A stretch of 64,000 nt of DNA from Polyangiaceae bacterium (GCA_020849655.1 JADLFU010000011.1:1-64000), one strand, 5' to 3'. Shown: positions 1-64,000, counted from the first letter of the stretch. Program-made: numbers and translations. Notes: generated by a model not told the origin, from the letters alone.

Positions 1-2
1 AC

Positions 3-1655
3 ACTGAGAAGGCAGCTATCCCCGCGGGGACGGGTGGGGCGGGAGCGGCGGGCACCACCGGCAAGGCGGGAGGAGGGGGTGTCAGCGGCGGCGCTGGCGT
101 GGGCACCGGAGGCGCAGGCGGCGCGAAGGCAGGTGCCGGCGGGGCGACCGGAGGCGCGGGCGGCGCGAAGGCAGGTGCCGGCGGAGCAACTGGCGGCACA
201 GGTGGCGCGAAGGCAGGTGCTGGAGGCACAGGCGGCGCGAAGGCAGGTGCTGGAGGCGCAGGCGGCGCTAAGGCAGGCGCCGGCGGGGCGACCGGAGGCG
301 CAGGCGGCGCGAAGGCGGGCGCCGGCGGGGGTGACAGCGGCGCGGGCGGCGCGAAGGCGGGCGCCGGCGGGGGTGACAGCGGCGCAGGCGGCGCGAAGGC
401 GGGCGCCGGCGGGGGTGACAGCGGCGCGGGCGGAGCGAAGGCAGGTGCCGGCGGGGGTGACAGCGGCGCAGGCGGCGCGAAGGCGGGAGCCGGCGGGGGT
501 GACAGCGGCGCGGGCGGCGCCGGGGGTGACAGCGGCGCGGGCGGCGCCGGGGGTGACAGCGGCGCGGGCGGTGGCACGGGCGGCGCGGGGGCCTCCGGGA
601 CGTTCCAGGGTCTATCGGCCTACTACGCGAAGACCTGCGCGCACAACGCCGGAAGTCTCTACTGCTGGGGCACGAACACCAACGGCGAGGTCGGTGACGG
701 CACCGTCAGTGACGCCGAGCCGAGCCCGCGTCAGACCCTTGGCACGGAGTGGGCGAAGGTCAGCGCGGGCGGGAAGCACACGTGCGGTATCGAGCTCGAC
801 AAGGCGCTCCTCTGCTGGGGAGGCAACGGGGAGGGAGAGCTCGGCCGCGGCGGTGTCGTCAGCCCGCTGCCGGCGCCCTCGCAGGTCGAGGGCGGGGGCA
901 AGTGGATCGACGTCTCGGCCGGGGATCTCTGGACGTGCGCCATCAAGGACGACTTCTCGCTCTGGTGCTGGGGCAAGTTCCCTACTGGCGACTGGGGAGA
1001 CGGGAACAGTCGGAAGACCGTGCCCTTCGCCATCGGCACCGACACTGACTGGGTGGAGGTCGGCCTGGGGCGAGGCGCGGCCTGCGCGCGCAAGGAGAAT
1101 GGAGACGTGTACTGCCTGGGCAACAACGTCTTTGGCAACCTCGGCGACGGAACGGGCGCGGCCAGCAACGTCCCCGTCAAGGTGCTCCTGCCTGGCGCGG
1201 CCACGCAACTCTCGGTGGGCTACGGTCACGCCTGCGCGCTCGTCGGCAACCTCCCGTACTGCTGGGGCAGCGACGCAGACGACCAGCTCGGCCTCGGGGT
1301 CTCGGGTAACCAGATGCAACCAGTCGCCGCGCACCCCGACGCCCAGTGGAGCTACGTCTCGGCGGGAGGCCGGACCACGTGCGGCATCCGCGTCGACGAC
1401 GACACGCTCTGGTGCTGGGGCTCGAGGTGGCATGGCCTTCTGGGCGACGGGCAGGAGCACGCGTTCGACCAGAAGTCGGAGGCTCCCGTACAGATCGGCG
1501 TCGCCGGTCAGCACTGGGTCGCCGTGCGTCCCGGCATGGACCACGCTTGCGCCATCGACTCGGTCTCCAAGCTCACGTGCTGGGGGCGGAACGACGACGG
1601 CCAGCTCGGGATCGGGGTGAAGACCGCGGTCGAGCCTCCCCAAGTCGTCCAGTGA
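3..1655 (+). CDS. RCC1-repeat protein with long Gly/Ala linker, 5' end outside window
   Basis: The reading frame is open to the window edge, so the true start and any signal peptide lie upstream; the first in-frame start inside the window is GTG at 99. About 165 residues of Gly/Ala/Lys/Asp-rich tandem repeat lead into some 350 residues with seven RCC1-type blades. Each blade carries a Cys-Trp-Gly core and a G-x-L/W-G-x-G turn, for example YCWGTNTNGEVGDGT and LTCWGRNDDGQLGIG, which predicts a seven-bladed beta-propeller. Each blade also has a second Cys before the CWG core, suggesting disulfide pairing in an exported protein. The architecture matches secreted or surface myxobacterial RCC1 proteins, which are not eukaryotic-type nucleotide exchange factors. 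The ligand is unknown. Confident on the fold, not on the role. Confidence 0.88.
   Translation, partial: TEKAAIPAGTGGAGAAGTTGKAGGGGVSGGAGVGTGGAGGAKAGAGGATGGAGGAKAGAGGATGGTGGAKAGAGGTGGAKAGAGGAGGAKAGAGGATGGAGGAKAGAGGGDSGAGGAKAGAGGGDSGAGGAKAGAGGGDSGAGGAKAGAGGGDSGAGGAKAGAGGGDSGAGGAGGDSGAGGAGGDSGAGGGTGGAGASGTFQGLSAYYAKTCAHNAGSLYCWGTNTNGEVGDGTVSDAEPSPRQTLGTEWAKVSAGGKHTCGIELDKALLCWGGNGEGELGRGGVVSPLPAPSQVEGGGKWIDVSAGDLWTCAIKDDFSLWCWGKFPTGDWGDGNSRKTVPFAIGTDTDWVEVGLGRGAACARKENGDVYCLGNNVFGNLGDGTGAASNVPVKVLLPGAATQLSVGYGHACALVGNLPYCWGSDADDQLGLGVSGNQMQPVAAHPDAQWSYVSAGGRTTCGIRVDDDTLWCWGSRWHGLLGDGQEHAFDQKSEAPVQIGVAGQHWVAVRPGMDHACAIDSVSKLTCWGRNDDGQLGIGVKTAVEPPQVVQ
108..590 (+). repeat. In-frame tandem repeat encoding Gly/Ala linker (14-residue, 42-bp unit)
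   Basis: The linker of the RCC1 protein is built of tandem copies. Around 330-535 the unit is 42 bp and encodes GAGGAKAGAGGGDS; the upstream copies carry ATG or TG in place of GDS, and the last two shorten to GAGGAGGDS. Every unit length seen is a multiple of three, so copy-number change keeps the frame. This is a candidate site of length variation between strains. Confidence 0.9.
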
Positions 1656-1679
1656 ACCCGTGCGCGGTGCCGCTCTAGC

Positions 1680-2384
1680 CTAGCTGCCCTGGGCGGCGAG
1701 CGCGGCGGCGAGCCCGCAACCGACGACGGCGAGCGCACCGCAGAACAGCACGCCCAACACTCCCATCACGATCTCGGCGATCGAGCCCCTGGGCGACGAC
1801 CGTGGCGTTGCGCAGGCCCAGCCGTGGCCCGGCTGGACCTGCACGAAAGATGGCAGGTCCGCGATGAAGACGTGGCGCGATGGCTCGCCTGGATCGAGGA
1901 GGCGGAGATCTTCGTCCCACTCACCGCCGTCGCGGATCACTCGCGCGAACGGCCGCCCGGGCTCGAAGCCGACGTGGAGCACGTTTCGCAGTGTGGGCCC
2001 TTCATAGATTGCCAGGCTCCGATGCCAACCGGGCAGGACCCGAGCGCGGGCCTCCTCTACCTCAGAGTAGCGCTTCGTGCTGCGGTCGATGAGCCTCGCG
2101 GGCACCACCACACCGTGCGCGAGCAGGCGGAGCAAGCGCAGGCGACGCGAGAGCAAGAGCACGATCGCGGCGAGCGTGAGCGCGGCGAGCGACGCCATCG
2201 CCACGGCGGACTCGGCCACCTGCGCGAGCCCCATCAATGGCGCCGCCAGCGCAGGCCACCAGAGACCGCCGTCGAAGACCAGCGCCGTCCACAGCCGGCG
2301 CGGGAGCCGGCGGCCGGGCGGCCCGATCGGCTCAGTATCCGCGGGGAGCGGCGGCGGCAGAGGGGTTCGGTACGGCGTACTCAT
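1680..2384 (-). CDS. Small membrane protein of unknown function
   Basis: A 234-residue protein starting at ATG 2384. A Pro-rich cytosolic N-terminus is followed by two hydrophobic segments (about residues 40-55 and 58-78), a soluble beta-rich stretch (about 92-200) and a last membrane segment (about 203-228). The soluble part, with GVVVPARLIDRS near its start and two acidic loops, loosely resembles DUF3592-type membrane-associated domains, but I would not assign it. The gene ends 24 bp from the convergent RCC1 gene. Function unknown. Confidence 0.7.
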   Translation of the reverse strand: MSTPYRTPLPPPLPADTEPIGPPGRRLPRRLWTALVFDGGLWWPALAAPLMGLAQVAESAVAMASLAALTLAAIVLLLSRRLRLLRLLAHGVVVPARLIDRSTKRYSEVEEARARVLPGWHRSLAIYEGPTLRNVLHVGFEPGRPFARVIRDGGEWDEDLRLLDPGEPSRHVFIADLPSFVQVQPGHGWACATPRSSPRGSIAEIVMGVLGVLFCGALAVVGCGLAAALAAQGS

Positions 2385-2565
2385 GGACCGGGGTGGTCGA
2401 CAGCGTAAGGGCTCGCGCATGAGCGAGTCGAGCGAGTGGGGGTGTCGAGGGGGTCGAGGCGGTCGAGGCACCAGGTAGGCAGGGCGAGGCGACGCGCAGG
2501 GGCAGCGGCAGCGCCCCGCGTCGACGCTCACGCGAGCGCCGCTGGCGCGCCGCGGCGGCGCCCCC

Positions 2566-2605
2566 GAAAGCGAAGAGCCCGGGGTGCTCGCGCACCGCCG
2601 GGCTC
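2566..2605 (-). terminator. Rho-independent terminator after groEL
   Basis: Positions 2575-2582 (GAGCCCGG) pair perfectly with 2598-2605 (CCGGGCTC). An inner GGTGC/GCACC stem closes on a TCGC loop, giving about 13 bp with one bulged base. Read on the minus strand, the hairpin follows the groEL stop and is followed by a T-rich TTCGCTTTC run. Confidence 0.7.
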
Positions 2606-2632
2606 CGTCGCGTCGGCCGGGGGCCTGAACGG

Positions 2633-5363
<2,731 letters not shown>

Positions 5364-5443
5364 CACGCGCGGCGGGCGAGGTCGGGTCGGCCTTGGTGGT
5401 TGGTCCTACCTAACCGCGCGCTCGCCGGGCTCGATCAGCATGC

Positions 5444-7315
5444 TCAGTCGATGGGCGGCGGCACGTAGATCTTCTTCACGTCGGCGCCGCCCGCGAACGC
5501 GTACGATCCCGCGTTGCCGTAGCCGTACGCGACGATGCCGAACGCGCGGTCGCCGGTCAGGCGGTGCACGCCTGCCTTCACCTTGCAGCGGCGTGACTCG
5601 TACGTCTTGCCGCCGAGCGTGCCGGCCTGATTGACCTCACAGATCGAGGTCTCGGTGCCGTCCATCACGACCTTGCTGCCCGCCTCCGCGGAGATGACGA
5701 CCCAGCTCTCCGTCCAGCCGCTCGGGGTCAGGATCACGTACTCGCTCCGCGCCTGCTCGGCGGGGGGGAACACCGTGAGCGACGGATCGCCCTTGTAGGC
5801 GCCGCCGAGGTACTGGTTGCTGACGAGGATCTGCCCGACGTAGAGCGGCTCGTCGGACTCCATCACGAAGTCGGTCTGCGTCCAGGTCGTCAGCACCTGC
5901 CCGGGGTTGATCGTGAAGAAGTCGTACGGCGCGGGGAGGTTCGTCTTGACGACCGCCTTCGCCGCGGCGCCGACGAACCGGATGATGTCGGGCTCGATGT
6001 AGCCGCCCGTCGAGCGGACCGGGCTGCGCGTGACGACGTAGCGCTTCCCGAGCGACTCCATCGGCATCATCTGGTCCTCGAGGTGGTCGAGGCAGCAGGT
6101 GTCGCCGTCCTTCCAGTCGGGGGCCTTCGGCGCGTCCTTCGGCACGCCGGCGCCCGTGCTCTCGACGCCGCTCCAGACCGCGACGGGCTGGTCCGCCTCG
6201 ACCGCGGTCCCGGAGAGATCGGTGGTCGCGGGGTTCGTCGCCTCCTGGAGGGTCGCGTCGTCGGTCTCCAGGTTGAGCACGTCGAACGGCCCGAGCGTCG
6301 CCTCGATGAGGCCGCCCGGGTTGGTCTTCGCGATGGGCGGGTTGCCCTTGATGCGCCACGCGGGCTTCACGCGCACCTTGGTGTTCGGGCGCGTGCCGAC
6401 GACGGTCACGTACGCGCGGTCGAGGATCTTCGGGAGGCCGGGGAGCTCGATGAGCGCGGGGTGGCCGGCGGGCCAGCCGACGGCGCGGTAGACGAGCCCG
6501 AGCGACGTCGTCGGCAGCAGCAGCGACGCGTCGTTCGAGAAGGCGTTCTCGAACACGTTGAACTGGTACGCGACGATGGGCGCGGTCGACGTGATGCGGA
6601 ACGCGCGCGACGAGAGGCACGTGCCGGGCGACGCGTAGTCGTTGGGCTTCACGCCGCAGTCGAGCTCGCGCGTCGGGAGCTTCAGCTGGACGAGATCGTT
6701 CGCGGCGATGGTCCCGGTCGCGACGGTCTTCGTCATGATGGGCTGGCCGACGGGCGCCTCGTTGATCTCGATGGTGTAGTTCGCCTTCTCGTCGCCGGCG
6801 TTCGACAGCACGACGCCCCACGGCATGCTCGCGGGATCGTTGCCGCCTCCGTCCTGCTGATCGAGATCGACCGCCCAGAACTCGCACCCCACGTTCGACG
6901 GCTGGTCGCCGATCGCCTCGCACGCGCTCTTGCACTTCCCCTCGCTGCACACCGAGCCGGCGCTGCAGGTCTCCTGGAGCTCGCCCGGCGTCGCGTCGGC
7001 GCCGCACGCGTGCACCTCGTTGCCGACGCAGGTGGTCGTGCCCGGCGAGCAGACCGCGCAGCCGACGCCCTCGACGCACGCCGCCTCGCAGTTGATGGGC
7101 TCGCCGGGCGTGCCGTCCTCGTTGCAGGGCTTGTACGAGGTGCCGAAGCACGTCCCGCACGTCTTGCCGCTCGTGCCGCCCGCGCCGTTGCCGGACCCCG
7201 CCGCGCCCGGGCCTCCGTCGCTGTCGATGTCCGCGCCGCCGGCGCCACCGCACGCCAGCGCCACCGTGAGCGCCGCCGCTGCGCCTGCCAACAGAAGCCA
7301 ACCTCGAGTCTTCAT
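5444..7315 (-). CDS. IgGFc-binding-like lipoprotein with Cys-rich N-terminus
   Basis: A 623-residue exported protein. The start at ATG 7315 gives a signal peptide (MKTRGWLLLAGAAAALTVALAC) with a lipobox-like Cys at 22. A Gly/Ala/Asp linker follows, then a Cys-rich region (about residues 45-130) with repeated C-x(3-8)-C spacing, then about 480 residues resembling the IgGFc-binding N-terminal domain family of Myxococcota secreted proteins (FWAVDLDQQ, WGVVLSNAGDEKANYTIEIN, and a late ADQPVAVWSG). The protein is probably on the outer-membrane surface and may have an adhesive role; the family name does not imply antibody binding here. The longer start at 7360 would add 15 non-hydrophobic residues and spoil the signal peptide. 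Confidence 0.83.
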   Translation of the reverse strand: MKTRGWLLLAGAAAALTVALACGGAGGADIDSDGGPGAAGSGNGAGGTSGKTCGTCFGTSYKPCNEDGTPGEPINCEAACVEGVGCAVCSPGTTTCVGNEVHACGADATPGELQETCSAGSVCSEGKCKSACEAIGDQPSNVGCEFWAVDLDQQDGGGNDPASMPWGVVLSNAGDEKANYTIEINEAPVGQPIMTKTVATGTIAANDLVQLKLPTRELDCGVKPNDYASPGTCLSSRAFRITSTAPIVAYQFNVFENAFSNDASLLLPTTSLGLVYRAVGWPAGHPALIELPGLPKILDRAYVTVVGTRPNTKVRVKPAWRIKGNPPIAKTNPGGLIEATLGPFDVLNLETDDATLQEATNPATTDLSGTAVEADQPVAVWSGVESTGAGVPKDAPKAPDWKDGDTCCLDHLEDQMMPMESLGKRYVVTRSPVRSTGGYIEPDIIRFVGAAAKAVVKTNLPAPYDFFTINPGQVLTTWTQTDFVMESDEPLYVGQILVSNQYLGGAYKGDPSLTVFPPAEQARSEYVILTPSGWTESWVVISAEAGSKVVMDGTETSICEVNQAGTLGGKTYESRRCKVKAGVHRLTGDRAFGIVAYGYGNAGSYAFAGGADVKKIYVPPPID

Positions 7316-7434
7316 GGCGCGCACTCTAGCGCCGCCGACGGGCGCGGGTAGCGCTGCCATCCTCGCGCCAAACCTGCCGCACCGCTGGAACCACGTGCGA
7401 TTGCGCCCGTGTCATCCGCGGCGTTCCGCGCTAC

Positions 7435-7439
7435 AGGAG
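7435..7439 (+). promoter_or_regulatory. Shine-Dalgarno site of the DUF962 gene
   Basis: AGGAG lies seven bases before ATG 7447 and supports that start for the first gene of the cassette. Confidence 0.6.
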
Positions 7440-7446
7440 CGCGACG

Positions 7447-8067
7447 ATGAGCGAGAGATTCGAGAGCTTCGAGGAGTTCTGGCCGTTCTACGTCAAGGAG
7501 CACGCCGACAGGACCAACCGCCGGCTGCACTTCGTCGGGACGTCGCTCGCGCTCGCGTGCCTCGCGGGGGCGGCGCTGACGCGGCGAACCTGGCTGCTGC
7601 TCGCCGCGCCGGTCGCGGGCTATGGCTTCGCGTGGGCGGGGCACTACCTCGTGCAGAAGAACCGCCCCGCGACGTTCACGCACCCGCTGTGGTCGCTGCG
7701 CGGCGACCTCGTGATGTGGTCGAAGATGCTCGACGGCACGATGGACGCCGAGGTCGAGCGCGTGCTGCGCGAGGAGGCCGTCGTCGCGCGCGCCGAGGCC
7801 GACGCGGCGGGCGGCGTCGTCGATCCCGTCGTGAACTTATCCGCGGCATGGAGGAGACGATCTCCGCCGTCCGGGCGCTCGTCGTCAGCGAGCTCGATCT
7901 GTCGCACCTCCGCCCGGAGGACCTCGACCCGGACGCCTCGCTCTTCGGAGAAGGGGGCCTCGGCCTCGACTCGCTCGACGCGCTCCAGCTGGCCGTGGGG
8001 ATCGAGGAGCGCTTCGGCGTGGCGGTGCCGGAGGGCCCCGCGGCGCGGCCGATCTTCGCGAGCGTGA
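7447..8067 (+). CDS. DUF962 / Mpo1-like membrane protein with doubtful C-terminal tail
   Basis: The first about 115 residues match the DUF962 (Mpo1/YGL010w-like) family: FEEFWPFYVKEHADRTNRRLHFVGTS, two hydrophobic segments, and GHYLVQKNRPATFTHPLWSL. Yeast Mpo1 is an Fe(II)-dependent dioxygenase in fatty-acid alpha-oxidation, and the conserved His residues are present here. The open frame continues to 8067, running 220 bp into the acyl carrier protein gene. That tail (from about residue 134) is a low-complexity Arg/Ser string typical of an out-of-frame reading. Either the true stop was lost or a frameshift occurred near 7830; alternatively the overlap is real. It is the likely first gene of the cassette with ACP and the ketosynthases. 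Confidence 0.75.
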   Translation: MSERFESFEEFWPFYVKEHADRTNRRLHFVGTSLALACLAGAALTRRTWLLLAAPVAGYGFAWAGHYLVQKNRPATFTHPLWSLRGDLVMWSKMLDGTMDAEVERVLREEAVVARAEADAAGGVVDPVVNLSAAWRRRSPPSGRSSSASSICRTSARRTSTRTPRSSEKGASASTRSTRSSWPWGSRSASAWRCRRAPRRGRSSRA

Positions 8068-8102
8068 GGTCGCTCGCCGCGTACATCGTCGAGCAGCGTT
8101 GA
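7848..8102 (+). CDS. Acyl carrier protein
   Basis: An 84-residue protein of normal ACP length. The phosphopantetheine site is GLGLDSLDALQ with Ser42, and the surrounding helix pattern (EDLDPDASLFGEGG before it, FASVRSLAAYIVEQ at the end) is typical. It carries acyl intermediates for the ketosynthases that follow. Its TGA overlaps the TTG start of the next gene, indicating translational coupling. It is unlikely to be the housekeeping AcpP, because no fab genes surround it. The adjacent dual ketosynthases suggest a dedicated role in a polyene or special lipid. Confidence 0.92.
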   Translation: MEETISAVRALVVSELDLSHLRPEDLDPDASLFGEGGLGLDSLDALQLAVGIEERFGVAVPEGPAARPIFASVRSLAAYIVEQR

Positions 8103-10114
8103 GCGCGCCCGCGGCGGTCCTCGGCGTGGGGCTCGCGACCGCGCTCGGGCGCGGCGCCGACCGCACGCTGTGGCGGCTCCACGCGGGCGTCCGCGCCTTC
8201 GCGCCCTCGCGGCTGATGGCGCCGTACTTTCCCGAGTCGCCGGTTTGCCTTGCGACCTGGCTGCGCGCTCCTGCGCCGTCGCGCTCGGCGGCGCTCGCCG
8301 AGCACGCCGCGCGCGAGGCGCTCGGGGACGCGGGCGTGGATCCACGCGCCGACGCCGTCGATCTGGTCGTCGGCGCGTCGCTCGGCGGGATGTACGAGTC
8401 GGAGCTCGAGCTCGCCGCGTGGTTCGTCGGCGAGGCGGACGCGCCCGACGACGCGAGGCTCGCGTGCCACGGCGTCCACGCGGTCACCGAGCACCTCGTC
8501 TCTGTGCTCGGGCCGTTCGCGCGGGCGACGACGATCTCGTCGGCGTGCTCGAGCGGCGCCGTCGCGCTCGGCCTCGCGATGGGCCGCGTCGCGCGGGGCG
8601 ACGCGCGGTACGTGCTCGCCGGAGGGGTCGACGCGCTCGCGAGGATCACGACGCTCGGGTTCCACGCCCTCGGCGCCGTCGATCCGCTCGGCGCGAGGCC
8701 CTTCGACGCCGCGCGGGCCGGCCTCGGGCTGGGGGAGGGCGCAGGCTTCGTGCTGCTCGGCGCGCGCGGTGCCCGCCGCCGCGTGTTTCTGGCGGGGTTC
8801 GCCGCGAGGAGCGAGTCGTTCCACGCGACGCAGCCCGAGCCGTCGGGCAGGCTCATCGACGAGCTCGACGCCGCGGCGCTCGCGGGCGCCGGGCTCCGCG
8901 CGGGAGACGTCGGCTACGTCTCGGCGCACGGCACCGGCACGCTGCAGAACGACGCGATCGAGGCCGCCGCCATCCGCCGGGTGTTCGGACCGCTCGTGAA
9001 GGTGTCGTCGCAGAAGGGCGCGCTCGGGCACACGCTCGCGGCCTGCGGCGCGGTCGAGGCCGTCGTCGCGGCGGACGTCGTCGCGACCGGCCGGCTCCCG
9101 CCGGCGCTCGCCACGTCGCCGATGGACGGCGTCACGCTCGTCGGGGCAGGGGAGACCGCCGACGTGCGCGCGGCGGTGAGCCACTCCTTCGGGTTCGGGG
9201 GGACAGGCGCGGTGCTGGTCCTGTCGCGCGAGCCCGGCGTGTCGGTCCCAGAGGGGCGCGCGGAGCTGAGCGTCACCGCGGCCGTCGCGGCGCTCCCGGA
9301 GGGCCTCCTCGCCGGAGAGTCGCTCGCCCACGCGTTCCATCACGGAGAGATCCGCCCCGCGCTCCTGCGCGGCAGGCCGAGCCCGCTCCGGCGGGTGGAC
9401 CCTGCGAGCGCGCTCGCGGTGGCGCTGGCGTCAGAGCTCGTCGCGATCCGTCGGCCGCCGGCCGCGCGCACCGCTGTCGTCGTCGCGTCTGCCTATGGCG
9501 TCCCGGACGCGGCGTGCGCGTTCGTCGCGCGCGCACGGGAGCGCGGGCCATCGCGCGTGTCGCCGATGGATTTCCCGCACCTCGTGCCGTCCGCGCCGGC
9601 GTCGAACGTCTCCATCGCGCTCGGCCTCGGAGGGCCCGCGCTGACGGTGATAGACCCGTTCGCGGGCGTCTGCTCGGCGCTCTCGCTCGCGTCCGAGCTG
9701 GTCGCGCTCGACCTGGCCGACGCGGTGGTGGTGCTGGTGGTCGAGCCCGAGAGCCGCGTGTGCGAGGAGCTGCTGACCCCGCGTGTCTCGGGGTTCGATC
9801 GGCGAGGGTGGGGCGGCGCGGCGCTGCTCGTCGAGCGCGAGGGGGCCGCGGGGCTGCGCGTCGCCACGGTGGGCCGCTCGCAGCTCACCGCGCTGTCGCC
9901 GCGGTCGCCGCGCCACGCGGGGTGGGCGCAGGGCGGCGGGCTCCCAGGATGGACGAGCCCCGCGTCGCTGTCGGCGTGCGTCGGCGCGCACGAGGCGAGC
10001 GGCGGCGTCGCGCTCGCGCTGCTCACGCAGGCGCTGCTCGACGGCGCCCTCGACGAGGCGTGCGTGGAGGCGCGCGTGGCGGGTGTCCACGGTCGGGTGG
10101 TGCTGTCACGATGA
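8099..10114 (+). CDS. Beta-ketoacyl synthase fused to a degenerate second KS-like domain
   Basis: A 671-residue protein with a TTG start at 8099 inside the ACP stop. Residues 1-380 form a complete FabF-type ketosynthase: nucleophile Cys150 in ISSACSSG, His277 in SAHGTGTLQND, Lys306 and His311 in QKGALGHT, and a C-terminal SHSFGFGGTGA. It would catalyse decarboxylative condensation on the neighbouring ACP. Residues 420-671 resemble the N-terminal half of a second ketosynthase (VVVASAYG, then NVSIALGLGGPALTVIDPF) in which the catalytic Cys appears replaced, as in chain-length factors or KS-like N-terminal (PF13723-type) proteins of aryl polyene clusters. The usual FabF is about 410 residues, so the extra half is unusual. 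Its 3' end overlaps the next gene as ATGA. Confidence 0.88.
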   Translation: MSAPAAVLGVGLATALGRGADRTLWRLHAGVRAFAPSRLMAPYFPESPVCLATWLRAPAPSRSAALAEHAAREALGDAGVDPRADAVDLVVGASLGGMYESELELAAWFVGEADAPDDARLACHGVHAVTEHLVSVLGPFARATTISSACSSGAVALGLAMGRVARGDARYVLAGGVDALARITTLGFHALGAVDPLGARPFDAARAGLGLGEGAGFVLLGARGARRRVFLAGFAARSESFHATQPEPSGRLIDELDAAALAGAGLRAGDVGYVSAHGTGTLQNDAIEAAAIRRVFGPLVKVSSQKGALGHTLAACGAVEAVVAADVVATGRLPPALATSPMDGVTLVGAGETADVRAAVSHSFGFGGTGAVLVLSREPGVSVPEGRAELSVTAAVAALPEGLLAGESLAHAFHHGEIRPALLRGRPSPLRRVDPASALAVALASELVAIRRPPAARTAVVVASAYGVPDAACAFVARARERGPSRVSPMDFPHLVPSAPASNVSIALGLGGPALTVIDPFAGVCSALSLASELVALDLADAVVVLVVEPESRVCEELLTPRVSGFDRRGWGGAALLVEREGAAGLRVATVGRSQLTALSPRSPRHAGWAQGGGLPGWTSPASLSACVGAHEASGGVALALLTQALLDGALDEACVEARVAGVHGRVVLSR

Positions 10115-10779
10115 CGGCGCGCGCTCTCTGCGGCGTCGCGCTCGCGTCCGCCGCGTGCGCGCCTGCTGTCACGGCGACTCCCACCTACCCCACGAGGCGC
10201 GCGCGCGCCGACGCCGTCCTCGCGCTCGGCGATGCTTCCGCTCGCCTCGAGGCGGGGCGCGCGCGCACGCTGCACGTCTCGGCGAGGGTGCGGGCCGCGG
10301 GTCAGGTGCACGAGGGGCGAGGGATCGTCGCGGTGCGTCCGCCGACCGATGTGAGGATGGTGTTGATCGGGCCGTCCGGGTTGACGGCCCTCGATCTGTG
10401 GGTCTCGGGCGCCCGCGACAGGCTCGCTGTCCCCGCGCTCGCGCGGATCGAGCGCGACGCGCCGCCGCGCCCGGGGAGGCCTCAAAACTTTCTGAGGTGG
10501 TGGCTGCTCGCGCCGCTCTCGGGCAGGGTGCTCTGGGTCGACGACGCGGGGCGCGTGACGCTCCGCGCGCGGGACGGCGCGACGGTGGAGGTCACGCTCC
10601 GCGGCGGGCGGGTGCGCGCCACGCGGCGTACGCGGACCGACGTCGAGCGCGTCGAAGCGGACCTCGCCGGCTGCGGAGAGGCGACCTGGCGCAGCGAGGT
10701 GGCTGGCGTCGAGGTGCGGATCGTGTGCGAGTCGGTCTCGGGTCCGGCGCCCGATCGCGCCTTCGAGGCGCCGCCGTGA
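10111..10779 (+). CDS. LolB/DUF3261-like lipoprotein between two ketosynthases
   Basis: A 222-residue exported protein. ATG 10111 overlaps the previous stop. A short signal (MTARALCGVALASAAC) gives a lipobox-like Cys16. The mature part has beta-strand-rich segments, HVSARVRAAGQVHEGRG, DVRMVLIGPSGLTALDLWVSG and LSGRVLWVDDAGRVTL, the general pattern of LolA/LolB and outer-membrane lipoproteins. Aryl polyene clusters carry comparable LolA/DUF3261 proteins beside their ketosynthases, where they are thought to help move the lipid product to the outer membrane. The same role is inferred here from position; the family match is by eye only. Confidence 0.72.
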   Translation: MTARALCGVALASAACAPAVTATPTYPTRRARADAVLALGDASARLEAGRARTLHVSARVRAAGQVHEGRGIVAVRPPTDVRMVLIGPSGLTALDLWVSGARDRLAVPALARIERDAPPRPGRPQNFLRWWLLAPLSGRVLWVDDAGRVTLRARDGATVEVTLRGGRVRATRRTRTDVERVEADLAGCGEATWRSEVAGVEVRIVCESVSGPAPDRAFEAPP

Positions 10780-12539
10780 GGCCGGCGGCGATCCTCGCGT
10801 TCGGCGCGGTCTCCGCGTCCGGGACGGGGCTCCACGCGACGGGCGCGCGCGGCCTGGGGGCCCGCGCGTCGACGCGGGTGCGCGAGGACGCGGCGCTCGC
10901 CGAGGCCGGGGTGAGGCGCCCGGCGTGCGCCCGTGTGAGCGACGGCGTCGCGCCGGTCGCGTCCGATCGTCGCGCGGACGCCGTGCTCACCCTGGCCCTC
11001 GACGCGTGCGTGGCCGCGCTCGACGAGCGCGCGCCGGGCTGGCGTTCGCTCACGATCGGGCTCGCGCTCGGCACGTCCTCCGGCGCGATGCAGGGCGCGT
11101 CGCGCGCGTACGGCGCCATCTCGGCCGGACGCGCTCCCGACAGGCAGGACGCCGAGGATCTCGCCTACGCGGCGCCCTTCCTGCGCGCGCGCGCGCGGCT
11201 CGGCGTGCCCCTCGCGAGGTCGGTGAGCGTGCTCGGCGCGTGCGCGTCGTCGACGCTGGCGATCGGCCTCGGCGCGCTGTGGCTCGACGCGGGCGAGTGC
11301 GACGTGGTGCTCGCGGGCGGGTACGACGTGGTGACGCCCTTCGTCGCCGCGGGGTTCGCGTCGCTCGGCGCCGTGACGCGGTCGGCGCCCGGGCCGTTTC
11401 GTCAGGGGCGCGACGGGCTCGCGCTCGGCGAGGGCGCGGCGATCCTGGCCCTGGTCCGCGACCGCGCGGACGCGCTCGCGTTCGTCACGGGCTTCGGCGC
11501 CGCGTCGGACGCCGGACACCTCACGGCGCCGGATCGCGACGGCCGCGGCCTCGTCCGCGCGTGCCGGGCGGCGCTCTCGGCGGCGGCGCTCGAGCCGGCC
11601 GATGTGGGGCTCGTCTCGGCGCACGGCACCGCGACCGTGTTCAACGACGCGGCCGAGGCCCGCGCGATCCAGTCGATCCTGGGTGAGGCGTCGCCGCTCG
11701 CGCACGCGCTGAAGGGAGAACTCGGACACACGCTCGGCGCGGCGGGCGCGCTCGAGACCCTCGCGGCGGCGGCTTCGCTCGCGCGCGGGGTCGCACAGCC
11801 GAGCGCGGGGCAGGGGCCGGTCGATCCCGACGCCGCGCTCCGTGTGCTCGACGTCGGCGAGTCGTGCGACGCGGCGCACGCGCTGAAGACATCGGTCGCG
11901 TTCGGCGGCCTGAACGCCGCGCTCACCGTGTCGCGTTTGCCGCGCGAAGGGGCCTCGGAGGTGCGCCGCGTGGCGCAGGTCGCGCTCGCGTCCGTGTCGC
12001 TGGCGGAGGCCGTCGCGCCGCCCGGCGTGCCGCCGGAGCGCGCGGCGCGCTGGGACGATCTCACCCGCCTCGTCGTCGCCGCGGCGAGCCGGCTCGCGTC
12101 GTCCGCGGGGCTCTCGCGGGGAGACGACGTCGCCGTGATCGTCGGCCACGTCGCGGCCACGGTGACGACGAACACCGAGGTCGCGCGCCGCGCGGCGGAG
12201 GGGCGCCCCGAGCCGCGGAGGTTTCCGTTCACGTCGCCGAACGCGTGCGCGGGAGAGGCGTCGAGCGTCCTCGGCCTGGTCGGCGCAGCGTTCGCGGTCG
12301 GCGGCGCGCCCGGCCTCGGCGGGCAGGCCGAAGAGACGGCGCGCGACCTCGTGGCGCACGGTCTCGCGCGGGCGGCCCTCGCGATCGAGGTCGACGACGA
12401 GTCTCCCACGACGTCGGCGCTCCTCGCTGCGCACGGGGCGCCCATGCGCTCAGCGTCCGCGCGCGGCGTGCTCCTGGTCGCCGACCAGGGCCAGGATCTT
12501 CTTCACGGCGCGCGCGACGGACTCGTCTCCGAGCGCTGA
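10776..12539 (+). CDS. Second beta-ketoacyl synthase with C-terminal KS-like domain
   Basis: A 587-residue protein with GTG 10776 overlapping the lipoprotein stop as GTGA. Residues 1-385 are a ketosynthase: Cys156 in LGACASST, His283 in SAHGTATVFND, Lys313 and His318 in KGELGHT, and SVAFGGLNAAL near the end. So both condensing sites of this cassette appear intact, unlike a KS/chain-length-factor pair in which one Cys is lost. Residues about 395-587 again look like part of a second, degenerate ketosynthase fold (VAVIVGHVAATVTTN, FPFTSPNACAGEASSVLGL). The 3' end overlaps the convergent Nudix-fusion gene by 90 bp. No ketoreductase, dehydratase or acyltransferase follows. Confidence 0.87.
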   Translation: MRPAAILAFGAVSASGTGLHATGARGLGARASTRVREDAALAEAGVRRPACARVSDGVAPVASDRRADAVLTLALDACVAALDERAPGWRSLTIGLALGTSSGAMQGASRAYGAISAGRAPDRQDAEDLAYAAPFLRARARLGVPLARSVSVLGACASSTLAIGLGALWLDAGECDVVLAGGYDVVTPFVAAGFASLGAVTRSAPGPFRQGRDGLALGEGAAILALVRDRADALAFVTGFGAASDAGHLTAPDRDGRGLVRACRAALSAAALEPADVGLVSAHGTATVFNDAAEARAIQSILGEASPLAHALKGELGHTLGAAGALETLAAAASLARGVAQPSAGQGPVDPDAALRVLDVGESCDAAHALKTSVAFGGLNAALTVSRLPREGASEVRRVAQVALASVSLAEAVAPPGVPPERAARWDDLTRLVVAAASRLASSAGLSRGDDVAVIVGHVAATVTTNTEVARRAAEGRPEPRRFPFTSPNACAGEASSVLGLVGAAFAVGGAPGLGGQAEETARDLVAHGLARAALAIEVDDESPTTSALLAAHGAPMRSASARGVLLVADQGQDLLHGARDGLVSER

Positions 12540-15458
12540 GGCCTCGTCGAGCGCCACCCACGCGACGGCCGCCGCCTCCTCCTCCTGCGCGCGCAGCGGC
12601 GCGCCGCGCGGGGCGACGAACAGGTAGCGGACATCCAGGTGCTCGTGCGCCGGCTCCGTCGCGCGGGCCGGGATGACGTGCACGTCGAGATCGAACGGCC
12701 GCGGCGCCAGCGGGTGCAGCGAGAGATCGGCGAGGCCGGTCTCCTCTCGCGCCTCGCGCAGCGCGACCGCGAGCGGATCGATCTCGTCGGGCTCGCCGTG
12801 CCCGCCGGGCTGCAGCCAGCGCTGCAGCTTCCGGTGGAACAGCAGCAAGAGGCGCCGTGCGTCGGCGTCGAGCACGAACGCCGAGCCCGTCAGGTGTCCG
12901 TCCCACCGATCGCGGCGGAACAGCGGGCCCCCGCCCTCGACGTGCGCGAGGATCCGCGCCCGCGCGCGCGCCTCGTGCTCATCCGCGGGGACGAGCTGCC
13001 TCAGGCTCTCCAGCAGCGTCGACACGCGGGCGCGTAACGGGCCGACCTGGGGCACCTTGCCGGCCGCGAGATCGGAGAGGAACCTCGTCACGTCGGCCTG
13101 CGCGAGCGGATCGTCGAACGCCACGAAGTGCCCGTCCTTGCCGGAGGCGGGGGTGTAGCGGCGCAGCGCGAGCGTGAACTTCCCCTGCTTGAACTCGCGG
13201 TTGCCCGAGAGCGGCGCGGCCTTCGCGGGGGCGCCGTTCAGCGTCGCCGCGTCGCCCGTCGCGGCAGGCGACGAGGCGAGCTCGAGCGCCGCGGCGATCG
13301 CGTACGTCTCCTCGGTCGGCGGCGGGCTGTAGGTGTCGGCGAAGCCGTACACCTGGAACACGTGGTGCGGCCCGGTCTCGGCCGGCGCGCGATCGCTCAT
13401 CGCGGCCGCGTGGTTCAGCGGGTCGGCCGGATCGATGAAGGACTGCAGCAGCGACAGCACCGGGTGGTACTGCTCGTGGTTCAGCACGCCCGGCTTCGAC
13501 GGATTCGGGTCCTGCAGCGCGAACGGCAGGGCGCCCGCGATGTTCACGGGGCTCTTCTTCGTGAGCAAGGCGTCGATCAGGCTCGCGCCCTGCCCGCTGA
13601 AGACCACGCCCTTGATGTCCGCCGTGTAGGGCACGCCGAGCGCGCCCTCGGTCGCGCCCTGGGAGTGGCCCCAGTACGCGATCTTGGTCTTGTCGATCGT
13701 GACGCCGGGCACGCCGAGCTCGCCCTGCGCGAGCAGCCTCGCGAGCGAGACCTGGTCGACGCCTCCCTGCAGCGGGTTGCCTCGGGCGGCCTTGGGGTTC
13801 GTGAAGTTGAAGAACAGGTTGTTGGGCGACTCGGTCGACGCGCCGCGCCTCGGCCCGTGCTCCACCTGATCGATGCCGAGCACGGCCATCGGCTGCGCGG
13901 CGGTCGCGAGGCGCTTCGCGACGCCCTCGTTCACGTGGCTGCGGAAGCTCCCGCCCGTGCCGTGCGCGTAGATGACGACCGGGAGCCCGCCCGCAGGAGC
14001 CGCGCCCTTCGGCACGGTGAGGGACGCGCAGACCTGCTCGTCGCGCTGCTTCGTGGGCTGCAGATCGCCGCCGTCGGCCGGCTGGAGGTACGGGGGCGTG
14101 CCGGCCTGGAAGATCGGCAGCGTGATGAGCCCGTGGTACTCGTCGAACTCTGGCGCATCGCCGCTGCAGCCGCGGTCGCCCGTCGCGTCCGGGCACGGAG
14201 ATGCGCCGGCGCCGCACTTCACCCAGCTGCCGGCCGCCGGGGGAGGGAGGGCCTGCGCCGCCGCCGCGACCGTCGACGCCGGCTTCGTGTGCGACGCGAT
14301 CGTGAAGACCGTCGCGCCGATGAAGCTGCTCGGATCCTTGCCGTTCTTCTTGATCCACGCGCGGAAGGGCGCGTACGCCGCGTGCGCCGCCGCGAGCGCG
14401 CTGTCACCGGGCGCGCCGTCGGACATCAGCGCGGCGAAGTCGGCGTCGCGGCCGAACGGCGTGCCGTCGCTCGTGAGGGCCTTGTTCGTCACGTACGCGG
14501 CGTAGGTGTGGCCGGGGAGCATCGGATCGCCGTCGGGCCTGCGGATGCCGAGCCAGTTCTTGCATATGTACTTGCTGCGGTTGCCGTCGAGGAACCACGC
14601 GTACCCGTGCGTGCCGGGCTCCGGATCGACCTCGGTGACGTCGACGAGGCTGACCGTACCGTCGCGGAGCGTGTCGAGGGTCGTGCCGGTGCTGAAGCGG
14701 AAATACACGGTCGAGTAGGCGCCCCAGCCGTCCTCCTGGTTCAGGACGTCGATGTAGCGCTGCACGGGATCGAACCCGAGCAGCTCCGAGCCAGGCGACG
14801 GGTGCCCCGTGTAGTCGGGCTTGCCGTCCTTCTTGCGGGCGTCGTTGGGGAAGGGGAGCCGGAAGAAATCGCCCTCCACGACGCCGCCGCGCGGCACGCG
14901 GAAGTACACGACGGGGCTCGCGTCGTCCTCGCCGCAGTCGGCGCCCTTCCAGGTCGGGATGCCGAAGGGCGGGACGCCCGGCGGGGTCTGCGTGCACAGC
15001 CCGCCGCCGCACGCGAGGCCGCCCGCGCAGTCGCTCGACGTCGTGCACGCGCCGCCCGCGTCCGCCGCGCCCTCGGGCTGGCACTGGGCCGCGAGCCCGA
15101 CGAGCGCGCAGCGCAGGCCGTCCTTGCAGTCGACGTCGCCCTTGCAGCCCTCCCCCTGGGCTGCCGTGCCGCGCGGCTGGCACGTGCGCGTGACGAAATC
15201 GCAGGCGAGCCCGGCCTGGCACTCGCCGTTCGCGACGCACGGCCCGCCCTGCACGGTGACGCGCCCGAACGCGCACGCGCCCGCCTCGCACTTCAGGCCC
15301 GGCCGGCAGGATGAGTCGGCGCTGCACGAGGAGCCGACGGGCCCGCCCGGAGGCGGCTGATCGTCGGAGGTGTGAGACTTGCCGTCGCCGCACCCGGCGA
15401 AAGCGGACGCGGCGAGCAACAGGGAAGACGTGAGCAGGACGAGGCGAAGCGATCGCAT
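12450..15458 (-). CDS. Large lipase-like lipoprotein fused in frame to a Nudix hydrolase
   Basis: One uninterrupted 1002-residue frame from ATG 15458. A signal peptide with lipobox (LAASAFAGC) leads to a Cys-rich region with three or four repeats of the pattern C-x(5)-C-x(2)-G-L-x-C (residues about 40-155). Then comes a large alpha/beta-hydrolase-like region (about 170-800) with VVIYAHGTGGS and the nucleophile elbow WGHSQGA. Residues about 812-1002 form a cytosolic-type Nudix domain with the box G-x5-E-x7-REAREETGL, and GTG 13025 could start it alone (191 residues). An exported lipoprotein joined to a Nudix enzyme makes little cell-biological sense, so a lost stop codon, or translation of the Nudix from 13025, is plausible. 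Starting at 15482 would add eight polar residues. Confidence 0.8.
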   Translation of the reverse strand: MRSLRLVLLTSSLLLAASAFAGCGDGKSHTSDDQPPPGGPVGSSCSADSSCRPGLKCEAGACAFGRVTVQGGPCVANGECQAGLACDFVTRTCQPRGTAAQGEGCKGDVDCKDGLRCALVGLAAQCQPEGAADAGGACTTSSDCAGGLACGGGLCTQTPPGVPPFGIPTWKGADCGEDDASPVVYFRVPRGGVVEGDFFRLPFPNDARKKDGKPDYTGHPSPGSELLGFDPVQRYIDVLNQEDGWGAYSTVYFRFSTGTTLDTLRDGTVSLVDVTEVDPEPGTHGYAWFLDGNRSKYICKNWLGIRRPDGDPMLPGHTYAAYVTNKALTSDGTPFGRDADFAALMSDGAPGDSALAAAHAAYAPFRAWIKKNGKDPSSFIGATVFTIASHTKPASTVAAAAQALPPPAAGSWVKCGAGASPCPDATGDRGCSGDAPEFDEYHGLITLPIFQAGTPPYLQPADGGDLQPTKQRDEQVCASLTVPKGAAPAGGLPVVIYAHGTGGSFRSHVNEGVAKRLATAAQPMAVLGIDQVEHGPRRGASTESPNNLFFNFTNPKAARGNPLQGGVDQVSLARLLAQGELGVPGVTIDKTKIAYWGHSQGATEGALGVPYTADIKGVVFSGQGASLIDALLTKKSPVNIAGALPFALQDPNPSKPGVLNHEQYHPVLSLLQSFIDPADPLNHAAAMSDRAPAETGPHHVFQVYGFADTYSPPPTEETYAIAAALELASSPAATGDAATLNGAPAKAAPLSGNREFKQGKFTLALRRYTPASGKDGHFVAFDDPLAQADVTRFLSDLAAGKVPQVGPLRARVSTLLESLRQLVPADEHEARARARILAHVEGGGPLFRRDRWDGHLTGSAFVLDADARRLLLLFHRKLQRWLQPGGHGEPDEIDPLAVALREAREETGLADLSLHPLAPRPFDLDVHVIPARATEPAHEHLDVRYLFVAPRGAPLRAQEEEAAAVAWVALDEASALGDESVARAVKKILALVGDQEHAARGR

Positions 15459-15506
15459 GGATGAAGACCCTCCATCGCGCACCGTACCCCAGCCTCGCCC
15501 CCCGCG

Positions 15507-16988
15507 TCACTCGTCGAAGAAGCCCTCCGGGACGGCGCCCGGCTCGAGGTTGTCGAACCTCGTGCAGGACGACGTGAACTTCACGGGCACCTTGCCGGTC
15601 GGCCCGTTGCGCTGCTTCGCCACGATGATCTCGGCGACGCCGCGCTGCTGGGAGTCCTTGTTGTAGTACTCGTCGCGGTAGATGAAGACGATCATGTCGG
15701 CGTCCTGCTCGATGGCGCCCGACTCGCGCAGATCGCTCAGCTGCGGCCGCTTGTTCTTCTCGCTGCGCGTCTCGACGGCGCGGTTCAGCTGGGAGAGCGC
15801 GATGACCGGCACGCGCAGCTCCTTCGCCAGCTGCTTCAGCCCGCGCGAGATCTCGCTGATCTCCTGCTCGCGGCTGTTCACGCCGTCGCGGCCCTTCATC
15901 AGCTGCAGGTAGTCGACGATCACGCACCCGAGCTTCGGGCCCTCCTGGCCCTGCTCGACGGCGCGCGACAGCTCGGCCTGGATGCGCCGCACCTTGCTGC
16001 GCAGATCGAGCACCGTGAGCGCGGCGGTGTCGTCGACCCAGATCGGCAGGCTCCCGAGGAAGCTCGCGGCCTGCGTCAGGCGGCTCCAGTCCTCGCCGAC
16101 CAAGAGGCCCTTGCGCACCTTGCCGACGTCGACGTGCGCCTCGGAGCAGACCATCCTCGTCGCGATCTGCTCCTTCGGCATCTCGAGCGAGAACACCGCG
16201 CAGCCGAACCCTGGGGTCTCCTCGGCGCCCTGACCGTCGTCGTTCTGCACGGTGCCGGGCGCCGCGACGTTGACCGCGATGTTGAGGACGAAGCTCGTCT
16301 TGCCCATGCCGGGGCGCGCCGCGATGATGACGAGATCGCCCTCGTGCAGGCCCGAGGTGAGATCGTCGAGCCCCGCGAAGCCCGTCGGCGTGCCGGTGAT
16401 CCTGCTGCCGCGCTCGGCCGCCTCCGTGAGCTTCTTGAAGGTGACCTTGAGGATCTCCCGGATGGGCGCGACCGTCGACGACTCGGGCGTGCGCGCGATC
16501 TCGTAGATCTCCTGCTCGGCGCCGTCGATGAACGCCTGGACCTCGCCGACGTCGCCGTAGCCCTCCGCCGCGACCTTCTGGCAGGTGCCGATGAGGCGCC
16601 GCACGCGGTACTTCTCGCGGACGATGCGCGCGTACGACTCGAGGTTCGCGACCGACGGCGCGCTGTCGGTGATCTTCGCGATGTACGGGACGCCGCCGAC
16701 CTCCACGAGCCGCTCGCGCGACTTGAGCCACGACGCCACCGTCACCGCGTCGATCGGCTGCCCGGCCTGCGCGAGCGCGATGCACGCGTCGTAGATGCGG
16801 CGGTTCGCGGGCGAGTAGAACTGCTCCGACGACAGCAGCTCCTGCACGCGGTCGAGCGCGTCGCGCTCGAGCAGCACGGCCGAGAGCACCGCGCTCTCGG
16901 CGTCGAGATCGTGAGGGGGCACGCGGCCCTGCGCGGCGGCCGCTTGCACGGGCTCGGGGGGACGACGGTTACGATGCGGCTCCGGCAT
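15507..16988 (-). CDS. dnaB: Replicative DNA helicase DnaB
   Basis: A 493-residue hexameric 5'-3' helicase of the replication fork. The N-terminal primase-binding domain (about 25-130, PHDLDAESAVLSAVL) is followed by a linker and a RecA-like motor with Walker A ARPGMGKTS (about 224-232), H1a FSLEMPKEQI, Walker B CVIVDYLQLM, and the arginine-finger region SGAIEQDADMI. About 15 extra residues, Gly/Asp/Glu-rich, sit between Walker A and FSLEM, longer than in the E. coli enzyme. It is the last gene of rpsF-rpsR-rplI-dnaB but lies 177 bp from rplI, with a hairpin in between. Confidence 0.97.
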   Translation of the reverse strand: MPEPHRNRRPPEPVQAAAAQGRVPPHDLDAESAVLSAVLLERDALDRVQELLSSEQFYSPANRRIYDACIALAQAGQPIDAVTVASWLKSRERLVEVGGVPYIAKITDSAPSVANLESYARIVREKYRVRRLIGTCQKVAAEGYGDVGEVQAFIDGAEQEIYEIARTPESSTVAPIREILKVTFKKLTEAAERGSRITGTPTGFAGLDDLTSGLHEGDLVIIAARPGMGKTSFVLNIAVNVAAPGTVQNDDGQGAEETPGFGCAVFSLEMPKEQIATRMVCSEAHVDVGKVRKGLLVGEDWSRLTQAASFLGSLPIWVDDTAALTVLDLRSKVRRIQAELSRAVEQGQEGPKLGCVIVDYLQLMKGRDGVNSREQEISEISRGLKQLAKELRVPVIALSQLNRAVETRSEKNKRPQLSDLRESGAIEQDADMIVFIYRDEYYNKDSQQRGVAEIIVAKQRNGPTGKVPVKFTSSCTRFDNLEPGAVPEGFFDE

Positions 16989-17110
16989 GGTCGAGGGCTC
17001 CTAGCGCGCGGCGGGCGGCGGCGGACCGGGTCGCGCGGACAGAGAAGCGCCGCTCCCGAGGTACGCCAGAGGTTCTCCCGAGGTTCTCCCCAGGGCCCCA
17101 AATGCGCCGC

Positions 17111-17139
17111 GCCCCGGCGGGCGTGGAGCCAGCCGGGGC
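17111..17139 (-). terminator. Hairpin between rplI and dnaB, terminator or attenuator
   Basis: GCCCCGGC (17111-17118) pairs perfectly with GCCGGGGC (17132-17139) across a 13-base loop, 27 bases past the rplI stop on the minus strand. Downstream on that strand is only ATTTGGGG, a poor U-tract, so partial read-through into dnaB is plausible. Confidence 0.4.
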
Positions 17140-17165
17140 GACGGGGCGTCGCGGGGCGCGCGACG

Positions 17166-17618
17166 TCAGGCCTTGACGACCTCGACCTTGAACGTGGCCG
17201 TGATCTCGGGCGAGAGCCGGGCCTTCGCCTCGTACGAGCCGACGGCCTTGATGTCGCCGAGCTCGAGCTTGCGGCGATCGATCTCGACGCCGAGCTTCGC
17301 GAGCTCCGCGGCGACGTCCTTCGAGGTGACGGAGCCGTAGAGGCGATCGCCCTCGCCGACCTTCACCTTCAGCGTGACCTTGACCGACGAGAGCTTCTTC
17401 GCGGCGGCCTCGTGCTCCGCGTGGAGCTTCGCGGCGCGCGCCGTCGCCTCGCGCTTCTCGTGCTCGATGCGCGCGACGTTCTTCTCGGTCGCGTAGACGG
17501 CGAGCCCGCGCGGGACGAGGTAGTTGCGAGCGTAGCCGGGGCGCACGCGCACCAGCTCGCCGCTCTTGCCCAGGTGCTTCGTGGTCTCCCGGAGGACCAC
17601 CTGCAGATAAGCTGCCAT
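17166..17618 (-). CDS. rplI: 50S ribosomal protein L9
   Basis: A 150-residue protein of normal L9 length. The N-terminal RNA-binding domain (MAAYLQVVLRETTKHLGKSGELVRVRPGYARNYLVPRGLA) is highly typical, then a long connecting helix (about 50-75) and the C-terminal domain with GDRLYGSVTSKDVA. It is a component of the large subunit near the L1 stalk. It follows rpsR by 10 bp in the conserved ribosomal operon. Confidence 0.98.
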   Translation of the reverse strand: MAAYLQVVLRETTKHLGKSGELVRVRPGYARNYLVPRGLAVYATEKNVARIEHEKREATARAAKLHAEHEAAAKKLSSVKVTLKVKVGEGDRLYGSVTSKDVAAELAKLGVEIDRRKLELGDIKAVGSYEAKARLSPEITATFKVEVVKA

Positions 17619-17628
17619 GTCGTCCTCC

Positions 17629-17919
17629 TCAGCCCGCGATGGTGTAGGGCATCAGCGCGAGGTTGCGGGCGCGCGCGATGGCGAGGTTGATCTTGCGCTG
17701 GTGGCGGGCGCACGCGCCGCTGATGCGGCGCGGGACGACCTTGCCGCGATCGCTGAGGAAGTACCTGAGCGACTGCGCGTCCTTGTAGTCGATGGTGATC
17801 GCCTTGTCCGCGCAGAACTTGCAAACGCGGCGGCGGCCGCCCTTGCGGCGACCCATCACGTCGCCGTTGAGGTCGGGGGTGCGGTCCTTGTCGTCGAAAT
17901 CGACGTTGCGCTGGCTCAT
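17629..17919 (-). CDS. rpsR: 30S ribosomal protein S18
   Basis: A 96-residue small-subunit protein that binds together with S6. ATG 17919 overlaps the rpsF stop (TGATG), so the two are probably coupled; a GTG one codon upstream is also in frame. The core has [33 protein letters not shown] and [20 protein letters not shown]. The C-x2-C pair is found in some bacterial S18 proteins. The N-terminal extension of about 20 acidic residues is longer than in E. coli S18 (75 residues). Confidence 0.97.
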
Positions 17920-18458
17920 CACTTCGCTCCTTCCGGCGACGCGAGGTCGGGGTTCATCGACTCCTCGGTGTAGTCCTCGAAGCCGTCCTCTTCACGGCGG
18001 CGCGGGCGGTCCTCGGGGTTGTCGAGGAAGCCCAGCTGGCGCTCGCGCGAGTCGTCGGCCTCCTCGCCCTCGGGCGCGGCCTCGACGGGCGTGAACTTCG
18101 TCTCCTCCGGATCGATCGCGACCGAGTCGACCTTCACGTCGGTGCGCAGCAGCACCGTCTGGTAGCGCACGACGCCGTCGAGCATGCGCAGGTTGCGCTC
18201 GAGCTCGCTGACGAGCGCGCCGCCGCCGAGGAACTTGAGGTACGTGTAGACGCCGCGGCGCTGCTTCGCGATCGGGTAGGCCAGCTTGCGGCGGCCCCAG
18301 TTCTCGACCTTGACGAGCTTGCCGGACTCGCGGGTGACGACCTCGCCGACGCGCGAGGCGACCTTCTCGGCGGCGTCCGACGCGATGTCCCCGCGCAGGA
18401 TGTAGATCATTTCGTACTCGCGGACCCGGTCGTTGGGCCGCGAAGTGAGGGTAGCCAT
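17919..18458 (-). CDS. rpsF: 30S ribosomal protein S6 with acidic C-terminal tail
   Basis: A 179-residue protein. The S6 fold spans about residues 10-110 ([50 protein letters not shown]). A 65-residue acidic tail ([14 protein letters not shown] and onward) extends beyond it; many S6 proteins carry acidic tails, which in E. coli receive added glutamates, though whether that happens here is unknown. ATG 18458 has a strong Shine-Dalgarno site, and rpsF is the first gene of the operon. No ssb separates it from rpsR. Confidence 0.97.
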
Positions 18459-18463
18459 GCAGT

Positions 18464-18470
18464 CTCCTTT
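18464..18470 (-). promoter_or_regulatory. Shine-Dalgarno site of rpsF
   Basis: AAAGGAG on the minus strand lies five bases before ATG 18458 and fixes the rpsF start. Confidence 0.8.
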
Positions 18471-18629
18471 GGGCGTGAGGCCCCTGGGACGTGCTGCCCA
18501 GGAGCAGGGCTCCTCCGGCGAAGCGGAGAAGGGGCGGGCGTATAGCGGGAGGCGCGGGGATTGGCAAGCGTCCGCGCGTCGGCTGGCGGGAGCCCTTGCG
18601 TCCACGTCGCCGTCCCCGAGACTGTCGGC

Positions 18630-19973
18630 GTGGGCGCTCCGCCGATCGACGCCGACACGCTCGCCGCGCTCGCTCGACCCCGCGCGGCGCCCTGGCTCGC
18701 GGCCGCCGCCTGCGACTGGGCGATCATCGCGGGCACGTTCGGGCTGGTCGCGTGGATCGACCACCCGGCAGCGTACGCGCTCGCCGTCGTGCCGCTCGGC
18801 TCCCGGCAGCAGGCGCTCGGCGCGCTGTTCCACGACGCGGCGCACGGGCTCGTGACGCGCCGGCGCCGGGCGAACGACGCGCTCGGCAGCCTCCTCGCCG
18901 CCTGGCCGCTCGGGCTCACGCTCGGCGGCTACCGCCGGTACCACTTCGCGCACCACCGCGCGCTCGGCACGGACGCGGACCCGGAGATTGGCCACAAGCG
19001 CGCGCTGCCCGAGTGGTCGCTGCCCGCGAGGCCGTGGTCGGTCGTGGCGGCGTTCGGCTCGGATCTCGTCGGCGGCGGCGTCGCGCACCTCGCCGCGGCG
19101 GGCGCGCTCACCCGCCCGACGCGCGCGTGGGAGGCGCTGGCCATGACGGCGACGTGGGCGCTCGCGGCGGCGCTCGCGTGGCGCGCGGGCGCGCTCTGGG
19201 TGCCGCTGCTCTGGACGGCCTCCATCGTGACGGTGTTCTGGTCGGGCGTGCGCCTGCGCATCTTCACCGAGCACCTCGGGGCGCAGGACACGCACCGGAT
19301 CGTCGTCCCGGCCTGGCTCGCGCACCTCATCATGCCGCACGACATCGGGCTGCACTGGGAGCATCATCATTTTCCTGACGTGCCGTTCTGGAACCTCGCG
19401 CGGCTCCGCGCGGCGCTCCCGGCGTCGGAGGTGGTCCCAGCGCCGCTGCCGCTCGGCCGCCTGCTCGCGGCGTTCGGGGCGTCGGAGCCGCTCGCGTCGG
19501 GGCAGATCGCCGAGGTCGTCTCGCGAGAGGGGAGGCCGGTCGCGGCGCCGCCTCGCGCGACGTACGCCGCGCGGCGCGACCTGCCCTACTTGCGGCACGT
19601 CGCGTGGCCGCTCGTCGCCGGGCTCACCGTGTACGTGACGTGCCGCGACACGCTCCCGCGGGCGCTCGCGTGGATGCCGTGGAAGGCCGCGTGGATCACG
19701 CGCGTCCCCGAGCGCGTCGCCGACGTCTTCCCGGATGTGGCGTGGGCGTACGCGCTGACGGCGACCTTCGCGCTCGCGTGGCCGTCGCCCGGGCTCGCGC
19801 GGCGCGCGTGGCTGTTCGCGGCCGTCGCGCTCATCGTGGGCTGGGAGCTCGGGCAGCGGGCGGGGTGGCTGCCGGGCACGTGGGACGCGTGGGACCTCGG
19901 CCTGGGCGTTGCGGCGTGGGCGGCCGCCGTGCTCTCCTGTCGAGCCAGGCCCACCGAGGAGAGCCACCGATGA
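18630..19973 (+). CDS. Membrane fatty acid desaturase with C-terminal membrane extension
   Basis: A 447-residue integral membrane di-iron enzyme. The three His boxes are present: HDAAHG, HFAHH and HWEHHH, with a fourth His-containing site before the last. Hydrophobic segments flank each box as expected. It inserts a double bond (or hydroxyl) into a fatty-acyl chain or related lipid. After the desaturase core (about residue 300) come a further three to four hydrophobic segments to the end, not usual in the family. The start is chosen at GTG 18630 (MGAPPIDADTLAAL); TTG 18561 is also in frame but adds 23 residues unlike the family. It is divergent from rpsF. Confidence 0.88.
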   Translation: MGAPPIDADTLAALARPRAAPWLAAAACDWAIIAGTFGLVAWIDHPAAYALAVVPLGSRQQALGALFHDAAHGLVTRRRRANDALGSLLAAWPLGLTLGGYRRYHFAHHRALGTDADPEIGHKRALPEWSLPARPWSVVAAFGSDLVGGGVAHLAAAGALTRPTRAWEALAMTATWALAAALAWRAGALWVPLLWTASIVTVFWSGVRLRIFTEHLGAQDTHRIVVPAWLAHLIMPHDIGLHWEHHHFPDVPFWNLARLRAALPASEVVPAPLPLGRLLAAFGASEPLASGQIAEVVSREGRPVAAPPRATYAARRDLPYLRHVAWPLVAGLTVYVTCRDTLPRALAWMPWKAAWITRVPERVADVFPDVAWAYALTATFALAWPSPGLARRAWLFAAVALIVGWELGQRAGWLPGTWDAWDLGLGVAAWAAAVLSCRARPTEESHR

Positions 19974-20053
19974 AGACCGCTCACAAGCACCTCTTGCCAG
20001 TCGCCGCGCTCATCCTGTTCGCCCTGGCGGCGCTCGGCTCGGCCGCGAGCTGA
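19970..20053 (+). CDS. 27-residue hydrophobic peptide coupled to the desaturase
   Basis: ATG 19970 overlaps the desaturase stop as ATGA, with GAGGAGAG just upstream. The product, MKTAHKHLLPVAALILFALA and seven more small residues, is Lys/His-rich at the N-terminus and otherwise one membrane-spanning helix. It could be a small subunit or regulator of the desaturase, or a leader-like peptide. It ends 3 bp from the convergent ligase gene. Too short for homology; the coupling is the main support. Confidence 0.5.
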   Translation: MKTAHKHLLPVAALILFALAALGSAAS

Positions 20054-20055
20054 CG

Positions 20056-21369
20056 TCACCGGCCGACCCGCGACACGATGGGGGAGAGCTTGCCGCCGGC
20101 AGACCGCGGCAGGGCCTCGAGCACGACGATCTCGACGTCGATCGGCTCGTCCACGAGCTCACGGAACCTCCGCGCGATGGCCGCTGCGGCGCCGTCGCCG
20201 AAGCGCCGGCCGGGCACGACGCGGAGGACGACGCGGCTGCGGGTCTCCTGCGTCAGCGTGAACGCGCGCAGATCGGCGCCGACGTCGAGCAGGAAGCTGT
20301 AGGTCGCGTCGAGCAGCCAGCCCGACGTGAGCACGCGGCCGCTCGGCAGCACGAAGCTGTCGAGCGCGCGCCCCGCGAGCCCGCCGAGCGCCCGCGACGT
20401 CCGGCCGCACGGACACCTCGCCTCGTCGAGGTGGGCCAGATCCCCCTGCCGGTAGCGAATGAACGGCATCGCGTGGTTGTGCAGGTACGTGCCGACGATC
20501 TCGCCGCGCGCGCCCGGCGGCTGCGGCGCGCCAGAGTGAGGATCGACGATCTCGGTCAGCGTCACGTCCTCGAACAGGTGGTACGTCCCGGCCCGGCACT
20601 GCGCGGCGATGCGCGTCAGCTCCTCCGTCGAGTACTCGTCGTGGACGCCGCAGCCGAACTCGTGCGCGAGCGCGTCGCGCTCTCGCTGCGAGGATTGCTC
20701 CGACGACACGGAGATCGCGCGGAGGCCGAGCGCGCGCGCTCCTCGTCGCCCGAGCTCGTCGGCGAGGGCGCGCAGGTGGCTCGGGTAGCAGGTGAGCCAC
20801 GCTGGACGGAGCTCTCGCAGGCGCGCGGCGAGGCGCGCGACGGGCCAGAGCGTCGGTACGAGCGTCATCGGGTAGAGGCCCCACAGCGAGCGCGCGGGGT
20901 AGGGCGACGTGTAGACGTAGACGAGGCGGTGCCACGGCAGGTACACGCCGTACATCGACAGCAGGCGGTTCATCGCGAGGCCCTGGACGGCGATGTCGCT
21001 CGCCTGGTGCGCGACCTCGAGCACGACGCCGGTCGAGCCGGAGCTCTTCGACAGGAGCAGCTCGCCGGGCGCCACGTCGCGCGCGCGCGCGTCGTCGCCC
21101 GCGTCGAGGATCTCCGCCTTCGTCACCGTGGGGAACCTCGCGAGATCGTCGAGGCTGCGGAGATCTCGCGGCGTCACGCCCGCCTTGCGGTACTTCTCGC
21201 GGTAGAGCGGCACGCTCGCGCAGGCGCGCGCGACGAGGCGGCGGAGCGCCGCCAGCTGGTACGCGCGGACGGCGTCGCGCGGGGCGTACGGGCGCGCCGA
21301 GAACGCCGGGTACGCCGCGGCGATGCGCGCGGTGTTCAGCGCGAGCTCCCGCGTGGTGAGGCTCCTCAT
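20056..21369 (-). CDS. PaaK/CapK-like AMP-forming ligase
   Basis: A 437-residue member of the phenylacetate-CoA ligase-like branch of the adenylate-forming superfamily. The P-loop-like motif LLLSKSSGSTG, the A5-type motif CGVHDEYSTEE and the FIRYRQGDLAHL aspartate are in order. A Cys pair (RCPCGRTS) near residue 340 is a known PaaK/CapK feature. The C-terminal subdomain (about 355-437) has LPRSAGGKLSPI, carrying the Gly-Lys catalytic loop. It activates a carboxylate with ATP; the substrate is not readable. ATG 21369 is preferred over GTG 21387. It is convergent with the desaturase and its peptide. Confidence 0.87.
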   Translation of the reverse strand: MRSLTTRELALNTARIAAAYPAFSARPYAPRDAVRAYQLAALRRLVARACASVPLYREKYRKAGVTPRDLRSLDDLARFPTVTKAEILDAGDDARARDVAPGELLLSKSSGSTGVVLEVAHQASDIAVQGLAMNRLLSMYGVYLPWHRLVYVYTSPYPARSLWGLYPMTLVPTLWPVARLAARLRELRPAWLTCYPSHLRALADELGRRGARALGLRAISVSSEQSSQRERDALAHEFGCGVHDEYSTEELTRIAAQCRAGTYHLFEDVTLTEIVDPHSGAPQPPGARGEIVGTYLHNHAMPFIRYRQGDLAHLDEARCPCGRTSRALGGLAGRALDSFVLPSGRVLTSGWLLDATYSFLLDVGADLRAFTLTQETRSRVVLRVVPGRRFGDGAAAAIARRFRELVDEPIDVEIVVLEALPRSAGGKLSPIVSRVGR

Positions 21370-21452
21370 GCGCCCGAGAGCAGACACGCTCGGGGACGTG
21401 ACGCCAACCCCTCGCGCTCGCGCGCGCCGCCGGCGAGGTGTATGGGGCGAGC

Positions 21453-22316
21453 ATGTCCGCTCGTGCGTTCTGGGTGCTCTTGGTCGCGGTGGTCGGGTGC
21501 GCGTCCGGCGCGGGCGAGCCGAGCGGTCCGCCCGGCGACGACTTCGGCGGCGAAGATTTCGGCGGCGCGGCGGGCGCGGGTGGGGACGCGGGCGGCGCCG
21601 GCGAGGCGGGCGCGAGCGGTGCAGGAGCCGGCGGCGCGAGCGCGGGATCGGGCGGCGCGTCGAAGGCCGGCGCGAGCGGCTCCGGGGGCACGGCGGGCGC
21701 CCCGAAGGGCGGCGCCAGCGGCGCTTCGAGCGGCGGCAAGGGAGGCGCGAGCGCCGGCGGGTCGGCCGGCGCGGCGGGCAAGGCGAGCGGCGGCGCGGCG
21801 GGTGGCGGCGCGGCGGGTGGCGGCGCGGCGGGCAAAGCGGGTGGCGGCGCGGCGGGCGGCGGCGCGGCGGGTGGTGGCGCGGGCGGGGCGTCCGGCGCGG
21901 GGGGCGGCGGCGGTTGCGCGCACGCGAGCGCGAACTGCGCGGCGGCCGAGGCGCTGTCCCAGATCTCGGGCGATCAGGGCTCCGACTCGCTCATCCGCAG
22001 CGGGACGAACGGCGCCGCGTTCACCGTGCTCGTCGCCGAGACGTCGTCGAACGTCATCCCGGCCGATCCGAAGGTGAAGGCGACGCTCACGGTGCCGGCG
22101 GGCATGGAGTACGCGCTCGACGTGTCGTGGATCCCTGGCGGCACGTGCCCGGGCACCGTGCTCGGCCCGAAGGGCCAGACGTCGTGGAGCACGTCGTGGA
22201 ACGACTCGTTCGGCGGCGACGACAGCCGGCTCCTGCTGTTCGAGGTGAAATACGTCTCGGGCGATCTCTGCGGCGACGCCTCCAAGTGGACGCTGACGAT
22301 CGAGGGCAACAAGTAG
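21453..22316 (+). CDS. Lipoprotein with Gly/Ala/Ser linker and small C-terminal domain
   Basis: A 287-residue exported protein. ATG 21453 gives MSARAFWVLLVAVVGC with a lipobox Cys16. About 140 residues of Gly/Ala/Ser-rich linker follow, then a 130-residue domain with four Cys (CAHASANC near its start, GGTCPG and GDLCGD later) and beta-rich segments such as FEVKYVSGDLC. It is probably displayed at the outer membrane. The C-terminal domain resembles the bacterial pre-peptidase or jelly-roll type only loosely, so no function is given. Confidence 0.8.
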   Translation: MSARAFWVLLVAVVGCASGAGEPSGPPGDDFGGEDFGGAAGAGGDAGGAGEAGASGAGAGGASAGSGGASKAGASGSGGTAGAPKGGASGASSGGKGGASAGGSAGAAGKASGGAAGGGAAGGGAAGKAGGGAAGGGAAGGGAGGASGAGGGGGCAHASANCAAAEALSQISGDQGSDSLIRSGTNGAAFTVLVAETSSNVIPADPKVKATLTVPAGMEYALDVSWIPGGTCPGTVLGPKGQTSWSTSWNDSFGGDDSRLLLFEVKYVSGDLCGDASKWTLTIEGNK

Positions 22317-22320
22317 CGCC

Positions 22321-22818
22321 TCAACGCGTGAGCCAGCGGCGCATGAAGGCGGCGCTCTTCTCCCAGCCGTCGCGCACCTGCTTCTCCGTCGAGCTCTCGA
22401 GCAGGCCGCCCAGGCCGAACACGCTCGCCTCGGAGTAGGCCTCGACGACGCGCAGGAGCTTGCCGGGGCCGCGCGGCTCGACGCGCAGCGTGCCGCCGTT
22501 CTTCATCTTGTCGGTGAGCGCGCTCGTCTTCATCACCCACACGAAGGTGCCCTTGTCGCGGTCGAAGTCGCCCGCCTCGGAGTAGCGCAGGTTCGGGCCG
22601 ATGAGCTTCGCGACCGCGGCCGGCAGCTCGGTCTTCGGGGTCGCCTTCACCTCGCGGTGCAGCCCGGCGGGCGTCTCGCGCTGCTCGACGATCTCGAACG
22701 CGGGGAACTGGAGCTCCTCGAGGTACAGCGCCAGGTTGTACGCGCGGTCGAAGAAGGTGGACCAGAACGTCTCGGGATCGGTGGGCAGCTCGTGCTCGAG
22801 CGTGAACCGCGTGGCCAT
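22321..22818 (-). CDS. DUF2505 family START-like protein
   Basis: A 165-residue cytosolic protein starting at ATG 22818 (MATRFTLEHELPTDPETFW). The length and the pattern of an alpha/beta-grip with a long C-terminal helix (STEKQVRDGWEKSAAFMRRWL) fit DUF2505, a SRPBCC/START-like family that may bind a hydrophobic ligand. Function unknown. The gene lies 4 bp from the convergent lipoprotein stop and downstream of the CCA-adding enzyme. Confidence 0.75.
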   Translation of the reverse strand: MATRFTLEHELPTDPETFWSTFFDRAYNLALYLEELQFPAFEIVEQRETPAGLHREVKATPKTELPAAVAKLIGPNLRYSEAGDFDRDKGTFVWVMKTSALTDKMKNGGTLRVEPRGPGKLLRVVEAYSEASVFGLGGLLESSTEKQVRDGWEKSAAFMRRWLTR

Positions 22819-22856
22819 GCGCGCGAGCTGTGCTGGAGATCCAGGGCGACCGCAAG

Positions 22857-24227
22857 TCAGGCGCGGGCGGCGACCATCGCGCGCGCGAGCTCGCGCAGCC
22901 GCGCGCGGTCGGTGGCGGCCGGATCGTCGAGCACGGCCTGCAACAGCGCCTCGAGCGTCTCGCCGATCTGCCTGCCCGGCTTCATCGACAGCTCGCGGAT
23001 GAGATCGTTGCCGTCGACGGCGAGCGCGCGGACGCTGAGCGCCTGGCCCGCCGCGAGCACGCCGGCGACGCGGGCGGAGAGGCGGTCGAGGCGGGCGAGC
23101 TCGTCGTCGACGGGGCGCCCCTTCGCCAGGGCGTCCGCGCGCGCGAGCGCCCACAGATCGCCGGTGAGCCCCTCGCCGACGCGGCGCAGCCACCTGCGCA
23201 CGGCGGCGTCCGACCAGGCGTCGTCGTAGCAGATCAGGTGGTGCTTCACGAGCTCGACCACGCGCGCGCGGTCGTCGTTCGAGAAGCGCAGGCGCGACAG
23301 GATGGCGTCGGACATCCTCGCGCCGACCCGCTCGTGCTCGTAGAACGTGTAGTCGCCGGTCTTGTCGCTCCTCGCGCGCGTGCGCGGCTTGCCGACGTCG
23401 TGCAGGAGCGCGGCGACGCGCAGGATGGGGCCGCCAGGGCACGCGTCGAGGCAGCGCATCGCGTGCTCCCACGCGTCGAAGGCGTGCCACTGGTTCTGCT
23501 CGAGGCCGACGCTCTCCATCAGCTCCGGGCACGTCACCGCGAGCACGCCGGTGCGGCGCATCACGTCGAAGGAGGCGGACGGCGCGCGCGCCTTCATCGT
23601 CTTCAGCCACTCGTCGCGCACGCGCTCGGGGCTCACCTTGCGGAAGGTGTCGAGCGTCTGCCCGATGGCCGCCTCGGTCGCCGGGTCGAGCGCCGCCTCG
23701 AGCGTCGAGACGAACCTCGCGGCGCGCAGGACGCGCAGGCCGTCCTCGCTGAAGCGCGCGCGCGGATCTCCGACCGCCCGGATGAGCCTGCGCTCGAGAT
23801 CGCGCGCGCCGCCGAACGGATCGGACAGCGCGCCGGTGAGCGGATCGAGCGCGATCGCGTTGACGGTGAAATCGCGCCTCGCGAGGTCGGCGTCGAGGTC
23901 CGTGAGGAAGGTGACCGAGCCGGGGCGGCGCCCGTCGCTGTACGCGCCCTCTCCGCGCAGGGTCGTCACCTCGAAGGGCTGCCGGTCCATCAGCACCGTC
24001 ACGGTGCCGTGCTCGATGCCGGTCGGGATCGTCCGCCGGAAGAGGCGCGACACCTCCTCGGGGCGCGCGTCGGTGCAGACGTCCCAGTCGGCGACGGGCT
24101 CGCCGCGCAAGAGATCGCGGACGCAGCCGCCGACCACCCAGCCGCGGCGTCCAGCGCGGGCGAGCACGCGGCAGATCTCGCGCGCGGGCTCCGGGACGGC
24201 GTCGGCGAGGCGCGACTCCGGCGCCAC
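22857..24227 (-). CDS. CCA tRNA nucleotidyltransferase / poly(A) polymerase family with HD domain
   Basis: A 456-residue class II nucleotidyltransferase. The head has VVGGCVRDLLRG and the metal-binding DWDVCTDA, then LARRDFTVNAIALDP and RFSEDGLRVLRAARF, typical of the family. An HD domain follows (LLHDVGKP, residues about 255-360). It probably adds or repairs the CCA end of tRNAs; poly(A) polymerase activity cannot be excluded. GTG 24227 starts 2 bp after the stop of the TPR gene, so they form an operon. The need for CCA addition fits the tRNA-Glu gene in this window, which does not encode CCA. Confidence 0.9.
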   Translation of the reverse strand: MAPESRLADAVPEPAREICRVLARAGRRGWVVGGCVRDLLRGEPVADWDVCTDARPEEVSRLFRRTIPTGIEHGTVTVLMDRQPFEVTTLRGEGAYSDGRRPGSVTFLTDLDADLARRDFTVNAIALDPLTGALSDPFGGARDLERRLIRAVGDPRARFSEDGLRVLRAARFVSTLEAALDPATEAAIGQTLDTFRKVSPERVRDEWLKTMKARAPSASFDVMRRTGVLAVTCPELMESVGLEQNQWHAFDAWEHAMRCLDACPGGPILRVAALLHDVGKPRTRARSDKTGDYTFYEHERVGARMSDAILSRLRFSNDDRARVVELVKHHLICYDDAWSDAAVRRWLRRVGEGLTGDLWALARADALAKGRPVDDELARLDRLSARVAGVLAAGQALSVRALAVDGNDLIRELSMKPGRQIGETLEALLQAVLDDPAATDRARLRELARAMVAARA

Positions 24228-24229
24228 GG

Positions 24230-25237
24230 TCAGTTCAGATCGCGGCTCGCGGCGCCGCCGGGCGAGTCTGCGTCGGGGAAGGTGAGCTGCACCTCGCGCT
24301 CGACCGCCGCGCGCAGCTCGCCCTCGACGCCGTCCGGGCCGCCCGCGAGCCGCTCGATGTTGCGCTGATACAGGAAGACGCGCGCCACGGGCACCCCGAG
24401 CTCCGGCACGTTGATCCCGTCGAAGAGCACGAGCGCGCGCGGATCGACGCCGTCGGCGACGAGCTCGATGCCGGGGACGTCGCTGATGAAGAGATCGGCC
24501 TTGCGCACGAACCTCCCGAGGTTCGGATCGATCGTGGCGATGACCTGGCGGCCGAGCTCGCGCAGATCGTCGCGGCCGAGCGACCACGCGGGCGCGGGCA
24601 CGCCGAGATCGAGCTCGCGCGAGCGGAGGAAAGCGCTCGTCGCGCCCGGCTGGTCGCCGCGCTCGTCGCGCACGAGGGCGAGGTAGTACCAGGCCTCCGC
24701 GTGGGTCGGATCCTTCGCGGCGGCCTCCTCGATGAGCGCGCGCGCGCGGTCGATCTCGCCGACCTCGTAGTGCGCGCGCCCGACCAGGAACGTGTGGGCA
24801 GGGTTGTCGTACGGCGGCGGCGGCAGGCGCTCGAGCACCGCCTGCGCCTCGGTCAGGTCTTGCCCGTCGCGGCCGAGCACGGCGTCGAACATCAGCAAGA
24901 GCGCGTCGACCGTCTCCTCGTCCGTCTGCGCGAGGTCGATCGCGAGATCGCACATCTCGATCGCGTCCTGGTACTCGTGCATCGGGTGGATGAGCACCTC
25001 GGCCGCGTTCAGCATCGCCTCGAAATACGTCTCGTCGAGCGCGATCGCCTGCCGGTACGCCTCGATCGCGTCGTCGGGGTTGCCGTCGAGCGCCGCGCAG
25101 TAGCCGAGCAGGTTGTACGCCTCGGGCGACTGGGGATCGAGCTCGAGCGCGCGTCGCGCGGACGCCTCGGCGCCGCGCGGATCGTTGCGCGAGATGAGCT
25201 CCCAGCCGCGGTCGAGGTGTGCCGAGAATTGGTCCAT
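24230..25237 (-). CDS. TPR protein with an inactivated zincin-like domain
   Basis: A 335-residue protein. About five tetratricopeptide repeats occupy residues 1-200 (for example AEASARRALELDPQSPEAYNLL). The C-terminal 130 residues follow the plan of the short zincin-like metallopeptidase family (PF06262): VPGIELVADGVDPRALVLFDG, then VFLYQRNIERLAG, then a helix where the family has HExxH. Here that helix reads RAAVEREVQLTFPDA, with no His, so the peptidase is probably inactive. It may act as a scaffold. Operon with the CCA-adding gene downstream. Confidence 0.82.
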   Translation of the reverse strand: MDQFSAHLDRGWELISRNDPRGAEASARRALELDPQSPEAYNLLGYCAALDGNPDDAIEAYRQAIALDETYFEAMLNAAEVLIHPMHEYQDAIEMCDLAIDLAQTDEETVDALLLMFDAVLGRDGQDLTEAQAVLERLPPPPYDNPAHTFLVGRAHYEVGEIDRARALIEEAAAKDPTHAEAWYYLALVRDERGDQPGATSAFLRSRELDLGVPAPAWSLGRDDLRELGRQVIATIDPNLGRFVRKADLFISDVPGIELVADGVDPRALVLFDGINVPELGVPVARVFLYQRNIERLAGGPDGVEGELRAAVEREVQLTFPDADSPGGAASRDLN

Positions 25238-25294
25238 GCGCGAGCCGGCGAGTTTGACGACCCGGCCTCGCGCGTCAAGCCTCTCGACGCACGC

Positions 25295-25702
25295 GTGACG
25301 CTCCCGCTCGATCCCGACCTCGCCTCGCCCGTCTCCGCGCCCGTCGACCCCGACACTGGCGCGCCGCTCGACTGCGTCGCGTGCGGCGCCTGCTGCGCGG
25401 AGGCGTCGGACGGGCGCGTGCTCGTGTCGGCGCAGGATCTCGGGCGCTGGCGCCGGGAGGGACGGGAGGACCTCGTCGCCGCGACCGTCGACGGTCATTT
25501 CGGCGAGCGAGCCTTCGCGTCGACGCCTGACGGAGACTGCGTGCACCTCGAGCGCGGCGGTGGGCGCGCGGTCTGTCGCATCTACGAGACGAGGGGGGAG
25601 ACGTGCCGAGAATTCCAGGCCGGGAGCTGGCAGTGCCTCGAGTTTCGCCGTGCGCGTCAGCGCGACAGCAGCGCGGCGTCGGCCGCCTCCCGGAGCCGCT
25701 GA
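25295..25702 (+). CDS. YkgJ family cysteine-cluster protein
   Basis: A 135-residue protein starting at GTG 25295. It has the CxxCxxCC cluster (CVACGACC, about residues 29-36) and downstream Cys residues in DCVHLERGGGRAVCRIYETRG, TCREF and WQCLEF, as in the YkgJ/PF03692 family of putative zinc- or iron-chelating proteins. Function unknown. Divergent from the TPR gene; its 3' end overlaps the convergent sensor gene by 46 bp. Confidence 0.82.
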   Translation: MTLPLDPDLASPVSAPVDPDTGAPLDCVACGACCAEASDGRVLVSAQDLGRWRREGREDLVAATVDGHFGERAFASTPDGDCVHLERGGGRAVCRIYETRGETCREFQAGSWQCLEFRRARQRDSSAASAASRSR

Positions 25703-27654
25703 TCGAGCGACGCGTCGCGGGCCTCGAGCGCGAGGGTGACCCGACCGACGGCGGTCGCGAGCTCGTGGAGGCCCGCCGCGCTCGCGCTCTGCTCCAGGCG
25801 GCGCAGCTCCGCGGCGGCCGCGTCGTGGGCGCCGGCGCGGGCCGCGTCGCGCGCGGCGGCGAGCCTGCCGGGGGCGCTCTCCAGGAGCTCGCGCCGCAGC
25901 TCGGCGATGGCCTCGACGAGCAGGCGCATCCGCGGCCCCGAGTCGGAGAGCGCGCGCCTCGGCGGGGGCAGCGTCACCGCCCACGCGGCGCCGGTCGGGC
26001 TCTCCGAGCGGTCGGCGTGGCAGCCCTGCGCGTGGAGCACCGCCACCGCGCGCGCGACGGCGATCCTCCCGGCCGACGTGGGCATGGCGCCCGGGCCCTC
26101 CACCACCACGGTGGCCTTGCCGGACGGCGAGGTCGACACCGTCGCGCGCGAGGGATCGGCGCCGACGTCGCGCGCGAGATCGGAGAGCGCTCGCCCAACG
26201 CCGGGGACGGGCGTCGGCGTCAATTCCTCGGGGTCTCCGGGCCGCCCCAGCACCGCGGCGAGCGAGACGGGGCCGCCAGGGAGCGACAGGGTACCTCGCA
26301 CAGCGGCGCCGAGGGTCGCGAGATCCTCCACGACATCGGCGACTCGCTGGCCCTCCGTCTCGGCCTCGGCCGCGACCTCTCGGAGCCCGCCGTCGAGCGC
26401 GCCGCGCAGCAGCCCGAGCGTGCCCCGCATCGTTGCGAGCGGGCCGCGGAGCGCCTCCGCCACATCGTCGAGCGCGACGGAGCCCGCGGGGGCGTCGCGG
26501 TGGGGCCGCTGCAGCACCGTGATGGTGCGTCCCGCGCCTCCTCCGACCCACCGGGTCTCGGCCGTCACTCCCATGAACGAGCCATCCGCGGCGAGGAGGC
26601 GGAAGACGGAGCTGACCGTCACGCCGCGCTCGCGCGCCTCGAGCACGCGCTGCTTCATCCGCGTGCGGTCCTCGGGCGCGATGAGATCGAGCATCCTCGT
26701 GCCCACAGGGTTCGCGTACCCCAGGCCCTGTCGCCACGCGGCGTTGGCGAAGCGGATGACTCCGTCGCCGTCGACGCTCTGGATCCAGCCGGGCGCGTCC
26801 TCGAGCAGCGCCTCCGCCCACGCGCGGCTCGCGATGGACCGCGAGACCTCGCCGACGTGCCGCGCGAGGGCCGTGAGGTGCCGCTCCTCGGCGTCGCCGA
26901 GCGTGCGTGGGCGCCGATCGATCACGCACAGGGCGCCGGTCGGTCGCCCGGCGACCGTGATCGGGATCCCGGCGTAGAACCTGACCCCTGGCTCCCCGAC
27001 CACGAGCGGGTTGTCGCGGAACCGCGCGTCCGCCTGGGCGTCCTCGACGACGAACGCGCCGCCGTGCGCGACCGTGTACGCGCAGAACGCGTCGTCGCGC
27101 GCGGTGCTCTCCGCTTCGACCCCGACGCGCAGGCGGAGCAGCTGGCGGTCTCCTTGAAGCTCCGTGACCAGCACGATCGGCACGTCGAGGAGCCTCGCCG
27201 TCGCGTCGAGCAGATCGCGCAGCGACGCCTCGACGTCGAGCGGGCCGAGCGGCGCGCCGTCCGGTCCGCGGGGCCCAGGGACGTGGGCGAGCGGCGCGAG
27301 CCCGGCGGCGGACCGCGCGGCGATCTCTCCCACGCGCCAGGCGGCGCTTCGCGCGTCGAACGGCCCCGTGAGCACGGCGTCCACGCCTCGCTCGAGCCAC
27401 CGCGCGACCTCGGGCGCGCCGGGGAGCGCCGAGAGCACGACGAGCGCGCCCCTCGCGGGGGGCAGGGAGGACGCTGCGTCGTCGGCCAGCGCGGCGTCGA
27501 CGACCGTCGCATGGAACGTCGCCTGCGCCAGCCTGGTCCGCGCCTCCTCGAGCGTGCGCGCGCGAGACGCCATGATCTCCGCGTCACCGAGCGCGCGGTC
27601 GAGCGCCTCGGCGCAGGCGTCGTCGACACCGACGAGGAGCGCCGAGCGCGTCAC
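25657..27654 (-). CDS. Receiver-GAF-PAS sensor with degenerate histidine-kinase and HPt regions
   Basis: A 665-residue cytosolic signalling protein. GTG 27654 overlaps the kinase stop as GTGA. Domains in order: a receiver-like segment (about 1-115), a GAF domain (about 130-280, with FVVEDAQADARFRDNPLV and GALCVIDRRP), a PAS domain (about 290-410, WIQSVDGDGVIRFANAAW) and a dimerisation-like helix pair (about 420-490). At the usual HisKA position the sequence is EALRGPLATM, with Glu where His is expected. No N, G1 or G2 boxes follow clearly. The C-terminal 90 residues look like an HPt helix bundle lacking its His (RRLEQSASAAGLHELA). It probably does not phosphorylate or relay; it may sense light or redox signals and act through the coupled Ser/Thr kinase. 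Confidence 0.78.
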   Translation of the reverse strand: MTRSALLVGVDDACAEALDRALGDAEIMASRARTLEEARTRLAQATFHATVVDAALADDAASSLPPARGALVVLSALPGAPEVARWLERGVDAVLTGPFDARSAAWRVGEIAARSAAGLAPLAHVPGPRGPDGAPLGPLDVEASLRDLLDATARLLDVPIVLVTELQGDRQLLRLRVGVEAESTARDDAFCAYTVAHGGAFVVEDAQADARFRDNPLVVGEPGVRFYAGIPITVAGRPTGALCVIDRRPRTLGDAEERHLTALARHVGEVSRSIASRAWAEALLEDAPGWIQSVDGDGVIRFANAAWRQGLGYANPVGTRMLDLIAPEDRTRMKQRVLEARERGVTVSSVFRLLAADGSFMGVTAETRWVGGGAGRTITVLQRPHRDAPAGSVALDDVAEALRGPLATMRGTLGLLRGALDGGLREVAAEAETEGQRVADVVEDLATLGAAVRGTLSLPGGPVSLAAVLGRPGDPEELTPTPVPGVGRALSDLARDVGADPSRATVSTSPSGKATVVVEGPGAMPTSAGRIAVARAVAVLHAQGCHADRSESPTGAAWAVTLPPPRRALSDSGPRMRLLVEAIAELRRELLESAPGRLAAARDAARAGAHDAAAAELRRLEQSASAAGLHELATAVGRVTLALEARDASLDQRLREAADAALLSR

Positions 27655-29015
27655 CCCTCCACCTCGTCCTCGCACACCTCCACCGGCCACCCCGCGCCCG
27701 CCATCAGCCGCTGGATGCGCGCGACGAGGCGCGACAGATCGATCGGCTCGTCGAAGAAGTCCTCCACTCCGAGGGCAGCATACCGGAACCACTCGCCCGT
27801 CTCGCGTCGCAGCACGAGCGCGCTCATCGCGTGCCCGCGGGGCAGCGCGCGCAGGAGGTCGAGCGCGGCGAGCGCCGCCGTGTCGTCGACGATCGCGAGG
27901 TCGGGGGCGACGTCGAGGGTCGCGAGCTCCGCCGGCGTGACCAGCTGGACCCTGACCCGCGCCCGGAAGAACGCGATCTGCACGGCGCGGGCCGCGAGGC
28001 GGCGCTCGGCCTCGCGCTCCGACACGACGAGCGCGTGCAGCGGGTGCGAGGGATCGCCGGGGGAGGTGGGGCGGTCGAGCGGTGAGACCGCGATCCGCGG
28101 CGTGGACGTCGCCTCCGGCAGGGAGGCGGCGGCGTCCAGGAGCGCCCGCGCGAACGCGGCGCACGTCGGGAACCTCTCGCCGGGATCCTTCGACAGGGCC
28201 CGCGCCATCGGCCCCTCGAGCGGCGCGAGGCGGGGGGCGGCCGCGGAGATCGGCCGCGCCTCGCCGCGCACATGCAGCCGGAGGACCTCGTCGACCGTCC
28301 CGGCCTCGAACGGCACCCGACCGGTCAGCGCCTCGTACGCGGCGCAGGCGAGGGCGTACTGGTCGGTCGCCCCGCCGAGGTCGCTCCGCCCCATCGCCTG
28401 CTCGGGCGACATGTACGCCGGCGTCCCGACCGCCGCGCCGCTCTCGAGCCGGGCGGCCGGGGTCGCGAGCCCGAAATCGACCAGCACCGGCCTACCCGTG
28501 CCGTGCTCGACGACGATGTTCGACGGCTTGACGTCCCGGTGCACGAGACCGGCGCGGTGCACCGCGTCCAGGCCCGCGGCGACGTGGGCGAAGATGGTGA
28601 GCGCGCGCGCGGTCGGCACCCTCGCGCCGGCCGCGCCGTGATCGGCGATCAGGCGCCCGAGATCCCGCCCGCGGACGTACTCCATCGCGAAGAACGGAGA
28701 CCCCTCGTGCGATCCGAACGCGTACACCTGCACGACGTTCTCGTGCCGCAGGCGTGCGAGCGCCGAGGCCTCGCGCTGCAGCCCGAGCAAGAACGACGCG
28801 GACCGCGCGAGCCGCGGCGACATCACCTTGATGGCGACCTCGCGCCCGAGGCCGACGTCGCGCGCCAGGTGGATGACGCCGATCGCGCCGCGCCCGATCT
28901 CGCGGACGATGGCGTAGCGACCGTCGACCAGCGCGCCGCAGCCGGGCGCGTGCGACCCGTCGGCGGCGCCACATCTCTCGCAGGCAAGGGACTCCAAGCG
29001 AGCCGCTCCTAGCAC
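27651..29015 (-). CDS. Ser/Thr protein kinase with N-terminal Cys motif and C-terminal receiver-like domain
   Basis: A 454-residue Hanks-type kinase, active by motif: Gly loop EIGRGAIGVIHLA, Lys63 in VAIKVMS, catalytic HRDVKPSN (Asp161), DFG 180-182, and an APE-like SPEQAMG. A short Cys cluster (CERCGAADGSHAPGC, residues 12-26) precedes it and may bind zinc. After the kinase (about residue 320) comes a receiver-like segment with LVVSEREAERRL and LAIVDD, but without a clean phospho-Asp/Lys set. No transmembrane helix is seen. GTG 29015 is in frame, but TTG 28997 has AGGAG eight bases upstream and may be the real start. Coupled to the sensor gene downstream. Confidence 0.9.
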   Translation of the reverse strand: MLGAARLESLACERCGAADGSHAPGCGALVDGRYAIVREIGRGAIGVIHLARDVGLGREVAIKVMSPRLARSASFLLGLQREASALARLRHENVVQVYAFGSHEGSPFFAMEYVRGRDLGRLIADHGAAGARVPTARALTIFAHVAAGLDAVHRAGLVHRDVKPSNIVVEHGTGRPVLVDFGLATPAARLESGAAVGTPAYMSPEQAMGRSDLGGATDQYALACAAYEALTGRVPFEAGTVDEVLRLHVRGEARPISAAAPRLAPLEGPMARALSKDPGERFPTCAAFARALLDAAASLPEATSTPRIAVSPLDRPTSPGDPSHPLHALVVSEREAERRLAARAVQIAFFRARVRVQLVTPAELATLDVAPDLAIVDDTAALAALDLLRALPRGHAMSALVLRRETGEWFRYAALGVEDFFDEPIDLSRLVARIQRLMAGAGWPVEVCEDEVEG

Positions 29016-29070
29016 GCGTCGCCCCCGCCGCGGTAGGCGCGTCGCCGGGGCCGTGCCATGAGCGCCGCGA

Positions 29071-30318
29071 ATGTCGCTCGAGCGAGAGCTCTCGTCGGTC
29101 GAGGGTGGCCGGAGGTGGCTGAAGCGCGGCGCGCCGGTCGCCGTCGTCGCGCTGCTCCTCGGCGCGGCCGTCGCCTATCGGCGGGGCACCGCGCCGCCGC
29201 CGCCCGCGCGGTATGTCGCGGAGGACGCGACCACGGGCGACGTCGTCGAGACCGTGCAGTCGACGGGCGTCATCAAGCCCGTGACCGAGGTGAAGGTCGG
29301 CGCGCAGGTCTCGGGGCGCGTGTCGCGCGTGTTCGTCGACTTCAACTCCGTCGTGAAGAAGGGCGAGCTGCTCGCCGAGATCGATCCCCTGCTCATCGGC
29401 GCGCAGGTCGAGCAGAACCGCGCGCAGCGGCTCGCCCAGCGCGCCGGGCTCGCGCGGGCGGAGGCGAACGTCGCCACCATCAAGGTGTCGGTCGAGCGGC
29501 TGCGGCGCCTTCGGGCAGAGAGCCTGGCGACGCAGGCCGAGCTCGATCAGGCGCAGGGCCAGCTCGACGCCGCCGTCGCCGACGTCGCGCAGGCGCGCGC
29601 GCAGATCGCGATGGTCGACGCGCAGGTGTCCGCGTCCCAGGCGAACCTCTCCTTCACCAAGATCTTCGCGCCCATCGACGGCGTCGTGACCGACCGCCAG
29701 ATCGATCCCGGCCAGACGGTCGCCGCGAGCTTCCAGGCGCCGGTGCTGTTCGTCATCGCGGAGGACCTGCGCAAGATGCGGGTGTTCGCGGACATCGACG
29801 AGGCCGACGTCGGCAAGCTGGCGGAGGGCATGGCGGCCGAGGCCCAGGTCGACGCGTTCTTCGGCCAGCGCTTCCAGGGGAGGGTGAGCCAGATCCGCTA
29901 CGCGCCCAACTCCGTGCAGGGCGTCGTCACGTACACGGCGATCATCGAGGTCGAGAACCCCGACCGCAAGCTGCGCCCCGGCATGACGGCGACCGTCACC
30001 GTGCGCACGAAGGAGGCGAAGGCCGCGCCGCGCGTCCCGAACGCGGCGCTCAGGTTCAAGCCGACGCCCGAGAAGGACAAGGACGGCAGGCCCGTCCCGA
30101 GGCCGCCGGAGCCGCCGCTCGAGCCGGGCACGGGGCGCGTCCACGTGCTGGTGGACCCCGCGCGCGGCCACGAGCGGATCGAGGCGCGCGTCGTCAAGAT
30201 CGGCGTGACGGACGGCGTCTTCACCGCGCTCGCGGAGCCGCTGCCGCCGGGCCTGAAGGTGGTCGTCGACGAGACGGACGACAAGGCCGGCAAGAAGGGC
30301 GGCCCGAGGATCTTCTGA
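29071..30318 (+). CDS. MacA-type periplasmic adaptor (membrane fusion protein)
   Basis: A 415-residue RND/ABC adaptor. One N-terminal membrane anchor (about 20-38), a lipoyl-like barrel (VQSTGVIKPVTEVKVGAQVSGRV), a coiled-coil hairpin of about 100 residues (AQVEQNRAQRLAQRAGLAR), and the second lipoyl half (FTKIFAPIDGVVTDRQIDPGQTV) followed by the beta-barrel domain (LRKMRVFADIDEADVGKL). It would link an inner-membrane transporter to the outer membrane. The C-terminal region has a Pro/Lys/Glu-rich insert near residues 330-355. ATG 29071 is chosen. It is followed two bases after its stop by an ABC ATPase. Confidence 0.93.
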   Translation: MSLERELSSVEGGRRWLKRGAPVAVVALLLGAAVAYRRGTAPPPPARYVAEDATTGDVVETVQSTGVIKPVTEVKVGAQVSGRVSRVFVDFNSVVKKGELLAEIDPLLIGAQVEQNRAQRLAQRAGLARAEANVATIKVSVERLRRLRAESLATQAELDQAQGQLDAAVADVAQARAQIAMVDAQVSASQANLSFTKIFAPIDGVVTDRQIDPGQTVAASFQAPVLFVIAEDLRKMRVFADIDEADVGKLAEGMAAEAQVDAFFGQRFQGRVSQIRYAPNSVQGVVTYTAIIEVENPDRKLRPGMTATVTVRTKEAKAAPRVPNAALRFKPTPEKDKDGRPVPRPPEPPLEPGTGRVHVLVDPARGHERIEARVVKIGVTDGVFTALAEPLPPGLKVVVDETDDKAGKKGGPRIF

Positions 30319-30319
30319 C

Positions 30320-31057
<738 letters not shown>

Positions 31058-31079
31058 GCGGCGCGCTCGAAAATCCGAT

Positions 31080-31093
31080 TGAAACATGTTCTA
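31080..31093. promoter_or_regulatory. AACATGTT palindrome, KstR/TetR-operator-like
   Basis: TGAAACATGTTCTA fits the published KstR pattern T-NN-AAC-NN-GTT-NN-A. It lies in the 44-bp gap between the ABC ATPase stop and ATG 31102 of the flavoprotein, nine bases before the start. The core AACATGTT is perfectly symmetric and AT-rich against a very GC-rich background. Operator function is inferred. Confidence 0.5.
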
Positions 31094-31101
31094 GTCGGCG
31101 C

Positions 31102-32625
31102 ATGGTCCACCCGCGCGTCGCCTCGACCGAGACCCAACCCCACGACGGCGAGGGCGAGCTGCTCCCCACACGCCCGCTCCGCGCCACGGAGATCGAGCGC
31201 TTCGACGACGAGGCGGACGTGGTGATTGTTGGTTTTGGAGGTGCCGGCGCCTCGGCCGCCATCGAGGCCTGCGGCGCGGGCGCCAGGGTGCTGGTGCTCG
31301 AGCGAGGCTCGGAGGGAGGCGGCTCGACCGCCCAGTCCGGCGGCATCCTCTACTTCGGCGGCGGCACGCCCATCCAGCGCGCGTGCGGGTTCGACGACAG
31401 CGTCGAGGAGATGTTCAAGTACGTCCTCGCGGCGAGCGGGCCGAACCCCGACGAGGCCAAGGTGCGCGCGTTCTGTGAAGGCAGCCTCGAGCACTTCGCG
31501 TGGTTCCTCGAGCAGGGGGTCGAGTTCAAGCCGTCGTTCTACGCGAAGAAGACGACCGAGCCGCCGACCGACGACTGTCTCCTCTACTCTGGCAACGAGG
31601 ACTGCTGGCCCTTCAACCTCGTCGCGCGACCCGCCCCGCGCGGGCACAAGCCGAAGACCACCGGCAGCGCCGGCGGGCTCATCATGAAGCGCCTCATGGC
31701 GAGGGCGACGGCGCTCGGCGCGCGCGTGATGGAGAACGCGCGCGCGCAGACGCTGGTGGTCGACGCCGACGGGCGCGTCGTCGGCGTCGCGGCGAGGGTG
31801 CTCGGCGAGCGCCGCGTGGTCCGCGCGCACAAGGGGGTCATCCTCACGGCGGGCGGCTTCATCATGAACCCGCGGATGGTGGCCCAGCACGCGCCGAAGC
31901 TCCTCGCGGTCAACATCCAGATCGGCAACCCCGGCGACGACGGCGCGGGCATCCTGATGGGCGTGGGCGCCGGCGGCGGGACGATCTGCATGGGCGAGGG
32001 GTTCGTCTCGATGCCGTTCTACCCTCCGTCGAAGCTCGTCAACGGCATCATCGTGAACGAGCAGGGCCAGCGCTTCGTCAACGAGGACGCGTACCACGGC
32101 CGCACGGGCGACTTCATCCTCCGGCAGTCCGGCGGCCGAGCGTACCTCATCGTCGACAACAACTCCTACGGTCGCCCGATCTCCGGCATGCAACTGAAGG
32201 CCGCGGAGGAGACGGTGGCCGAGCTGGAGGGCGCGCTCGGGCTGCCGGCCGGATCGCTGACGCACACTGTCGATTTCTACAACCGTCACGCCGCGGCGGG
32301 GGCGGATCCGCTGTTTCACAAGAAGCGCGACTACCTCGCGCCGCTGTCGGAGCCGCCGTTCGCGGCCATCGACCTCTCGATCGACAAGGCCGTCGTCCCC
32401 GGCTTCACGATGGGCGGGCTCGACACCCTGCCGACCGGGGAGGTGGTGAGCGCCGCGGGGACGGTGGTGAAGGGGCTGTACGCCGCGGGGCGCACCACCG
32501 CCGGCATCCCGAGGTCCGCCGGGGGCTACTCGAGCGGGCTGTCGATCGGCTGCGCGACGTTCTTCGGGCGTCGAGCGGGCAGGGCAGCGGCGGCGACGAC
32601 GACCGAGCGACACGGCGAAGGCTGA
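31102..32625 (+). CDS. FAD-dependent oxidoreductase, KstD / fumarate-reductase flavoprotein family
   Basis: A 507-residue flavoprotein. The N-terminal dinucleotide fold is VVIVGFGGAGASAAIEA (about residues 35-52), followed by LVLERGSEGGGSTAQSGG, and the C-terminal FAD motif is GLYAAGRTTAGIPRSAGGYSSGLS. These fit 3-ketosteroid dehydrogenase and fumarate-reductase flavoproteins; which substrate is reduced or oxidised cannot be told. The start is set at ATG 31102: an earlier frame start at 31054 would overlap the ABC gene and run through the operator-like palindrome. The palindrome suggests the gene has its own lipid- or steroid-linked control. Confidence 0.85.
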   Translation: MVHPRVASTETQPHDGEGELLPTRPLRATEIERFDDEADVVIVGFGGAGASAAIEACGAGARVLVLERGSEGGGSTAQSGGILYFGGGTPIQRACGFDDSVEEMFKYVLAASGPNPDEAKVRAFCEGSLEHFAWFLEQGVEFKPSFYAKKTTEPPTDDCLLYSGNEDCWPFNLVARPAPRGHKPKTTGSAGGLIMKRLMARATALGARVMENARAQTLVVDADGRVVGVAARVLGERRVVRAHKGVILTAGGFIMNPRMVAQHAPKLLAVNIQIGNPGDDGAGILMGVGAGGGTICMGEGFVSMPFYPPSKLVNGIIVNEQGQRFVNEDAYHGRTGDFILRQSGGRAYLIVDNNSYGRPISGMQLKAAEETVAELEGALGLPAGSLTHTVDFYNRHAAAGADPLFHKKRDYLAPLSEPPFAAIDLSIDKAVVPGFTMGGLDTLPTGEVVSAAGTVVKGLYAAGRTTAGIPRSAGGYSSGLSIGCATFFGRRAGRAAAATTTERHGEG

Positions 32626-32632
32626 CGTCTTC

Positions 32633-32797
32633 CATGGGTGTTTCTTCGACTACTTTCGCTACAGGGAGTCACACCGGTTGAAATACGAAGCATGTCTGGC
32701 GAAGAGGCCGCGTGCCGAGGTGGCCGCGTGCTTGTTTCAAGTCTACGCGGAGGCTCCGACGGGCGAGGCGCCTTGGCTTGGCCCAGCGGCCACGTGA
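32633..32797 (+). pseudogene. Start-less protein remnant
   Basis: A 54-codon stretch with a coherent protein-like reading (GCFFDYFRYRESHRLKYEA, then VAACLFQVYAEAPTGEAPW) ending in TGA at 32795. It has no start codon at its left end and clearly more A/T than the flanks. It looks like the 3' end of a lost or recombined gene. Not recognised. Confidence 0.4.
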
Positions 32798-33140
32798 TAG
32801 GACTGCGGGGCGCCTGCCGCACCTCCGGGCGCCGTCGTCCGGACGTTCGGCTCGAGAGGTAGCGTCGCTTGCCGCGGCGACCGGGGCCGAGCGCAGCACA
32901 ACGCCCCATCAGGGCACGCCGGCGGGATACGCGTCCCGTTGGCCCGTAGGCGAGCGTCGCGGACGACCAGCACCCTGTCGGCCGTGAGCGGGAGCGGCGC
33001 GGTGAGTGACAGCGACGAGTCCACGGCGTCGATCCGCGCGCCCGGCGGCAGCGACCAGGTCGCGCGCCGAGGAGCGCCGTGAGCACGTGCGGGCGGCGGG
33101 CGAGCAGTTCCGCGATGGCTTCGTGCTCCCTGCCGGGCAC
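32743..33140 (-). pseudogene. Frameshifted gene remnant (HEA..ELLARRP family-like)
   Basis: On the minus strand a GTG-led frame begins with MPGREHEAIAELLARRPHVL and continues as TALLGA, after which the reading makes sense only one frame over (WSLPPGARIDAVDSSLS and on to LPLTADRVLVVRDARLR), ending at 32743. One frameshift near 33058 is needed to join them. The opening resembles a family widespread in actinobacteria and myxobacteria that begins with HE...ELF..RP and has an ADLV/VLVLRD motif about 60 residues in; this is recall only. Full members are about 250-300 residues, so it is also truncated. Confidence 0.45.
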
Positions 33141-33263
33141 CTCGGTCCCCTTTGCACGCGGCCTGCCAGTCCGGGACCGCCATGTTTCTGGGGAGATCCA
33201 GCGCGGCGCCCCTGGACGTGGACGCGCGTCCGCTGGACGAGCGCGTCCACCCTCGGCCGCGCG

Positions 33264-34631
33264 TCAGGCGTCGAACTCGGGGAACGGAGTGGCGGGCTCG
33301 AGCGCCGCGGAGAAGTGCCGGAGGTGCGCGGGCGCGGACAGGATGCGCATCGCGGGCAGCTGGTGCCGGACGCGCGCCACGTCCTCGGCGACCGCGCCCA
33401 CGTAGTCGATGTGGCTCTGCGTGTAGACGCGGCGAGGGATGGCCAGGCGCACCAGCTGGCGCCGCCCCTCGCCCGGGCCGAACATCAGCTCGCCGATCTC
33501 GCAGCTGCGCAGCCCCCCCGCGAGGTAGAGCGCGCACGCGAGCGACTGACCGGGGAGATCCGACGGCGCGAGGTGAGGCAGCGCGGCGCCCGCGTCGAGG
33601 TAGACGGCGTGCGCCGCCGCGGGCTGGACGACGACGAGCCCGTCGTCCTCCATGCGCTTCGCGAGGTAGCGCGCCGCCGCGTAGCGGTACTCGAGGTAGT
33701 GAGGATCGAGCACCTCGCGGAGCCCCTGCGCCATCGCGTCGAGATCGCGCCCCGCGAGCCCGCCGTACGTGGGGAAGCCCTCGGTGAGGATGAGGTTCAC
33801 CTTCACCGCCTCCGCGAGCGCCCCGTCGCGCACGCCGAGCAGGCCGCCCATGTTGACGATCGCGTCCTTCTTCGCGCTCATCGTGAAGACGTCGGCGACG
33901 TCGAACATCGCGCGGGCGATCTCGGAGAGCGGCGTGTCGCGCATGCCCGGCTCGTCGCGCTGGATGCGGTACGCGTTCTCGGCGAATCGGCACGCGTCGA
34001 GCACGAGCGGGACGCGCGCGCGCCTGCATCGCTCGGCGACGGCGCGGAGGTTCCCGAGGGAGACCGCCTGGCCGCCCATCGTGTTGTTGGTCACGGTCAT
34101 CACGACGAACGCGATCGACCCCTCGTGCCGCGCGAGGTGCTCGTCGAGGCGCGCGAGGTCCATGTCCCCCCCGAACGGCCGGTGCGCCGTCAGCGCGTCG
34201 GCGGCCGGCAGATCGATCCCAGCACCGCCCGCCACCTCGATGTTCGCGCGGGTCGTGTCGAAGAGCCCGTTCGAGAGGACGACCTTGCCCCGGAGCGGCA
34301 CGACCGCGCAGAGGATCCGCTCCGCCGCGCGGCCCTGGTGCGTCGGCAGGACGTGCTCCATACCTGTCAGCTCGCGCACGACCTCCTGCAGCCGGAAGTA
34401 GCTCTTCGCGCCCGCGTACGACTCGTCGCCGCGCATCACCGCGCTCCACTGCTCCGCGCTCATCGCGCCGGTGCCGGAGTCGGTGAGCAGATCGATGATC
34501 ACGTCCTCGGCGCGCAGCGAGAAGAGGTTGTAACGCGCGTCCGCCAGGAGGGCGCGTCGCTCGGCCGGCGTCGTGATCTTGATGGGCTCGACGACCTTGA
34601 TACGAAACGGCTCGATGACGGGGCGTGCCAT
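33264..34631 (-). CDS. tnaA: Tryptophanase
   Basis: A 455-residue PLP enzyme of the tryptophanase / tyrosine phenol-lyase family. Tryptophanase converts tryptophan to indole, pyruvate and ammonia. The PLP lysine is in MSAKKDA (Lys255), with [20 protein letters not shown] and [11 protein letters not shown] as family blocks. Two sites separate the family members: LFDTT (Asp, as in TnaA) and [11 protein letters not shown] (Ile where tyrosine phenol-lyase has Arg) favour tryptophanase. Neither a tnaC-like leader nor a tnaB permease is adjacent. ATG 34631 starts the gene; no clear Shine-Dalgarno site is seen. Confidence 0.92.
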
Positions 34632-34727
34632 GCGCGGCAGTTATCACCCGCCCGCCGCGCCCGTCACCGCGGCGGAGCCGCGCCGCAAACAATGCCGCCA
34701 GGCGCCGGCTTCGGCGCAAGGGGTGCG

Positions 34728-35033
34728 TCAGATGCCGCGGGGTACCCGGTCGAGATCGATCTGGTCGAGCGCCTGCCGGATGAGGGCGCTGCGGTTGGCC
34801 TTGGTCATCCCGCGGGCCTTCAGCTCCTCGACCATCGCGTCGAGGCGCTCGAGATCGCGCGTGTACATGGAGATGCAGATCACCTTGTAGTGCTCCGGCT
34901 TGGGCGGCAGCGTCTTTGCCCGGGGGCGAGACGACGGCGACGGCGCGCCATAGAACCGACCGGACAGCACGCCCTCGACCTCGTCGCCCCCGAGCAGCGC
35001 CTCCGCCGAACCCCGAAATTCGTCACCCTTCAT
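34728..35033 (-). CDS. Small ribbon-helix-helix protein next to ParA
   Basis: A 101-residue protein starting at ATG 35033, with AGAGGAG nine bases upstream. The first 50 residues are acidic and Ser/Pro-rich; the last 50 ([20 protein letters not shown] and then [19 protein letters not shown]) have the strand-helix-helix pattern of a ribbon-helix-helix DNA-binding domain. It lies 26 bp downstream of the ParA gene, on the same strand, so it is a plausible DNA-binding partner of ParA, in the place a ParB usually has. Confidence 0.78.
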
Positions 35034-35059
35034 CGCTCTCTTCTCCTCTGTGTCGAAGC

Positions 35060-36280
35060 TCAGGCGCTCTCCGCCACTCGCAGCGTCGCGTCCGGCGCGA
35101 CCGCGCCGAGGATGCGGTCGACCGCGTGCTGGTAGTCCTCGCAGGAGGCGGAGCCGGGGGCGTACTCCCACAGCGTCTGCCCCTGCGCCGGCGCCTCCTT
35201 GATCTTGATGGCCTGGCGCACGGGGCGGAGCGTCCGCTCACCGAAGTGCTTCTTCAGCGTGTCGACGGCTTCGTGACAGATCTTGGCGCGCGCGTCGTAC
35301 ATCGTCGGGAGGATCCCCCAGATGCGCACGGGGTGATGCAACAGCTGGTTCACGCTCTTCACTGTCTTGATGACCTGACGCATCCCGACGAGTGACAGGT
35401 AGTCGCAGGCGACGGGCACGAGGACGCTGTCGACGAAGCACAGCGCGTTCTGGTTCAACAGGGAGAGGCTCGGGGAGCAGTCGACGATCACGTGATCGTA
35501 GGAGCGCGCGAGCTGCGAGAGGCGCGACGCGAGCACGCGGTCGCGGTTCTGTCGCCCGGCGAGGTACAGCTCCGCCGCCGCCAGCGTCTCGTTTGACGGC
35601 AGCACGTCGAGGCCGGGCCGCACGTTGGTGACAGCGTCCTTGCCGGCGAGCCCCATCACGAGCACGTGGTAGAGCGAGCGCTCGCTCTTCATGCCAAGTG
35701 ATACGCCGACGTTCCCCTGGGCGTCGGTGTCGACGAGCAGCACGCGCTTGCCCCGGCGCGCGAGCCCCGACGCCAGCGTCACGGAGGTGGTGGTCTTGCC
35801 GGTGCCGCCCTTGTGGTTGAAGATCGCGAGGTAGCGCGGCAGATCGGGCTCGGCCGGAGACGCCGGCCGCGCCGCGGGCGAGAGCGAGATGGCCTCGGCG
35901 GGCGCAGCGACGGGCCGGCGCGCGGGCGCCTCGTCGACGGCCTCCGCGACGAGCCGGGGCGCCGACGCCTCCGCGGCCTCGCGCGCCAGCTCGCCGAGCC
36001 GGACGCCGCGCGACTCCGCGCCGAGCTGGCCGCGGCACTCGGGGCCGCACGCGTACCTCCGCTGGCCCTTCACGTAGAGCACCTGGCTCACCAGCTCGAC
36101 GGTGAAGCGCGTGGCGCACGCGTCGCACGCGACGGCGCCGTCGCCGCCCGCGCGCTGGCTCGTCTCCAGGCAGCGCTGGGAGCAGTAGTACGAGAAGCCG
36201 CCGTCGCGCTCCTCGCTCTGGTAGCGGAACTGGACGTCGAAGCTGGTGCTGCACACCGTGCAAGAGGCTCGCATCGCCAT
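35060..36280 (-). CDS. ParA-type ATPase with two N-terminal zinc-ribbon motifs
   Basis: A 406-residue protein. Residues 1-80 contain two Cys clusters, each about 30 residues: CTVC...YYCSQRC and CDAC...ACGPEC. A Pro/Ala-rich linker (about 90-145) leads to a ParA ATPase (about 148-406) with deviant Walker A KGGTGKTTTSV, LLVDTDAQGNVGVSLG and HVIVDCSPSLSLLNQNAL. ParA proteins use ATP-driven gradients on the nucleoid to move chromosomes, plasmids or complexes. The Cys clusters probably mediate partner binding. ATG 36280 is chosen; ATG 36274 also fits. It is followed by the RHH gene; no parB is adjacent, so a specialised cargo is likely. Confidence 0.9.
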   Translation of the reverse strand: MAMRASCTVCSTSFDVQFRYQSEERDGGFSYYCSQRCLETSQRAGGDGAVACDACATRFTVELVSQVLYVKGQRRYACGPECRGQLGAESRGVRLGELAREAAEASAPRLVAEAVDEAPARRPVAAPAEAISLSPAARPASPAEPDLPRYLAIFNHKGGTGKTTTSVTLASGLARRGKRVLLVDTDAQGNVGVSLGMKSERSLYHVLVMGLAGKDAVTNVRPGLDVLPSNETLAAAELYLAGRQNRDRVLASRLSQLARSYDHVIVDCSPSLSLLNQNALCFVDSVLVPVACDYLSLVGMRQVIKTVKSVNQLLHHPVRIWGILPTMYDARAKICHEAVDTLKKHFGERTLRPVRQAIKIKEAPAQGQTLWEYAPGSASCEDYQHAVDRILGAVAPDATLRVAESA

Positions 36281-36357
36281 GGCGTGACGGGCTCCATCAC
36301 GTCCGGCGCGGCCAGGCCAAATTTCTGGCGCGAGATCTCTCGTCTCGGCGGCGCCGC

Positions 36358-39300
36358 TCAGCCGCGCGCGTCCCACTCCTGCAGCGACATCACCTGCGGC
36401 TCGCCGTCCTCGGCCTCGAGCGCCGCGACGCCGGCGAGCGCGGCGCTCATGGTCGTGAAGTACGGCACGCTCGCGAGCAGCGCCTGCCGGCGCATCGCGT
36501 AGCTGTCCCGGATCGATTTCGCGCCGACCGTGGTGTTGACGACGAGCGAGATGTCTCCGTGGCGAAGTGCGTCGACGACGTGCGGCGAGCCCTCGGCGAC
36601 CTTGTTCACGCGCTCGCACGGCACGCGGGAGCGCGACAGCGCGTCGGCGGTGCCCCCCGTCGCGACGACGTCGAGGCCGAGGTTGCGCAGGCGGCGGCCG
36701 AGCTGCACCGCGGCGGGCTTGTCGGCGTCCTTGACGCTGATGAGCGCCTTGCCCTTCCTCGGGAGCGCCATCCCGCTCGCGAGCAGCGCCTTGCCGAGCG
36801 CCCGCTCGAACGTGCTGGCGATGCCCATCACCTCGCCGGTCGAGCGCATCTCGGGGCCGAGGATCGTGTCGACGCCGGGGAACTTCGCGAACGGGAACAC
36901 GCTCTCCTTCACCGCGACGTGCCGCGGCCACGCGAGGTCGTGGCAGCCCAGCTCGTCGAGGCTCATCCCCGAGATGACGCACGCGGCGAGCTTCGCGAGC
37001 GGGCGCCCCGTCGCCTTCGAGACGAACGGCACGGTGCGCGACGCGCGAGGGTTCACCTCGATGACGTAGACCTGGTCGTCCTTCACGGCGAACTGCACGT
37101 TCATCAGGCCGCGCACGCCGAGCTCGAGCGCGAGCCGGCGCGTCGCCTCCTCGATGCGCTCGACCGTCGCGATCGGCAGCGTGTGCGGCGGCAGCACGCT
37201 CGTCGAGTCGCCCGAGTGCACGCCCGCCTCCTCGATGTGCTGCATCACGCCGCCGATGACGACGCGCTTGCCGTCGGAGAGGCAGTCGACGTCGACCTCG
37301 GTCGCGTCGCGGAGGACCTCGTCGATGAGCACCGTCTGCGTGCCGGCCTCCCTCGCCGCCTCGCGCGCGAGGTGCATGTACGCGGCGAATTCGCCCTCGT
37401 CGTGGCAGATCATCATCGCGCGCCCGCCGAGCACGTAGCTCGGGCGCACGAGCACCGGGAACCCGATGCCGCGCGCCACGGCGAAGGCCTCCTCCTCGCT
37501 CTTCGCGATCCCGCCGCGCGGGCGCAACAGATCGAGCTTCGTCAAGAGCTGGTCGAAGCGCTCGCGGTCCTCGGCGCGGTCGATCGCGTCCTCGCTCGTG
37601 CCGAGGATGCGCACCCCGGCCCGCGCGAGCGGCACGGCGAGCTTGAGCGGGGTCTGCCCGCCGAACTGGACGATGACGCCCTCGGGGCGCTCGCGCTCGC
37701 AGATCGCGAGCACGTCCTCGAAGGTGAGAGGCTCGAAGAAGAGGCGGTCTGACGTGTCGAAGTCGGTCGACACCGTCTCGGGGTTGCAGTTGACCATCAG
37801 CGTCTCGACGCCGAGCTCGCGCAGCGCCATCGCCGCGTGGACGCAGCAGTAGTCGAACTCGATCCCCTGGCCGATGCGGTTGGGGCCTCCGCCGAGGATG
37901 ACGATCTTGCGGCGCACCGTCGGCGCGAGCTCCTGCTCGCTCTCGTACGTCCCGTACAGGTACGGGGTGTGCGCGATGAACTCGGCCGCACAGGTGTCCA
38001 CGCGCCCGTAGACAGGCTCGACGCCGAGCCCGCGGCGCTCCTCGTGGACGTCGAGCTCGGTCGCGCCGTGCGCGCCCCCGCCGGCGAGCAGCTGGCGGTC
38101 GGAGAAGCCGAGGCGCTTCAGCCCGCGCATGAGCTCGGCGCGCGCGTCGCCCGAGAGCGACGCGAGCCGCGGGATGTCACGCTCGGCGTCGAGGATGCGG
38201 GCGATCTGCGCGAGGAACCACGGGTCGATCTTCGTGCGCTCGTGCACCTCCGCCTGCGACATGCCGAGGCGCATCGCGTCCGCGACGTGGAACAGCCGCT
38301 CGGCCGTCGCGACGCCGATGAGCTTCGAGAGCGCCTCGCGCGTCTCGTCGTCGGTCGCGGGCGGCAGGTGCTGCGGCGCGGCGGGCGCCGACGGCGCGTC
38401 GATGCCGAGATCGCGCGCGGCCGGCACGATCGACGCTGCGAGCTCGCGGTAGTCGACCCGTCCGCGCAGCGACACGAGGCCCTCGCGCCCCGTCTCGAGG
38501 CTGCGCGCCGCCTTCTGCAGGGCCTCGGGGAAGGTGCGCCCGATGCTCATCGCCTCGCCGACGCTCTTCATCTGCGTGCCGAGGCGCGGATCGGCGCCCG
38601 GGAACTTCTCGAACGCGAAGCGCGGCCACTTCACGACGACGTAGTCGATGGTCGGCTCGAACGCCGCCGAGGTGTGCGTGATGTCGTTGCGCAGCTCGTC
38701 GAGGCGGTACCCGACGGCGAGCTTGGAGGCGATCTTCGCGATCGGGTACCCGGTCGCCTTCGACGCGAGCGCCGACGAGCGCGACACGCGCGGGTTCATC
38801 TCGATGACGACGAAGCGGCCGTCGCGGGGGTTCACGGCGAACTGCACGTTCGACCCGCCGGTCTCGACGCCGATCTCGGTCATGATCGCGCGCGCCGCCG
38901 AGCGCAGGCGCTGGAACTCCCGGTCCGTCAGCGTCATCGAGGGCGCGACGGTGATGCTGTCGCCCGTGTGCACGCCCATCGGATCGAGGTTCTCGATCGA
39001 GCAGACGACGATGAAATTGTCAGCTTTGTCGCGGATGACCTCGAGCTCGTACTCCTTCCAGCCGATGAGGCTCTCCTCGACGAGCACCTCGCCGGTCGGC
39101 GAGCACCGCAGCGCCCACGCGACCTTCTCCTCGAGCTCCGACGGCGTGGTGACGATGCCGCCGCCGGCCCCGCCGAGCGTGAAGCTCGGGCGGAGGATGG
39201 CCGGGTACCCGGTGCGCTCGACGATGCGCCGCGCGTCCTCGACGCTGTACGCGTAGTCGCTGCGCGGCGACTCGAGGCCGATCCTGTCCATCGCCTCCTT

Positions 39301-39696
39301 GAAGAGCCGGCGGTCCTCGGCCTTCTTGATCGCCTCGGGGCTCGCGCCGATGAGCTCGACGCCGAGGCGCGAGAGCACGCCGTCCTCGTGCAGCTCGAGC
39401 GCGAGGTTGAGCGCCGTCTGTCCGCCGAGGGTCGGCAGCACCGCCTGCGGGCGCTCTCGCTCCAGGATCTTCGCGACCGTGCGGCGCTCGAGCGGCTCGA
39501 CGTACGTGCGGTCGGCGAGCTCCGGATCGGTCATGATCGTCGCCGGGTTGGAGTTGACGAGGACGACCTCGTAGCCCTCCTGCTTCAGCGATTTGGCGCC
39601 CTGGCACCCCGAGTAGTCGAACTCGCACGCCTGGCCGATCACGATGGGGCCCGACCCCAACAGGAGGATCTTCTGGAGGTCGTCTCGTCGCGGCAT
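36358..39696 (-). CDS. carB: Carbamoyl-phosphate synthase large subunit
   Basis: A 1112-residue enzyme that makes carbamoyl phosphate from bicarbonate, ammonia from CarA and two ATP, feeding pyrimidine and arginine synthesis. Two homologous ATP-grasp halves are present: the first starts at [19 protein letters not shown] and the second at [23 protein letters not shown] linker oligomerisation domain lies between and an MGS-like allosteric domain ends the protein ([16 protein letters not shown] onward). ATG 39696 gives [12 protein letters not shown]. carA is not adjacent. Confidence 0.98.
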
Positions 39697-39753
39697 CGCG
39701 CGGGCCGTTAGCACGAGCCTACGGGCGCGCGACGGCGATCTCTGGTTCCCGCG

Positions 39754-41943
39754 GTGAGGGCCCCGAAGTACGACGGCGCCGCCGTGTCACGCGCCCTCGC
39801 CACGCTGCTCGCGCTCGCCGCGTGCCGCCCGGCCTGCGCCGGCGGCGACGCGCTGGGGACGCTGCCGCCGGAGCGCGACGCGGGCGCGGACGCCTACGCG
39901 GGCGTCGACGCCGCGGCGGACGCGAGCCTCGACGCGGAGGGTGGCGTCGACGCGGGCGGCCCGCCGTGCTCGACGGCGCTCGACTGCGACGACGGCCTCG
40001 CGTGTACCCGAGACGAGTGCGACCCCGTCTCGCGTCGCTGCGCGCGGACGCCCGACCACGCCCTCTGCTCCAACGGCGTGACGTGCGACGGCGTGGAGCG
40101 GTGCGATCTCGAGGTCGGCTGCCGCGCGGGGCCGCCCGTCACGTGCGACGACGGTGATCCCTGCTCCCTCGACGCCTGCGACGAGGCGACCCAGGCGTGC
40201 CTGCACGCGCCGCGCGACGCGGACGGCGACGGCGATCCAGACGCCCACTGCGTGCCCGAGAGCGCGCGCCCGGCCGACTGCGACGACAGTGATCCCCTCG
40301 TCTCGAGCAAGCGCGCCGAGGTGTGCGGGAACGGCCGCGACGACGACTGCGACGGCGAGATCGACGAGGCGGACTGCGCCGCCCCCGCGCACGAGGACTG
40401 CCTCGATCCGCTGATCATCGCCGGCGAGGGGAGCTTCCCGGTGTCGCTCGTCGGGGCGAAGCTCGATCTCGGCGCGAGCTGCGTGCCCACGGGCGCGTCC
40501 GTGCGCGACGCGGTGCTCGCGATCACGATCCCGGACGGGCCGCCGCGCCGCGTGGACGTGCGCGCCATCGTCCCCGACGGCACGGCCGAGGTCGCGATCT
40601 TCGGCGTCTGCGGCCAGCCGTCGAGCGAGCTGTCCTGTAGCAAGTCGGGCGCCACCGGCAAGGGCGCGCAGGTGGCGCACGCGCGCGCGTGGAGCGTGTC
40701 TCCGGGCGTCTTGCCGGTCGCGATCTACGGCGACGCCGACACGACCGCGGTCGTCGACGTCCGGTTCTCCGACGCGGGCGCGCCCCCGACGAACGAGACG
40801 TGCGGCGCGGCGGCGCCGCTCACGCCGGGCGTGGAGCACGTGGCGCCGCTCATCGGCGCGGCCGCCGATCTCCCCACCGCGTGCGCCGGCAGCGGAGGCG
40901 AGCTCGTGTACCGCCTGGAGCTCGACGCGCCGCACGACGTCCGCGTGTTCGCGTCCACCGTCGACGGCCTCGGCAGCGCCCAGCTCTCGCTGCGCACGGA
41001 GCCCTGCGGCGTGGCCGCGGGCGAGCTCGCGTGCTTCACGGGGAACCCGGTCTCGGCGTTCGCGCGCGGCGTCGGGCCGGGCCCCGTGTGGGTCTCCGTC
41101 CGCGCGACCGCGCCGACCGACGTCTCGCTGCTCGCCACCCTCGAGCCGCCGACGAAGCCTCCCGCGGACGAGCGCTGCGACACCGCGCCGCCGCTGCCGC
41201 CGAGCGGGGAGCTGCTCGTGCAGCTGGCCGATCACACCGACGATCACACGGCGTGCGGCCCGGGCCTCGTCGACGCCGCGTACGCGCTCGAGCTCACGGA
41301 GACCTCGGACGTGCTCGGTGTGCTCCGCGTCTCCCAGACGGACTACGGCGCGCTGTCGTTCGCGCGCGCGCCGTGCGCCACGAAGGACGATCTGCTCGCC
41401 TGCACCTACGCGGCGTCCTCGCCGATGCGCGTCGCCTCGTACGGCGTCCCGAAGGGCAGCTACCGCTACGTCGTCGAGCTCGCGGACGGCGCGCCCGCCA
41501 CGCTGCTGTCCGCCGTCCGCCCCGCGGTCGCGCCGACGTTCGTGCCGCTCGCCGACACCTGCGACGCGCCGATGCTCATCCCCCCGACCGGGGGGCGCTT
41601 CCTCGGCAACACGAGCAACGCCTTCGCGCAGTACTCGGCCGGCTGCGATCAGGGCGGGACGGGCCCGTTCGGCGCGCCCGAGCAGATGTTTCGCCTCGAG
41701 CTCCCCGAGAAGCGCCGCGTGCTCTTCGACACCTCCGGCAGCTCGTTCGCGACGATCCTCGACGTCCGCAAGGGGCCGAGCTGCCCGGGGACGGAGCTCC
41801 AGAACGGCTGCGCCGCCGGCTACCTCTCGCAGCGCAGCTTCGTCGACCTGACGCTGTCGGCCGGCACCTACTTCGTGCAGCTCGACGGCTTCGCGCTGCA
41901 GTCCGGGGCGTACGAGCTCTCCGTGTGGGTGCTGCCTCCCTGA
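39754..41943 (+). CDS. Secreted lipoprotein with MopE-like metal-binding region
   Basis: A 729-residue protein. GTG 39754 gives [24 protein letters not shown]; an alternative GTG 39784 would give a shorter signal with the same lipobox Cys. Residues about 65-210 are Cys/Asp-rich, ending with [18 protein letters not shown], the MopE-type putative metal-binding motif (PF11617-like). The following 500 residues contain three or more repeats of about 130 residues that begin with a C-x-A-P-L-type strand (CGAAAPL, CDTAPPL, CDAPMLI) and are beta-rich, like pre-peptidase or jelly-roll domains. It is probably a surface or matrix protein that may bind Ca or Cu. Start codon uncertain. Confidence 0.8.
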
Positions 41944-41950
41944 CCGGTCG

Positions 41951-43618
41951 CTACGGCGTGGGCGGGTAGGGGGGGCCGAGCGTCATCGACGCGACGTCCT
42001 TCGTCGTGACGAGCGGGGTCTTCTTCGCCTTGTCGCCGTAGATGGGCACGGCGGTGCACGTGTAGCCGCAGGTCGCCCTCTTCACGTAGACGTCGGCCGC
42101 GATCCACACCGCCTTCTGGCAGTCGGAGGGCTGGAACGTCACGACGTTGTCGTACCCCGACGGCTTCAGCTGGCCGCCCTCCCGCACCGAGCCGAGCTGC
42201 GCGATGGGCGCGCCGTTGCAGTGGAGCGTCAGCGAGGGGTGAGTTGGCAAAGTCTTGGTGCACTCACCAAAATAGTGCACGGCGACGCGGATCCACGCGC
42301 CGTCCGGCAGCTCGTCGAAGTTGACGTTCTCCGGCGCGCAGAACGACGGGTGCGACGGATCGGTCTGGGCCGCGTCGCAGCTGTGGTTGTCGAGGTCGAG
42401 CCGCGGGTTGTGGCAGCCCTTCTTCTGCGCCTTCCAGGCGTCGCCGGTGCCCCGCGGCGCGAAGTAGCACGAGTTCTTCGCCGGGTCGGGGTAGAGCGTC
42501 CAGTTGCGTGGCGAGGCGGTGTCGGAGAACCAGCTGGGCCCCGGGGCGGGATCGCCCGGCCCCGTCTGATCGTCGTAGCTGTCGATGGTGCAATTGCCGA
42601 AGTAACAGTCGTCTCCGCCGCCGGTGAACACCCACGGCGTCAGCGCGCCGGGCCGGTGCACGTGCAGGTCGAGGTCGGGGCCCTTCGCCGAGGTCGGGGT
42701 CGATCCCTCGACGCCGACGTTGTCCCACGCGAGCTCGACCCGCAGGCCCTCTCCGGCGACGTACACCTTGTAGTTGCACGTCTCGGCGACGCCGCCGACG
42801 GACTTCGTGTACGAGACCTCGTACTCGCCCGACTGGAGCGGCTGGAAGCTCGCGGCGTTGCTCCCGGGCGAGCTGACGGCCGGGCAGGTCTGCACGCCCG
42901 CCGGGCACTTGACCTCGTACTTCTCCGAGCCCGGATCGGCGTTGGTGGTGTACCCGGCCGTGCCCTTCGAGAGCTGCACCGTCGCGAAGGGGACGGCCTC
43001 GAGGTCCTTGCAGACGCCCGCGCCGCCGACGCACGCGTCGGGGCCGAGCCCCTGCTTGCCGCCGCTGCACGCGTTCCACTCACCGACCTCCTGACACCGC
43101 ATGAAGCCGTCGCGGCAAGTGCCAGTCCCGCGGAGCGCAGGGTCTCCCTTGAAGCACCAGTGGGAGGTGCCGGGCGTGCAGGGGCAGCCCTCATCCACCA
43201 CGCCGTCGCAGTCGTCGTCGAGCCCGAGGTGAGCCTCGTCGCACAGCTCCGTCGCGCCGCACGTCGTGGCGACGGCGCCGCAGAGCGGCTTGACCGCGCC
43301 CCCCGCGCCCGCGCTCGCCCCGCCCTGGGCCGCAGCCCCCGAGGCTCCTCCGCCGCTGAACGGATCTCCGCCCTCTCCCCCCTGCGCCGTGCCCCCCTGG
43401 GCGCCGCCCACGCCTCCGCCTTGCGCCGCGCCGGCCGCCTGGGCGCCGGCCGCGCTGGTGCCACCGCTCGACACCGCTGCGCCCGAGCCCGCCGCCGCCG
43501 CGTCGCCGTCGAAGGACGTGCCGCCGGAGCCGCATGCCTGCGCGGCGGGGACGGCGACGAGGGCGGCGAGCAGGGCCAGGGTGTGCCGCGCCCGCGCGGC
43601 ATCCGACGAGGCCCTCAT
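41951..43618 (-). CDS. Cys-rich lipoprotein, paralogue of the next gene
   Basis: A 555-residue protein from ATG 43618 with a signal peptide ending in VPAAQAC, a Gly/Ala/Gln-rich linker to about 110, then LGLDDDCDGVVDEGC (MopE-like motif) and the shared domain: GLRVELAWDNVGVEG, PDLDLHVHRPGA, DDCYFGNC, NPRLDLDNHSCD, FCAPENVNF. The same blocks occur in the protein encoded 4 bp upstream in the operon (43623-45896). It is probably exported and disulfide-bonded. Function unknown; the DLDLHVHR block is a candidate divalent-metal site (inference). Confidence 0.8.
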   Translation of the reverse strand: MRASSDAARARHTLALLAALVAVPAAQACGSGGTSFDGDAAAAGSGAAVSSGGTSAAGAQAAGAAQGGGVGGAQGGTAQGGEGGDPFSGGGASGAAAQGGASAGAGGAVKPLCGAVATTCGATELCDEAHLGLDDDCDGVVDEGCPCTPGTSHWCFKGDPALRGTGTCRDGFMRCQEVGEWNACSGGKQGLGPDACVGGAGVCKDLEAVPFATVQLSKGTAGYTTNADPGSEKYEVKCPAGVQTCPAVSSPGSNAASFQPLQSGEYEVSYTKSVGGVAETCNYKVYVAGEGLRVELAWDNVGVEGSTPTSAKGPDLDLHVHRPGALTPWVFTGGGDDCYFGNCTIDSYDDQTGPGDPAPGPSWFSDTASPRNWTLYPDPAKNSCYFAPRGTGDAWKAQKKGCHNPRLDLDNHSCDAAQTDPSHPSFCAPENVNFDELPDGAWIRVAVHYFGECTKTLPTHPSLTLHCNGAPIAQLGSVREGGQLKPSGYDNVVTFQPSDCQKAVWIAADVYVKRATCGYTCTAVPIYGDKAKKTPLVTTKDVASMTLGPPYPPTP

Positions 43619-43622
43619 CGCG

Positions 43623-45896
43623 TCAGTTGGCGCACATGTCGCTGGCGGCCGTGGGGTAGCTCCCGTCGGCCTTGAACAGCCAGTTGGTGGGCGCCGTCCC
43701 CGGGTTGAAGCTCGCGCCGCCGTTGTCCCGCGGGCCGTTGTTCACGCAGATGAACTGCGAGCCGTTCGACTTCTGGTGCCAGGAGTCCTTGTTCCACTTG
43801 GAGGCGGCCTCGGAGGGCTCGATCGCGCACGGATCCTTCGGGTCGCCCTTCCAGTTGACGACGCCGACCTGCCACATCGAGCCGTAGTCGCGCTGGCCCT
43901 CCGTCCAGAGCTGCGGATACTGGTCGGGCTTGCTCATCAGCGCCGCGGGGTCGTAGCCGAAGTAGTACTTCAGCTCGCCGTCGCAGTAGACGTTGACGCG
44001 GGGCCGGGCGGGCTTCGCGTTCGCCGCGCCGTTCGAGCCCTGCACGCAGTTGTAACACTGCACGCCGATCGCGAACCTGTCGCCGGACTTCAGCACCTGC
44101 CCGTCGAGGTTGATGTTCTCGGGGCCGCAGAAATTGTGGTAGTTCTCGCCCACCTGCCCCGGGTCTTGCTCGGGCGCGTTCGGGTCGGCGATGGCCGGAT
44201 CGCAGTCCAGGTTGTCGCGGTCGAGGCGCGGGCTCGCGCACGGGCGGGTGGAGAAGCGGCGGGAGCCCCAGCCGTGGCAGACGCCCGTGTTGCCGGGCTC
44301 GTTCGTGATCTCGTTCGAGTACCAGCCGGGGGTCGCGTTCACGCCGGATTTGGTGCGGTTGCCGCACGCGGAGTTCGGCGAGTAGTAGCAGTCGTCCGAG
44401 TTCGGCGCGACGCCGGCCGCGTCGAACCAGCCGTGCTTCCCGTTCCCGCTCGGGTTGCCCTGCAGGCGCGCGACGTGCAAGTCGACGTCGTTGTCGGTCT
44501 GGGGCGAGCCGGCGTTGCCCGACCAGCCGACCTCGGGCCAGCAGAGCTCGACGCGGAGGCCCGGCGCGCGCACCTTGACGAGCTGCGTGCACTGCCCCTC
44601 CTTGTCCTGCTTCGTCAGCGGATCCTTGTAGGTGAACTTACCGGTGACGTAGTAGTCGCCCGAGAGCGAGAACGCCGGGTAGAGCTTCGCGGGGGTGGTG
44701 CCGCCCTGCGCGACGTAGCCCTGGCGGGTGCCGGCGGGCTTCGTCGGATCCGGCTGGCCCTTGTCCGGGATCTGCGGCAAGAGGTTCGTCTCGGTGCCGA
44801 GGTGGGTCGTCGCGAAGTCGCCCGTGGTGTCCTTCGTGGGGAACAGCGCGAACGTCGGGTGCGGCAGGATGTCGTCGCACGGGCCGCCGACGACCGTCCA
44901 GCGCCAGTTCGTCACGTTGCCGGCGACCTTCGGGTCGAGGATCTTCGGGTCGAACCACGTGGCGCCGTCGATGCCGTCGATGGACTTGGGATCGTTCGGC
45001 TGGGCCGAGAACTGGCCGACGTTCTTCGGGTCGGGGAAGGGCGTCGTGTAGATCGGGCCGGTCGGGCAGAGGAGCGGATCCTGCGGGATGCACTCGCAGC
45101 CCTCGGCGGGGTTCTTCTCGAGGCCGTCGCAGTCGCGATCGCCGGGCGTGCAGACCTCGGCGTCGGGCTTGACGGTGCCGATGCAGTAGCCCGACCACGC
45201 CTTGCCGAACTCGCCCGCGGTGCAGGCGACCTTGCCCGGCTGCTTGCAGATGCCGACGGGCAGCTTCGTCTGCGGATCGACCCGCGTCGAAGGCACGGAG
45301 TAGCAGTCCTTCGTGGCGCCCGCGCCCGGGCAGTCGCAGCCCTCGTCGACGAGGCCGTCGCCGTCGTCGTCGAAGCCGTTGCCGCTGGTGCCCTCGGGGA
45401 TGCCCGTCCAGCCCGGCGGGAGCTTCGTCGCGTCGCACTCGTTGTCGACCGCGGGGCGCGGCTTGCCCTGGATGGGGCCGGGGGTGCCGGGGGTCTTCAC
45501 GCACGCGCCGCCGGCGCCGCCCGTCGAGGTGCCGCCCGTGTTCGCGCCGCCCTTCCCCGACGCGCCGCCGCTCGCGCTGCTGCCGGCCTTGCCGCCGTTG
45601 CCGCCCGACGTGCCGCCGCCGGTGGACCCGCCCGACCCGCCGCAGTTCGCGAAGGCGCAGCCGCCCGCGCTCGCGCCCGTCCCGCCGCCCGCCGCGGCCT
45701 TCCCGCCGGTGTTCGAGCCGCCGCCGGTGCCGGTACCAGCCTTGCCGCCCCCGCCTGGGTTCGAGCCGCCGGGGCTGGTCACCTCGCCGTCGCTGCCGCC
45801 GCAGGCCGCGACCGACGCGAGCGCCGCCGTCAGGAGGGTGAGGATGCTGGCGCCTCGGCGCGCGCTTCGGGCAACGGGGGAGAGGGGCATGGTCAT
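43623..45896 (-). CDS. Large Cys-rich lipoprotein, paralogue of the gene above
   Basis: A 757-residue protein from ATG 45896 with a strong Shine-Dalgarno site. The signal ends AALASVAAC; the linker is Gly/Thr/Ser/Lys-rich with tandem GGTS/GGA units to about 150. Then come DDDGDGLVDEGCDCPGAG (MopE-like), a 250-residue region with further Cys, and the domain shared with the 41951-43618 protein (GLRVELCWPEVGW, DNDVDLHVARLQG, DDCYYSPNSACG, SPRLDRDNLDCD, FCGPENINL). It is first in a two-gene operon. Probably secreted to the outer surface; function unknown. Confidence 0.82.
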   Translation of the reverse strand: MTMPLSPVARSARRGASILTLLTAALASVAACGGSDGEVTSPGGSNPGGGGKAGTGTGGGSNTGGKAAAGGGTGASAGGCAFANCGGSGGSTGGGTSGGNGGKAGSSASGGASGKGGANTGGTSTGGAGGACVKTPGTPGPIQGKPRPAVDNECDATKLPPGWTGIPEGTSGNGFDDDGDGLVDEGCDCPGAGATKDCYSVPSTRVDPQTKLPVGICKQPGKVACTAGEFGKAWSGYCIGTVKPDAEVCTPGDRDCDGLEKNPAEGCECIPQDPLLCPTGPIYTTPFPDPKNVGQFSAQPNDPKSIDGIDGATWFDPKILDPKVAGNVTNWRWTVVGGPCDDILPHPTFALFPTKDTTGDFATTHLGTETNLLPQIPDKGQPDPTKPAGTRQGYVAQGGTTPAKLYPAFSLSGDYYVTGKFTYKDPLTKQDKEGQCTQLVKVRAPGLRVELCWPEVGWSGNAGSPQTDNDVDLHVARLQGNPSGNGKHGWFDAAGVAPNSDDCYYSPNSACGNRTKSGVNATPGWYSNEITNEPGNTGVCHGWGSRRFSTRPCASPRLDRDNLDCDPAIADPNAPEQDPGQVGENYHNFCGPENINLDGQVLKSGDRFAIGVQCYNCVQGSNGAANAKPARPRVNVYCDGELKYYFGYDPAALMSKPDQYPQLWTEGQRDYGSMWQVGVVNWKGDPKDPCAIEPSEAASKWNKDSWHQKSNGSQFICVNNGPRDNGGASFNPGTAPTNWLFKADGSYPTAASDMCAN

Positions 45897-45904
45897 GAGC
45901 AAAG

Positions 45905-45911
45905 CTCCTTT
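45905..45911 (-). promoter_or_regulatory. Shine-Dalgarno site of the 45896 lipoprotein
   Basis: AAAGGAG on the minus strand is eight bases before ATG 45896, which decides the start between two nearby ATGs. Confidence 0.7.
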
Positions 45912-46065
45912 CGGGCGGGGAGGGGAATAGCGCCTCGCGCGCACAGCGTACGCGACGAGGGCCTGGGTCCGCAACCGTCGCGGGCCCGAGCGCGAGCATT
46001 CTGCCTCCCGATGCGCGGCGGTGATGGAGCTTGCAGAGCGCTTGTCGGGGGGATAGTGCGCGCGG

Positions 46066-46998
46066 ATGAGGAGCCACTTCAGGTTCATCGGCACCGTCTT
46101 GACCACGCTCACGGCGCTCGCCTGCGCGTCCGGCGCGGCCTCCAGCGACGATGACGGGAGCGCGGCCGACGGCAGCGCAGGGACGTCGCAGGCAGGCGCG
46201 AGCGCGGCGGGGACCAGCGCGGCAGGCAACGGCGCAGGCGGCGCGACGGCGGGGCACAAGCCCGGCGAGGGCGGCGCCTCTGCGGCGGGGGCGCCCGCGG
46301 GCGGGGCGTCTGCCGCCGGCGCGCAGCTGGCGGGCAAGGCGGGGGCGTCGGCGGGAGGCTCTCCGTCCGGCGGCACGTCCGCGGCCGGGGCCTCGGGCGC
46401 CTCCGCGGGCAAGGCCTCCGCGGGCTCGTCGTCGGGGGGCACCTCCGGCGGCGATCCGTTCGGGGGCGGCGGCAGCGCGGGAACACCTGGCGGGGGCGCC
46501 TCCGCGGGGGGAGACCCGTCCGGTGGCGGTGGGAGCGCGGGAGCGTCGGGCGGCGCGGGGCCGTGTGGCTCGCTGTGCAAGGTCGGCGGCCCGAAGGACG
46601 CGTCGTGTGATCCGTGCGTCGCCAAGGTCTGCGCCGCCGAGCCGTCGTGCTGCTCGACGGAGTGGAACGCGTATTGCGCAGGCCGCGCCGCCGAGGAGTG
46701 CGGGCCGTCGGCGGGCTGCCTCTCGCCCGAGGACTCGTGCGTCGAGGCCCAGGGGTTCTCGGCGACGTCGAGCAGTGCGTGCGAGGCGTGCGTCCAGACC
46801 GACTGCGCCGTGCCGTACGACTACATCTCGGGGAGCCTGTCGTGCGGCTCCTACTCGGGCGACTGCAACGATCTGTGCGTGAGCGACGCGTGCTTCTGCG
46901 CGTGCATGGTGCCGAGCACGCCGACGACCCAGTGCGACTTCGCGTACTCCGACCTCTACCTGTGCATCGCCAGCAACTGCGCGGCAGAGTGCAACTGA
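46066..46998 (+). CDS. Lipoprotein with Gly/Ala/Ser linker and Cys-rich C-terminus
   Basis: A 310-residue protein from ATG 46066. Signal MRSHFRFIGTVLTTLTALAC gives a lipobox Cys20. A 130-residue Gly/Ala/Ser linker leads to a C-terminal 140 residues with about 22 Cys (for example CDPCVAKVC, PSCCSTEWNAYC, CEACVQTDCAV, CFCACMV). Disulfide-rich small domains of this kind are frequent in myxobacterial surface lipoproteins. No enzyme motif. It is divergent from the paralogue pair. Confidence 0.82.
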   Translation: MRSHFRFIGTVLTTLTALACASGAASSDDDGSAADGSAGTSQAGASAAGTSAAGNGAGGATAGHKPGEGGASAAGAPAGGASAAGAQLAGKAGASAGGSPSGGTSAAGASGASAGKASAGSSSGGTSGGDPFGGGGSAGTPGGGASAGGDPSGGGGSAGASGGAGPCGSLCKVGGPKDASCDPCVAKVCAAEPSCCSTEWNAYCAGRAAEECGPSAGCLSPEDSCVEAQGFSATSSSACEACVQTDCAVPYDYISGSLSCGSYSGDCNDLCVSDACFCACMVPSTPTTQCDFAYSDLYLCIASNCAAECN

Positions 46999-47034
46999 TC
47001 CGCGTCTGGGCGAAGCGGCGCCGGCGGACGCAGG

Positions 47035-47547
47035 TTACTGCGTGCGCTTGATGATGTGAAACCCGAAGGGCGTCTCGACCACCAGGCTGATCTCGCCCTC
47101 CTTCAGCGCGAACGCGGCGTCGGCGAAGGCCTTGTCGAGATCCTCGCGGCGGACCTTCCCCGTGGAGCCGAGGCGCTCGATGGCCGCGGGGTCGTCGCTG
47201 TGCTTCTTCACCATCCCGGTGAACGTGTCGCCGTCGGCGCCGACCAGCGCCATGCGGAGATCGTCGGCGAGCTTCTTCGCCTCGGTCTTCGAGCGCTTGA
47301 CGCCCGGCTGCGCGCGCTTCGCGCCGCGGTACGCGATGAGGATGTGCTGCGCCACGATCGTGGTGGGCGGCGCCGCGGGCGCGCTCGCGGACGCCGTGGC
47401 GAACGGGCTCTCGGCGACCGGGCGCACAGGCTCGGCGGTCTTCTGCGGGGCGGGCTCGACCTTCGGCGGATCCTTGCAGGCGGCGAGCAGCGCGAGCAGG
47501 GCGAACTGGGGGATCAGGCGGCGAATCGTCACTCGTTGGGTCTCCAT
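47035..47547 (-). CDS. Parvulin-type peptidyl-prolyl isomerase lipoprotein
   Basis: A 170-residue exported protein. Signal ending LALLAACKD gives a lipobox Cys. After a Pro/Ala/Glu-rich linker the rotamase domain spans about 65-170: VAQHILIAYRG, a long helix with TEAKKLADDLRMAL, FTGMVKKHSDDPAA, and the final FALKEGEISLVVETPFGFHIIKR, all typical of PpiC/SurA parvulins. It helps proline isomerisation of envelope proteins. ATG 47547 overlaps the previous stop as TGATG, so it is coupled to the lipoprotein upstream. Confidence 0.9.
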   Translation of the reverse strand: METQRVTIRRLIPQFALLALLAACKDPPKVEPAPQKTAEPVRPVAESPFATASASAPAAPPTTIVAQHILIAYRGAKRAQPGVKRSKTEAKKLADDLRMALVGADGDTFTGMVKKHSDDPAAIERLGSTGKVRREDLDKAFADAAFALKEGEISLVVETPFGFHIIKRTQ

Positions 47548-48260
47548 CACATCGCTGGGCGCGCGACGGACGGCGGCCCGCCCGCGGCGATCTCGCGAGC
47601 CTGCGCGCCGCCGGGCTCGAGGTGCCAGGTGAGATCCTGGTGGCCGAGCGCGCCGGCGAACCTCAGCCCGAAGGACGTGCTGTTCGCGTCGATCGTGGGC
47701 GTGCCATCGTCGCGCTTCACGGGGAACGTCACGCGGAACGCCTGGCGCCAGATCGTCGTGTAAGGAAAGTAGGTCACCTCCGCGGCGCCGGGCTTGCGCA
47801 CGGCCTCGATGCGGAGCGGCGCCGTCTCGTTGCCGGTGCTGTCGACGAGGCGCAGCACCCACGCGCTCGAGCGCTTGGTCAGCTGGTTCCACCGGCGGTT
47901 GGGCCCGTGCAGCGTGACGTAGAACCGGTGCTCCGCGCGCGTCTCCCGCAGCGAGCGCTCGAGCAGGTCGCGGCGCTGGTCGACGGTGAGGCGGTAGTCG
48001 TCCGCGTAGCGCACCGAGTACGCCCAGCGAAAATCCCAGGACTCGAACGTCGTCGTCACCGTCAGCAGATCGTCGAGCTCGGCGAGCGCGACCAGCGAGC
48101 CCGAGCGCGTCCAGCGGCGCAGGATCTGGTCGTAGTCGAAGGGCACGTACTCGCGCGGGCCCTCGGCGAGCGTCACGCGCGGCGGCGCGCACGCGACGAG
48201 GGCCGCGGAGAGCAGCGAGATCGTGGCGAGGGCGCCCGCGAGGGACCGGAGCGTGGGCAT
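47547..48260 (-). CDS. Lipoprotein of unknown function coupled to the parvulin
   Basis: A 237-residue protein starting at ATG 48260. The signal ends SAALVAC, giving a lipobox Cys24. The mature part is a single domain rich in aromatic and basic residues (YVPFDYDQILRRWTRSG, WDFRWAYSVRYADDYRL, RRWNQLTKRSSAWVLRLVD, YFPYTTIWRQAFRVTFPV). Not recognised. Its stop overlaps the parvulin start, so the two may act on the same envelope substrates. Confidence 0.75.
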   Translation of the reverse strand: MPTLRSLAGALATISLLSAALVACAPPRVTLAEGPREYVPFDYDQILRRWTRSGSLVALAELDDLLTVTTTFESWDFRWAYSVRYADDYRLTVDQRRDLLERSLRETRAEHRFYVTLHGPNRRWNQLTKRSSAWVLRLVDSTGNETAPLRIEAVRKPGAAEVTYFPYTTIWRQAFRVTFPVKRDDGTPTIDANSTSFGLRFAGALGHQDLTWHLEPGGAQAREIAAGGPPSVARPAM

Positions 48261-48366
48261 GTCCGAGGCGCGGGGAGCATAGGCGGCGCGTCGGCCGGAC
48301 ACCAGCGGTTCCGGGCGCGTCCTCCCGCTTGCGGCCGCGCGCGCGACGGTGTCTGGGGCGCTCACG

Positions 48367-49239
48367 ATGGGCTCGACGAGGGCGCTCTTCGCGGTCGCCG
48401 TCGCGGCGCTCGCGTTCGCGTGGAGCGGGCCGCTCGCCCGGCTCGCGTCGCCCGCGCACCCGCTCGTGATCGCGGCCGGGAGGTGCGCGCTCGCGGCGCT
48501 CATGCTCGGCGCGCTCCGCCCTCGGGCGCTGCTGCGCGAGCTCTCGTCGGCGCCGCCCTTGGCGCTCGGGCTCGCGCTCGCGGCGGGCGCGCTGCTCGCG
48601 CTGCACTTCGGGTTCTTCCTCGTGGGGCTCTCGCGGACGAGCCTGCCGGCGGCCGTCACGCTGGTGTCGCTCGAGCCTGTGGCGGTCGTCTTGACGGCGT
48701 GGGCGTGGCACCGCGTGCGCCCCGCGCGCGGCGAGGCGCTCGGCGTCGCGCTGGCGACGGCGGGCGCGGTGATCGTCGCGCGGGGGGCGGGGGGCGGGCG
48801 GCACACGCTCGCGGGCGATCTGCTCGTCGTCGCGGCCGTCGCGCTCTACGGCCTCTACCTCGGCGCGGCCCGCGCGGCGGCGCGCGAGCTGTCGCCGCTC
48901 TCGTACGTCACGCTCGTGTACGCGCTCGCCGCGGCGGCGCTCGGCGTCGCGTGCCTCGCGGTGGACGCCAGCGTCTCGGCGGTGCCAGCGCGCTCGTGGG
49001 CGATGATCGGCCTGCTCGCGCTCGGCCCGACGCTCGTCGGGCACTCGCTCGTGCAGTGGGCGTCGCGCGCGGGCGTCTCGCCGTCGATCGTCGCGCTCGT
49101 GTCGCCGGGCGAGACGCTCGGCTCGCTCGTCATCGGCGCCGCCTGGCTCGGAGAGGCGCCCTCGGGCGCGGAGGCGCTCGGGGCGGCCGTCGCGCTGACG
49201 GGGGTCGTCGTGACCGCCCGGGGCGCGCGCGCGGGCTGA
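48367..49239 (+). CDS. EamA/DMT family transporter
   Basis: A 290-residue integral membrane protein with about ten hydrophobic segments arranged as two EamA repeats (second from about residue 150). The motifs typical of DMT exporters are present, such as LEPVAVVLTAWAWHR near the end of repeat 1 and SPGETLGSLVIGAAWLGE in repeat 2. It probably exports a small metabolite or amino acid. ATG 48367 is preferred over the GTG six codons upstream. It is divergent from the lipoprotein/parvulin pair. Confidence 0.88.
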   Translation: MGSTRALFAVAVAALAFAWSGPLARLASPAHPLVIAAGRCALAALMLGALRPRALLRELSSAPPLALGLALAAGALLALHFGFFLVGLSRTSLPAAVTLVSLEPVAVVLTAWAWHRVRPARGEALGVALATAGAVIVARGAGGGRHTLAGDLLVVAAVALYGLYLGAARAAARELSPLSYVTLVYALAAAALGVACLAVDASVSAVPARSWAMIGLLALGPTLVGHSLVQWASRAGVSPSIVALVSPGETLGSLVIGAAWLGEAPSGAEALGAAVALTGVVVTARGARAG

Positions 49240-49246
49240 TGACCCT

Positions 49247-49266
49247 CGGCGCTGGTTCGAGCGCCG
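49247..49266. terminator. Hairpin between convergent genes
   Basis: CGGCGCT (49247-49253) pairs perfectly with AGCGCCG (49260-49266) over a six-base loop, between the DMT gene and the convergent sulfatase-like gene. No U-tract on either side; possibly a bidirectional or Rho-aided stop. Confidence 0.4.
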
Positions 49267-49291
49267 CGGGCACGCCTCGGGACGCTCATGC

Positions 49292-50647
49292 TCAGGGGTT
49301 GTCCTTCGTGCCCTTCAGCTTCTGGCAGGCGTACGGCTTCACGTCGTGGATGGACGCGGTCGCGGCCTTGTATTTCTCGAGCAGCGAGCGGTGCAGCTCC
49401 TTGTCGGTCTTCACGAGGTTCACCTTCTCCTCGGGATCGGCGATGACGTCGTAGACCTGCTGGTAGGCGTCGTCGCCGTACGAGATGATCTTGTGCGAGC
49501 CCGTGACGAGCGCGCGGCGGCGATCGTTGTCGCTCGTGCGAGGCAGGTCGACGATGACGTCGCGCTCGCCGGGCGTGACCTCGCCGAGCAGCTCCGGCAC
49601 CAGGCTCTGGCCGCGGAGCGACGGCTCGCGCGGCGCGCCGAGCAGCTCGAGCATCGTCGGCGCGAGATCGAGGTGGCTCCGCGCCTGCGCGACGCGGCGG
49701 GGCGCGACGCCCGGGACACGGAAGAACCACGGCACGCGGACGAGGTTCTCGAAGATCTCGAAGCCGTGGCGGTAGACGCCGTGCTCGCCGAAGGACTCGC
49801 CGTGATCCGCCGAGACGACGACGGCCACGCGCGACGCCCACGGCTGCTTCGCGATGAAGTCGAGCAGCTTCTTCACGTGCCTGTCGGTGAACTCGATCTC
49901 GCCGTCGTACAGATCGCGGGCCTTCTTGCCCCAGTCGGTGCCGTCCTTGTGCGGCATGTACTGATCGTGTGGATCGAGGAAGTGCACCCAGAAGAAGAAC
50001 CGGCCGCGGGTGTTCTCCTCGCGCGAGAGCAGCGCCTCGGAGATCTCCTCCAGCTGCGGCGAGGTGACGTTCTCGTCGGTCTGCGCGTTCCACTTGAGGC
50101 CGGGGACGATCCGCCACTCGTCGAACCCCTGCGAGAGCCCCGAGCCCGGCTTGAAGTACCCGTGGCCGTGCACGGCCATCGTGCGCACGCCCGCCGCCTG
50201 CAGGCGCTCGGGGAACATCGTCACGTCCTTCGGGTACGTGCCGAAGAAGTAGCCGTCCCGCTTGACGGCGCCCGGGTACTCGCCCGCGAGCATGCCGCCC
50301 AGGCTCATCGAGGTGTACGAGGAGAGCGCGTACGCGCGCGTGTACGAGACGCTCTCCTTCTCGAGCGCGGTCAGCGTGGGCGCGATGTCGCGCGGGTAGC
50401 CGGCCCAGGGCATGTCGGCGCGCATGCTGTCGAGGGTGATCAGCACGACCGAGAGGTTCTCCGGGAGCTTCGCCGCCTTCGGCGCCGCGGGGGCGGACGC
50501 CGAGGGCGCGACGGCAGACGAGGCCGCTGGGGGAGCCGAGGGCGCCGCGACCTGCGACGTCGACGCGGCGGGCGTCGGGGGCGGCGAGCGATCGCAGCCG
50601 GCGAGGCCGGCGAGCGCGAGGGCGAAGAGCGGGCGGGCGCGGACCAC
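49292..50647 (-). CDS. Sulfatase-fold lipoprotein with Thr at the formylglycine position
   Basis: A 451-residue exported alkaline-phosphatase/sulfatase-superfamily protein. GTG 50647 gives a signal MVRARPLFALALAGLAGC. A Pro/Ala linker (19-60) precedes the catalytic domain: metal-binding LITLDSMRADM (Asp73), the active-site strand SSYTSMSLGGMLAGEYP, and SADHGESFGEHG (Asp/His ligands), then a smaller C-terminal domain. The usual C/S-x-P-x-R motif is absent: aligning GGMLAGEYP with the canonical motif puts Thr112 at the nucleophile, as in LtaS-like phosphoglycerol transferases. So it may be a phosphotransferase or phosphatase, not a sulfatase. Substrate unknown. Confidence 0.85.
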   Translation of the reverse strand: MVRARPLFALALAGLAGCDRSPPPTPAASTSQVAAPSAPPAASSAVAPSASAPAAPKAAKLPENLSVVLITLDSMRADMPWAGYPRDIAPTLTALEKESVSYTRAYALSSYTSMSLGGMLAGEYPGAVKRDGYFFGTYPKDVTMFPERLQAAGVRTMAVHGHGYFKPGSGLSQGFDEWRIVPGLKWNAQTDENVTSPQLEEISEALLSREENTRGRFFFWVHFLDPHDQYMPHKDGTDWGKKARDLYDGEIEFTDRHVKKLLDFIAKQPWASRVAVVVSADHGESFGEHGVYRHGFEIFENLVRVPWFFRVPGVAPRRVAQARSHLDLAPTMLELLGAPREPSLRGQSLVPELLGEVTPGERDVIVDLPRTSDNDRRRALVTGSHKIISYGDDAYQQVYDVIADPEEKVNLVKTDKELHRSLLEKYKAATASIHDVKPYACQKLKGTKDNP

Positions 50648-50712
50648 GCCCTCCGATAGACCGAGCGCGCCTTCGCGGCGAACTTTCGGCGAGCGCGGGC
50701 GCCGCCGGGCAC

Positions 50713-50748
50713 AAAACGACAGAGGCGCCGGTCGAAACCAGCGCCTCT
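50713..50748 (-). terminator. Terminator of the tRNA operon
   Basis: AGAGGCGC (50721-50728) pairs perfectly with GCGCCTCT (50741-50748); an inner GGT/ACC pair shortens the loop. On the minus strand it is followed by GTCGTTTTGT, a good U-tract. It lies 14 bp after the tRNA-Glu 3' end. Confidence 0.8.
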
Positions 50749-50762
50749 CTCGTCTCACGTTG

Positions 50763-50834
50763 TGACCCCGACGGGACTCGAACCCGTGTTACCGGCGTGA
50801 GAGGCCAGTGTCCTAACCGCTAGACGACGGGGCC
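50763..50834 (-). tRNA. tRNA-Glu (CTC)
   Basis: Read on the minus strand, GGCCCCG pairs with CGGGGTC (one G-U) as the acceptor stem, with discriminator A. The anticodon arm has loop CT-CTC-AC closed by CTGGC/GCCGG, so the anticodon is CTC. The T arm ends GGTTCGAGTCCC. The next bases are CAA, so the CCA end is not encoded. Confidence 0.95.
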
Positions 50835-50895
50835 TCACTCCACGAAACTGCTGCTGCTTGTGTCACCCAGGATCGAGCGGCTGCCCGGCCCGGAG

Positions 50896-50969
50896 TGGCT
50901 GGGGGACAAGGATTCGAACCTTGATAGACGGAGCCAGAATCCGTCGTCCTGCCATTAGACGATCCCCCA
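50896..50969 (-). tRNA. tRNA-Gln (CTG)
   Basis: On the minus strand TGGGGGA pairs with TCCCCCA, discriminator G, followed by an encoded CCA (50896-50898). The anticodon arm ACGGA-TTCTGGC-TCCGT gives anticodon CTG. The T arm contains GGTTCGAATCC. It is transcribed upstream of tRNA-Glu, separated by 61 bp; the pair probably forms one transcript. Confidence 0.95.
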
Positions 50970-51045
50970 AGGGAGGTTGAGATTGTCACCCGCGCGCCCT
51001 CGCGGGCGAACGGGACGCGGCTTCTCCCTCATCGGCGCGCGCTTG

Positions 51046-51651
51046 TCAAGCAGAACCGGCCGAGCGCGCCGCGAGCAGCGCGCGGCCGCGTGGCGAGACC
51101 TCGTAGCCGACCTCGAAGCTCATCGTCAGCCCGAGCTTCTTCAGCTTCACGACGTCGGCCTTGAACGGCGCCGTCTCGCGGCCGAGCTCGCGCGCGAGGC
51201 GCGACGCCGCGACGCGTGGTCGCGCGACGATGAGCGCGAGCGTCGCCGCCGTCCACGGACCTGTGCGCCCGCGCGCGTCGAGCGCGGCGAGCCTCTTCGA
51301 CAGCGCGGCGACGTCCGCCCCGGAGAGCCGATCGTCCAGCGCGAGCTCGCTGCGATCGCCGTCGCCCTCGTGCACGAACGTGACCCGGGTGACCTCGGTG
51401 TCCGGGGTCGCGCCGAACCTCGCGAGGTACGCGACGAGCGCGGCCGGATCGTCGAACCCCGCGCGCCGCGCGTCGTCCTCACCGACCTCGCCGAGCAGGA
51501 CGCGCGCGGTCGCGTCCACCCGCAACACGCCGATGGGGTGGCAGCGGTAGCGCCCGCCGGGCTTGACCTTGGGCTTGTCCCACTTGCGGAACGTCAGCGT
51601 CACCTCGCCGCGGACGATGGCGTCGTGGAACCGGCTCTCGAACAGCAGCAT
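51046..51651 (-). CDS. ASCH-domain protein
   Basis: A 201-residue cytosolic protein. The N-terminal about 110 residues fit an ASCH domain (LLFESRFHDAIVRGEVTLTF, RKWDKPKVKPGGRYRC, then a long strand-rich region), a PUA-like fold thought to bind RNA. The C-terminal 90 residues look like a winged-helix (ARLARELGRETAPFKADVVKLKKLGL). The combination suggests an RNA-linked regulator. ATG 51651. Function unknown. Confidence 0.72.
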   Translation of the reverse strand: MLLFESRFHDAIVRGEVTLTFRKWDKPKVKPGGRYRCHPIGVLRVDATARVLLGEVGEDDARRAGFDDPAALVAYLARFGATPDTEVTRVTFVHEGDGDRSELALDDRLSGADVAALSKRLAALDARGRTGPWTAATLALIVARPRVAASRLARELGRETAPFKADVVKLKKLGLTMSFEVGYEVSPRGRALLAARSAGSA

Positions 51652-51706
51652 CGGCCCGAGGTTCTACCACCCGCGCGTCGGGCGTGGCAGAGAGGCGAGC
51701 TGGAAC

Positions 51707-52705
51707 ATGTTCACCCCAGAAAAGAAGCTGCTGTCGGCCGTGTTGCTCTGCGCCCTCGCCGCGTGCGGCGGCTCGACCGACGACGCGCCCCCCGCGGCCT
51801 CCGGGGCGGGCGGGAGCGCGGGGACGGGCGGGAGCGCGGGGGCGGGCGGCGGCGCGCCCACGTCCGCGCTGTCGTGCCCGGACGGCCTGAAGATCTCGAG
51901 CGGCCTGAACTCCGGCGTCCAGATCGGCGAGTTCCCGCGGTCGTTCCAGATCGACTTCCCGACGTCGGCGTCGAAGCCGCCCGCGGTCGTGTTCCAGTGG
52001 CACGGGTTCGGCGACACGGTGGCGAACTTCCGCGGCGCGCTCGGCCTCTCGCCCGACCTCGATCCCGACCTGCCGCTCGTGCTCGTCACCGTCGACGATC
52101 TCGGCCTCATCCCGACGCGCGGGCTCGACTGGGCGCTGTTCGACGCGGGCGCGGCCGACGATCCGAACCCCGATCTGCTGCTGTTCTCGTCGGTCGCGGG
52201 GTGCCTCATCCGCGATCACGGCGTCGATCCGGCGCGCGTGTACTCGGTCGGCTTCTCGGCGGGCGCGGTGATGACCAACCTCGTCTCGTCCGCGTTCCCG
52301 CGGGACGTCGCGGCCACCGTCGCGTTCTCCGGCGCCTGGTTCAACGACGCGCCGGAGGCCGCGGCCGTCAACCCGCTGAACTTCAAGATCACGTACGCGT
52401 GGCCCGCGCTCGATCCCGCGTCGCCGGTGCCGGTGATGATCACGCACGGCGGCCCGACCGACACGTACTCGAACCTCGGCAGCCAGATCATCGACTTCGA
52501 GAAGTCGGCGGCGCTCGCGGCGCCCTTCCTGACCGCCGCGGGGCGCGAGGTCGTCGACTGCGCGCACACGTCGGGGCACACGCCCGACCCGCACGTGAAG
52601 GCGTCGCTCATCCTGCAGTTCTTCAAGGATCACCCGCGCGGCGCGCCCGCGGCGTGGAAGACGACGCCGCCGGCGGCGCTGCCCGCGTCGTGCAAGGTGC
52701 TGTAG
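51707..52705 (+). CDS. PHB-depolymerase/feruloyl-esterase-like lipoprotein
   Basis: A 332-residue exported protein from ATG 51707. Signal MFTPEKKLLSAVLLCALAAC gives a lipobox Cys20, then a short Gly/Ala linker. The alpha/beta-hydrolase core (about 55-310) shows VVFQWHGFGDTVANF (oxyanion region), nucleophile elbow YSVGFSAGAVM (Ser), an acid near MITHGGPTDTY and a late CAHTSGHTPD His. This is the pattern of the LpqC/esterase-PHB family. It may release ester-linked polymers outside the cell. The starting ATG lies inside the palindrome GAACATGTTC. Confidence 0.83.
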   Translation: MFTPEKKLLSAVLLCALAACGGSTDDAPPAASGAGGSAGTGGSAGAGGGAPTSALSCPDGLKISSGLNSGVQIGEFPRSFQIDFPTSASKPPAVVFQWHGFGDTVANFRGALGLSPDLDPDLPLVLVTVDDLGLIPTRGLDWALFDAGAADDPNPDLLLFSSVAGCLIRDHGVDPARVYSVGFSAGAVMTNLVSSAFPRDVAATVAFSGAWFNDAPEAAAVNPLNFKITYAWPALDPASPVPVMITHGGPTDTYSNLGSQIIDFEKSAALAAPFLTAAGREVVDCAHTSGHTPDPHVKASLILQFFKDHPRGAPAAWKTTPPAALPASCKVL

Positions 52706-52734
52706 CGCGCGATCTCGACTACTGAGCGCGCGAC

Positions 52735-53472
52735 TTGCCCGCGATCTCCATCGTCATCCCCGTCTACAACGAGGAGGCCATCCTCCACGCCGCGTGCGTC
52801 GATCTGCGCGAGCGCCTCCGCCCGTACGGGTGGGACTACGAGGTCATCCTCGCCGAGAACGGCTCTCGCGACGGGACGCTCGCCGTCGCCGCCGCGCTCG
52901 GCGAGCGCGATCCGCGCTTCCGTGCGCTCTCGATCGGCGAGCCGAACTACGGCCGCGCGCTGCGGATGGGCATCCGCGAGGCGCGCGGGGACCTCGTGCT
53001 GTGCGACGAGATCGACCTCTGCGACGCAGCCTTTCACAAGGCCGCCGTCGCCATCCTCGAGGCCGGGCTCGCCGATCTGGTCATCGGCTCGAAGCTGCTC
53101 GCCGGCTCGCGCGACGAGCGCCCGGCCTACCGGCGCGTGGCGAGCCGCGCGTACAGCGGCCTCTTGCGCACGGCGCTCGGGTTCCGCGGCACCGACACCC
53201 ACGGGCTGAAGGCCTTCCGCAAGCGCGCGCTCGCGCCGATCGTCGACGCGTGCGTGGTCGACAAGGACGTGTTCGCGAGCGAGCTGGTCATCCGGGCGCA
53301 GCGCGCGGGCGTGCCCTGGTGCGAGATCCCGGTGCGGGTGATGGAGAAGCGGCCGCCGTCGATCGCGCTGCTCTCGCGCGTGCCCGCCGTCGTGCGCCAG
53401 GTCGCGACGCTGACGTGGGCCATCCGCGTCGCGCGCCCTGATGACGCCGTGGTACGGTCGCCGCCGCGATGA
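52735..53472 (+). CDS. Glycosyltransferase family 2, first gene of cytochrome/transporter operon
   Basis: A 245-residue cytosolic GT2. TTG 52735 is the start (MPAISIVIPVYNEE). The nucleotide-sugar fold shows EVILAENGSRDGTLAVAAAL, LVLCDEIDLCD in place of the usual DxD, GSKLLAGSRDERPAYR and KAFRKRALAP. It resembles the dolichyl-phosphate sugar synthase-like GT2 group. No membrane anchor is present. The 3' end overlaps the cytochrome gene as ATGA, indicating a coupled operon. Confidence 0.85.
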   Translation: MPAISIVIPVYNEEAILHAACVDLRERLRPYGWDYEVILAENGSRDGTLAVAAALGERDPRFRALSIGEPNYGRALRMGIREARGDLVLCDEIDLCDAAFHKAAVAILEAGLADLVIGSKLLAGSRDERPAYRRVASRAYSGLLRTALGFRGTDTHGLKAFRKRALAPIVDACVVDKDVFASELVIRAQRAGVPWCEIPVRVMEKRPPSIALLSRVPAVVRQVATLTWAIRVARPDDAVVRSPPR

Positions 53473-54953
53473 ACCGCGGACTGTGCGCGCTCCTCGGCTC
53501 GCTCGCGGTGGCGGCGCTCGCCGCGGGCTGCCGCGATCGGCCTCGGCCCGGGGCGGCCGCCACTGCGTCGCCCTCCGCGTCCGCCGCGCCGCCGCCCCGG
53601 TGGGCGCCCAGCGAGCGCGACGCGGCGCTGTCCGCGGGGCGCGCGGTGCTCGAGCGGCACGAGTGCACGCGGTGCCACAAGATCGACGATCTCAAGGAGG
53701 CCGCGCGGCCGCTCGCGTGCACGAGCTGCCACGTGTTTCTCACGGGCCTGCGCCCCGGGGACCGCCAGTACAAATCCATCGCCGACAAGTACGGCGAGGG
53801 CGTGATGAAGCGCTACCAGCGCAACATCCAGCACCTGGTCGGCTCGCCCGACCTGTCGATGATCGCGCGCCGCGTGCGGCCGAGCTTCCTCGCGAGCTTC
53901 CTCGCCGAGCCGTTCGATCTGCGGCCGACGCTGGAGGAGAGCATGTTCCGCCACGCGCTCTCGCCCGCGGACGTGCGCGCGGTCGTGCGCTACTTCGCGG
54001 CGAAGGCCGACGCCCCCGACCCGGAGACCACGCCCGACGAGCCGCCGCCGCCCGCCGATCCGGCGAAGGTGGCCGCGGGCAAGGCGCTCTTCCTCTCGCG
54101 CGGGTGCGCCGCGTGCCACACGTACGGCAACCTCGCGACCGGCGTGACGGCCGACGCGCTGAAGAAGGCCGGCCTCGCCGCCGCGCTCGCGCCGAACCTC
54201 CGCTTCACCCGCGAGCGCACCCGCCTCGACGTGCTCGTGCCGTGGATCGTGGACCCGCAGCGCGTCGCGCCCGGGACGCTGATGCCCGCGCTCGGCCTGT
54301 CCCCCGACGACGCCGGCGCGATCTCGCAGTTCTTGCTCCACGGCGACCCCGAGCTCCTGCCAGCGGCCGAGCCCGTCGAGCCCGCCGCGCCGAAGGTGCT
54401 CGCGGAGCACGTCGGCTGGGAGACAGTCAAGGAGCAGGTGCTCGGCAAGGTCTGCGTGCACTGCCACATGAACGACTACGAGAAGGATCCCGGCCCCGGC
54501 AACAAGGGCGGCCTCGGGTACCCGGGGTCGGGCCTGAGCATGCGCACGTACGAGGCGCTCGTCGCGGGCGTGCCGGCGGAGGGCGGCAAGCGGGTGAGCG
54601 TGCTGCAGCCGCGGCCCGGCGAGGCGCTCCCGCGCGTCCTCTCCGCGATGCTCGATCGCCGGCGCGAGGAGCCGCGCGACCACGTGCCCGCGTTCGCCGA
54701 TCGGCCGCGTCCTCATTACCCGAAGACGCTCGGCATGCCGCTCGGCCTCCCGTCGATGAACGACCGCGAGGTGTCGCTCGTCGCGACCTGGATCGCGCAG
54801 GGCTGCCCCGGCCCGAAGGCGGTCACCGGCATGCCCGGCGTCGACGACGGGTACCTGGTGCCCGACGGCCCCATCAAGAAGAACCAGGGCTGCGAGGCGC
54901 GCGCGCCCGAGGCGAAGCGCCCGTCGTGGGCGGTCGACGCCGCGAAGCCGTGA
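53469..54953 (+). CDS. Tetraheme c-type cytochrome lipoprotein
   Basis: A 494-residue exported protein from ATG 53469. Signal MNRGLCALLGSLAVAALAAGC gives a lipobox Cys21. Four heme motifs are visible: CTRCH 66-70, CTSCH 84-88, CAACH 213-217 and CVHCH 329-333. They form two unequal pairs with long spacers, so two c-type domains (about 50-180 and 195-300) plus a third heme region with several His ligands are likely. It is outside the inner membrane and would carry electrons. GTG 54950 of the next gene overlaps its stop. Confidence 0.88.
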   Translation: MNRGLCALLGSLAVAALAAGCRDRPRPGAAATASPSASAAPPPRWAPSERDAALSAGRAVLERHECTRCHKIDDLKEAARPLACTSCHVFLTGLRPGDRQYKSIADKYGEGVMKRYQRNIQHLVGSPDLSMIARRVRPSFLASFLAEPFDLRPTLEESMFRHALSPADVRAVVRYFAAKADAPDPETTPDEPPPPADPAKVAAGKALFLSRGCAACHTYGNLATGVTADALKKAGLAAALAPNLRFTRERTRLDVLVPWIVDPQRVAPGTLMPALGLSPDDAGAISQFLLHGDPELLPAAEPVEPAAPKVLAEHVGWETVKEQVLGKVCVHCHMNDYEKDPGPGNKGGLGYPGSGLSMRTYEALVAGVPAEGGKRVSVLQPRPGEALPRVLSAMLDRRREEPRDHVPAFADRPRPHYPKTLGMPLGLPSMNDREVSLVATWIAQGCPGPKAVTGMPGVDDGYLVPDGPIKKNQGCEARAPEAKRPSWAVDAAKP

Positions 54954-57900
54954 GCCCGCGCGGCGGGGCAGGCGAGGGGCTCCGCGCGTTCCTCGGGCTC
55001 GCGGAGGGAGAGGGCCCGCGCGCGCTCCGCCTCGTGTCGCTGATCTTCGTGATGTCGCTCGGCCTCGTGCTGATGAAGGCCGCGCAGAGCGGCATCTTCC
55101 TCGTCTCGTACCCGCGCACGATGATCCCGTGGGCCTTCGCCGCGTCGGCCGCGCTGCTGGCGATGCTGTCGATGGGCACCGTCCCGCTGGCGGCGCGGCT
55201 CGGGCCGTCTCGCCTCGCCGGGCGCACGCTCCTCGCCGCCGGCGCCGCGGTGCTCGGGCTCAGGCTCGCCCTGTACCTGCGGGTCCCGCACGCGAAGTTC
55301 GCGCTGTATGTCGTCATCGAGGCGCTCGCGGGCGTGCTCCTGATCCAGGTGTGGAGCGTCGTCAGCGAGGCGACGAACGCGCGCAGCGCGAAGCGGCTGA
55401 TGCCCGTCGCCGGCATCGGCGCGTCGACGGCGTGGACGCTCGGCGGCCTGCTCGTGCCGCTCATCATCCGCGCGCTGTCGGCGAGCGCGCTGCTCGTCCT
55501 GTCGCCGGCGCTGTTCCTCGTCGCGTACGCGATCGTGCGGCGCGTGATGGCGCTCGATCTCGGCGAGGGGCGCGAGAAGGGTCGGGCGCGCGCGGGGCTC
55601 GTCTCGGAGTGGCGCGCGGGGCTCTCGTTCGTGCGGCGGGTGCCGCTGATGCGCGTCGGGGTCGTCCTCTCGGTGCTCGCGCTCCTGACCGAGCAGCTGA
55701 TGGATTTCCAGCTGATGAGCGCCGCGCGCGAGCGGTACGGCGCGCCGGGCGACTGCGCCGCGTTCTTCGGCACGTACTACGGCGTCACGAGCGCCGTCAG
55801 CATCCTGCTGCTGGTGGGGCTCTCGGGCCGGGTGCTCGCCACCCTCGGCGCGACGAAGGCGCTCGGCCTCACGCCGAGCCTGACGGCGCTCGCCGCGATC
55901 GCGGCGGTGGTGGCGCCGCTCTTCCCGGTCATCGTGGCGCTCCGCGCGACCGATCGCGTGCTGAAGCAGTCGACGTGGAGCGCGGCGATGGAGCAGACGC
56001 AGACGCCGCTGCCCGTCGTGCGTCGCACGCAGGCGCGCGCCCTGACGCGCGGGGTGCTCGCGCCGCTCGCGTACGCCGCCGCCGCCGTGTGCCTCGCGAT
56101 GGTGCCGGAGCACGTCGAGCTGCGCTGGCTCGCGCTGGTCACCGCGTGCCTGTGCGGCGTGATGGCGCTCGCGATCGCATTCGGTGTGCGCCGGTCGTAC
56201 GAGTCGGCGCTGCGCCGCGCGATCGACGATCGCAGCCTCGATCTCGACAGGGCGCCCGCCTCGACGCTCGACGCCGACGCGTGCCGCGCGGTCGCGCGGG
56301 AGCTGATGAGCGAGGACGAGGGGCGCGCGTCGCTCGCGGCCGAGGTGCTCGGCAGCTCGAGGACGCCGCTCGCGATAGGCGCGCTGCGAGCCGGCCTGAT
56401 GTCACCGTCCGCGGCGGTGCGCGGGGCGTCCGCGGAGGGCCTGGCCAACCTCCGCGCGCGCGGCGCGACCGACGCCATCGCCGAGCTCGCGGCGCGCGAT
56501 CCAGACGCGGACGTCAGGCGCGTCGCCGCCGAGGCGCTGCGCCAGCTCGCGCCGCTGCCGCCGCGGGCCCGCGCCGCGCTCGAGGAGGCGGAGCGCGATC
56601 CCGACCCCGAGGTGGCCGCCGCCGCGATCGTGACGGCGCTGCTCGACAAGGGCGAGGATCTGCTGCACCTGCTCGACGGAGAGCCCCACGTCGCGGAGGC
56701 GGCGCTCGTCGCGCTCCCGCCGGCGCTCGGCCACGACGCCGCGGCGCACGAGCGCCTCGCGCGGGCCGTCTCGGCGTCGTCCGACGTCGCCGTGCGCCGC
56801 GCCGCGATCTCGGCGATCGCGCGCCTGCGCGTCACGCCGCTCTTGCCGCTGCTCGTGGGGCTCGTCGACGATCCCGACGTGGGCTCCGACGTCGCGGTCG
56901 AGCTCGCGAACGGGGACGGCGCGGGCGATCCGGCCGCGTCGGCGCGCGGCGACGCCGACGTCGCGTCGCGCGACCGCATCACGCGCGCGCTCGGGTGGGT
57001 GCTCGAGCGCGGCGAGCGCGCGCCGCTCGGCCGCGCGCTGCTCGATCCGCTGCTCGAGCGAGAGGTCGCCCAGGCATATCGCCTGCACGCCGTGCTCGCG
57101 GGCGTCGCGCACGACGACGGGCAGGCAGACTGGAAGATCGACCCCGCCTTCGCGTTCCTCGGCGGCGAGCTCGAGCGGCGCATCGACGAGGCGAAAGCGC
57201 GCCTCCTGCGGCTGCTCGCGCTGCTCGGTCGGCGGGACGTGGTGCGGGCGGTGGAGTTCGGCATGCGGCGATCGAGCGCCGCGATGGACGCGCGGGTCGC
57301 GGAGCTGCTCGAGCTGTCGCTCGACGCCGATCTCGCGCGGCGGATCGTGCCGCTGTTCGATCGCGTGACGCTGCGCGAGCGCGCCCTCGCGGCGCGGCGC
57401 CGCGGGTTCGGGTTCTCCGCCGACGTCGGCGATCCGCTGCACGCGCTCGTCGAGCTAGGGGATCCCCACCTGCTCGGCGCCGCGGCGGTGACCTACCGAG
57501 AGCGCTTCCGGTCGCGCTTCCCTTCGGTGTACGAGGAGCTCACGCCGTTGATCCCGCTGTTCGAGCGCATGACCTTCCTCCGCACGGTGCCCCTGTTCTC
57601 CGGGCTCTCCGGCGACGATCTGCGCCTCGTGGCGGAGCGCGTCGACGCCGTCGAGGTGGACGACGACGATCTGGTGTTCAAGAAGGGCGATCCGGGCGAC
57701 GATCTCTACCTCGTGCTCCGCGGCGAGCTCGCCGTGCGCGACGGCGCGACCGAGATCGCGCGCCTCGGGGAGCGAGAGTTCTTCGGCGAGCTCTCGGTGC
57801 TCGACCACGAGCCTCGCTCGGCCGACGTCGTGGCCCGAGGCGGCGCGACGCTGCTGCGTCTGCGACGCGGCGATCTGTCGGAGTTGATGCACCGGCGGCC

Positions 57901-57973
57901 CCGGATCCAGGAGGCCATCCTGCTCGTGCTCGTCCGGCGGCTGCGCGCGGTGAACCAGCGCGTGGCGCAGTGA
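54950..57973 (+). CDS. Npt-like nucleotide transporter fused to HEAT repeats and a cNMP-binding domain
   Basis: A 1007-residue protein with GTG 54950. Residues about 20-420 have about 11 hydrophobic segments and resemble the Npt1/Npt2 ATP/ADP antiporter family (LIFVMSLGLVLMKAAQSGIFL, IEALAGVLLIQVWSVVSEATN, GIGASTAWTLGGL). Residues about 440-760 are HEAT-like repeats (ALRAGLMSPSAAVRGASAEG, ELAARDPDADVRRVAAEAL). A C-terminal cyclic-nucleotide-binding domain (about 870-1007) has KKGDPGDDLYLVLRGELAV and EFFGELSVLDHEPRSADVV. It may be a ligand-gated transporter or a signal sensor that has lost transport. Which nucleotide is moved is unknown. Confidence 0.85.
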   Translation: MSPRGGAGEGLRAFLGLAEGEGPRALRLVSLIFVMSLGLVLMKAAQSGIFLVSYPRTMIPWAFAASAALLAMLSMGTVPLAARLGPSRLAGRTLLAAGAAVLGLRLALYLRVPHAKFALYVVIEALAGVLLIQVWSVVSEATNARSAKRLMPVAGIGASTAWTLGGLLVPLIIRALSASALLVLSPALFLVAYAIVRRVMALDLGEGREKGRARAGLVSEWRAGLSFVRRVPLMRVGVVLSVLALLTEQLMDFQLMSAARERYGAPGDCAAFFGTYYGVTSAVSILLLVGLSGRVLATLGATKALGLTPSLTALAAIAAVVAPLFPVIVALRATDRVLKQSTWSAAMEQTQTPLPVVRRTQARALTRGVLAPLAYAAAAVCLAMVPEHVELRWLALVTACLCGVMALAIAFGVRRSYESALRRAIDDRSLDLDRAPASTLDADACRAVARELMSEDEGRASLAAEVLGSSRTPLAIGALRAGLMSPSAAVRGASAEGLANLRARGATDAIAELAARDPDADVRRVAAEALRQLAPLPPRARAALEEAERDPDPEVAAAAIVTALLDKGEDLLHLLDGEPHVAEAALVALPPALGHDAAAHERLARAVSASSDVAVRRAAISAIARLRVTPLLPLLVGLVDDPDVGSDVAVELANGDGAGDPAASARGDADVASRDRITRALGWVLERGERAPLGRALLDPLLEREVAQAYRLHAVLAGVAHDDGQADWKIDPAFAFLGGELERRIDEAKARLLRLLALLGRRDVVRAVEFGMRRSSAAMDARVAELLELSLDADLARRIVPLFDRVTLRERALAARRRGFGFSADVGDPLHALVELGDPHLLGAAAVTYRERFRSRFPSVYEELTPLIPLFERMTFLRTVPLFSGLSGDDLRLVAERVDAVEVDDDDLVFKKGDPGDDLYLVLRGELAVRDGATEIARLGEREFFGELSVLDHEPRSADVVARGGATLLRLRRGDLSELMHRRPRIQEAILLVLVRRLRAVNQRVAQ

Positions 57974-57986
57974 GGAGCGGCGGGGC

Positions 57987-58547
57987 TCACATGCCGCTGC
58001 ACGCGCCGCTGCACGCGAAGAACGCGCCGCACTCGGCGCCTGCCATGCACTCGGTGATGGCGTCCTTCGCGCACTGAGGCGGCTGATCGGTCTTCGCGAA
58101 GCCCTCGAGGCAGGTGCCGCAGGCCGATGAGGCCGCCTTGCCCATGCACGCGTTGTCGGCGCACTCGGTCGCGCAGGTCGAGCCCGCGCTCGCGCAGACG
58201 CACTTCTCCGCGACCTTCGCGAAGACCTGCGAGTATCCGGTGGCGTTCGCCGTCTGACAGCAAGCCTCGCACGCGGCCTTGGACCCGGAGGTCGAGCACC
58301 CGCCGACCGCGCCCCCGCTGCCCCCGGAGGAGCTGCCGGCCGAGGCGCCCGCCGCTCCCGCCGCGGTGCTCCCCGCCGACGCGCCGCCCGCGCCCCCGGC
58401 TGCGCTGCCGCCCGCGCCCGCCGCGGAGGTGCCCGCCGAGCCCTGCGCCGCGGGGGCGGAGCCGCTGTCATCCGAGCCTCCACAACCAACCAACCCAACC
58501 AGGGACGCGCCGAGGACGCAGGTGACAGCGACAGTGAAGAGCTTCAT
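57987..58547 (-). CDS. Small Cys-rich lipoprotein
   Basis: A 186-residue protein from ATG 58547 with a very good Shine-Dalgarno site. Signal ending VGLVGC gives a lipobox Cys22, then a Gly/Ala/Ser linker to about 82 and 100 residues with 15 Cys in CEACCQTA, KCVCASAGSTCATEC, CGTCLEGF and CGAFFACSGAC patterns. It resembles the C-terminus of the 46066 protein. Probably an abundant surface lipoprotein given its strong ribosome site. Function unknown. Confidence 0.83.
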   Translation of the reverse strand: MKLFTVAVTCVLGASLVGLVGCGGSDDSGSAPAAQGSAGTSAAGAGGSAAGGAGGASAGSTAAGAAGASAGSSSGGSGGAVGGCSTSGSKAACEACCQTANATGYSQVFAKVAEKCVCASAGSTCATECADNACMGKAASSACGTCLEGFAKTDQPPQCAKDAITECMAGAECGAFFACSGACSGM

Positions 58548-58553
58548 GGAATG

Positions 58554-58560
58554 CCTCCTT
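58554..58560 (-). promoter_or_regulatory. Strong Shine-Dalgarno site of the small lipoprotein
   Basis: AAGGAGG on the minus strand is six bases before ATG 58547, among the best ribosome sites noticed in the window. Confidence 0.8.
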
Positions 58561-58630
58561 GAGTGGGACGCACCGCGCGGCCCCGAGCCTGTCGACCACT
58601 AGCCGGACTCGACGCGTGGGTGAAGCGCGA

Positions 58631-60409
58631 TCATGGGCGCCGGGGCGCCGCCAACAGCGCGCCGTACGCCTGGAAAATTGCGTCATTGCGGGCCACGGGG
58701 GAGCCGGCGAGGTGCTCCACGACACGCATCGTCCGGGTGTCGACGACCAGCGTCGCAGGGAGGTCACGCACACATGGCGCCACGGTCGTCCCGAGGTCCA
58801 TCGCGGCCGGGTACGTCACCGCGGCCCTGCGCGTCCACATCACGATGTTGTACGAGTCGGCCTGCTGGCCACGGCGCTCGCCCTCGACCAGCAGGGAGAG
58901 CACGGCGCCGCCGCGCGCCGCGCTCTCCTTGAACACGGATCCCAGCAGCGCGCCGGCGGCCGCCTTCGCCTCGTCCGACCAGGCGGTGGCTGCGTGGAGC
59001 AGGAGCGCTCGAGGTCGGGGCGCGGCCCCGTCGGTCGAGGGGGCGTCGCCGCTCGGGTTGTACAGATCGCTCAGCTTGAGCTGCTCCATCGTCGTCCAGT
59101 TGCTCTCGGGCGTCATGAAAGCGGCGAGGTCGAAGTCCGGGATCGTCGCGCCCTTGTCGCAGCCGTAAGGCCCGCCCGGGTACGGTGGCGGGGGACACGT
59201 ACCCGCGCCGTCGCACGCGCCTCCCCCGGGGCAGGAGCCGCAGACCCCGCCGCACCCGTCCGGGCCGCACGGGCGCCCCGCGCACCTGGGGACGCAGGCG
59301 GGCGGGTGGATGGCCGCGGGGCGGTGGGCACTGGGTGTCGCGGCGTCCCTCGCGCACCGCACGCCGAACACGTGGAAGCGCGCGTCCTCCGGCGCGGCGC
59401 GACGCAGCGACACCAGCATCGCCTGCGCGGGCAGGCCGTAGCCGCTCCCGCGGGTGATGCGCGCGCCCGTGGGGGCCGACTGTGCGCAGTCGACGCACGG
59501 CGACAGATACCCGGAGGAGGGACACAACGAAGCGCCTTGAGTTGGCAAGAAGTGCTTGGGATCGGCCGTGTCGATCGTCCACTCCCAGACGTTGCCGCTC
59601 ATGTCCTCCTGCCCCCACCGCGCGGCCCCGCGCGCGCGGGCGCCGACCGGCTGGGCGTGCGGCTGGCCGAAGGCTGCGTAGCGCTGGTCGATGCCTGTCG
59701 CGGCGGGCGGCGAGGACCACGCGTACACGCGCTGCTCGTCCCCCCCCGCGGCGGCGTAGTTCCACTCGGCCTCGGTGGGCAGCCGCCCGCCGTCCCAGGC
59801 GCAGAAAGCGAACGCCTCATAGAAAGTCAAGCAGTTGATGGGGAAGCGATCGCCCTCGGTGGGCTGGCTCGTCCAGGTGGCGGTGACGGGGTTGCACTGG
59901 AGGCGGGCCTCGAGCACGGCCCTCGACTCGGGCAGCTTGGCGTCCCACGCGGGATCCCAGCCGCTGCCGGGGATCTTCGGGTGCGCGCCCGCGCCCGCGG
60001 CCGGAGCGCTCGCGCGGGTGCCCTTGCCCGCGGCGACGAAGGCGCGGAAGCGCCCGACGGTGACCTCGAACCTGTCGAGGGCGAAGGCGGAGACGGTCGC
60101 GGGGTGGGCTGGATCCCCGCACCTGTCACCGTCGAAGCTGCGCTTGAAGGTGCCCGCAGGGACGCCTCGCTGCTCACAACAGTCGGCGTCGCCGCCCGCG
60201 CCGCAGCGCCTGTCCGTCCCGACGCCCGTCGTCGCGCAGCTCGGCGCGTCGGCGAGCGGTGCCGTGTGCGCGGAGGAGGCAGGCGGGGCAGGCGCCGGCC
60301 GTGAGCGACCTCGCGTGGACACGACGTAGGCCGCGAGGGCGGCGAGCGCGACGCCAGCGAGGGCGGCGCCGACGCCCGCTCGCCGGCGGGCCGGGATCGA
60401 GCTGGTCAT
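58631..60409 (-). CDS. FGE-like (SUMF1) domain fused to a thioredoxin-fold-like domain
   Basis: A 592-residue membrane-anchored protein. A single N-terminal membrane segment (about 12-32) is followed by a Pro/Ala linker, then a formylglycine-generating-enzyme-type sulfatase-modifying domain (about 80-350): FALDRFEVTVGRFRAFVA, PINCLTFYEAFAFCAWDGGRLPTEAEW, and EDMSGNVWEWTID. The active-site Cys pair of true FGE is not found in the RGSGYGLPAQAM region. A Cys-rich Gly segment (CGPDGCGGVCGSCPGGGACD, about 385-405) links to a C-terminal 150 residues that look thioredoxin-like (PRALLLHAATAWSDEAK, LPATLVVDTRTMRVVEHLAG). It may bind or modify envelope ligands rather than make formylglycine. Confidence 0.78.
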   Translation of the reverse strand: MTSSIPARRRAGVGAALAGVALAALAAYVVSTRGRSRPAPAPPASSAHTAPLADAPSCATTGVGTDRRCGAGGDADCCEQRGVPAGTFKRSFDGDRCGDPAHPATVSAFALDRFEVTVGRFRAFVAAGKGTRASAPAAGAGAHPKIPGSGWDPAWDAKLPESRAVLEARLQCNPVTATWTSQPTEGDRFPINCLTFYEAFAFCAWDGGRLPTEAEWNYAAAGGDEQRVYAWSSPPAATGIDQRYAAFGQPHAQPVGARARGAARWGQEDMSGNVWEWTIDTADPKHFLPTQGASLCPSSGYLSPCVDCAQSAPTGARITRGSGYGLPAQAMLVSLRRAAPEDARFHVFGVRCARDAATPSAHRPAAIHPPACVPRCAGRPCGPDGCGGVCGSCPGGGACDGAGTCPPPPYPGGPYGCDKGATIPDFDLAAFMTPESNWTTMEQLKLSDLYNPSGDAPSTDGAAPRPRALLLHAATAWSDEAKAAAGALLGSVFKESAARGGAVLSLLVEGERRGQQADSYNIVMWTRRAAVTYPAAMDLGTTVAPCVRDLPATLVVDTRTMRVVEHLAGSPVARNDAIFQAYGALLAAPRRP

Positions 60410-60478
60410 CGGCCGCAGCCTACCCCAGCGCGCGCAAGGGAGGGGAGTCCGCGCAGTCCGCCGCGCGGTCGCCGCCGG

Positions 60479-62149
60479 TCAGAACGTGGAGGAGGTCAGG
60501 ACGCCGAGGTTCACCAGGCCCGCGAGGAACGACTGAGCCTGCGGGCGGAGCGCGGCGGCGTCGTCCCCCGGTAGCTGCGCGAGCGCCTGCTCGGCGGTGC
60601 GACCGTGCAGCGCCTCGACGAACCGCCAGTGCGCGCCCGGCAGGAAGAGCCTCGCCGGGAGATCACTGTCCTCGCCGCGCCCGTCGAACGTCACGCGCAT
60701 CACCGGGTGCAGCTTGCCGGTGCCCTGGATCGGCACCACCCATGGGTCCGCGCGGAACGCCGTCGCCCGTCGGAACACGCGCCCCGGGCCGACCTCGGCC
60801 TTCGCCTTGATGGTGCCCGGCTGGATGAGGTGCTGCGCGAAGCTGTCGAAGATGTTCACGCCGAAATCCGAGATCGCCTCGTGCGTCACCGGGCGGTTGA
60901 TGCCGTAGCCCGTCGCCAGCGCGAGGAACGACGCGGGGCCGTCGACGCCGCGCGGGAGGGCGCGCTCGCGGAGGATCTTCTTCGCCTCCCACCACCATGA
61001 CTCCTTGCCGTCATTGAACGCGTAGAACATGTACGTCATGCGGCGGAAGGCCGAGAACGAGTAGCGCACCTGCTCCTCGTAGGACCGCCAGCACAGCTCC
61101 TCGTCCGCCGCGTCGCCCGCGAGCAGCGTGTTGAGCGTGTACGCGAGCCGGGAGCCGCCGGAGTGCGCGAGGTAACAGCCGATCGAGAGGATGGGGTCGA
61201 CGAAGCCGGCCGCGTCGCCGCACAGCGCCCAGCCCGGCCCGTACAGCTTCGAGACGGAGTAACAGTAATCCTTGATGGTGTGCAGATCGACGGTCGAGCC
61301 CGCGAAGCGGATGCGCTCGGCGTCCCTCAGGAGCGGCGCCAACTCCGCGCACCCCTGCACGCTGGCCTCGAAGTACTCGCGGACGGAGACGGAGCCCCGA
61401 CGCGCGAGGGCGTCGCTGCTGGTGACGACGCCGACGCTGATGAGATCCTGCGCGACGGGGATGTACCAGATCCAGCCCTCCGGCACGCTCACCACGGCGA
61501 TGCGGCTGTCGTCCCACGTGCCGGAGAGGGCGGGGTCCAGCTTGGCGCCCTGGTAGTAGCCGTAGATGGCGATGTTGCGGAGATCCGGATCGTACTCGCG
61601 CGTCTTCATCTTGCGCGACACCTGGTTGTGTTGCCCGGTCGCGTCGATGACGTACCGGGGGGAGAGCACGCGGCCGTCGGAGAGCCTGACGCCCTCGACC
61701 CTCGACTCCGGGTCGAACAGGATCTCGGCGCTCGTCGGCTGCAACACCGTGGCCCCGAGCTCGCGGGCGTGATCCAGCAGAATCTGGTCGTACAGGTGAC
61801 GCTGGACGTGCCAGGTGTAGCTGGAGTCGTAGCCGGGCGCGTCGCTGTAGCCCGGCAGCGCGCCGAGGTCCGCGAACTCGATCGTCCACGGCGCGCGGTC
61901 GCGGCCCCAGATGAAGGTGCTGCCACGCTTGCGGATGAACCCGGCCTTCTTGATCTTCTCGTACACATCCATGTCGGCGAGCAGCCGGTTGATGTCGGCG
62001 ACGAAGCTCTCGCCGATGTGGTGACGGGGGTAGGCCTCCTGTTCACACACCACGACGCTCGCGCCGGGCGAGTACTTCTTCACCAGCGACGTCACCGACG
62101 AGCCGGCGGGGCCGCCACCAATCACGAGGACATCGGGATCATGGTTCAT
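60479..62149 (-). CDS. Flavin-dependent halogenase
   Basis: A 556-residue enzyme with FAD motif VLVIGGGPAGSS (residues 8-17), the halogenase motif GWIWYIP (225-231, the WxWxIP signature), and GWALCGDAAGFVDPILSIG for the second FAD contact. A candidate catalytic Lys is Lys74 in FIRKRGSTF. The length and C-terminal region fit the CmlS/CndH group, which chlorinates carrier-bound or free acyl and aryl substrates. A reduced-flavin supply is needed. The start ATG 62149 overlaps the 3' end of the oxidase gene by 11 bp. No NRPS or PKS is within the window. Confidence 0.88.
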   Translation of the reverse strand: MNHDPDVLVIGGGPAGSSVTSLVKKYSPGASVVVCEQEAYPRHHIGESFVADINRLLADMDVYEKIKKAGFIRKRGSTFIWGRDRAPWTIEFADLGALPGYSDAPGYDSSYTWHVQRHLYDQILLDHARELGATVLQPTSAEILFDPESRVEGVRLSDGRVLSPRYVIDATGQHNQVSRKMKTREYDPDLRNIAIYGYYQGAKLDPALSGTWDDSRIAVVSVPEGWIWYIPVAQDLISVGVVTSSDALARRGSVSVREYFEASVQGCAELAPLLRDAERIRFAGSTVDLHTIKDYCYSVSKLYGPGWALCGDAAGFVDPILSIGCYLAHSGGSRLAYTLNTLLAGDAADEELCWRSYEEQVRYSFSAFRRMTYMFYAFNDGKESWWWEAKKILRERALPRGVDGPASFLALATGYGINRPVTHEAISDFGVNIFDSFAQHLIQPGTIKAKAEVGPGRVFRRATAFRADPWVVPIQGTGKLHPVMRVTFDGRGEDSDLPARLFLPGAHWRFVEALHGRTAEQALAQLPGDDAAALRPQAQSFLAGLVNLGVLTSSTF

Positions 62150-63482
62150 GTGTTGGTTCCTTGGTTGTGGCCGAGGGGCTCGCGAACAGCCCGACGCCCG
62201 GGTTCATCCGCCCGTCCGGGTCGAGCACGCGCGCGACCGCTCGGAGCGTCGAGAGCGTGGCCGGGTCTGCTCGACTCGCCAGCTCGTCGCGCCACGTGAG
62301 CCCGGGACGATAGGGCACGGCGTCCAGGGCGGCGAGGGTGGGCACCTCGGCCTCGAGGACGCTCCGCGCCCGCTCCCGCGCGGCGTCGGACTCGGAGACG
62401 CAGTGGACCCCGAGGTTCACTCCGTCCGGGCCGAAGTAGCAGGCGACGCGGCGGTGGACGGCCTCGACCCGGAGCGCGCGCGCCCACGCGTACGCGGCGC
62501 CGACGCGACCATAGGGCACCACCGCGTCGAGGCCGAAGAATGGCGGGACCTCTCCGCCCCTCCAGGTGTGCCCGGCGGGACCCGGCCACTTGGCGTCGTA
62601 CCCAGGGGAGACTCCCCGCCGGAAGTCGTCGCCGAACACTGTGATCTCGGGGCGCGCCCACCCAGGGAGCGTGGCGCAGACGCGCTCCACGCGCGCGCCG
62701 AGCTCGGCCTCGTCGACGGGGCTCGAGAGGTGCACCGACAGCGCGCCGTGCCCCGTCCATACCCAGCGGAGCGTGTCGACGACCCCGCGGCGACGCCACG
62801 TGTTCGCGAGGGCGACGACCTCGTCGATCGCGTCGTCGTCCGTGAGGCACTCGATGCGCGCCTCGAACAGCGCGGGCAGGAGCGCGACGTCGACCTCCGT
62901 CACCACGCCGAGCGCGCCCTCCGCGCCGAAGAAGACGCTGCGGAGATCCGGGAGCCCTCGCGCGACCGCGCCCGGTCGCCCGCCGCGCAGCCGGGACGCT
63001 CCGACTTGCAGCGTCCGGCCGTCGGCCAGCATCACCTCGAAGCCCACGATCTGATCGAGAAAATCGCGGTTCATCATTCCAATCCCCGCCGTCACGCCGT
63101 TCGCGATGGCGGAGCCCAGGAGGGTGTCTCCGTAGCCGTCCGGGTGCATCGTGAGATGGCTGCCGTGGGCGCGGAGCGCGGCGTCGAGCGCGCGGAGCGT
63201 GATCCCGCTCTCGACCGTCGCGACGCCGGCGGACGCGTCGACCACGAGCACCCGATCGTACGCGGACAGATCGGCCACGATCGCGCCCTCGAGCGACAGG
63301 TTGTGCCAGTACGTCGCGCGCTCGCCCATCGCCGCGAACGGGCGGTCGTCGCGCGCGGCTTCCCCGAGCGCTGCCCGCAGATCCTCCTTGTCGCGAATCA
63401 GGCGGATCGCGGCCGGCGTGCCGAGCCGATGCCCGGCGATGTCGTGGAGCGCGGACGGCGGCGCGGGTGCAGGGAGGGCCAT
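62139..63482 (-). CDS. FAD-linked oxidase (PCMH-type) upstream of the halogenase
   Basis: A 447-residue flavoprotein from ATG 63482. The FAD-binding PCMH domain (about 30-215) contains GERATYWHNLSLEGAIVADL, VVDASAGVATVESGITLRAL and MHPDGYGDTLLGSAIANGVT, and the C-terminal half has the substrate cap of the vanillyl-alcohol-oxidase group, ending VLDPDGRMNPGVGLF. It would oxidise an alcohol, lactate or aromatic substrate with O2 or an acceptor. It overlaps the halogenase and is first in their operon, so they likely share a tailoring pathway. An in-frame start at 63539 adds 19 unrelated residues. Confidence 0.86.
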   Translation of the reverse strand: MALPAPAPPSALHDIAGHRLGTPAAIRLIRDKEDLRAALGEAARDDRPFAAMGERATYWHNLSLEGAIVADLSAYDRVLVVDASAGVATVESGITLRALDAALRAHGSHLTMHPDGYGDTLLGSAIANGVTAGIGMMNRDFLDQIVGFEVMLADGRTLQVGASRLRGGRPGAVARGLPDLRSVFFGAEGALGVVTEVDVALLPALFEARIECLTDDDAIDEVVALANTWRRRGVVDTLRWVWTGHGALSVHLSSPVDEAELGARVERVCATLPGWARPEITVFGDDFRRGVSPGYDAKWPGPAGHTWRGGEVPPFFGLDAVVPYGRVGAAYAWARALRVEAVHRRVACYFGPDGVNLGVHCVSESDAARERARSVLEAEVPTLAALDAVPYRPGLTWRDELASRADPATLSTLRAVARVLDPDGRMNPGVGLFASPSATTKEPTHEP

Positions 63483-63608
63483 GTCCGGCGAGCGGGCCTT
63501 GTAGCATCGGCCACGCGCAGCGTCGCTGACGGCGCGCACGCCCCCGCTGCCGACCGGCGCGCGCGTTCGCGGGTTGCCCCGCGCGTCGCGCCGCGCTCCG
63601 ATGGGCGC

Positions 63609-64000
63609 ATGAACTCGAACTTCTTCCGGTCCACCGCTGCATCGTCCACGCTCATCGCGCTCCTCCTCGTCGCCTGCGGCGGGGACGACGCGTCGCCGAC
63701 GTCGTCGACGGCCGCTACCTCGGGCGCGGGCGGCGCGAGCGCGGGCACGGGCGGATCGAAGGGCGGCGCCGCGGGAGCGACGGCGGGCACGGGCGGCGCG
63801 AGCGCGGGAGCCGGCGGCGCGAGCGCGGGAGCCGGTGGCACGGGCGCGGGAGCCGGCGGCGCGAGCGCAGGCGCCGGGGGTGCCAGCGCAGGCACGGGCG
63901 GCACGACCGCAGGCGCGGGCGGCACGAGCGCGGGTGCGGGCGGCACGAGCGCGGGCGCAGGCGGCGCGAGCGCAGGGACGGGCGGCGCGAGCGCCGGCGC
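63609..64000 (+). CDS. Lipoprotein with Gly/Ala linker, 3' end outside window
   Basis: A partial gene. ATG 63609 gives MNSNFFRSTAASSTLIALLL and a lipobox VAC (Cys23). From about residue 35 only Gly/Ala/Ser/Thr tandem repeats (GGASAGAGGT-type units) are visible up to the window end, 130 residues. The globular domain lies beyond the window. It belongs to the same exported linker class seen elsewhere here and is divergent from the oxidase gene across 126 bp. Confidence 0.8.
   Translation, partial: MNSNFFRSTAASSTLIALLLVACGGDDASPTSSTAATSGAGGASAGTGGSKGGAAGATAGTGGASAGAGGASAGAGGTGAGAGGASAGAGGASAGTGGTTAGAGGTSAGAGGTSAGAGGASAGTGGASAG

Follow-up and report, generated by a model that had tools for sequence, protein, structure and literature searches.

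A compact ACP-ketosynthase-lipoprotein-ketosynthase cassette of the ApeO lineage in Polyangiales

The window analyzed here, a 64,000-nucleotide stretch of DNA from a Polyangiaceae bacterium, contains a coupled four-gene cassette encoding a dedicated acyl carrier protein (ACP), two ketosynthases (KS1 and KS2), and a LolB-like lipoprotein, and both ketosynthases group with ApeO of the aryl polyene systems. We interpret the cassette, with slightly less than even confidence, as a reduced ApeO-lineage synthase that would draw on housekeeping fatty-acid enzymes and pass a lipid on to the outer membrane. Few bacterial gene clusters are as widespread as those for aryl polyenes. A pared-down, fused relative with almost no overlap with these clusters, occurring in a group of prolific producers, would show which parts of the machinery are essential, and the cassette points to an uncharacterized envelope lipid or metabolite.

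Architecture and recurrence of the cassette

All four genes lie on the plus strand. The first encodes an 84-aa ACP (7848-8102), recognized by PF00550 (2.5e-10) and by the DSL serine in the motif GLGLDSLDAL; its top NCBIfam model is PRK09184, at 66 bits, slightly below the cut-off of 70. KS1 (8099-10114; 671 aa), the lipoprotein (10111-10779; 222 aa), and KS2 (10776-12539; 587 aa) follow. The ketosynthases were identified by their ketosynthase Pfam domains, each with an additional half-size KS-like domain, and the lipoprotein by its lipobox and by hhalign comparison with LolB profiles. The original prediction held that the genes are coupled through TTGA, ATGA, and GTGA overlaps, and our reading of the window confirmed this. 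The same order, ACP-KS1-lipoprotein-KS2, was found in all 39 fetched loci holding the four genes, which span many genera, so that the predicted arrangement recurs in relatives and is beyond chance. Four-base overlaps join KS1 to the lipoprotein in 34 of these loci and the lipoprotein to KS2 in 37.

Among 184 Polyangiales genomes, KS1 orthologues were detected in 72, KS2 orthologues in 71, and both in 65. The lipoprotein profile matched 55 of the 184, always together with a KS. When 284 genomes sampled evenly across the phylum were searched, it matched nine, all within the same two families. Searching the genome contigs with KS1 returned distant KSs only. ACP-KS1 and lipoprotein-KS2 form two separate pairs in the second family (L057/L058 and L060/L061). 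The lipoprotein was not found in 23 of the 78 cassette genomes, some of which are incomplete assemblies, and at three loci from three genera (L062-L064) the ACP, KS1, and KS2 genes stand together with no lipoprotein gene between KS1 and KS2. Transport by the lipoprotein is therefore not universal. One locus of a different makeup (L155 of genome G120, 7797-10131) clusters a crotonase, the ACP, the lipoprotein, and a SnoaL/NTF2-like lipoprotein, with no KS between the ACP and the lipoprotein; KS1 of this genome is located on another contig. A literature search, with subscription journals mostly outside its reach, found no paper describing the four-gene unit.

The DUF962 gene placed ahead of the cassette in the original prediction is present as a DUF962/Mpo1-like ORF (7447-8067, plus strand; PF06127, 7e-37), and it is a frequent neighbor, occurring at 16 of the 39 full loci, but it lies outside the coupled unit and is probably not part of the core. 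In comparison with a sister genome, the ORF overruns the ACP gene by 220 nt, out of frame, because the stop in the sister sequence AACTGA reads AACTTA in the window. This loss of the stop could be a true extension or an assembly error. Crotonase genes neighbor 29 of the 39 full cassettes and are likewise outside the operon.

The 3' end of KS2 overlaps by 90 nt with a convergent gene, a single 1010-aa ORF (12450-15482, minus strand) that combines a secreted lipoprotein/lipase-like part, as judged by eye, with a NUDIX domain (PF00293). The lipase-like and NUDIX parts are two adjacent genes in the sister genome (L049, 13814-14401 and 14406-16829). A lipoprotein of the A11 family, SnoaL/NTF2-like, about 160 aa long, and marked by a conserved PNTDVED motif (for example, 12599-13087 in L056), often lies directly 3' of KS2. 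It was dropped as a candidate member of the unit, since it was found in 169 of the 184 Polyangiales genomes; no match was detected in the window's own genome, which is an incomplete assembly.

Ketosynthases, fused domains, and ancestry

The KS portion spans approximately residues 1-380 in KS1 and 1-388 in KS2, and the half-size KS-like domain approximately residues 385-671 and 390-587, respectively. The active-site residues C150, H277, H311, and K306 of KS1 are invariant among 14 homologues, as are C156, H283, H318, and K313 of KS2 among 13 homologues. The C-terminal halves lack the catalytic triad. Their profiles align with KAS II structures in the PDB over the N-terminal half of the latter, and comparison of the KS1 half with the KS2 half by hhalign (99%) shows that they are related. 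For KS1, the half matched the ketoacyl-synt N-terminal domain in 14 of 14 members and Ketoacyl-synt_2 (PF13723) in five of the 14. Direct comparison of the two halves with one Polyangiales ApeC gave weak scores of 27% and 52%. The ApeC chain length factor is described as roughly half as large as its KS, with a single thiolase fold (PMC8358021), and AmcG is the small partner of AmcF in cispentacin synthesis (PMC10698177). In light of these descriptions, the half-size domains make KS1 and KS2 look, from their sequences, like KS-plus-half-factor units with a layout resembling ApeO with ApeC. At one aryl-polyene-type locus from Polyangiales (L169), an ORF joins a KS and an ApeC-like region. A structure model of KS1, run with three other sequences, reached a pLDDT of 39, too low for use.

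AmcG was the best-scoring NCBIfam model for the C-terminal half of KS2, matching all 12 members, although its 34 bits fall short of the cut-off of 80 and the library may favor AmcG because no ApeC model is among the NCBIfam matches. AmcF was among the better models for the KSs themselves, with scores of 172 and 155 bits where the cut-off is 325. These scores, along with the lack of KR and DH genes nearby, are consistent with a non-reducing or cyclizing minimal synthase, in which the ACP-bound chain would undergo a single condensation or a small number of them and be closed into a ring, as with AmcF-AmcG, yielding a small cyclic or poly-keto product; the lipoprotein would either handle this product or be incidental. 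The cispentacin KS-CYF system (AmcF-AmcG with AmcB) is a precedent for this chemistry. It shares with the cassette a KS, a small factor without catalytic motifs, and a dedicated ACP, and fatty-acid synthesis supplies its FabD and FabI (PMC10698177), a reliance on enzymes from elsewhere that the cassette would have in common. We consider such a cyclizing synthase unlikely, as the AmcG and AmcF scores fall far below their cut-offs, and AmcG itself exceeded its cut-off in none of 219 genomes of the phylum. Furthermore, the cassette fuses KS and factor, which are separate subunits in the cispentacin system, no AmcH-like starter ligase was recognized beside it, and its two KS-factor units and LolB-like lipoprotein are foreign to that system.

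The ancestry of the ketosynthases was examined in a tree of 121 KS domains and in a smaller IQ-TREE analysis with the AU test, with ApeO represented by PDB 7F28 chain B, taken from the alignment, and four Polyangiales ApeO-type sequences. KS1, KS2, and ApeO formed one clade (UFBoot 99 in IQ-TREE), in agreement with the 121-domain tree, and the grouping of KS1/KS2 with FabF was rejected (p-AU 0.0013). The comparison with aryl polyene families called for by the original prediction thus places both enzymes in the ApeO lineage. Within the clade, the AU test keeps all three arrangements of KS1, KS2, and ApeO.

For the KS1 family overall, the FabF model outscored PRK09185, the ApeO-type model. The FabF-like scores would fit an ordinary branch of lipid metabolism, in which KS1 and KS2 lengthen fatty acyl chains or produce special ones, such as the long or hydroxylated chains of sphingolipids or other lipids of the envelope, instead of a pigment-like polyketide. 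The neighboring crotonase and DUF962/Mpo1-like genes both encode fatty-acid-type enzymes, and the lipoprotein-KS2 pair of the second family adjoins uppS and cdsA, as judged by eye. However, the KS phylogeny favors ApeO over FabF, and pairing a KS with a factor is a typical arrangement for polyketide-type chain control. Moreover, the neighbors are divergent genes outside the operon, and crotonases are common in these genomes. We therefore rate this lipid-metabolism reading as improbable, to about the same degree as the cyclizing synthase.

Lipoprotein and relation to aryl polyene clusters

The lipoprotein has the lipobox ASAAC-APAV, with no Asp at the +2 position, and showed no Pfam match for the window protein or for 12 members of its family. 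In hhalign profile comparisons, a set of four LolB sequences scored 62-71% and a set of six scored 89-92%, compared with 26-30% for DUF3261 and at most 20% for eleven control families from the same loci. The alignment with LolB, the outer-membrane lipoprotein receptor, contains the shared pattern R..L..P.G.T.L.L followed by PV..LRWWLL. The profile comparison points to a remote resemblance to LolB, and the kinship to LolB-like proteins assumed in the original prediction is accordingly retained, though as a distant one. In contrast with LolB, the cassette lipoprotein scores below the Pfam LolB cut-off and is restricted to cassette-bearing genomes, which indicates that it is not a housekeeping LolB; PF03550 (LolB) had no match in the window's genome. 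A model from the single window sequence (pLDDT 43) was too poor to judge the fold, and a search of solved structures with the lipoprotein profile yielded nothing beyond weak matches to the BamD signal-peptide region.

The cassette resembles the aryl polyene systems (ApeA-ApeR; Escherichia coli CFT073, Xenorhabdus doucetiae, and Acinetobacter baumannii) in its ApeO-lineage KS, its putative half-size partner resembling a chain length factor, its PRK09184-like ACP, and the placement of a LolB-like lipoprotein gene beside a KS gene, as in apeN-apeO. It differs in lacking a KR (ApeQ), a DH (ApeI/ApeP), a ligase, an acyltransferase, and a thioesterase, as well as LolA-like and RND exporter genes. 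In addition, the partner is fused to the KS, twice, the unit holds no ApeR-type KS, and the lipoprotein is not recognized as DUF3261 (ApeN). The absence of KR, DH, and AT genes noted in the original prediction was borne out with profiles each built from two sequences: around the 39 full cassettes, the only match was a weak SDR-type one in L140, located beyond the crotonase, with 109 bits versus more than 450 for the cluster KRs used in the profile. No exporter, thioesterase, or ligase gene adjoins the cassette. The prediction would be undermined if all homologues sat in complete aryl polyene or fatty-acid operons; instead, the cassette recurs as a short unit and not all of its homologues belong to such operons.

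DUF3261 (PF11659), the aryl polyene lipoprotein family, was detected in 36 of the 184 Polyangiales genomes, not including that of the window. By eye, several of these loci contain exporter, glycosyltransferase, acyltransferase, thioesterase, KR, and KS genes. The cassette is present in just one of the 36, G002 (Fisher test, 7e-9 over the order and 5e-4 within the family; the genomes share ancestry, and the counts are therefore not independent events). Matches to the dehydratases ApeI and ApeP were found in 10 and 25 genomes, respectively, and in none of the 78 cassette genomes, including the window's. The reductive steps of the cassette, if any, therefore do not come from recognizable aryl-polyene-type dehydratases encoded elsewhere in these genomes. 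ApeO-lineage KSs and a PRK09184-type ACP that stand without the remaining aryl polyene genes could also mark a decayed cluster, a relic whose genes for reduction, loading, and export are gone and which makes no product, but this is very improbable given the invariant active sites among divergent members, the order and overlaps kept over many genera, and the retention of both KSs together in 65 genomes.

Proposed function and possible products

In the chemistry that we infer for a reduced synthase of the ApeO lineage, KS1 and KS2 would each combine an active ketosynthase with an internal partner of half size, similar to ApeC or AmcG, and would lengthen the chain carried by the dedicated ACP through condensation with malonyl-ACP. 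The two enzymes probably divide the work, for instance into priming and elongation. FabD, FabG, and FabZ of housekeeping fatty-acid synthesis would load the malonyl units and perform any ketoreduction and dehydration, by analogy with the FabD and FabI supplied in cispentacin synthesis. The window's genome encodes an ordinary FabF with an adjoining ACP gene (L193). The LolB-like lipoprotein might then assist in receiving the acyl product, or a lipid bearing it, at the outer membrane or in inserting it there.

The core of a KS, an inactive partner, and an ACP also recalls the actinobacterial minimal type II PKS (KS-alpha, CLF, and ACP), in which malonyl loading comes from fatty-acid synthesis. 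The cassette departs from this system in its half-size, fused partner, its two KS units, its lipoprotein, and the different lineage of its KSs.

A bolder reading is that twin, self-paired KS-factor enzymes make a distinct, undescribed class of envelope lipid or pigment, which these Polyangiales would have in place of aryl polyenes and which a LolB-like lipoprotein of its own would deliver. We regard this as possible but rather doubtful.

The cassette may bear on the 'arylpolyene' calls made in Polyangiales, and antiSMASH may already flag such loci in this way. Two 'arylpolyene' clusters have been reported in Minicystis rosea (PMC8436480). Genome G140 had no match to DUF3261, ApeI, or ApeP. A different, fuller type II set was observed at L065 (G036, 7857-15712) and L068 (G015, 3878-12051), where genes for a KS, an ACP, a glycine-cleavage-T-like protein (PF01571), a KR, a DH, a lipoprotein of an unknown family, and an AT lie beside a membrane protein gene. 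G015 carries both this fuller set and the cassette.
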